Translations under genes and position numbers: made by a program
Notes under the pieces: model-generated
Seen by the model: only the letters and a program-made list of their open reading frames with translations
The model's database searches: none
Told to the model about the DNA's origin: nothing
DNA from: an uncultured Pelagibacteraceae bacterium
GTDB taxonomy: Bacteria; Pseudomonadota; Alphaproteobacteria; Pelagibacterales; Pelagibacteraceae
NCBI GenBank assembly: GCA_902515965.1
Contig: CABXWS010000002.1
Location: 1-32,300 of the forward strand
Direction of reading: 5' to 3'
DNA length: 32,300 bases
Shown: one piece after another, positions 1 through 32,300 of the stretch
Layout: each line of letters opens with the position of its first letter
Numbering within the stretch: the first letter of the stretch is position 1

Positions 1-849
1 TCTGAAAATTATCAAAGAGAAATGTCTTCACCAATTACAGGAGAAAACTCTTGTTCTAGGCTAAGTCCACACATTGCGTTTGGTAACATTTCAATCAAAG
101 AAATAATAAATAAAACCAATGAAAAATTAAATACAAATTTATCTTTTTCCCACAAAAAATCTCTAATTGCCTTTAAAAGCAGATTGGCTTGGCACTGCCA
201 TTTTATTCAAAAATTATATGATGAGCCAGAGATTGAGTTTAGAAATATGAACAGTGCTTATAATGGTATTAGAGAAAATGATTTTAATGAAGATTATTTT
301 CTAGTTTGGAAAAAAGGTTTAACGGGATACCCATTTGTAGATGCTTGTATGAGATATCTAAAATATAATGGTTGGATTAATTTTAGAATGAGAGCAATGC
401 TTGTCTCTTTTGCATCCTATCAATTATGGCTTGATTGGAAAAAAACTTCAAAATATTTAGCAAAATTGTTTACAGATTATGAACCAGGTATTCATTACTC
501 ACAATTTCAAATGCAATCAGGCACAACAGGCATAAACTCAATAAGAATTTACAACCCTATAAAGCAATCTATGGATCAAGATCCTGATGGAAAATTTATT
601 AAAAAATGGGTTCCTGAATTAAAAAATATTCAAGGAAAAATAATTCATGAACCATGGAAACTTACATTCATCGAACAAAAGGGATTAAATTTAGAATTAG
701 GCAAAGATTACCCATCTCCAATCGTTGACAATAAAATATCAACAACAATTGCTAAAGAAAAAATTTGGAATATCAAGAAAACAGCAGAGGCAAAAATTAT
801 TTCGGCCGAAGTATTAAAAAAACATGCTAGCCTGTCACAAAGAAGATAG
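1..849 (+). CDS. Cryptochrome/deoxyribodipyrimidine photolyase family protein, C-terminal FAD-binding part (5' truncated by window edge)
   Basis: Frame is open from base 1 (SENYQREMSSPITGENSCSRLSPHIAFGNIS...). Photolyase FAD-domain motifs: SRLSPHIAFGNIS, GYPFVDACMRYLKYNGWINFRMRAMLVSF, DYEPGIHYSQFQMQSG, RIYNPIKQSMDQDPDGKFIKKWVPEL. Confidence 0.9.
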   Translation, partial: SENYQREMSSPITGENSCSRLSPHIAFGNISIKEIINKTNEKLNTNLSFSHKKSLIAFKSRLAWHCHFIQKLYDEPEIEFRNMNSAYNGIRENDFNEDYFLVWKKGLTGYPFVDACMRYLKYNGWINFRMRAMLVSFASYQLWLDWKKTSKYLAKLFTDYEPGIHYSQFQMQSGTTGINSIRIYNPIKQSMDQDPDGKFIKKWVPELKNIQGKIIHEPWKLTFIEQKGLNLELGKDYPSPIVDNKISTTIAKEKIWNIKKTAEAKIISAEVLKKHASLSQRR

Positions 850-889
850 ACCAAAATGTCCTATAAAACTATTAAATGTTAGCAACAAA

Positions 890-921
890 TTGGGAAAATG
901 CTTCATTTATAATAATATAAT
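890..921 (+). promoter_or_regulatory. Possible sigma70-type promoter upstream of the ABC operon (TTGGGA, 17 nt, TAATAT)
   Basis: TTGGGA at 890-895 and TAATAT at 913-918, overlapping TATAAT at 916-921, in the intergenic region before the 997 CDS. AT-rich background makes chance matches likely. Confidence 0.25.
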
Positions 922-996
922 TTAAACAAACAAAAACCTTTGATGATAAAATTAATAAAATCTATAATTAAATATAAAAAATAATTTAAATAAATA

Positions 997-2082
997 ATGG
1001 CGAGCATTAGTATAAGTAAAGTTAACAAATATTTTGGTAACACACATGTTATTAAAGATGTTTCATTAGATATAAAAAGTGAGTCATTCACTGTTCTTGT
1101 AGGACCCAGCGGTTGTGGTAAATCTACAATTCTTAGAATGATTGCAGGTTTAGAAGAAATAAATTCTGGGACTATATCGATTGACGATAAAATTGTTAAC
1201 GATTTACCTCCTAAAGAAAGAAATATTGCGATGGTATTTCAGTCTTATGCACTTTACCCACACATGACTGTATTTGATAATATGGCTTTTGGCTTGAAGA
1301 TTGAGAAAAAGTCAAAAGAGGAAATCGAACAAAGAGTTATGGAGGCAGCTAAGATCTTGCAAATTGAAGAATACCTAAAGAGAAAACCAAAGCAATTATC
1401 AGGAGGTCAACGTCAAAGAGTTGCAATTGGAAGAGCGATCACAAGAAAACCCAAAGTATTTTTATTCGATGAGCCATTATCGAACTTGGATGCAGCTTTA
1501 AGAGTTCAAATGAGAGTAGAATTAGCAAAATTACATGATCAGCTTAATGCAACAATGATTTATGTAACTCACGACCAAACAGAAGCAATGACCCTTGCAA
1601 ATGATATTGTTGTGCTAGATCATGGAATAGTTTCTCAGAATGGAACACCTATGAATCTATATAATAATCCGGAGAATTTGTTTGTTGGTGGATTTATTGG
1701 TTCCCCAAAAATGAATTTCATAGATAGCAAAGTTTTAAGCAAAAATTCTGAAAGTACAGAAGTAGATGTTATGGGATCTGGAAAATTAATCGTTCCAAAA
1801 ATATCTTTAAATATTCAAGAGGGAGATGCTGTAAAAATTGGAGTTAGACCTGAACATTTAATATTAAATGATAAATCGGGCGCATTATGGGAAAGTAAAG
1901 TTTTTGTTGTAGAAAAATTAGGTTCAGGAACTTATTTGTATTTAGAAAAACAAGGAGATCCATTAGTTGTTCAAACTGATGGAGATACAGATATAAAAGT
2001 TGGAGATACAATTAAAATTGGATTTGATGCATCTCGTTGTCATTTATTTGAGAGCAATGGAAATTCTTTTAAAAGTATTTGA
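997..2082 (+). CDS. ABC transporter ATP-binding protein, MalK/UgpC/MsmK-type (carbohydrate importer)
   Basis: Walker A GPSGCGKST, signature LSGGQRQRVAIGRAI, Walker B VFLFDEPLSNLD, H-loop VTHDQTEAMTLA, C-terminal TOBE-like domain. Confidence 0.95.
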   Translation: MASISISKVNKYFGNTHVIKDVSLDIKSESFTVLVGPSGCGKSTILRMIAGLEEINSGTISIDDKIVNDLPPKERNIAMVFQSYALYPHMTVFDNMAFGLKIEKKSKEEIEQRVMEAAKILQIEEYLKRKPKQLSGGQRQRVAIGRAITRKPKVFLFDEPLSNLDAALRVQMRVELAKLHDQLNATMIYVTHDQTEAMTLANDIVVLDHGIVSQNGTPMNLYNNPENLFVGGFIGSPKMNFIDSKVLSKNSESTEVDVMGSGKLIVPKISLNIQEGDAVKIGVRPEHLILNDKSGALWESKVFVVEKLGSGTYLYLEKQGDPLVVQTDGDTDIKVGDTIKIGFDASRCHLFESNGNSFKSI

Positions 2083-2185
2083 ATCAACTTAGAGTAGTAC
2101 GATTATCATTATATTTACAAGTTTATTTTATGTTTCATTCAACGAGTAGTTTGTTAAATTTAATTTTTTAAAAAGAGGGGAAAAT

Positions 2186-3514
2186 ATGAATAAAAAAATA
2201 TTTATAATGATCACTGCGTTTGCATTTGTATTCAATTCATTTGCTTTTGCAGATATCAAGTTCTGGACGACTGAAACTCAACCAGCAAGAATGGCTAAAC
2301 AAGAGGAAATGGCTAAAGCTTTCGAAGCAAAAACTGGTATTGGCGTGGAAGTAATTCCAATTGGTGAAAAGGACTTAGGTACAAGAGCAACAGCAGCGGC
2401 AGCAGCAGGAGATCTTCCTGATGTAATTTACCATACGCTTCAATATGTATTGCCGTGGGCTGAAGCAGGAATTTTAGATGTTGATGCAAATAATGACGTT
2501 GTTAAAACACTTGGACAGAAAACATTTGCTCCAGGTGCTTTAAAGATGGCTAAGAAGGGCGGCAAAATTGCAGCTGTACCTGTAGACGGCTGGACACAAA
2601 TGGTTGTTTATAGAAAAGATTTATTTGCAGACGCTGGTTTAGAGCCACCAACAACTTACGCAAACATAGAAAAGGCAATAGATACTTTATCTAGCAAAGA
2701 TATGTTCGGATTTGTTGCAGCAACTAAAACTGATGAGAACTTTATGAGTCAAGTTCTGGAACATGTTATGCTGGCGAATGGCGTAAATTTAGTTAAAAAA
2801 GGTGGAACTAAAAAACAAGGTCGAGCATTAAAGAATTCTTTAGAGTTTTACAAAAAATTAGCGAAAGCTAGTCCTCCAGGTGAACTTTATTGGAAACAGT
2901 CAAGAGAACTTTATTTTGCTGGCAAAACTCCAATGATAATTTGGTCACCATTTATCATGGACGAGTTAGCTGGTTTAAGAGACTCTGCACCGCCAACAAT
3001 TAATAGTGATCCAACATCATCTGAATTGGCTTCTAAAACAGGCTTTATTACTAATTTCAGTGGACCTAATAATGTTAAAGGTGCTGCATGGGCAGATGTT
3101 AGATACTTTGGAATAACAGCAGATGCAGATACAGATGAAGCTAAACAATTTATTCTTTATTCGATGGATGAAGGATATACGAGTACTTTATCTATAGCAC
3201 CAGAAGGCAAATTCCCAGTTAGAAGAGGTAATTCAAGTGACCCAAGTGCATTTACACAAGCTTGGAGTAAATTACCTGTCGGTGTTGATAGAAAAGCTCC
3301 TTTAACAGATCTATACTCAGCAGATGTAATTAACAATATTGTAGCTGGACTAGATACTGCTAATAGATGGGGAGTTAAAGAGGGTGAATTATCAAGAGCA
3401 TCTAAAATAATCAACTCACAATTCTTGAATAGAATCACTAGACAATTCATTGATGATCAATTAACTGTTGATCAAGCAGTTGATGAAATCAATACTGTAC
3501 TAGCTAATTTCTAG
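2186..3514 (+). CDS. ABC transporter extracellular solute-binding protein, family 1
   Basis: Signal peptide (MNKKIFIMITAFAFVFNSFAFA), SBP_bac_1-type sequence (TEKMAKAFEAKTGIGVEV-like start, DLPDVIYHTLQYVLPWAEAGILDVD), strong SD AGAGGGG 6 nt upstream, operon context. Confidence 0.92.
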   Translation: MNKKIFIMITAFAFVFNSFAFADIKFWTTETQPARMAKQEEMAKAFEAKTGIGVEVIPIGEKDLGTRATAAAAAGDLPDVIYHTLQYVLPWAEAGILDVDANNDVVKTLGQKTFAPGALKMAKKGGKIAAVPVDGWTQMVVYRKDLFADAGLEPPTTYANIEKAIDTLSSKDMFGFVAATKTDENFMSQVLEHVMLANGVNLVKKGGTKKQGRALKNSLEFYKKLAKASPPGELYWKQSRELYFAGKTPMIIWSPFIMDELAGLRDSAPPTINSDPTSSELASKTGFITNFSGPNNVKGAAWADVRYFGITADADTDEAKQFILYSMDEGYTSTLSIAPEGKFPVRRGNSSDPSAFTQAWSKLPVGVDRKAPLTDLYSADVINNIVAGLDTANRWGVKEGELSRASKIINSQFLNRITRQFIDDQLTVDQAVDEINTVLANF

Positions 3515-3530
3515 TAATTTAATAATTTTA

Positions 3531-3563
3531 AAAAGCGGATAATATTAATTATCCGCTTTTTTT
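3531..3563 (+). terminator. Hairpin with U-tract between binding-protein and permease genes; partial terminator/attenuator candidate
   Basis: GCGGATAAT (3535-3543), ATTA, ATTATCCGC (3548-3556), a perfect 9-bp stem followed by seven T (3557-3563). The next ATG is at 3566. Confidence 0.8.
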
Positions 3564-3565
3564 AT

Positions 3566-4825
3566 ATGACAACAAAACTTGCAAAAATTGAAAAAAGAAC
3601 AGCATATCTTTTAATATTTCCTTCGATCCTTTTAGTATTTTCTATAATTTTATTTCCAATATTCTCTAATATCTGGATAAGTTTTAAAAATGTTGAACTT
3701 AAAGATATCAGAATACCTGAACCAAGAGCAAAAAAATTAGTAAAATCGGTAACAGATAATCCAACAAAAATAAAAATAATTTATAAATTAAGAAACAGTT
3801 CACTTACTCAAGAAATTAAAAATGTTAAATTTAAAGATAAATTCCCAAAGGGTTTAGAAGCAATTAATTTAGATGAAAGGTGTCAATTTGAAAAAAATAT
3901 ACTTAAATGCGAATTTGGAAACTGGCCTGAAAAATATAGAGAACAACTAGAAATTGTTTTTCAAAATATAAAAGGGAAAGAAATACCAAAAAAAAAATTA
4001 AAATCTTTTAAACCTAATTTATCGGGCAAGTCACAGAACATACTGTTAACATATGAATTTACTCTAAATAACTTCAAAAAAGTAGTAAAAGACAAAGAAT
4101 TTATAGATCTACTATTAACTACATTTTATTACACATTTTTTGGAACTATAGGAGCGATTATATTTGGAGTTTTGGCTGCTCAACTAGTAAATCAAAAATT
4201 TTTTGGAAGAACATACATGAGAAGTGTTCTTCTCTTTCCATATGTTGCACCCGTTGTTGCACTTGCATATACTTGGGAACTTCTACTTGATCCAACGAGT
4301 GGAACTTTAAATAATTTATTAATTAATTATCAAATAATTGATGGACCAATAAATCTATTAGGTCAAAAATACGTAACTTTAAATATATTTGGTTTTGACT
4401 TTAAACTAAGATTAGCATTAACAACTGTAATAATTTTTGAAATTTGGAGATATTTTCCCTTAGCATTTTTATTTATTCTTGCCCGTCTTCAGGCTGTTCC
4501 AAAAGAACTATATGAAGCAGCTGATGTTGATGGAGCTGATCCTCTACAAAAATTTTTGAATATAACCTTACCTCAGATATTAGCTGTTATTTCAATTTTA
4601 TTCATGATTAGATTTATTTGGAATTTTAATAAATTTGAAGACATCTTTTTACTAACCGGAGGTGCATCAGGAACTAGGACATTGCCAATAAATGTTTATC
4701 AAAAAGGATTTTCTTTGGGAGATATTGGCATGGGTTCAGCCGTTTCTTTAGTGATAGTAGTATTTTTATTAGTTTTTATGTTTATCTATTTTAAACTTTT
4801 AGGAAAGAGAGCCAATGAAAGTTAA
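3566..4825 (+). CDS. ABC transporter permease, MalF/UgpA-like, with a ~118-aa extracytoplasmic insertion after TM1
   Basis: Binding-protein-dependent permease EAA-type motif (ELYEAADVDGADPLQKFLNITLPQI) and FTLNNFKKVVKDKEF; extra segment at residues ~46-163. Confidence 0.9.
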   Translation: MTTKLAKIEKRTAYLLIFPSILLVFSIILFPIFSNIWISFKNVELKDIRIPEPRAKKLVKSVTDNPTKIKIIYKLRNSSLTQEIKNVKFKDKFPKGLEAINLDERCQFEKNILKCEFGNWPEKYREQLEIVFQNIKGKEIPKKKLKSFKPNLSGKSQNILLTYEFTLNNFKKVVKDKEFIDLLLTTFYYTFFGTIGAIIFGVLAAQLVNQKFFGRTYMRSVLLFPYVAPVVALAYTWELLLDPTSGTLNNLLINYQIIDGPINLLGQKYVTLNIFGFDFKLRLALTTVIIFEIWRYFPLAFLFILARLQAVPKELYEAADVDGADPLQKFLNITLPQILAVISILFMIRFIWNFNKFEDIFLLTGGASGTRTLPINVYQKGFSLGDIGMGSAVSLVIVVFLLVFMFIYFKLLGKRANES

Positions 4826-6008
4826 AAACTTATTAACTTATTGTTTAATTTCATCCTTATTTTTATTTTTACTTATTTCTATTTGGAAAATCTTAGTGAC
4901 ACTACAAGGAATTGTTTTGACGAATTTTAATTTTAATAATTTATATATTTTTGGAATAGTTCTTTCTTTATTAAATCTTTTAATTGGAAAAAAATTTAAT
5001 CTAAATGTTAAAGTAATTATTCTTTCGTTTACTTTCACTATTTTTGATTTTTTTATCTCAGTAAATTTACCCATTTGGTATAGTTTTGGAATATTCTTAG
5101 TTTCTGTATTCTTTTTTAATACAATAAAAAACTATGATAAAATTTTTCTGTCGAAAAATCATTCATCTCAACAATTATTTTTTAAATTTTTAACATTTTT
5201 TGGTATTACTCTATTTTCATTTGTAATTCTCTTCCCTTTTTACATGATGTTAATTACAAGTTTCAAAACACAAGCTTTATTACTTATAAATCCTTTAGAT
5301 TTTAGTATTAATTTTACAAAAGGGATTCCAGAATTATTTAAATCTTATTTAATAGTGTTTAAAGATTATAATTTTGGAAAATATATGCTGACTAGTACAA
5401 TAGTTTCTTTAGGAACAGTAATTATTACTTTGGTTTTTGCAATACCTGCTGCATATGCTGTTGCAAGACTTAATTTTTTTGGAAAAAATTTTATATCAAC
5501 TTCAATCCTGATTATTTATTTGTTTCCTGCGATCGTATTGGTGATTCCCTTATATACAATTTTTAGTCAATTAGGATTACGAAATTCTATTGAAGGATTG
5601 TTAATAGTGTATACGGCAACCACACTGCCTGTAGCAATCTATATGTTGCAAGGCTACTTTAAAAGTATACCAAAAGAGCTTGAAGAGGCCGGGATTATTG
5701 ATGGTCAAAATTGGCTTGGTATTATTTTAAAAATAATACTCCCACTTAGTTTACCTGCAATATCATCTGTCGCTTTATATGTATTTATGATAGCTTGGAA
5801 TGAATTTTTATTTTCATTAATGTTCTTAGACAGACCTAATTCATTCACATTATCTAGGGCAATCCAATTTCTCAATATTGGAGCCGAAACTCCTAGGCAA
5901 TATTTAATGGCAGGATCAGTAGTTGTAACTTTACCTATATTAATAATTTTTGTTTATTTTGAAAAATACCTCGTAAGCGGTCTTACCGCAGGAAGCGTTA
6001 AAGGATAA
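4815..6008 (+). CDS. ABC transporter permease, MalG/UgpE-like, with ~120-aa multi-TM N-terminal extension
   Basis: EAA-type motif (ELEEAGIIDGQNWLGIILKIILPLSLPAI), MalG-type ILFPFYMMLITSFKTQ start of the core at residue ~127, C-terminal GLTAGSVKG. Overlaps the previous gene by 11 nt. Confidence 0.9.
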   Translation: MKVKNLLTYCLISSLFLFLLISIWKILVTLQGIVLTNFNFNNLYIFGIVLSLLNLLIGKKFNLNVKVIILSFTFTIFDFFISVNLPIWYSFGIFLVSVFFFNTIKNYDKIFLSKNHSSQQLFFKFLTFFGITLFSFVILFPFYMMLITSFKTQALLLINPLDFSINFTKGIPELFKSYLIVFKDYNFGKYMLTSTIVSLGTVIITLVFAIPAAYAVARLNFFGKNFISTSILIIYLFPAIVLVIPLYTIFSQLGLRNSIEGLLIVYTATTLPVAIYMLQGYFKSIPKELEEAGIIDGQNWLGIILKIILPLSLPAISSVALYVFMIAWNEFLFSLMFLDRPNSFTLSRAIQFLNIGAETPRQYLMAGSVVVTLPILIIFVYFEKYLVSGLTAGSVKG

Positions 6009-7267
6009 TGAGTCAAAGAGTAGAGGAAGCAAAGAAAATATTGCTAGGTAACAGAAAAAATGGTTATACTTTACCAACTAATAATAAGCTTTATCCAGCT
6101 CAATGGAATTGGGATTCAGCATTCATAGCCCTTGGTTATTCCTATTTCAATTTAGATTATGCATTAGAAGAATTGGAGACATTACTTGCGGGACAGTGGG
6201 ACGATGGGATGGTACCGCATATTCTTTTTCATGATAATGACACAACTTATTTTCCAAATCATAAAACATGGAAGTGTGGAAAAAATATTCCTTCATCAGG
6301 TATTACCCAACCACCAGTAATAGCAAGTATATTAAAGATTATTTTAGAAAATCATCAATTAAATGAAGGACAAAATACTAGGGTCGTTCAAATTTTGAAA
6401 AAAATAAAAAAGTATCACGATTGGTTTATTAAGTTTAGAGATCCAAAGAAAACAGGCTTAATATCTATACTACATCCTTGGGAAAGTGGCTATGATAACT
6501 CTCCTATATGGGATAAGCCCATGAGTAATATAAGTGTTGATAAAGAATTAAATTATCAGAGAAGGGATCTTGAAGTATCAAATTCTGAAGAAAGACCTTT
6601 AAAGAAAGATTACGACCGGTACATAACTATTAGAGATCAATTTAAAGAAGCAAATTATGATCCAAATAAATTATACGATATATCAGTTTTTAATGTCGTA
6701 GATGTCGGGTTTAATTCAATTTTCCTTAAAGCTAACAAAGATCTTTTAGAAATTTCAAAAAAGTATGATTTGGATTTTCAAAATTTGCATGAATTTATTT
6801 CGCTTAACGAAAATAGATTACTTGGTCTGTTTAGCAAAGAGAATAATAATTTTTTATCCCAAGATTTAAAAACTAAAAATAATTTAAATATTCCCTCAAT
6901 AACTAACTATTTTTCTTTATTTGCAGATCTTAACAATCAAGAATTAAATAAAAAACTTATCGAAAATTTAAAAAGTCACAATTCGAATGAGAAATACTTT
7001 TTCTCTTCAATAGATCCTAAGCATGAAACTTTTAACGAAAAAAGGTATTGGCGTGGTCCTGTTTGGATAAATTGTAATTGGTTGGTCTATCAAGGTCTAA
7101 AGAATAAAGATAAAGAATATTCGGAGTTATTAAAAAACAAAACTATGGAATTAATCGAGGAAAAAGGTTTCCATGAATATTATAGTTGCAAAAGTGGAAA
7201 TGTAATGGGCGCGAATAATTTTTCATGGAGCGCAGCATTATATTTAGACTTAGCTCTAGAAAAATAA
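6008..7267 (+). CDS. GH63-like (MGH1-type) glycoside hydrolase; candidate glucosylglycerate/mannosylglycerate hydrolase
   Basis: LYPAQWNWDSAFIALGYS, LHPWESGYDNSPIWDKPM and RYWRGPVWINCNWLVYQGL motifs typical of the (alpha/alpha)6 MGH1/GH63 clan. No signal peptide. TAATG overlap with the upstream permease. Confidence 0.82.
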   Translation: MSQRVEEAKKILLGNRKNGYTLPTNNKLYPAQWNWDSAFIALGYSYFNLDYALEELETLLAGQWDDGMVPHILFHDNDTTYFPNHKTWKCGKNIPSSGITQPPVIASILKIILENHQLNEGQNTRVVQILKKIKKYHDWFIKFRDPKKTGLISILHPWESGYDNSPIWDKPMSNISVDKELNYQRRDLEVSNSEERPLKKDYDRYITIRDQFKEANYDPNKLYDISVFNVVDVGFNSIFLKANKDLLEISKKYDLDFQNLHEFISLNENRLLGLFSKENNNFLSQDLKTKNNLNIPSITNYFSLFADLNNQELNKKLIENLKSHNSNEKYFFSSIDPKHETFNEKRYWRGPVWINCNWLVYQGLKNKDKEYSELLKNKTMELIEEKGFHEYYSCKSGNVMGANNFSWSAALYLDLALEK

Positions 7268-7282
7268 CTTAATTATTAGTAC

Positions 7283-7426
7283 TTAATTACCGTAAGGAAT
7301 TCCGACTAACTTTCCATTTTCATTATAAAAATAGAAGTAGTTTGGGTTTACAAATTTAGGTTTTTTTGCAATAGACTTAAGTTTACTTAATAATTTGTTT
7401 TTTTTAGATTTACGTTTGATGAGTCT
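7283..7426 (-). pseudogene. Possible gene remnant or unannotated tiny ORF on the minus strand (no ATG)
   Basis: Open frame RLIKRKSKKNKLLSKLKSIAKKPKFVNPNYFYFYNENGKLVGIPYGN* bounded by an upstream stop, with no ATG; C-terminal part has protein-like composition. Confidence 0.3.
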
Positions 7427-7538
7427 TTAATATAAAAAAAATTGAACTAAACTATTGATAACTTTTCAACTCTGATATGCATTAATTTATAATTATTTAC
7501 TAAAAATTACGTATATTTATTGATTTATTTTATTTGTT

Positions 7539-10130
7539 ATGAATCTTTCAGAATTATTCGAAAAAAATGGATTTGATTTAGCTGATTTAAAGCAATCCTT
7601 TAAGCTTTTAGATGATATTTCAAATCATATTGTCTGCAATAAAGATGAGGTTATTGCTAAACAACATCAAATCTCAGATAAAATTTTCTTTTTAATAAAA
7701 GGAAAAGCAACATTTACGAAATATTTTGAAACTAAATCAATTACGTTTGCAAAAATTACAAAACCCGCAACACCGTTAGGTATATCTGGATTAAATCAAC
7801 CAAATAGATATATGGGCGAAATTTTTATTGAAGAAGGAACGGAGTATATTTCACTAGATTTAGATGAGTTAAATGATATTGAAAATAATAACAGTGAAGT
7901 TCTATCCCTCTTATATTCAGCAATAACTTTTTTTTCTTTCCAATTACTGGTTTCCTCAAGAAATTTAAACACTTTATATATAGATGACGAAGTTAATGTT
8001 TCGACAGGAATACCATCTGAAAAAAGTATTACCAATGTTCAAAAAATCAAATCGGCTACTTTTTTTTCTACTCTTAATGATAGTGATTTAGAAAAATTTA
8101 TAAAATTGGGCAATATAAAGATGTACCCATCTAACCAATATATAGTTAAAGAAGGAGATATATCTAGTGGTTTAAAAATCTTATTGAGTGGAAAAGTTGA
8201 TGGATTATTTCATAATTTTATTAATGGAAAAATCAGAAGAAATTTTAGAACTTTAACTAGAGCTGGTATAGCTTTAACATTATCTTCTGGTAAAGGAGAG
8301 TTTTTTAATCCATATACAATTAAATCTACTCGAGATACCAAAGTCTTGCATATTTCAAACGAAGCTTTAGCAGATTTAATTATTTCAGACCCACAACTGG
8401 CAACAAAAATTTTTAAGAGACAGTTATGGCAACTTGGAAGATATCAGCAGAGTGCTACTGGCTTAACTAAATACTCAGCTGAAAATGAGTTAGAATTTGT
8501 TAATCTTTTGTTAAAAGACAATACATCTAGAATACCGGCTAACTCAAAATTATATAGTATACCTCACTTATTAAAACACACTCACACTTATTCTTTGGCA
8601 TTTGATATTATTTATGAATTAATAATTAAAGGAAATGATATTGAAAAATCATTATCCAGTCTTATGAAAGATACTCTTAATAATTTAGAAAGAGAGTCTC
8701 GTTTTCATAACCAATTAAATATAATTTACAATAGAGTATCAAATGCTTCTAATCATACTGATAAAACTAAATTAAGAGAGTTGACTAATTCAAATTTTAT
8801 AAAAGCTTTTGATAATGTTAAATATGTTATTAAAGGATGGGATAATTTACCAGATGAGCCTACAAATATTTTTTTTTATAATCATTTGACAGCAATTGAT
8901 CAAAATCAACTCGCTAATGGACACTCCTTTTCAATAGATAGCCATTTCATAAGCTCAAAAATATTATATCCAAAATATAATGAAGGTGGACAACGAATTG
9001 TAAGAACAAGTAGAAATACCGAATTTTGGAGATATAATTATTACGAAAATCTAGATTATATTTTTGTTCATACACCTGAGTCTGATATTTTAACTGAAAG
9101 TGAGAGTGAAAAAAAATTAAGAAAACTTAAGCTTTTTGATCAAGCTCAAAAAGTAATTAATCAAAAACACCCAATTGTAATAGCTCCAGAAGGAACGTCC
9201 GAAACAGAAGATAATAAAACTCAAACATCTCCAGGACCATTTAAATCTGGAGCTTTTGATTTAGCGCTAAGATTAAAACCTAAACCAAAATTAATTCCAA
9301 TCGCACTCGCTAACTTTGATTATCCAATTTCAAAGACTATATATTCTGCCGTTATTAAAGAACCTATCGATATTAGTAAACATGTAAAAGATTTAGACAA
9401 TAATGAGGAAATGAAAAATTTTTTAGATAATTATAGAATTAAATTTAGGAAATACGTAGAAGAAGCTATTGATTTAGCTGAAAATATTGAAGACAACTTA
9501 AATAAATTTGAAAATTTAAAAACTAATATCAATCTCTTAAGTCCCGTAGAGGAGGAGTTTGAACTAGATGTGAGAGAGTTAGAACATAATTTTTTTCACC
9601 AAACAAAATCTAGCAAAAGCATCGTTCTTTATGGGAGTTCTACTTTCAGAATGTGGGATAATCCAAAAAGTGATCTTTCTACAAACAATATTTATAATTT
9701 AGGCTTTGGTGGGTCCACGTTAGTATCCTGTAGAAGATACTTTGATAGACTAGTAGCACCATTAAATCCATCAAACCTTTTTTTTTATGCAGGAGATAAT
9801 GATATTGGTTATGGTATGGATAGTAACGAATTACTGAAAGAATTTTTATTATTTTCATCTCAAGTTGATGAAAAATTACCAAGTGCAAAATGTTATTTTA
9901 TTTCAATTAAACCTAGTCCCTTCAGAAGAGATTTATTAAGTACAATTTTAGATGCTAATTCTAAAATAAAAAACCATTTATCCAAATTAAAAATGTGGGA
10001 TTATATAGACATTTCAACTCCTATGATAAACGCTGGTTATGATAAGTTTTACGATGAAGATCCACTGCATATGAATGAACTTGGATATAGTTTGTTAAGT
10101 AAGCTTGTAAGAGATAAAATTTACAATTAG
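7539..10130 (+). CDS. Three-module protein: cNMP-binding-like domains, PlsC-like acyltransferase and SGNH hydrolase
   Basis: N-terminus: two cNMP-BD-like units (VIAKQHQISDKIFFLIKGKATF; YIVKEGDISSGLKILLSGKVDG). Middle: NHLTAID (HX4D), APEGTSE and LIPIAL acyltransferase motifs. C-terminus: LYGSSTF, NLGFGGST, AGDNDIG and DPLHMNELGY SGNH blocks I, II, III and V. Confidence 0.85.
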   Translation: MNLSELFEKNGFDLADLKQSFKLLDDISNHIVCNKDEVIAKQHQISDKIFFLIKGKATFTKYFETKSITFAKITKPATPLGISGLNQPNRYMGEIFIEEGTEYISLDLDELNDIENNNSEVLSLLYSAITFFSFQLLVSSRNLNTLYIDDEVNVSTGIPSEKSITNVQKIKSATFFSTLNDSDLEKFIKLGNIKMYPSNQYIVKEGDISSGLKILLSGKVDGLFHNFINGKIRRNFRTLTRAGIALTLSSGKGEFFNPYTIKSTRDTKVLHISNEALADLIISDPQLATKIFKRQLWQLGRYQQSATGLTKYSAENELEFVNLLLKDNTSRIPANSKLYSIPHLLKHTHTYSLAFDIIYELIIKGNDIEKSLSSLMKDTLNNLERESRFHNQLNIIYNRVSNASNHTDKTKLRELTNSNFIKAFDNVKYVIKGWDNLPDEPTNIFFYNHLTAIDQNQLANGHSFSIDSHFISSKILYPKYNEGGQRIVRTSRNTEFWRYNYYENLDYIFVHTPESDILTESESEKKLRKLKLFDQAQKVINQKHPIVIAPEGTSETEDNKTQTSPGPFKSGAFDLALRLKPKPKLIPIALANFDYPISKTIYSAVIKEPIDISKHVKDLDNNEEMKNFLDNYRIKFRKYVEEAIDLAENIEDNLNKFENLKTNINLLSPVEEEFELDVRELEHNFFHQTKSSKSIVLYGSSTFRMWDNPKSDLSTNNIYNLGFGGSTLVSCRRYFDRLVAPLNPSNLFFYAGDNDIGYGMDSNELLKEFLLFSSQVDEKLPSAKCYFISIKPSPFRRDLLSTILDANSKIKNHLSKLKMWDYIDISTPMINAGYDKFYDEDPLHMNELGYSLLSKLVRDKIYN

Positions 10131-10140
10131 TATTTTCTTA

Positions 10141-10680
10141 ATGGATTTTAAAAAATATCTATGGAAATGTAGATTATTAATTTTAAGCACTCCAAATTAT
10201 AATCACTCAGAATACAAAAAATCAAAACAATTTTATCAAAGAGATATTATAGGATATCACAAAAGATATATAAAATTAGTAACGAAATTAGATAAATTAA
10301 AAAAATTTAAAGTTTATTTAATAGGATTTGATGGAAAAAAAAAAATTGAATTAAATAAAATATACTCAAAAAAAATTTTCGCAGTAGTTGATAAAATGCC
10401 TATGAATAAATTGATTAAGGATAAAAAGTTTAAGCCTTTAAACCTCTCTCTTTTTTCAGATTACAAACCAGAAACCACCCTAAAGGGATTAGGTTTTAAA
10501 AATAAAGAAAAAGCTTTGCACACTGTTTCAGCAATAAGAAAAAGACCTATTAAATATCAAGTAAATGTTATTGCAACTATGCTTGGCAGGGCTAAAAATC
10601 ATCCAAATAAAACTAAAGATATGAATGATGCTATAATAATTTTTAGTAAATGGATGAAAAATTATAAGAAAAATAAATGA
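10141..10680 (+). CDS. DUF4174-like protein with extra C-terminal domain of unknown function
   Basis: KYLWKCRLLILSTP, RDI, VYLIGFDGKKKIEL and IFAVVDKMPM resemble the DUF4174 pattern; residues 111-179 form a separate basic, helical segment. Confidence 0.6.
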   Translation: MDFKKYLWKCRLLILSTPNYNHSEYKKSKQFYQRDIIGYHKRYIKLVTKLDKLKKFKVYLIGFDGKKKIELNKIYSKKIFAVVDKMPMNKLIKDKKFKPLNLSLFSDYKPETTLKGLGFKNKEKALHTVSAIRKRPIKYQVNVIATMLGRAKNHPNKTKDMNDAIIIFSKWMKNYKKNK

Positions 10681-10874
10681 TTGAATTTTTGTTTAAAGTA
10701 TCACTACTTATTATAGGTATGCTAGTTATAAGATTTGGCATAATTCAAATTAGAAAATATAAAAAGGGCGAAATTAGATCAAAGAATAATATTTTTAGTC
10801 AAATTTCATTTTTAATTTTCTTTGCAGCAATTATAGGGTTGGTTATTTATTCAATTTTAGGCTTACTTGAGTAA
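10677..10874 (+). CDS. Small two-TM membrane protein, unknown function
   Basis: 65 aa with two hydrophobic helices; ATGA overlap with the upstream gene suggests translational coupling. Confidence 0.65.
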   Translation: MIEFLFKVSLLIIGMLVIRFGIIQIRKYKKGEIRSKNNIFSQISFLIFFAAIIGLVIYSILGLLE

Positions 10875-10924
10875 GCTAATTTATCTCATATATTAATTTT
10901 TTAATTCTAATAAAAAAGTCACTT

Positions 10925-12352
10925 ATGAAAAAAATTATCTTGGTATTTTTTAGCATTATATCAATATTCAATTATGCAAATGCTAAAGATTTTTTCTTAA
11001 ATATTACTGATCAAATAGCTGAAAATGAATTTCGATTAAGCTATGGAGTTTCTGTTACAGATGTTAACAACGATAATAAATATGATTTTGTCGTAACTGG
11101 TTTTGGTTTTAAAAATTTGGCTCTTTCTTTTAAAGATGGAAAATTAATAAATATAGCTAACGAAAAAATATTTACCGATGAACAGAGAAGAACAATTGGT
11201 GTAGCCGCATGTGATATCGACCAAGATGGCTATGAGGAAATATATTTTTTAAATACTGATACATATAGTGGATCGAAAATTTACTCTGATCGATTAATAG
11301 ATTTAAATAACAATAAATTTGAGGATTTATTTGAAAGAAAAAATAATTTAAAGGATTTAAATTTAACCGCAGGAAGATCTGTGGTTTGTGTTGATAGAAA
11401 TGGCGATGGTGCTTATGGTATTTATGTTGCAAATTATGGTGGTCCTACTAGATTTTATGAATTAATTGGAAATCAAATTAAAGACCAAGCTAAATTACTA
11501 TCAATTGATAAAATTACTGGAGGAAGAGCTATTGTATCAGGTCATATTCTTTCAGATAGATCTGATATTTTTGCAGCAAATGAGAGAGGAGACAATTTTT
11601 TATATTACAATTCTAAAGGATCTTTCCAAGATGTTGCTGAGGAATATGCGGTTCAAGATAGATTTGAGAACGGTAGAGGCACTGCTTTAAGTGATCTTTT
11701 ATATAGAGGAAGACTAGATATCTTATCTTCCAACTGGGATGGAATGCATAGAGCGTATGTTTTAGATGATGATAAATTTAAAGATATATCAACATCTCCG
11801 TATAACGATCCAACTAAAATAAGAACAGTTATTTCAGCAGACTTTGATAATGATGGATATGATGAGATTTTCATGAATAATATTGGAGAACCAAATAAAC
11901 TTTTCAGAGTTTTAGATGGTGGGAAATTTGAAGAAATTAAAATGGAAAATGGTCTAGAGTCAGTTGGCCTTGGAACGGGTGCAGCTGTTTCAGATGTTGA
12001 TGGAGATGGAATTTTAGAATTACTAGTTTCACATGGTGAATCTGGCTTTCAACCTTTAACTCTATATAAAGCAGACATCAAAAAATTTAATTATTTACGT
12101 ATTAAGCCGCTCAATCAATTTGGAGCTCCTGCAAGAGGGGCAACAGTAACAATGAAATCTAATAAAAGAATTCATTCCAAGACAATAGACTCAGGCTCAG
12201 GATATCTTTGTCAAATGGAACCAGTAGCTCATTATGGAATAAGAAAAGATGAAAAAGACTTTAAAATCCAAATAAAATGGACTGATGGTTCTATGGAAAC
12301 ATATGATATTGATCAATTGAATAAAACTTATGAATTTAGACAAAAATTATAG
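10925..12352 (+). CDS. Secreted FG-GAP/VCBS-repeat protein with C-terminal UnbV/ASPIC domain (CRTAC1-like)
   Basis: Signal peptide MKKIILVFFSIISIFNYANA; repeated DxDxDG-like motifs (DVNNDNKYDF, DIDQDGYEEI, DRNGDGAYGI, DFDNDGYDEI, DVDGDGILEL); C-terminal NQFGAPARGATVTM...VKWTDGS-like ASPIC segment. Confidence 0.88.
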   Translation: MKKIILVFFSIISIFNYANAKDFFLNITDQIAENEFRLSYGVSVTDVNNDNKYDFVVTGFGFKNLALSFKDGKLINIANEKIFTDEQRRTIGVAACDIDQDGYEEIYFLNTDTYSGSKIYSDRLIDLNNNKFEDLFERKNNLKDLNLTAGRSVVCVDRNGDGAYGIYVANYGGPTRFYELIGNQIKDQAKLLSIDKITGGRAIVSGHILSDRSDIFAANERGDNFLYYNSKGSFQDVAEEYAVQDRFENGRGTALSDLLYRGRLDILSSNWDGMHRAYVLDDDKFKDISTSPYNDPTKIRTVISADFDNDGYDEIFMNNIGEPNKLFRVLDGGKFEEIKMENGLESVGLGTGAAVSDVDGDGILELLVSHGESGFQPLTLYKADIKKFNYLRIKPLNQFGAPARGATVTMKSNKRIHSKTIDSGSGYLCQMEPVAHYGIRKDEKDFKIQIKWTDGSMETYDIDQLNKTYEFRQKL

Positions 12353-12410
12353 GACAATACTACTCATCATATTGTATTGAAAAATTATAAACCTTTTGTA
12401 TATCAGACTT

Positions 12411-12554
12411 ATGACTATCTGTTCTTTATCTTTACTAGCCTTATTTGTGTCAGGTATCGTGGTGTATCTTTTCAGAGAACCATCTGAGCAGGAAATAAAA
12501 AAATTCAGTAGCAAAGCCCAAGACCAAAGTGACTGGTCAAATATGGGTTTTTAA
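12411..12554 (+). CDS. Small 47-aa single-TM protein not in the supplied ORF track
   Basis: ATG at 12411: MTICSLSLLALFVSGIVVYLFREPSEQEIKKFSSKAQDQSDWSNMGF*. Clear N-terminal TM helix followed by a soluble acidic/polar tail. Confidence 0.5.
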   Translation: MTICSLSLLALFVSGIVVYLFREPSEQEIKKFSSKAQDQSDWSNMGF

Positions 12555-12565
12555 ATCATTAATTA

Positions 12566-13267
12566 ATGTGCAGACTTAAAAACCTATTTAGTCTTAGTAT
12601 ATTTTTAATTTTTTTTTCAATTTCGTTAAATCACGCAAACTCTCAAGAAAAAAATTACTACCAAGATATTGTAAATGATTGGAATAAAATTTTTCCTGAT
12701 AGGAATAGAAATGCGGCAGGTCCAAAATTTTTTAAATATATAATTGATAAAGATATTTCTTATGAAGATTTTGTAGAATATAATAAATTGTATTGCGCAG
12801 TATCAGGCTCTTTAATAAGTCCAAATTCAGTTCCTGAATATGTTTATTTATCTGAAAATAAAACGGAAAAAAAAATTTGTGGTGAATACTATAGATGCTG
12901 TATTCCATGCTCATGTGATTTAATGAAGTATTCAAAAACAATTAAGATGAAACACCAATTTAAAGGGATAGAAAAAGAATTTTATGTATTCACGATTGAT
13001 AATCCATGTGGAAAATCTGACTTTCCTGAAAGAGTAAACAAAAAATATTTTTGTAATGGTGAAAAATTAGATACAAAACAAGTCTCAGTCATAGATGATA
13101 AATTAGTTATTGGTTTATTACATAATGCCAAAACATGTACACAATATAATGTTAATGCCATAGAGAGACATCAAGTTACTGGAAGATATTGTAATCTTAG
13201 AAACAATACACCATTAGATCAGCTTCAATCAGGTATGGGTGATATATTCATTAAACTTGCAAGATAA
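12566..13267 (+). CDS. Cysteine-rich secreted protein of unknown function
   Basis: N-terminal signal sequence (LFSLSIFLIFFSISLNHANS) and 10 Cys in the mature part, including CGEYYRCCIPCSC. Confidence 0.7.
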   Translation: MCRLKNLFSLSIFLIFFSISLNHANSQEKNYYQDIVNDWNKIFPDRNRNAAGPKFFKYIIDKDISYEDFVEYNKLYCAVSGSLISPNSVPEYVYLSENKTEKKICGEYYRCCIPCSCDLMKYSKTIKMKHQFKGIEKEFYVFTIDNPCGKSDFPERVNKKYFCNGEKLDTKQVSVIDDKLVIGLLHNAKTCTQYNVNAIERHQVTGRYCNLRNNTPLDQLQSGMGDIFIKLAR

Positions 13268-13290
13268 AGTTAAGATTATATATTATATGT

Positions 13291-13560
13291 ATGGTTTTAA
13301 TTAACGAAAAAATAAAACATTTAAGCTGTTCAGACCTTAGAATTTTTTTAAAACAATTAGTCAAAGATAGAATTGAGAAAGAATGGACAGAGGAGTTTAT
13401 AGAAAATATGAATCTTGTAATAATTCCAAGAATGACAATAAAACGTAGATACGAGAACAAAGGTATAGATATGTCTAAGTTGATAGACAATCCCACATAC
13501 TATAAACATGTTAAACAGTGCGTTGACGCGCGTGGCAACCTAGAATTCAAAGATAGATAA
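13291..13560 (+). CDS. Hypothetical protein (89 aa)
   Basis: Uninterrupted ATG ORF between co-directional genes with charged, soluble composition. No family recognised. Confidence 0.5.
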   Translation: MVLINEKIKHLSCSDLRIFLKQLVKDRIEKEWTEEFIENMNLVIIPRMTIKRRYENKGIDMSKLIDNPTYYKHVKQCVDARGNLEFKDR

Positions 13561-13563
13561 TAG

Positions 13564-13576
13564 TTGGCTATGCCAA
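13564..13576. promoter_or_regulatory. Short perfect inverted repeat TTGGC-TAT-GCCAA upstream of the TRAP operon
   Basis: Read directly, 3 nt after the 13560 stop and ~70 nt before the dctP-like ATG. Could be an operator or a weak hairpin. Confidence 0.3.
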
Positions 13577-13646
13577 TTTAATAACTAGATCTAAAACCAT
13601 ATTTTATATAACATATTTGAATAAAAATAACTTAAGAGGGAAAAAT

Positions 13647-14621
13647 ATGAATAAATATTTTAAATTAATCGTTGTTTTATTCTCATCTTTATTTTTAAGT
13701 TTCGCAGCAAATTCAACTGAAGTAAAATTTGGACACGTAGGTAAGCCTGGTTCTTTATTTTCTGCATCTGTTGATCATTTTGCTAAACTTGCAAATGAGA
13801 GATTAGGCAGCAAAGGCAAGGTAACAGTTTTTGGTTCATCGCAACTTGGAAAAGATAAACAAGGTATGCAAAAACTAAAACTAGGAACTGTAAATATGTG
13901 GTTACCATCATCTGTGATGGCATCTATTCACGATGAGTTTGGTGTATTTGATATGCCTTTTATAATCAAAGATAGAAATCACATGAACAAAGTAGAAAGC
14001 CAAGTTTTACCTGGAATGTTTAAAAATTTGGAAGCTAAAACTGGATACAAGGTTATAGCTGTTTGGGAAAATGGTTTCAGACATATAACTAACAATACTA
14101 GACCAATTAATACTCCAGATGATTTAAAAGGAATTAAATTAAGAACTCCAAAATCAAAATGGAGAGTTAAAATGTTCCAATCATATGGTGCAAACCCAAC
14201 TCCAATGTCTTTTTCTGAAGTATTTACTGCTTTGAAAACAGGTACTATGGATGGTCAAGAAAACCCATATGCTCAAATAGCTAGTGCTAAATTTCAAGAA
14301 GTTCAAAAATATTTATCAATCACAGGTCACGTATATACTCCTGCTTATGTAACTGTACATAAAGACCATTGGAGCAAACTACCTGCTGATGTTCAAAGTA
14401 TTCTAGAACAAGCTGCTCAAGACACACAAAAATTTGTGTATGCTGAAGCTGCTAAACTTGAAAAATCTTTATTAGGTGTAATTAAATCTGCAGGAGTGCA
14501 AGTTAATGAAGCTAATAAGGGAGCTTTCATTAGTGCAAGTAAAGGAATATACGATCAATTTGCATCTGAAGTACCAACAGGTGGTGCTCTAGTTGATAAA
14601 GTATCTTCTTTAGCAAACTAA
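13647..14621 (+). CDS. TRAP transporter substrate-binding protein, DctP family (ORF track begins at TTG 13617; ATG 13647 preferred)
   Basis: SD AAGAGGG at 13634-13640, signal peptide MNKYFKLIVVLFSSLFLSFAANS, DctP motifs (GIKLRTPKSKWRVKMFQSYGANPTPMSFSEVFTALKTGTMDGQENP). Confidence 0.93.
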   Translation: MNKYFKLIVVLFSSLFLSFAANSTEVKFGHVGKPGSLFSASVDHFAKLANERLGSKGKVTVFGSSQLGKDKQGMQKLKLGTVNMWLPSSVMASIHDEFGVFDMPFIIKDRNHMNKVESQVLPGMFKNLEAKTGYKVIAVWENGFRHITNNTRPINTPDDLKGIKLRTPKSKWRVKMFQSYGANPTPMSFSEVFTALKTGTMDGQENPYAQIASAKFQEVQKYLSITGHVYTPAYVTVHKDHWSKLPADVQSILEQAAQDTQKFVYAEAAKLEKSLLGVIKSAGVQVNEANKGAFISASKGIYDQFASEVPTGGALVDKVSSLAN

Positions 14622-14641
14622 TTTAAAGCAAAAAAGATTAA

Positions 14642-14666
14642 TCAGGCCCTCATTCAGAGGGCCTGA
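14642..14666 (+). promoter_or_regulatory. Strong intercistronic hairpin between dctP-like and dctQ-like genes
   Basis: TCAGGCCCTC, ATTCA, GAGGGCCTGA: perfect 10-bp GC-rich stem, no following U-tract; ATG of next gene at 14674. Confidence 0.8.
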
Positions 14667-14673
14667 ATATATT

Positions 14674-15183
14674 ATGAAATTACAAAAATTTATAAATATT
14701 TACGAAAAAATTTTAAAACTAATACTGTTTATAATGATGGTAGCATTAGCAGTTACAGTTTTACTTGGTGTTACTTTCCGATTTGCGGGCAGTGCTTTAG
14801 TTTGGTATGACGAAGTTGCTGCAGTCCAACTTGCTTGGATAACATATTATGGTTCAGCTTATGCAGCCTTAAAAGGTTCACATATAAGTGTTCCTAGTAT
14901 TTTTAAAGCCTTTCCATTACCTCTTAGAAAGATTTTCTTTGTAGTATCAAAATTGGTTGTCTACGGTTTTTTATTATTGTTAGCATATTATGGATATTTG
15001 GTACTAACTCTCATCACAGGAGAAACACTAGTAACTTTGGAATGGGTTCCTCAGACATTTGTTCAATCTGTTATTCCAATTGCTTCATGTCTATTCATAT
15101 TATCTGAAAGCTTAAGAATACCTGAAGATTATAAAAATTTAGTTCTTCAAACAACTGGGGAAGAGCAAACAGGAGATATTTAA
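14674..15183 (+). CDS. TRAP transporter small permease, DctQ family
   Basis: Four TM segments with typical DctQ pattern (VTLLGVTFRFAGSALVWYDEVAAVQLAWITYYGSAYAALKGSHISV). Confidence 0.92.
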   Translation: MKLQKFINIYEKILKLILFIMMVALAVTVLLGVTFRFAGSALVWYDEVAAVQLAWITYYGSAYAALKGSHISVPSIFKAFPLPLRKIFFVVSKLVVYGFLLLLAYYGYLVLTLITGETLVTLEWVPQTFVQSVIPIASCLFILSESLRIPEDYKNLVLQTTGEEQTGDI

Positions 15184-16466
15184 TGATTATTCTTACAATG
15201 TTTGCAGTTTTATTACTTCTTTTATCAATAAATGTACCTATAGCCATAGGTCTTGCAGTAACAACAATTATTGCAATGGTTATGAAAACAGGAACAAGTT
15301 TTTTAATAGATACAGCAATTGTTATGTTTGATGGGTCGATGAAATTTCCATTAATTGCTATACCTCTGTTCATTTTAGCTGGGTCAATAATGAATAGTGC
15401 AGGCATATCTAGAAGATTAATAGCTTTTGCATCGGCTCTTGTTGGATTTATTAAAGGAGGATTAAGTATGATTAATATCGCTACCTCCATGTTTTTTGCT
15501 GAAATATCTGGATCTGCAGTTGCTGATGTTGCAGCGTTAGGATCTATTTTAATACCAGCGATGAAGAAAAAAGGATATCCAGGTGCCTTTGCTGCTGCGG
15601 TTACTTCATCCTCTGCATCATTAGCGATTATCATTCCACCTTCAATACCAATGATTGTTTATGCAGTAATGGCTCAAAGTTCAGTAGTTCAATTGTTTGT
15701 TGCAGGAATTGTTCCTGGAGTAATTGGAGGATTTTTTTTAATGCTAGCCGCTTACATAACTGCAAGACGTAAAAATTTTCCAGTTGAAGAGACATTTAAT
15801 ATTCCAAATGTTAAAAAAACAGCAAAAGACGCAGCATTAGCATTTTTGTTACCTGTAATTATCCTAGGGGGAATTTTTGGTGGAGTTGTAACTGCAACAG
15901 AAGGAGCCGGATTGGCAGTTGTTGCATCTTTGGTAATTGGTTTTATTTATAAAGAAATTGACTTTAAAAGATTGTACGAGTCAGCTTGTGAAGGTGCAAT
16001 TCAAACAGCATCAGTCATGTTGTTAGTTGCAGCATCAGTTTTGTTAGGTGAGTTTTTAACAATCGAACAAATACCACAAAAGGTGGCAGAATCTATTATT
16101 GATTTTACAAATAATAAATATGCAGTCTTAGCAATCTTAAATGTTTTTCTTTTAGTTATTGGTTTCTTTTTACACTCAGTTGCTGCAATAATTTTGACAG
16201 TCCCAATAGTAATGCCATTAGTCAACGCAGTAGGTATAGACCCAGTTCATTTTGGAATAATAGTGACTTTGAATTTAGCAATTGGTCAACAAACACCTCC
16301 AGTTGCTAGTGTGTTAGTTACAGCGTGTTCAGTTGCCAAAGCTGATATTTGGGATGTAACAAGATCAAATATATCATTTATATGCGTATTGTTAATTTTG
16401 TTATTATTGGTGACTTATGTGCCAGCAATACCCATGACATTGGTTGAATATTTTTATAGGAGTTAA
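15183..16466 (+). CDS. TRAP transporter large permease, DctM family
   Basis: DctM motifs (FPLIAIPLFILAGSIMNSAGISRRLI; EISGSAVADVAALGSILIPAMKKKGYPGAFAAAVTSSSASLAIIIPPSIPMIVYA). TAATG overlap with the small permease gene. Confidence 0.95.
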   Translation: MIILTMFAVLLLLLSINVPIAIGLAVTTIIAMVMKTGTSFLIDTAIVMFDGSMKFPLIAIPLFILAGSIMNSAGISRRLIAFASALVGFIKGGLSMINIATSMFFAEISGSAVADVAALGSILIPAMKKKGYPGAFAAAVTSSSASLAIIIPPSIPMIVYAVMAQSSVVQLFVAGIVPGVIGGFFLMLAAYITARRKNFPVEETFNIPNVKKTAKDAALAFLLPVIILGGIFGGVVTATEGAGLAVVASLVIGFIYKEIDFKRLYESACEGAIQTASVMLLVAASVLLGEFLTIEQIPQKVAESIIDFTNNKYAVLAILNVFLLVIGFFLHSVAAIILTVPIVMPLVNAVGIDPVHFGIIVTLNLAIGQQTPPVASVLVTACSVAKADIWDVTRSNISFICVLLILLLLVTYVPAIPMTLVEYFYRS

Positions 16467-16470
16467 ATAG

Positions 16471-17253
16471 ATGAATAAATTAATAAAAGTAAACAAAAAA
16501 AATAATCACTTAGTTGAAGTTGTATTAAATAGACCAGAGAAACTTAATGCAATGACTAAACCAATGTGGGTTGAACTTGGAAAAGTATTTAAAAAACTTT
16601 CAAATAATAAAAACTTAAGATGCATAATAATAAGAGGAAAAGGTGGAAAATCATTTTCACCCGGAAATGATATTGGAGAATTTAAAGAAGAGAGATCATC
16701 AAGTAAGTTGGCTAAATCTTATGGTAAATTTTTACATGGAACATTAGGAAGTATATTTAATTGTCCAATACCTACCATAGCACTTATCGAAGGTATATGT
16801 GTGGGCGGAGGAATGGAAATAGCAGCTTGCTGTGATATCAGAATATGTGGAAAAAGTTCTAGATTTGGAGTTCCTATAAAAAGACTTGGATTAACAATGG
16901 CTGCAAAAGAACTTGAGGCACTACTTAAAATTACAACTTATTCAACTGCTATGGAAATTCTTTTTGAAGGCAGGGTATTTGATTCAAAAGAAGCTTATGA
17001 AAAAAGACTGGTAAACAAAGTAGTAGAAGATAATCAGGTTGAAAAAGAGGCTTATAAATCAGCAGAGTTGATATGCGAAGGTGCTCCAAAAGTTGCAAGA
17101 TGGCACAAACAGTTTGCAAGGGATATAATTAAAAACGGAAAGGTTACTGAAAAACTTAATAATATTGGTTACAAATGTTACGATACCGAAGACTTTCAAA
17201 TTGGTTATAAATCATTCTTAAATAAGACAAGGCCAAAATTTAAAAATAAATAA
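16471..17253 (+). CDS. Enoyl-CoA hydratase/isomerase (crotonase) superfamily protein
   Basis: VVLNRPEKLNAM, SFSPGNDIGEF oxyanion-hole region, GICVGGGMEIAACCDIRI. Confidence 0.9.
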   Translation: MNKLIKVNKKNNHLVEVVLNRPEKLNAMTKPMWVELGKVFKKLSNNKNLRCIIIRGKGGKSFSPGNDIGEFKEERSSSKLAKSYGKFLHGTLGSIFNCPIPTIALIEGICVGGGMEIAACCDIRICGKSSRFGVPIKRLGLTMAAKELEALLKITTYSTAMEILFEGRVFDSKEAYEKRLVNKVVEDNQVEKEAYKSAELICEGAPKVARWHKQFARDIIKNGKVTEKLNNIGYKCYDTEDFQIGYKSFLNKTRPKFKNK

Positions 17254-17256
17254 AAA

Positions 17257-18450
17257 ATGTCTGGAACTATTAATGGAATAAGAGTTTTAGAGCTAACACA
17301 AATTATGGCTGGACCAACTTGTGGATTACTTTTAGCGGATCTTGGTGCTGAAGTAATTAAAATAGAAAAAATTCAAGGAGGAGACGATACACGAAGATTT
17401 CTTCCACCAGATGTAAATGGAGAATCAGCAGCTTTCATGATGATGAATAGAAATAAAAAAGGTCTAGCATTAGATCTTAAAAGCAAGGAGGGTGTGGAGA
17501 TCTTTAAGACATTAGTTAAGCATTCGGATGTTGTGATAGAAAACTTTAGAAAAGGTACACTCGAAAGACTAGGAATAGGCTATGATGTTATGTCTAAAAT
17601 TAATCCAAAAATTATTTTGTGTGAAATATCCGGATATGGAAGAACAGGACCATATTCTGATAAAGGTGGTTTTGATTTAATTGCACAAGGAATGAGCGGG
17701 TTAATGAGTATTACCGGCGAAAGTACCGATAAACCTCCCATTAAAGTAGGTGCTCCTTTAACAGATATAACCGCAGGTTTACTGGCAACAAGTGGAATAT
17801 TAGCAGCTTTGATACACAGAGATAAAACTGGCGAAGGTCAAGTTGTTGATACCTCATTATATGAAGCGGGTATCGTTCATACATATTGGCAATCAGCTAT
17901 TGCATCAGCCACAGGTGAGTCTCCTGGACCATTAGGATCAGCCCATCCTTTAACAGCTCCTTATCAAGCTTTTAAAACAAAAGATAAATGGATAACAGTT
18001 GGAGCTTCAAATCAAAATACTTGGTTAAAATTAATAAAAGCTTTAGGTAGAGAAGATTTACAAGAAAATGAAAAATTTTCAGATAACAAAAGTAGAAAAA
18101 AAAATTTAGAGGAATTAGTCAAAATATTAAATGAAGAATTAATAAAAAAAAATTCAGATGAATGGTTAAAAATATTCGATGATAATGGATTACCTTGTGG
18201 TCCAATTTACTCAATTACAGAAATGTTTAAAGACAAACAAACTATAGATCGAAAAATGATTATAGATGTTGAAAATAAAATAGCAGGAAAAACTAAAGCA
18301 ATAGGAATGCCGATAAAATTTTCAAAAAGTAATGCAGAAGTTGAAAATGGATCACCCATACTAGGTGAACACTCAAAAGAAATTTTACTTAAATTTGGAT
18401 ATAGCGAAGATGAAGTTAAAGAATTTCTCGATAAAAAAATTATTTTATAA
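17257..18450 (+). CDS. CaiB/BaiF family (class III) CoA-transferase
   Basis: GIRVLELTQIMAGPTCGLLLADLGAEVIKIE, MMMNRNKKGLALDLKS, GQVVDTSLYEAGI (expected catalytic Asp in VDTSLYEA). Confidence 0.93.
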   Translation: MSGTINGIRVLELTQIMAGPTCGLLLADLGAEVIKIEKIQGGDDTRRFLPPDVNGESAAFMMMNRNKKGLALDLKSKEGVEIFKTLVKHSDVVIENFRKGTLERLGIGYDVMSKINPKIILCEISGYGRTGPYSDKGGFDLIAQGMSGLMSITGESTDKPPIKVGAPLTDITAGLLATSGILAALIHRDKTGEGQVVDTSLYEAGIVHTYWQSAIASATGESPGPLGSAHPLTAPYQAFKTKDKWITVGASNQNTWLKLIKALGREDLQENEKFSDNKSRKKNLEELVKILNEELIKKNSDEWLKIFDDNGLPCGPIYSITEMFKDKQTIDRKMIIDVENKIAGKTKAIGMPIKFSKSNAEVENGSPILGEHSKEILLKFGYSEDEVKEFLDKKIIL

Positions 18451-18453
18451 AAT

Positions 18454-21357
18454 TTAGTTTACAGTTTCAAAAATCTTAAATAGCAACTCTGAAACATGTT
18501 TTGCTTTCTTTTCTGATAAATCAGATATTTGATGTCTACAACTAGTACCATTAGCAACAATAAAATCATTATCCGTACTTTCGTTTACTGCGGGTATTAG
18601 AGATAGATTTGCCATTTTTTTTGAAACATCATAATTTTTACTACTATAACCAAAAGAACCTGCCATACCGCAGCAGCTAGAGTCTATCATTTTATTACTA
18701 ATATTTAATTTACTTAATAACCCTGTTAAACCTTTTATTCGGTCTTGAGATTTTTGATGGCAGTGACCATGGATTAAGACATTCTGATCAAATTTATTCA
18801 AACTAACTTTGTTACCTTCATTAATTTGTTCAAGAACGAATTCTTCCAACAAATAGAATTTATTCTTGAGTTTATCTCTATTTTTAACATTTCTTAAAGT
18901 TTTAAACTCATCACTAAATGTTAATAAACATGATGGCTCTATACCAACTATAGGCATATCATAATAACCATTAACTAAAATATAATTTACAAATCTATTT
19001 AACTCTTCTTCAGCTTTATCTAATTGACCATAGGAAATATATGTTCTTCCGCAGCACAAAGGTCTTTTAAGATTATCATTGTCAAAACTTGGAATAATCA
19101 CTTCATAACCAAATTTATTAAGAACTTTTATTGAATACATCAAATTTTGAATTTCAAAATTAATATTAAATGTATCTGCAAATAGAATAACTTTATTTTC
19201 TGATTTAATTTGTGATTTATATATTTCTTTTAATGGAAATTGATTTTGTACAGTAGGCATTTCTCTTTCTGTAGCGTAACCAAATTTTCTAATTATATTA
19301 GAAATTATTGGTAAATTCTTAATTTTGTTAAATATTGGAGACACTATTTTTAAGAGCCAAATTAGTTTTGGCATATTCGATATCACTCTATCTTTTATAC
19401 TCATTGAGAATTTTTTGTAGTAATGAGATAGAAACTCACTCTTCATTTTTGCCATATCTACAGACATTGGACATTCTCTCTGACAAGCTTTGCAGCTGAC
19501 ACAAAGTTCCATAGTTTCATACATTTCTTTAGATACAAAAGAATCTTTAGGTAGCTGATTTGATAATGCTAGACGAAGTGTATTGGCTCTACCTCTGACA
19601 AGGTCTTTTTCTTCTTTGGTAACCCTATAAGAAGGACACATAACACCAGAATCTAATTTTCTACAAGCCCCATTGTTATTACACATTTCAATAGCATCAG
19701 AGAAATTACCCCATTCAGACCAATCATAATTTGTTTTTATATCTTCAGATTTATAGTTTGATTTATATCTCATTAAAGATCTGTCATCAGACTTATAAGG
19801 TCTTACAATTTTACCAGGATTTAAAAGATTTTTTTTATCAAAAGTATCTTTAATTTCCTCAAATGCATTTGTAATTTTTTCACCAAACATTTTTTTATGA
19901 AATTCTGATCTAACAATACCATCACCATGTTCACCAGAGTGAGATCCTTTGTATTCCTTAACCATAGAAAATGCTTCATCTGCAATTGCTTTCATATTTT
20001 TAATGTCTTTATCAGATTTCATATTGAGGACAGGTCTTACGTGAAGAGTTCCAACAGATGCGTGTGCATAGAACATCCCACTGGTATCATATTTTTTAAA
20101 TATTTCATTTAATCTAGCTGTGTAATCAGCTAAATTATCTAACGTAACAGCGCAATCCTCTATGAAAGCCACAGGTTTTTTATCACCTTTCATAGACATT
20201 AAAATATTTAATCCAGCTTTTCTAATTTCAAAAACTTCTTTTTGATCACTAGCATTCTCGTAAAAAGCAAAATCATTTTTACTGTTTTGATTTAATACAA
20301 GATATTCTAAATCTTTAATTTTTTTCTCATAAACATTTGGATCTGTATCTATGAATTCTACCATCAATACTGCTTCTGGATTTCCTTTGATATATTTTCT
20401 AATACCACCAGCATACATTGGAATATCTTTAGCAAGATCCAATAAATTTTTATCCATTAGCTCAACAGTAGTTGGTTTTAAATTCACCATTTCTTTTGTA
20501 AGTTCCATTGCTTGATGGAAACTATCAAAATAACAAACACCCAAGACTTTATTTGTAGGTATCTCAGATAATTTAAGTTTAATTTTATTAAATAAAGATA
20601 AGGTTCCTTCTGATCCAACAAGAATGCTCGATGAATTGAAACCATTTGGATCTATTAGATCAATATTGTAACCCCCAACTCGTCTTTGCGTTTGAGGCCA
20701 GTTTTCATCTATCTCATTTTTAACTTGTTGTTTTACGTCGATAAATTTATTTATAATTTCATACAATCTGTCTTGATCATTTGTTGTTGCTAAATAGTTT
20801 TTATTAACTGTATCAAATGTGTGTATCGAACCGTCATCTAAAATGGTTTCAATCGCCAATACATTGTGAACCATATTTCCATAGTAAAGTGATCTAGATC
20901 CACAACTATTGTTAGCAGTCATACCTCCAATTGTTGCTCTACTGCTTGTAGAAACATCAACTGGATACCATAATCCATGGGGTTTTAGATAAGCATTCAA
21001 ATGATCTAAAACTATCCCAGGCTCGACCCATACATATCTCTCTTCAACATTTAACTCTAAAATTTTGTTTTGATGTCGTGAGTAATCCAAAACGATACAT
21101 TCACCGACGGTTTGACCACATTGTGAGCTACCGCCACCTCTAGCTAATAAAGGTATGGAATTCCTTTGAGAATATTCCATTAAGCTTAAAACATCGTTTT
21201 GATCTTTTGGTAAAACAACTCCTAAAGGTTTAATTTGGTAAAGAGATGCATCCGTGCTGTATCTTCCTCTTGAAAATTCATCAAATAAAGTTTTACCCTT
21301 TATTTTTTTTTCAATCTCTTTTCCAATTTTTTCAATTTGAGTATTATTAAGATCCAT
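18454..21357 (-). CDS. FAD-linked oxidase / Fe-S fusion (D-2-hydroxyacid dehydrogenase, YdiJ/GlcD-GlcF-like)
   Basis: PCMH FAD domain (LLARGGGSSQCGQTVG, GGMTANNSCGSRSLYYGN), C-terminal CVSCKACQRECPMSVDMAKMKSEF ferredoxin-like motif and two CCG-type motifs (LCCGRTYISYG, SCCGMAGSFGY). Confidence 0.9.
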   Translation of the reverse strand: MDLNNTQIEKIGKEIEKKIKGKTLFDEFSRGRYSTDASLYQIKPLGVVLPKDQNDVLSLMEYSQRNSIPLLARGGGSSQCGQTVGECIVLDYSRHQNKILELNVEERYVWVEPGIVLDHLNAYLKPHGLWYPVDVSTSSRATIGGMTANNSCGSRSLYYGNMVHNVLAIETILDDGSIHTFDTVNKNYLATTNDQDRLYEIINKFIDVKQQVKNEIDENWPQTQRRVGGYNIDLIDPNGFNSSSILVGSEGTLSLFNKIKLKLSEIPTNKVLGVCYFDSFHQAMELTKEMVNLKPTTVELMDKNLLDLAKDIPMYAGGIRKYIKGNPEAVLMVEFIDTDPNVYEKKIKDLEYLVLNQNSKNDFAFYENASDQKEVFEIRKAGLNILMSMKGDKKPVAFIEDCAVTLDNLADYTARLNEIFKKYDTSGMFYAHASVGTLHVRPVLNMKSDKDIKNMKAIADEAFSMVKEYKGSHSGEHGDGIVRSEFHKKMFGEKITNAFEEIKDTFDKKNLLNPGKIVRPYKSDDRSLMRYKSNYKSEDIKTNYDWSEWGNFSDAIEMCNNNGACRKLDSGVMCPSYRVTKEEKDLVRGRANTLRLALSNQLPKDSFVSKEMYETMELCVSCKACQRECPMSVDMAKMKSEFLSHYYKKFSMSIKDRVISNMPKLIWLLKIVSPIFNKIKNLPIISNIIRKFGYATEREMPTVQNQFPLKEIYKSQIKSENKVILFADTFNINFEIQNLMYSIKVLNKFGYEVIIPSFDNDNLKRPLCCGRTYISYGQLDKAEEELNRFVNYILVNGYYDMPIVGIEPSCLLTFSDEFKTLRNVKNRDKLKNKFYLLEEFVLEQINEGNKVSLNKFDQNVLIHGHCHQKSQDRIKGLTGLLSKLNISNKMIDSSCCGMAGSFGYSSKNYDVSKKMANLSLIPAVNESTDNDFIVANGTSCRHQISDLSEKKAKHVSELLFKIFETVN

Positions 21358-21375
21358 TCCGCATTTATTTTGGTA

Positions 21376-22530
21376 TTATTTATTTTTGTATATAAGTTTA
21401 CCAAATTTTTTCAAAGAATTTTCTGATATATTTAGTCCTAGTCCCGGATTATCGTTTAAATATATCCAACCATTCTTCATTTCATGTTTAATATCAAACA
21501 ATTCTGACTGTAATGGATCTCTTACATCGTCAAATGACTCTAAAATCCTTCCAGCAGGTGTTGATGCTACTAAAGGTGCGTGCACATAACAGTCATGGTG
21601 CGGTGCAATATCAATATGATTGATTTCACATAATGATGCTAGTTTTCTTCCACTTGTAAATCCTCCAAACATTGTACAATCAAATTGCAAAATTTGTATG
21701 GCATTTTCTTCAAGCATAGATCTACATCCATAAATTGTGATTTCACTTTCTCCACCTGATAATGGTATCTTTGTTCTTTTTGAAAGTTCCCTTAAAGATC
21801 TTCTATCATCTTCCCATCTTACTGGTTCTTCTATCCAAGTTGGATTAAATACTTCAAATTCTTTTACACCCTCTATTGCTGTTTTTAAATCCCATGCCCT
21901 GTTAACATCAATCATTAAACTTTTTTCAGAACCAATTTCTTCTCTTATTATCTCAAGTCTTTTGCAATCTTCTTTTATTGTTAGACCTCCAACTTTAACT
22001 TTAAAACTTTGATGACCTAATTTAACTAGTTTTTTTAATTCATCTCTTAATTCTTTTTCATCTTTTCCTTCTCTGTAATAAGCACAAGTTACATAGACAG
22101 GAACTTTATTTCGATAACCACCAAATAATTTATAAAGTGGTATGTTCGATGCCTTACCCATTAAGTCCCAGCAAGCAATATCAAGAGCGGCAGATATTCT
22201 AATCAAAGCCTCTCGGCTCCAACCTTTCTCACTACTTATTCTTGTATCTGTTAATTTAAAAATTTTCTCGTACAATTTTTCTGGACTAAAAGGATCTTCA
22301 CCAATAATCAGATCAGCAATACCATTAGAAAATGGTTTTACTAATGGAGATATATCAGTATAGCTAGTTGCCAATCCAAATCCTGAATTACCATCTTTAT
22401 TTTTAATTTTTATTAATAGTTCATTTGCTGTTGGAACTATAAAATGGCTCACCCAATGAGGTGTGACCTCCTCTGGATTGTTAAGAACATAAACTTCCAA
22501 ACTATCAATTAAACTACTACTATTTGTCAT
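21376..22530 (-). CDS. Enolase superfamily, mandelate racemase/muconate lactonizing enzyme family
   Basis: SFKVKVGG (KxK), LMIDVNRAWD, WIEEPV, GGESEI, QILQFDCTMFGGFT, APHHDCYVHAPL. Confidence 0.9.
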   Translation of the reverse strand: MTNSSSLIDSLEVYVLNNPEEVTPHWVSHFIVPTANELLIKIKNKDGNSGFGLATSYTDISPLVKPFSNGIADLIIGEDPFSPEKLYEKIFKLTDTRISSEKGWSREALIRISAALDIACWDLMGKASNIPLYKLFGGYRNKVPVYVTCAYYREGKDEKELRDELKKLVKLGHQSFKVKVGGLTIKEDCKRLEIIREEIGSEKSLMIDVNRAWDLKTAIEGVKEFEVFNPTWIEEPVRWEDDRRSLRELSKRTKIPLSGGESEITIYGCRSMLEENAIQILQFDCTMFGGFTSGRKLASLCEINHIDIAPHHDCYVHAPLVASTPAGRILESFDDVRDPLQSELFDIKHEMKNGWIYLNDNPGLGLNISENSLKKFGKLIYKNK

Positions 22531-22574
22531 ATATTATAAATTGATTATATATTTTCTTTAGCATATACAGCGTT

Positions 22575-23747
22575 ATGGCAATTTCAAATAATATAAGTCC
22601 TGGCCGACATTTTTTACAAATTCCTGGACCAACAAATGTTCCAGATAGAGTTTTAAGAGCTATGGATTATCCTACTATAGATCATAGAGGACCTGACTTT
22701 GCTGAATTAGGATTAAGAGTTTTAGATCGAATAAAATTAATTTTCAAAACTTCTGAACCTGTAATAATTTTTCCAGCCTCAGGAACAGGTGCTTGGGAAG
22801 CTGCACTTGTAAACACTTTAAGTGCTGGTGATAAAATCTTGATGTTCGAAACTGGTCATTTTTCTACACTATGGTGGGATATTGCTGAGAAATTCAAGAT
22901 TGAAGTAGACTTTGTAAAAGGTGATTGGAGAACAGGAGTTGATCCAAATATTGTTGAACAAAAACTTAAAGAAGACACGGATAAAAAAATTAAAGCTGTA
23001 TGTGCAGTCCATAATGAAACTTCTACTGGAGTTACAAGTAGAATAGGAGAAATTCGAAAAGCTATGGATAATGCAAATCATCCTGCATTATTATTTGTAG
23101 ATACTATATCCTCTTTAGGATCAATTGATTATAAACACGAGGAATGGAAAGTAGATGTAACAGTAGGTGGGTCACAAAAAGGTTTATTATTACCACCAGG
23201 ACTTTCATTTAATGCAATCAGCTCTAAAGCTTTAGAAGCCCACAAGACATCAGAATTGCCAAAATCTTATTGGGATTGGGGACCAATGATAGAAAACAAT
23301 AAAAAAGGTTATTTTCCTTATACACCTGCAACAAACTTATTTTATGGTTTAGATGAAGCAATAAACATGCTTACCGAGGAAGGTTTAGATAATGTTTTTA
23401 AAAGACACAAAAGATTTGCAGAAGCTACAAGAGTTGCTGTCAATTCGTGGGGATTAGAAATACTTTGTAAAAATCCAGAAGAATACTCAGACTCTTTAAC
23501 AGCAGTTATGGTACCTGATGGTCATGATGCGGATTTTTTAAGAAAAACTATTTTAGATCATTACAACATGTCATTGGGAACAGGACTTGCAAAAGTTGCT
23601 GGTAAAATTTTCAGAATTGGTCACTTAGGTGATTTTAATGAACTAATGCTAGCTGGCACATTGGCAGGTGTTGAAATGGGTTTAATGAAATCTAAAATAC
23701 CTTATAATAAAGGTGGAATACTAAAAGCACTTGAGTATCTTTCTTAA
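22575..23747 (+). CDS. Class V aminotransferase, serine/alanine-glyoxylate aminotransferase family
   Basis: GRHFLQIPGPTNVPDRVLRAMDYPTIDHRGPDFAELG, SGTGAWEAALVNTLSAGD, PLP-lysine region VGGSQKGLLLPPGLSF. Confidence 0.9.
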   Translation: MAISNNISPGRHFLQIPGPTNVPDRVLRAMDYPTIDHRGPDFAELGLRVLDRIKLIFKTSEPVIIFPASGTGAWEAALVNTLSAGDKILMFETGHFSTLWWDIAEKFKIEVDFVKGDWRTGVDPNIVEQKLKEDTDKKIKAVCAVHNETSTGVTSRIGEIRKAMDNANHPALLFVDTISSLGSIDYKHEEWKVDVTVGGSQKGLLLPPGLSFNAISSKALEAHKTSELPKSYWDWGPMIENNKKGYFPYTPATNLFYGLDEAINMLTEEGLDNVFKRHKRFAEATRVAVNSWGLEILCKNPEEYSDSLTAVMVPDGHDADFLRKTILDHYNMSLGTGLAKVAGKIFRIGHLGDFNELMLAGTLAGVEMGLMKSKIPYNKGGILKALEYLS

Positions 23748-23765
23748 TCAATCAAGTTACAAATC

Positions 23766-24734
23766 ATGCTTGATTTTTGCATAATAGGATCAGGAATTTC
23801 TGGATCAACAATAGCAAATTTAATAGATAAAAAATATACTGTTGAAGTATTTGATAAAGCCAAAGGCTTTGGAGGAAGAAGTTCGTTTAAAAAATATAAA
23901 GATAAAATTGGATTTGATCATGGACTTCAATATATTTCACCAAAATCAACAAAATTTAAAATTTTTGCCAATCAACTTATTAAAAGAAGAGTTTTAAAAA
24001 AGTGGGTAGGAAATCATTTATTTTTACATAAAACAGTCAAAGAAATTAAAAATCATTTAAAATTAATTGGAACAAAAGGAAATAATTCTATTAGTAAACA
24101 TTTATTAAAAAAAATTAAATGTAATTTTGAACATGAGCTAACAAATATTAAGAGATTAAATGATTATTGGGAATTAACATTTAAAAATGACTTAAAACAA
24201 AAATGTAAAAATCTTATTTTAACGTGTCCATTCCCACAAAGTAAGAAATTAGGACAAAAATATTTAAATAAATCTTATATAAATCAAAAAGTTAAAATGG
24301 ATGCCAATTTAACAGTCATGATTGTTACAGATAAGCTAAAACAATCTAATAGTAGTTACTTTTTTAATGATGAAATGCTTGGTTGGGCTGCATATGAGAA
24401 TAGTAAAAAAAGATTTAACTATAAGTATGATTTATGGACACTTCAAAGCACATACAAATACGGTAATAAATTCACGAAAGATTATAGAAACAAAAGAAAA
24501 TACTATACAAATCAACTAGTTAAAAGATTTGAGAAATTAACAAACTTAAAAATCAAAAAAATTCATCACTCTAGAATTCATGGATGGCTGTATTCATCCA
24601 ATTCAAAACCATTAAAACAATTATCTCTGTGGAATAAATCTTTAAAGTTAGGTTTATGTGGTGATTATTTCGGTGGACCGAGATTAGAAAATGGCTGGTT
24701 AAGTGCAAAAGACTTATACAAAAAAATATTATAA
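23766..24734 (+). CDS. FAD-dependent oxidoreductase, renalase/amine-oxidase-like
   Basis: N-terminal dinucleotide-binding CIIGSGISGSTIANLID...VFDKAKGFGGRSSF; C-terminal LGLCGDYFGGPRLENGWLSAKDL. Confidence 0.8.
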   Translation: MLDFCIIGSGISGSTIANLIDKKYTVEVFDKAKGFGGRSSFKKYKDKIGFDHGLQYISPKSTKFKIFANQLIKRRVLKKWVGNHLFLHKTVKEIKNHLKLIGTKGNNSISKHLLKKIKCNFEHELTNIKRLNDYWELTFKNDLKQKCKNLILTCPFPQSKKLGQKYLNKSYINQKVKMDANLTVMIVTDKLKQSNSSYFFNDEMLGWAAYENSKKRFNYKYDLWTLQSTYKYGNKFTKDYRNKRKYYTNQLVKRFEKLTNLKIKKIHHSRIHGWLYSSNSKPLKQLSLWNKSLKLGLCGDYFGGPRLENGWLSAKDLYKKIL

Positions 24735-25880
24735 AATAATTAAATCTAATTTTTGTTTGCCCAATCTCTCATTGCCATTCTCTGTAACAAAATAGGTTTC
24801 ACCCAAATTCATCGCTAAATTACTATCTGAGTCCATCAAGATCATGTGCATAAAAAAGACGTTGCCGGGCTCTATGATGTAAGGATTTTTTGTGTAAAGC
24901 ATTGGCCAATCCATCCAATTTGGAGAAAAAGTTGCCCCTAAAGAATATCCACATGCATTCATTCTTGAATTCTTAAAGCCATGATCATCAAAAGTTTTTG
25001 CATGAATATCAAAAACTTCTCCAATTTTATTCCCAGGCTTTAATTTATTTTCACAATTTGTAAGAGCTTCAACACAAGCCTCATGCATTTTATAATGTTT
25101 TGGATCTGCTTTTCCAATCGGTATTGTTCTAAACATTGCTGAATGATAGTGCCTGTATGTTCCGGCCCATTCAATTGTTAGCTGATCTTTTGAATTTAAT
25201 ATTTGCTTTTCTGCCTGATAACGACAGAGTAGGGCATTCTTTCCAGATCCTATAATAAATTCATTAGCAGGATAATCTCCACCACCTTCAAATATAACTC
25301 TATTCATTTCTGCAAGAATTTTAGACTCACTTGCTCCAGCCTTTGCAAATTTCCAAACCTCATCCAAAGCTTTGTCAGCTAAATTTGCTGCTTTTTTTAC
25401 ATAATTAATTTCTTCTTTAGATTTTATTACTCTTAATTTTGTTATTAATTCGGACTTATCTTCAATTGAACAATAGTTTTGTAAAACTGTGTTAAGTCTT
25501 AATGCATTTCTTCCTGTAAGACCATAGGCTTCATATTCGACGCCAATTTTTTTTCCTTTTAAGTTAAGTTCATCCAAAATAATTTGGAGATCAACAGCGG
25601 GATTGGCACCATCTTTATCAACCCAAATTCTAATATCACTAATATTAGATGTGTTTTGTGCTTGCCTTAAATCAGGAGCTCTAGTTAATAATATTACATT
25701 ACCTTTTTGATCTAAAACTAATGCTTGAAAAAATACATATCCGAAAGTGTCGTAACCAGTGAGCCAATACATAGACTCTTGTCTAAACATAATTAAAGAA
25801 TCTAATCCCTCATTTTTCATAGAGCTTAGTGTTTTTTCTTTTCTATTGGAGAATTCTTCTTTACTAAAATGAAGACCCAT
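24729..25880 (-). CDS. M24-fold (creatinase/prolidase-like) protein, non-canonical metal site
   Basis: N-terminal creatinase-like domain (MYWLTGYDTFGYVFFQALVL) and pita-bread domain (NEFIIGSGKNALLCRYQAEKQIL..., CGYSLGATFSPNWMDWP, LGETYFVTENG). Confidence 0.85.
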   Translation of the reverse strand: MGLHFSKEEFSNRKEKTLSSMKNEGLDSLIMFRQESMYWLTGYDTFGYVFFQALVLDQKGNVILLTRAPDLRQAQNTSNISDIRIWVDKDGANPAVDLQIILDELNLKGKKIGVEYEAYGLTGRNALRLNTVLQNYCSIEDKSELITKLRVIKSKEEINYVKKAANLADKALDEVWKFAKAGASESKILAEMNRVIFEGGGDYPANEFIIGSGKNALLCRYQAEKQILNSKDQLTIEWAGTYRHYHSAMFRTIPIGKADPKHYKMHEACVEALTNCENKLKPGNKIGEVFDIHAKTFDDHGFKNSRMNACGYSLGATFSPNWMDWPMLYTKNPYIIEPGNVFFMHMILMDSDSNLAMNLGETYFVTENGNERLGKQKLDLIIL

Positions 25881-26653
25881 TAACGAATGTTAACACTAAC
25901 AGAACCAATTTTATCAACTGTTCCTTTGTATATTCCTTTTCCTTTAAATGGAACTACTCCCACAGTTGAGCCTGTAAAAACATAAAAATCTTTATTTAAG
26001 TTAATGTTTTCTTTCTTAACTTTATTTAAAACAAATCTTAAAGAATTTAACGGATTTATATAAACAATATTTGTATTACCATTTACTTTTACTCCATTTT
26101 TCTTGCTGACTAATGATGTTTTTAAATTATTTAGATTTAATTTTTTAAATTTTGTTTTTCTTCCAATAACAAATTTGATGTTAAATCCAAAATCTCCACA
26201 AATATCTCCCAAATATGTAAATTCTTTATTTCTTTGTCTGAAACCAACTATTTCAAAACAAGGTCCCATAAACTTTATAAATTTGCTGATATTCGATTTT
26301 GTAACCTTTCCTTTGAAATCAAAGAAAGATTTCTTAATAAAATAATAAACTTCAACTTCTATACCTTTAGTATGTTGGTTTACTTTTACATTTTGACCAG
26401 ATTTAACTAATCTTTTTTTAAAAACTTTTGCTGTAAATGGTTCTTTTTCTTTTAATTTTTTTAAAGCTTGAATCCCAGTTCCACCAGCTTTTATTCCTAT
26501 AGTTTCATCTCTTATTTGATCTTCACATAGTTTTCTAAGCTTATTGGCTAAATTAATATTTTTACAATACCTCACTGGAATGGGATTAATGACAGTATTT
26601 GTGTTGAAAGCTTTGACTAATTTGTCTGCAATTTTATTGATCTCATTTTTCAT
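25880..26653 (-). CDS. 2-keto-4-pentenoate hydratase / fumarylacetoacetase-like family protein
   Basis: GIKAGGTGIQALKKLKEKEPFTAKVF, NPLNSLRFVLNKVKK, FYVFTGSTVGVVPFKGKGIYKGTVDKIGSVSV match the MhpD-like hydratase layout. Confidence 0.75.
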   Translation of the reverse strand: MKNEINKIADKLVKAFNTNTVINPIPVRYCKNINLANKLRKLCEDQIRDETIGIKAGGTGIQALKKLKEKEPFTAKVFKKRLVKSGQNVKVNQHTKGIEVEVYYFIKKSFFDFKGKVTKSNISKFIKFMGPCFEIVGFRQRNKEFTYLGDICGDFGFNIKFVIGRKTKFKKLNLNNLKTSLVSKKNGVKVNGNTNIVYINPLNSLRFVLNKVKKENINLNKDFYVFTGSTVGVVPFKGKGIYKGTVDKIGSVSVNIR

Positions 26654-26662
26654 ATCTAGAAC

Positions 26663-27451
26663 TTATTGAAGAATACTCATGGGATCAAGTCTAGTCTGAA
26701 ACCAATTTATTCTAAAATCAAGATGGGGACCTGTAGATCTACCAGTTGAGCCTACTGTACCGATAATATCTCCTTGTTTAATTTGATCACCAACTTTTAC
26801 TATTACATCCTCTAAGTGTGAATATATTGTAGATATACCATGACCATGATCCATTATTACCGTTCCTCCAGTATAATAAAGATCTTCTTCTGCCATTGTA
26901 ACTAATCCTGTTCCAGAGGATTTAATTTTTGTACCTTGTTTGGCAGCTATATCAATTCCATAGTGTGGCCACTTAGGTTTACCGTTAAGTATTCTTTGAC
27001 TACCATATACACCACTAATTATTCCCTTTACTGGCATGATAAATTGTTCAGCAAAAAAAGTTAAATCTGAATTAATAGCTCTAGCCTTTCCAATTCTTCC
27101 ATTTTCTTCTTTTATTCTTTTGTAAACAGATTCTGGTGGTGTTACTTTATTTTCAGGTAAGCCGTCTATTCTTTGAATATTATATTTTCTTTTAAAAACT
27201 TGTTTTATTATTTTATTTTTCTTTCCGTTGTTTATTTCTGTAATAGATACATCAAATTTTCGATCTCTATCTATTCCAAATACAAAGTATCCATCATTTG
27301 ATACCTTCACTTCTGTTTTATCAATGAAGACTTTTGAACCCGCTTGTGCTTTTCCTAATATGAAATGTCCTTGTAAAAATTTTCCTTGAAACTCAAGTGC
27401 TTGGACATGTGTAGAAAATATAATTGCTAAACAAAGCAATAATTTTTTCAT
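26663..27451 (-). CDS. M23 family metallopeptidase, secreted (ORF track start 27466; MKKLL start gives 27451)
   Basis: Signal peptide MKKLLLCLAIIFSTHVQA; LytM motifs HYGIDIAAKQGTKIKSSGTGLVT, VIMDHGHGISTIYSHLEDVIVKVGDQIKQGDIIGTVGSTGRSTGPHLDFRI. Confidence 0.93.
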   Translation of the reverse strand: MKKLLLCLAIIFSTHVQALEFQGKFLQGHFILGKAQAGSKVFIDKTEVKVSNDGYFVFGIDRDRKFDVSITEINNGKKNKIIKQVFKRKYNIQRIDGLPENKVTPPESVYKRIKEENGRIGKARAINSDLTFFAEQFIMPVKGIISGVYGSQRILNGKPKWPHYGIDIAAKQGTKIKSSGTGLVTMAEEDLYYTGGTVIMDHGHGISTIYSHLEDVIVKVGDQIKQGDIIGTVGSTGRSTGPHLDFRINWFQTRLDPMSILQ

Positions 27452-28209
27452 TATTTTGCTGTCCAACCCCCATCAATCACAATTGATGTACCTGTTATCA
27501 TGCTTGCTGCATCTGAAGCTAAAAAACATACTGCTGTAGCTACATCAGACTCTGTAGCAACTTTCCCCATGGGTATATTACTTAAAGCAAGCTGTTTAAA
27601 CTTTTTATTTTTAAAAAATTTTTTAACCATTGGAGTTTCAACGAATGTAGGTGCAACTGTATTTACTCTAATATTTTTTGTTGCAAGTTCAACTCCCATT
27701 CCTTTTGTTAATCCCTCAATTCCAAATTTTGTCATGTTATAAACATTTCTACCCGACATACCGACATGCCCTAATTGTGAGGACATATTAATTATAGATC
27801 CACCTTTTTTTTTATTTTTTAACATTTTTATGACTACTAATTGAGCAACATTGAATGCTGCTTTCATATTTAAATCTACAAGATAGTTCATACTTGTTTG
27901 TTTAATTTTTTCAAAAGGCTCGGGAATATTTGTACCAGCGTTATTTACAAGTATATCTACTTTCTTAATTTTTTTTAATTTAGAAGAAAGATCTTCATAA
28001 TCCATTATATCGCAAGTTATTTTAACTAATTTTCCTTTAACTTTTTTTATATCTTTTTGAAGTTTATCAAGATCAGAAGTAGTTCTACTTACACCAATTA
28101 TAGTTGCACCAGCTTCTGCAAGAGCAATAGAGCATGCTCTTCCAATTCCTTTTCCAGCACCAGTAACAAGTGCTATTCTGTTTTTTAAATTAATTTTCTT
28201 TAAATACAT
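27451..28209 (-). CDS. Short-chain dehydrogenase/reductase
   Basis: VTGAGKGIGRACSIALAEAG, NNAGTN, YNMTKFGIEG (YxxxK), C-terminal MITGTSIVIDGGWTAK. Confidence 0.93.
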   Translation of the reverse strand: MYLKKINLKNRIALVTGAGKGIGRACSIALAEAGATIIGVSRTTSDLDKLQKDIKKVKGKLVKITCDIMDYEDLSSKLKKIKKVDILVNNAGTNIPEPFEKIKQTSMNYLVDLNMKAAFNVAQLVVIKMLKNKKKGGSIINMSSQLGHVGMSGRNVYNMTKFGIEGLTKGMGVELATKNIRVNTVAPTFVETPMVKKFFKNKKFKQLALSNIPMGKVATESDVATAVCFLASDAASMITGTSIVIDGGWTAK

Positions 28210-28788
28210 TTACAAAAATAATTTTACGTCTGTATATATAAGATCTATTGCAACAAATAAAATTGCCAATAATCCAACCCATCCTATCCATTTATACTTT
28301 TTAATCCAGCCAGATATTAATGTTGCTGCAGTAGCCATTAAAACAATTGATAAAATTAGACCAAATATTAATAATATGTAGTGATCCCTAGCTGCACCTG
28401 CTACCCCTAACACATTATCTAAACTCATTGTTACATCAGCTAAAATTACAGTTGTTATCGCTTTAATGAATGATGAGTTATCAACTTTTTTGACATTTTC
28501 TTCAGCGTTTCCATTCATCTTAATTACATCTTCATAAAGTCTGTAACATATATAAAGAAGCAATATTCCACCTATAAGTCTAAGTCCTGTGATTTGTAAT
28601 AGATAAGCAGTTATCAGTGTGAATATAATTCTTAAAACTACAGCTGCACCAATGCCCCAAAAAATAATTTTTTTTCTTTGTTCATTTGGAAATTGAGACG
28701 CAACCATACCGATTATAATTGCATTATCTCCAGCTAAAACTAAATCAATAAAAACAATTTGAAAAAAAATAATTATCTGTTCGGTCAT
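28210..28788 (-). CDS. TerC family integral membrane protein (YjbE-like)
   Basis: DLVLAGDNAIIIGM and VTMSLDNVLGVAGAA motifs; multiple TM helices. Confidence 0.9.
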   Translation of the reverse strand: MTEQIIIFFQIVFIDLVLAGDNAIIIGMVASQFPNEQRKKIIFWGIGAAVVLRIIFTLITAYLLQITGLRLIGGILLLYICYRLYEDVIKMNGNAEENVKKVDNSSFIKAITTVILADVTMSLDNVLGVAGAARDHYILLIFGLILSIVLMATAATLISGWIKKYKWIGWVGLLAILFVAIDLIYTDVKLFL

Positions 28789-30389
28789 CGTCTACTATCC
28801 TCAATTATCATATCAGCTGCTTTTTCCGCAATCATTATTGTGGGTGCATTAGTATTTCCTGATGTGATATGAGGCATAACAGAGGCATCTACTATTCTTA
28901 AATTTTCTAATCCATGAGCAACTAAACGATCATTAACAACAGCATTTTCATCATTACCCATTCTGCAAGTGCTAACAGGGTGAAATATAGTATTTGCAAA
29001 TTTTCCAGCTTCAGTAGCTAATTCTTCATTGTCAGTTATGTTTACGCCAGGTCTTAGCTCTTCAGGCTGATAATCTTTATATGCTTTAGACTCCATAACA
29101 ATCTTTCTAACTATTTTTAAAGCTTTTCCAGCTGTCTCACGGTCTTCATCAGTAGATAAGTAGTTCATTTGTATTTTTGGTGAAATTCTTGTATCTGGTG
29201 ATTTTAATTCAATAGAGCCTCTGCTGGTAGGTCTTACATTTGTAATCGTTGGTGTGAATGCTGGAAATTTGTGTAATGCAGATTTACCTAAAAGATCTGT
29301 GCTTGCTGGTGAAATATGAAACTGAAGGTTGGGAGTTTCTAAATGATCATCACTTTTAACAAATCCACATACATAACTAGCTCCAACGGTTAACGGACCT
29401 TTTCTAAATAAAAAATATTTTAGACCAGTCATTAGCTTCTTGGCAGTGCTATAATATATATCGTTTAAAGTTTCTAAGTTTTTTACTTTATATACAGGTC
29501 TTAACATTAAATGATCTGTAAGATTTCTACCTACACCTTGGTGATCTTTTAATACTTCAACATTATTTTCTTTTAATAATTCTCCTGGACCAATACCAGA
29601 AGCTTGTAATATATGTGGTGATCCGATTGTACCTGCGCTCAAAATAATTTCTTTGTTAGTTTCAACAGAAAATTCTTTATCATCGATCCAATAATTTACT
29701 TTTTTTGCTTTATTGTTTTCAAATTCAATATTTTTTATATGAGCTTTAGTTATAACTTTTAAATTTTTTCTTTTTTTTACTGGGTTCAGATATCCTACAG
29801 CTGTGCTACATCTAAAACCATTTTTTATAGTGAATGGAAAATAACCCATCCCTTCATTATCTCCATTATTAAAATCATCAGTTCTTTTATAGCCTTGCTC
29901 TTCAGCAGCTTCTAAAAATAGATCGAGAACTTTAAATGTTGCTCTAATTTGTTCGACCGCAATTGGTCCACCAGATCCATGAAATTCATTTTCTCCAAAT
30001 TGAAAATCCTCTGACTTTTTAAAGTAAGGTAATACATCTTCCCATGACCAGCCTACATTGCCCAATTGTCTCCAATAATTATAATCATTCGATTGTCCTC
30101 TAATATAAAGCATTCCATTTATTGATGAGCTTCCACCTAACGTTTTTCCTCTTGGGTAAACCATTTGTCTATTATCGCAATTTGGCTCTTTTTCTGTATT
30201 AAAGCACCAGTCTGTATCTGGGTTGTGCATAGTTTTGAAGTATCCTCCAGGAATATGTATCCATGGATTACTATCTTTTCCTCCAGCCTCTAATAAAAGT
30301 ATTTTATTTTTTGGATTAGCTGACAATCTATTTGCTAGAACACAACCAGCAGATCCTGCACCAATAATTATGTAATCAAACTTATCCAT
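28785..30389 (-). CDS. GMC family oxidoreductase (choline/alcohol dehydrogenase-like)
   Basis: YIIIGAGSAGCVLANRLS, YPRGKTLGGSSSINGMLYIRG, HPVSTCRMG, NLRIVDASVMPHITSGNTNAPTIMIAEKAADMI. Confidence 0.94.
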   Translation of the reverse strand: MDKFDYIIIGAGSAGCVLANRLSANPKNKILLLEAGGKDSNPWIHIPGGYFKTMHNPDTDWCFNTEKEPNCDNRQMVYPRGKTLGGSSSINGMLYIRGQSNDYNYWRQLGNVGWSWEDVLPYFKKSEDFQFGENEFHGSGGPIAVEQIRATFKVLDLFLEAAEEQGYKRTDDFNNGDNEGMGYFPFTIKNGFRCSTAVGYLNPVKKRKNLKVITKAHIKNIEFENNKAKKVNYWIDDKEFSVETNKEIILSAGTIGSPHILQASGIGPGELLKENNVEVLKDHQGVGRNLTDHLMLRPVYKVKNLETLNDIYYSTAKKLMTGLKYFLFRKGPLTVGASYVCGFVKSDDHLETPNLQFHISPASTDLLGKSALHKFPAFTPTITNVRPTSRGSIELKSPDTRISPKIQMNYLSTDEDRETAGKALKIVRKIVMESKAYKDYQPEELRPGVNITDNEELATEAGKFANTIFHPVSTCRMGNDENAVVNDRLVAHGLENLRIVDASVMPHITSGNTNAPTIMIAEKAADMIIEDSRR

Positions 30390-30525
30390 AAATTTAAAAA
30401 CTAACCTTTAATGAATATTTAGCCTTTTATAAAGATTTTTCTTGTAAATAAAGCCCAAATGACACTTGTATCTAGCTTTATTATTTGAAAAGGTTGTTGT
30501 CATATAAATTAAAGAGAGGGAAAAA

Positions 30526-31617
30526 ATGAGAAAAATCATTTCAATGTTATTTGCTACATTTTTAGCAGTTGGATTTATTTCCAACGCAACAGCAAAAACA
30601 CTTAAGTGCCAAACAGTACTTAATCCAAAAGCGGATGAAGTTGTAATGTTAAAAGATTTTACAGATACTGTTACAGCACTAACAAGCGGTTCCCTAAAGT
30701 TTGAAATTATGCCAGCTGGAACTGTAGTTGGTGGAAAAGAAACTTTAGATGCAGTTGATAAAGGTTTAATTGACTGTGGATTTGCATGGACACACTACTG
30801 GTCAGGTGACCATCCTGCAGCAATGTTATTTGGTTCGCCAGTTGCTGGTGGAGGTGTAGGTATAGATAATTTAGCATTCTTATCATGGTTTCAATATGGT
30901 GGTGGTAAAGAACTATACGATAGATTATGGGACGAAATGGGAAGAGATATAAAAGGATTTATGCTTCAACCAGTTGGACCAGAAGCTTTAGGTTGGTTTC
31001 CTAAACCAATTAAAGACATGGCTGACTTTAGAAAATATAAATTTAGAACTCCTCCAGGAATTCCAGGACAAACATACAAAGATATAGGTATTGCATCAGT
31101 TGCTATGGGTGGTGGAGATATTCTACCAGCTTTGGAAGCAGGAACTATCGATGCTGCTGAATGGTGTTGTCCAAAACCTGATATGGTATTTGGATTTCAA
31201 AAAGTTTTAAAGCACTACTATTTACAAGGTTTACACCAAGTAGTTGTTAATGCTGACTTCTATATTACTGGAAAGACTTATGATGCTATGAGCGATCATG
31301 AAAAGAAATCTTTAGAGGTAGCAGCTAATGCTTCTTTAAATAAATCTTTAAGTAGAAGAATATATGAAAATGGTAAGGCATTAAGAGAACTAACAACAAA
31401 ACATGGAGTAATTTTAGAAGATACACCTTCTGATTATTTCACTGAATATATGGCTGCAGCAAAAGCAACATTGAATAAAAACTCTGAGCAGAACGCTTTC
31501 TTCAAAGAAGTTTATGATTCAATGAAAGAATTTGCAGATATAGCAGTACCATTTTGGAGTGGAGCGCAAATGTCAAACGCTAAACTTGGAATGGCTCACG
31601 CAGCTACATTAAAATAA
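30526..31617 (+). CDS. TRAP transporter substrate-binding protein, DctP/TakP-like
   Basis: Signal peptide MRKIISMLFATFLAVGFISNATA, SD GAGAGGG, KFRTPPGIPGQTYKDIGIASVAMGGGDILPALEAGTIDAAEWCCPKPD. Confidence 0.92.
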   Translation: MRKIISMLFATFLAVGFISNATAKTLKCQTVLNPKADEVVMLKDFTDTVTALTSGSLKFEIMPAGTVVGGKETLDAVDKGLIDCGFAWTHYWSGDHPAAMLFGSPVAGGGVGIDNLAFLSWFQYGGGKELYDRLWDEMGRDIKGFMLQPVGPEALGWFPKPIKDMADFRKYKFRTPPGIPGQTYKDIGIASVAMGGGDILPALEAGTIDAAEWCCPKPDMVFGFQKVLKHYYLQGLHQVVVNADFYITGKTYDAMSDHEKKSLEVAANASLNKSLSRRIYENGKALRELTTKHGVILEDTPSDYFTEYMAAAKATLNKNSEQNAFFKEVYDSMKEFADIAVPFWSGAQMSNAKLGMAHAATLK

Positions 31618-31631
31618 TTAAACACTTAAAT

Positions 31632-31657
31632 TAGAGCGGACTTAATTGTCCGCTCTA
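31632..31657 (+). promoter_or_regulatory. Strong intercistronic hairpin between second dctP-like and dctQ-like genes
   Basis: TAGAGCGGAC, TTAATT, GTCCGCTCTA: perfect 10-bp stem, no immediate U-tract; next ATG at 31676. Confidence 0.8.
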
Positions 31658-31675
31658 TCATAAAAATTTTTCTTT

Positions 31676-32290
31676 ATGTCAGATGAAATAAATAAATTAG
31701 ATATTTCTGATGAAATGATTGCTGAAAGAAGAGGCAATCAAAATAAAATGCCAGATGATATGCCAAAATTAATGGCAAATATCATATTAAAAATTGACAA
31801 ATTTAGTAAAATTGTAGGAAACATAGTTTGCTGGATAACTGTTCCATTAATTTTAGCTATGACTTACGAAGTTCTAGCTAGAAAACTATTTTTAGCACCG
31901 ACATATTGGGCATACGATATGAGTCGTTTTTTGTATGGAGCTCTTTTTATGCTCGGGGCAGGATATGCATTATCCAAAGGAGTTCATATAAGAGCAGATT
32001 TTTTATACAGAAATTTTAAAACCAAAACACAAGGTATAATAGATTTTTGGCTTTATATTTTATTTTATTTTCCGGGCATGCTTGTATTTTGTTATATGAC
32101 AGTTGGTTTTGTGGAAGAGTCGATACGTAGAGGTGATAAAGGAATGGATACGGCTTGGATGCCATTTCTTTGGCCAATAAAAACATGTTTACTTGTTGGT
32201 ATCATTTTTCTTTTAATTCAAGGCATATCTGAATTGTTAAAAAGTTATTGGGCCGCAACAAGAGGCAAATGGCCTGGACAAGATAAATGA
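31676..32290 (+). CDS. TRAP transporter small permease, DctQ family
   Basis: VTVPLILAMTYEVLARKLFLAPTYWAYDMSRFLYGALFMLGAGYALSKGVHIRADF; position after the DctP gene. Confidence 0.92.
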   Translation: MSDEINKLDISDEMIAERRGNQNKMPDDMPKLMANIILKIDKFSKIVGNIVCWITVPLILAMTYEVLARKLFLAPTYWAYDMSRFLYGALFMLGAGYALSKGVHIRADFLYRNFKTKTQGIIDFWLYILFYFPGMLVFCYMTVGFVEESIRRGDKGMDTAWMPFLWPIKTCLLVGIIFLLIQGISELLKSYWAATRGKWPGQDK

Positions 32291-32300
32291 TATCACACAT

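Follow-up and report, generated by a model that had tools for sequence, protein, structure and literature searches.

In E. coli, an intercistronic structure between malE and malF was reportedly described by Newbury in 1987; the malE structure is made up of REP sequences, a dispersed repeat. A stem-loop is also said to have been noted after dctP of Rhodobacter capsulatus, and R. capsulatus puf is an example of the hairpins that act in selective RNA processing and stabilisation (SRPS). Hairpins of the SRPS type are also found in the clostridial cip-cel operon (PMC4423207, PMC10311766). In E. coli, the mRNAs of malE and of four other substrate-binding proteins (SBPs) are stabilised, and 26 of the 34 stabilised upstream segments terminate in a stable hairpin (Dar and Sorek, 2018, PMC5927463). 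In cellulolytic clostridia, internal intrinsic terminators follow the SBP genes of ABC-importer operons; reporters in Ruminiclostridium revealed partial termination after the SBP gene with efficiencies of 21-96%, and at least 15 E. coli cases of such internal terminators have been listed (Wu et al., 2022, PMC9045158).

The SAR11 hairpins analysed here resemble the clostridial SBP terminators (PMC9045158) in that a stem-loop with a GC-rich stem and a variable or weak U-tract lies between the SBP and the permease gene, and by this precedent they would serve the same purpose. Unlike their clostridial counterparts (PMC9045158), the SAR11 stems are short (8-18 bp), are found in a genome of 30% GC and also stand behind the SBPs of TRAP (DctP) and tricarboxylate (TctC) transporters. 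As in malE-malF, a stable hairpin is present in the SBP-permease spacer and the SBP gene is the one needing excess, whereas the sequence of each SAR11 stem is unique and a U-tract often follows it. With SRPS hairpins they share the setting of operon stoichiometry by a 3' hairpin, which in SAR11 is a proposed role; the SAR11 operons differ from cip-cel and puf.

The window, by which we mean the whole 32.3 kb stretch of DNA that was analysed (30% GC), contains 17 perfect Watson-Crick stems of at least 8 bp with a loop of 3-12 nt, and only three of these have at least 9 bp and at least four G/C pairs (sites 1 to 3, Table 1). All three lie in SBP-to-permease spacers, one for each SBP gene, as an earlier note on this DNA had claimed along with the lack of a comparable hairpin at the other junctions it had looked at. 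The operon structure was confirmed by Pfam (SBP_bac_8/1 followed by BPD_transp_1; DctP by DctQ and DctM; DctP by DctQ), and a search with six SBP families found no further SBP in the window. The site 1 hairpin has the shape of a canonical intrinsic terminator, U-tract included, and the permease ATG is located 4 nt downstream. The site 2 hairpin has no U-tract, stops 7 nt short of the dctQ ATG and is present at 5/5 loci of its ortholog cluster; no hairpin accompanies the dctQ-dctM junction of this operon, at which the genes overlap. That the stems are not a dispersed repeat was also borne out, as the three sequences are mutually unrelated and single-copy. A repeat of the REP type was rejected, each stem sequence being found in the window's own genome only at its own two arms, and an origin from a dispersed repeat or mobile element remnant has a vanishingly small probability: the stems differ between sites, each occurs once per genome, and neither the stem counts nor Rfam gave any supporting evidence. 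Rfam matches above the gathering score (riboswitch, attenuator and the like) numbered zero in the window. Elsewhere in the window, positions 7539-10130 encode an 863-aa protein with an unusual domain set, in which cyclic-nucleotide-binding, acyltransferase and GDSL-lipase-like matches are combined in one chain.

Table 1. Transporter genes and intercistronic hairpins of the window
Feature	Position	Strand	Description	Support
ABC SBP gene	2186..3514	+	ABC substrate-binding protein (SBP_bac_8 / SBP_bac_1)	Pfam, family search
Site 1 hairpin	3530..3561	+	ABC SBP-permease spacer; 14-bp stem AAAAAGCGGATAAT, loop ATTA, 7-T run	
ABC permease gene	3566..4825	+	BPD_transp_1	Pfam
dctP (site 2 operon)	13617..14621	+	TRAP substrate-binding protein	PF03480
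Site 2 hairpin	14642..14666	+	dctP-dctQ spacer; 10-bp stem TCAGGCCCTC, loop ATTCA	
dctQ (site 2 operon)	14674..15183	+	partner of site 2 dctP	PF04290
dctM (site 2 operon)	15183..16466	+		PF06808
dctP (site 3 operon)	30526..31617	+	TRAP substrate-binding protein, 363 aa, signal peptide	PF03480
Site 3 hairpin	31632..31657	+	dctP-dctQ spacer; TAGAGCGGAC-TTAATT-GTCCGCTCTA, 10-bp perfect stem, loop TTAATT	
dctQ (site 3 operon)	31676..32290	+	TRAP small membrane subunit, 204 aa	PF04290

The hairpin at site 3 was found exactly where the note had described it, 14 nt past the dctP stop and 18 nt short of the dctQ ATG, and the spacer has a minimum free energy of -20.0 kcal/mol compared with -4.2 +/- 1.9 for shuffled sequences (z = -8.6). 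With six G/C pairs in 10 bp, its stem is of the GC-rich kind, about 7 bp or more, that is typical of intrinsic terminators. The GC core is followed by TATCATAAA, in which 3 of 9 positions are T, fewer than in the U-tract of an intrinsic terminator, and the segment 31658-31675 (+), TCATAAAAATTTTTCTTT, looks like an eroded U-tract, whereas most orthologs carry U6-8 directly 3' of the stem. Because a U-rich tract directly after the stem is missing, we do not class the window copy as an intrinsic terminator, while its ortholog group is terminator-like.

A search of GTDB genomes retrieved 80 Pelagibacteraceae dctP loci with 90-98% protein identity (closest AG-470-G21, 98%), and a hairpin of dG <= -16 is present in the dctP-dctQ spacer of all 80 close orthologs; it is retained as well at 16 additional loci from the whole-genome set, four of which have more diverged DctPs. 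In an alignment of 56 site 3 spacers, 99.8% of the cells are paired and double changes occur at 5 of the 10 pairs; the double-change cells number 16 as against 1.8 expected (0/500 shuffles), and all covariation measures are above those of the shuffles. Mean pairwise column identity is 0.94 in the stem and 0.72/0.69 in the flanks. Due to these compensatory changes and the stem columns being more conserved than the flanks, the alignment indicates that selection maintains base pairing at site 3. The earlier statement that position and not sequence is conserved is correct among the three sites of the window, but not across the site 3 orthologs, in which the stem sequence is conserved too (GAGCGGAC). 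In 65 of the 71 distinct orthologous spacers, the 9 nt 3' of the GC core include 6 T or more, which suggests a leaky terminator as the ancestral element. In the window copy and in L243, its closest relative, the U-tract has been lost (3 of 9) but the stem persists.

Placement behind SBP genes was assessed in a complete same-genus relative (G012; one contig of 1,343,202 bp, 1404 genes called) and in the draft genome to which the window belongs (G000; completeness 54%, 649 of 743 kb used, 681 genes called) by scoring the best perfect-stem hairpin in each co-directional spacer. Family searches and Pfam scans of hairpin-bearing genes served to identify SBP genes, and hairpin-less SBPs were picked out from the list of exported proteins. 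With the main cut (spacers of 20-150 nt, dG <= -12), the comparison set beforehand, hairpin frequency in SBP as against other spacers, gave 13/16 versus 9/221 in G012 (p = 2.9e-13) and 14/16 versus 2/96 in G000 (p = 5.8e-14), and the same enrichment was seen at other cut-offs in both genomes. Taken together, a hairpin follows 80-90% of the SBP genes in G012 and G000 and 2-4% of the other length-matched co-directional spacers, with a slight upward bias in the SBP fractions of these two genomes since the PstS, SBP_bac_8, Peripla_BP_4 and TctC SBPs were recognised via their hairpin. The SBP loci of relatives are free of that bias, as they were chosen by family search alone (DctP, SBP_bac_1, 3, 5, Peripla_BP_6, OpuAC). 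In the window's family, 73/79 SBP loci, a count that takes in those of G000 and G012, have a hairpin as compared with 1/62 other co-directional junctions of the same loci; for a second family of the order the numbers are 11/16 and 3/31. The two families combined have a stem-loop in 84/95 SBP co-directional spacers, and several of the misses among relatives are hairpins with a loop above the scoring limit of 10 (L012, L189, L168, L169). When SBPs are clustered at 55% identity, 32 of the 39 groups carry a hairpin. Hairpins occur behind SBPs of the TRAP, ABC and tricarboxylate types. The general rule put forward in the earlier note is thus confirmed as to position, in G012, G000 and the further genomes.

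Among the SBPs lacking a hairpin are an SBP_bac_3 protein of G012 (655629), an SBP_bac_5 protein (G004), a DctP (G000 C51) and two metal-type SBPs of G012, an iron-type protein (809075) and ZnuA (569583), neither of which has a GC-rich hairpin; ZnuA of G000 (C47:1831) is followed by a weak AT-rich stem only. The iron operon of P. ubique shows graded induction, with sfuC induced 16x, sfuB 10x and sfuA 5x (PMC2864753). Strong co-directional hairpins that do not follow an SBP gene are located at 91900, 210099, 437587, 983364, 1126862 and 1282534 in G012 and at C40:3788 in G000; the genes in front of them belong to highly transcribed SAR11 classes such as groEL and proteorhodopsin, which are named in full below.

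We consider it very probable that the intercistronic hairpins raise the level of the upstream SBP mRNA above that of the downstream permease mRNA within one operon. To this end, RNA polymerase would exit the SBP gene and transcribe the hairpin. Where a U-tract is present, as at site 1 and in most site 3 orthologs, some polymerases would terminate and the remainder would read into the permease gene. Either through this termination or through RNase cleavage further downstream, SBP transcripts would come to end at the hairpin, which would stop 3'-5' exonucleases and extend the lifetime of the SBP transcript. At sites without a U-tract, such as window sites 2 and 3, exonuclease protection is expected to dominate, and site 3, with its stable hairpin 3' of an SBP gene inside an operon, has the make-up of a malE-type decay barrier. 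Whereas the anatomy of the hairpins, their enrichment behind SBP genes and the selection on their pairing are shown by the sequences, leaky termination, stabilisation and the resulting SBP:permease ratio, the other part of the rule proposed earlier, are what we infer for SAR11 from the E. coli and clostridial precedents (PMC5927463, PMC9045158) and from the dominance of SBP transcripts. An excess of SBP over permease is consistent with the list of the most-transcribed SAR11 genes in situ, which is topped by SBP genes (PMC5069720, Table 2).

The hairpins might instead be full terminators that make the SBP gene its own transcription unit, with the permease expressed from a separate, weaker promoter within the SBP gene or the spacer. 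Many of them are indeed canonical intrinsic terminators with U7-8; we nevertheless regard this as unlikely, as the hairpin ends 0-35 nt from the permease start at 70 of 84 sites, so that such a promoter would have to sit within or upstream of the terminator, and several hairpins have no U-tract. A scan near site 3 yielded a 9/12 promoter match at 31586-31615, and matches there are no more numerous than in shuffled sequences. An independent promoter for the permease 3' of the hairpin was therefore rejected; most sites leave too little room for one, so that read-through is needed, although some permeases could be served by a promoter that overlaps the hairpin or lies upstream of it. Conversely, the hairpins might be pure 3' stabilisers of the malE type, without termination and with incidental U-tracts. 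The stems kept at window sites 2 and 3 without U-tracts and the E. coli SBP mRNAs stabilised in this way (PMC5927463) would fit this reading, which appears rather doubtful to us given the U-tract right after the stem in nearly all distinct site 3 orthologs and a T content of SBP hairpins no lower than that of hairpins where gene ends converge (in G012 and G000, the 9 nt that follow the GC core include 6 T or more in 17/27 and 9/22 cases, respectively). On the other hand, about one third of the SBP hairpins, those at window sites 2 and 3 among them, have no good U-tract, and termination alone is hence insufficient to account for all of them. Leaky termination and 3' stabilisation both fit the hairpin anatomy and are not mutually exclusive, and we conclude that the general role is probably that of a leaky terminator and 3' stabiliser, acting mostly as a stabiliser at the U-less window sites 2 and 3.

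It is still less probable that the hairpins act mainly in translational control, by masking the ribosome-binding region at the permease start. In favour of this, 28/84 hairpins are separated from the start codon of the permease by no more than 10 nt, and a number of these by 0-4 nt; most hairpins, including that of site 3, lie further away. Sequestration of the Shine-Dalgarno sequence by a G-rich 3' arm was rejected, as the ratio of G-rich to C-rich 3' arms is 18:9 for abutting and 28:19 for distant hairpins, which is no clear difference. At some loci, translational control may come on top of the main effect. In one TRAP subgroup (L014, L022, L023, L024, L025, L026, L005, L006), the hairpin ends 0-6 nt from the dctQ start codon, and this placement could additionally hinder translation initiation. 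The strongest alternative framing, to which we would give somewhat less than an even chance, is that any SAR11 gene with high expression has its 3' end marked by such a hairpin and that SBP genes are simply highly expressed. The hairpins are enriched behind SBP genes but not exclusive to them, since strong hairpins in G012 also follow the genes for groEL, proteorhodopsin, HU, an OmpA-family lipoprotein, a cold-shock protein and a Na+/solute symporter, and several of these gene classes are among the most-transcribed SAR11 genes (PMC5069720). High expression leaves unexplained why the hairpins are placed before a permease gene of the same operon. We regard it as partly true, and as broader than and compatible with the proposal that the hairpins raise SBP over permease mRNA.

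Outside SAR11, in roughly 11 of 27 dctP loci (~40%) from other Alphaproteobacteria the next gene is preceded by a perfect hairpin that is strong and significant against shuffles, for example L360 with a 21 bp stem of -41.7 kcal/mol after dctP; this is a lower bound, as perfect stems alone were scored, and one more positive locus of the sample (L343-L370), L356, belongs to the window's own family. Because of these loci, the SBP-hairpin device is not specific to SAR11; nor is it new. What is notable in SAR11 is its near-universality over ABC, TRAP and tricarboxylate importers, in a genome with a median co-directional spacer of 2 nt. A search of the open literature, with subscription journals outside its reach, found no description of a SAR11 rule of hairpins behind SBP genes and nothing relevant on dctPQM stem-loops.

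SAR11 bacteria are among the most abundant marine heterotrophs, and their uptake of dissolved matter relies on very abundant periplasmic binding proteins. To our knowledge, it is seldom discussed how many SBPs per permease are made from one SAR11 operon, and a cis element behind most SBP genes is a concrete, testable answer to this question. In metatranscriptomes, the transcript levels of an SBP and its permease should accordingly not be expected to be equal. More tentatively, given spacers of ~2-3 nt and few regulators, one might speculate that hairpins are a principal general device by which SAR11 uncouples gene dosage within operons, concentrated on the SBP-permease junctions of ABC, TRAP and TTT importers and on the few most expressed genes, with hairpin strength and U-tract tuned to each SBP:permease ratio. 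If this were true, the sequence by itself would suffice to predict the SBP:permease ratio.
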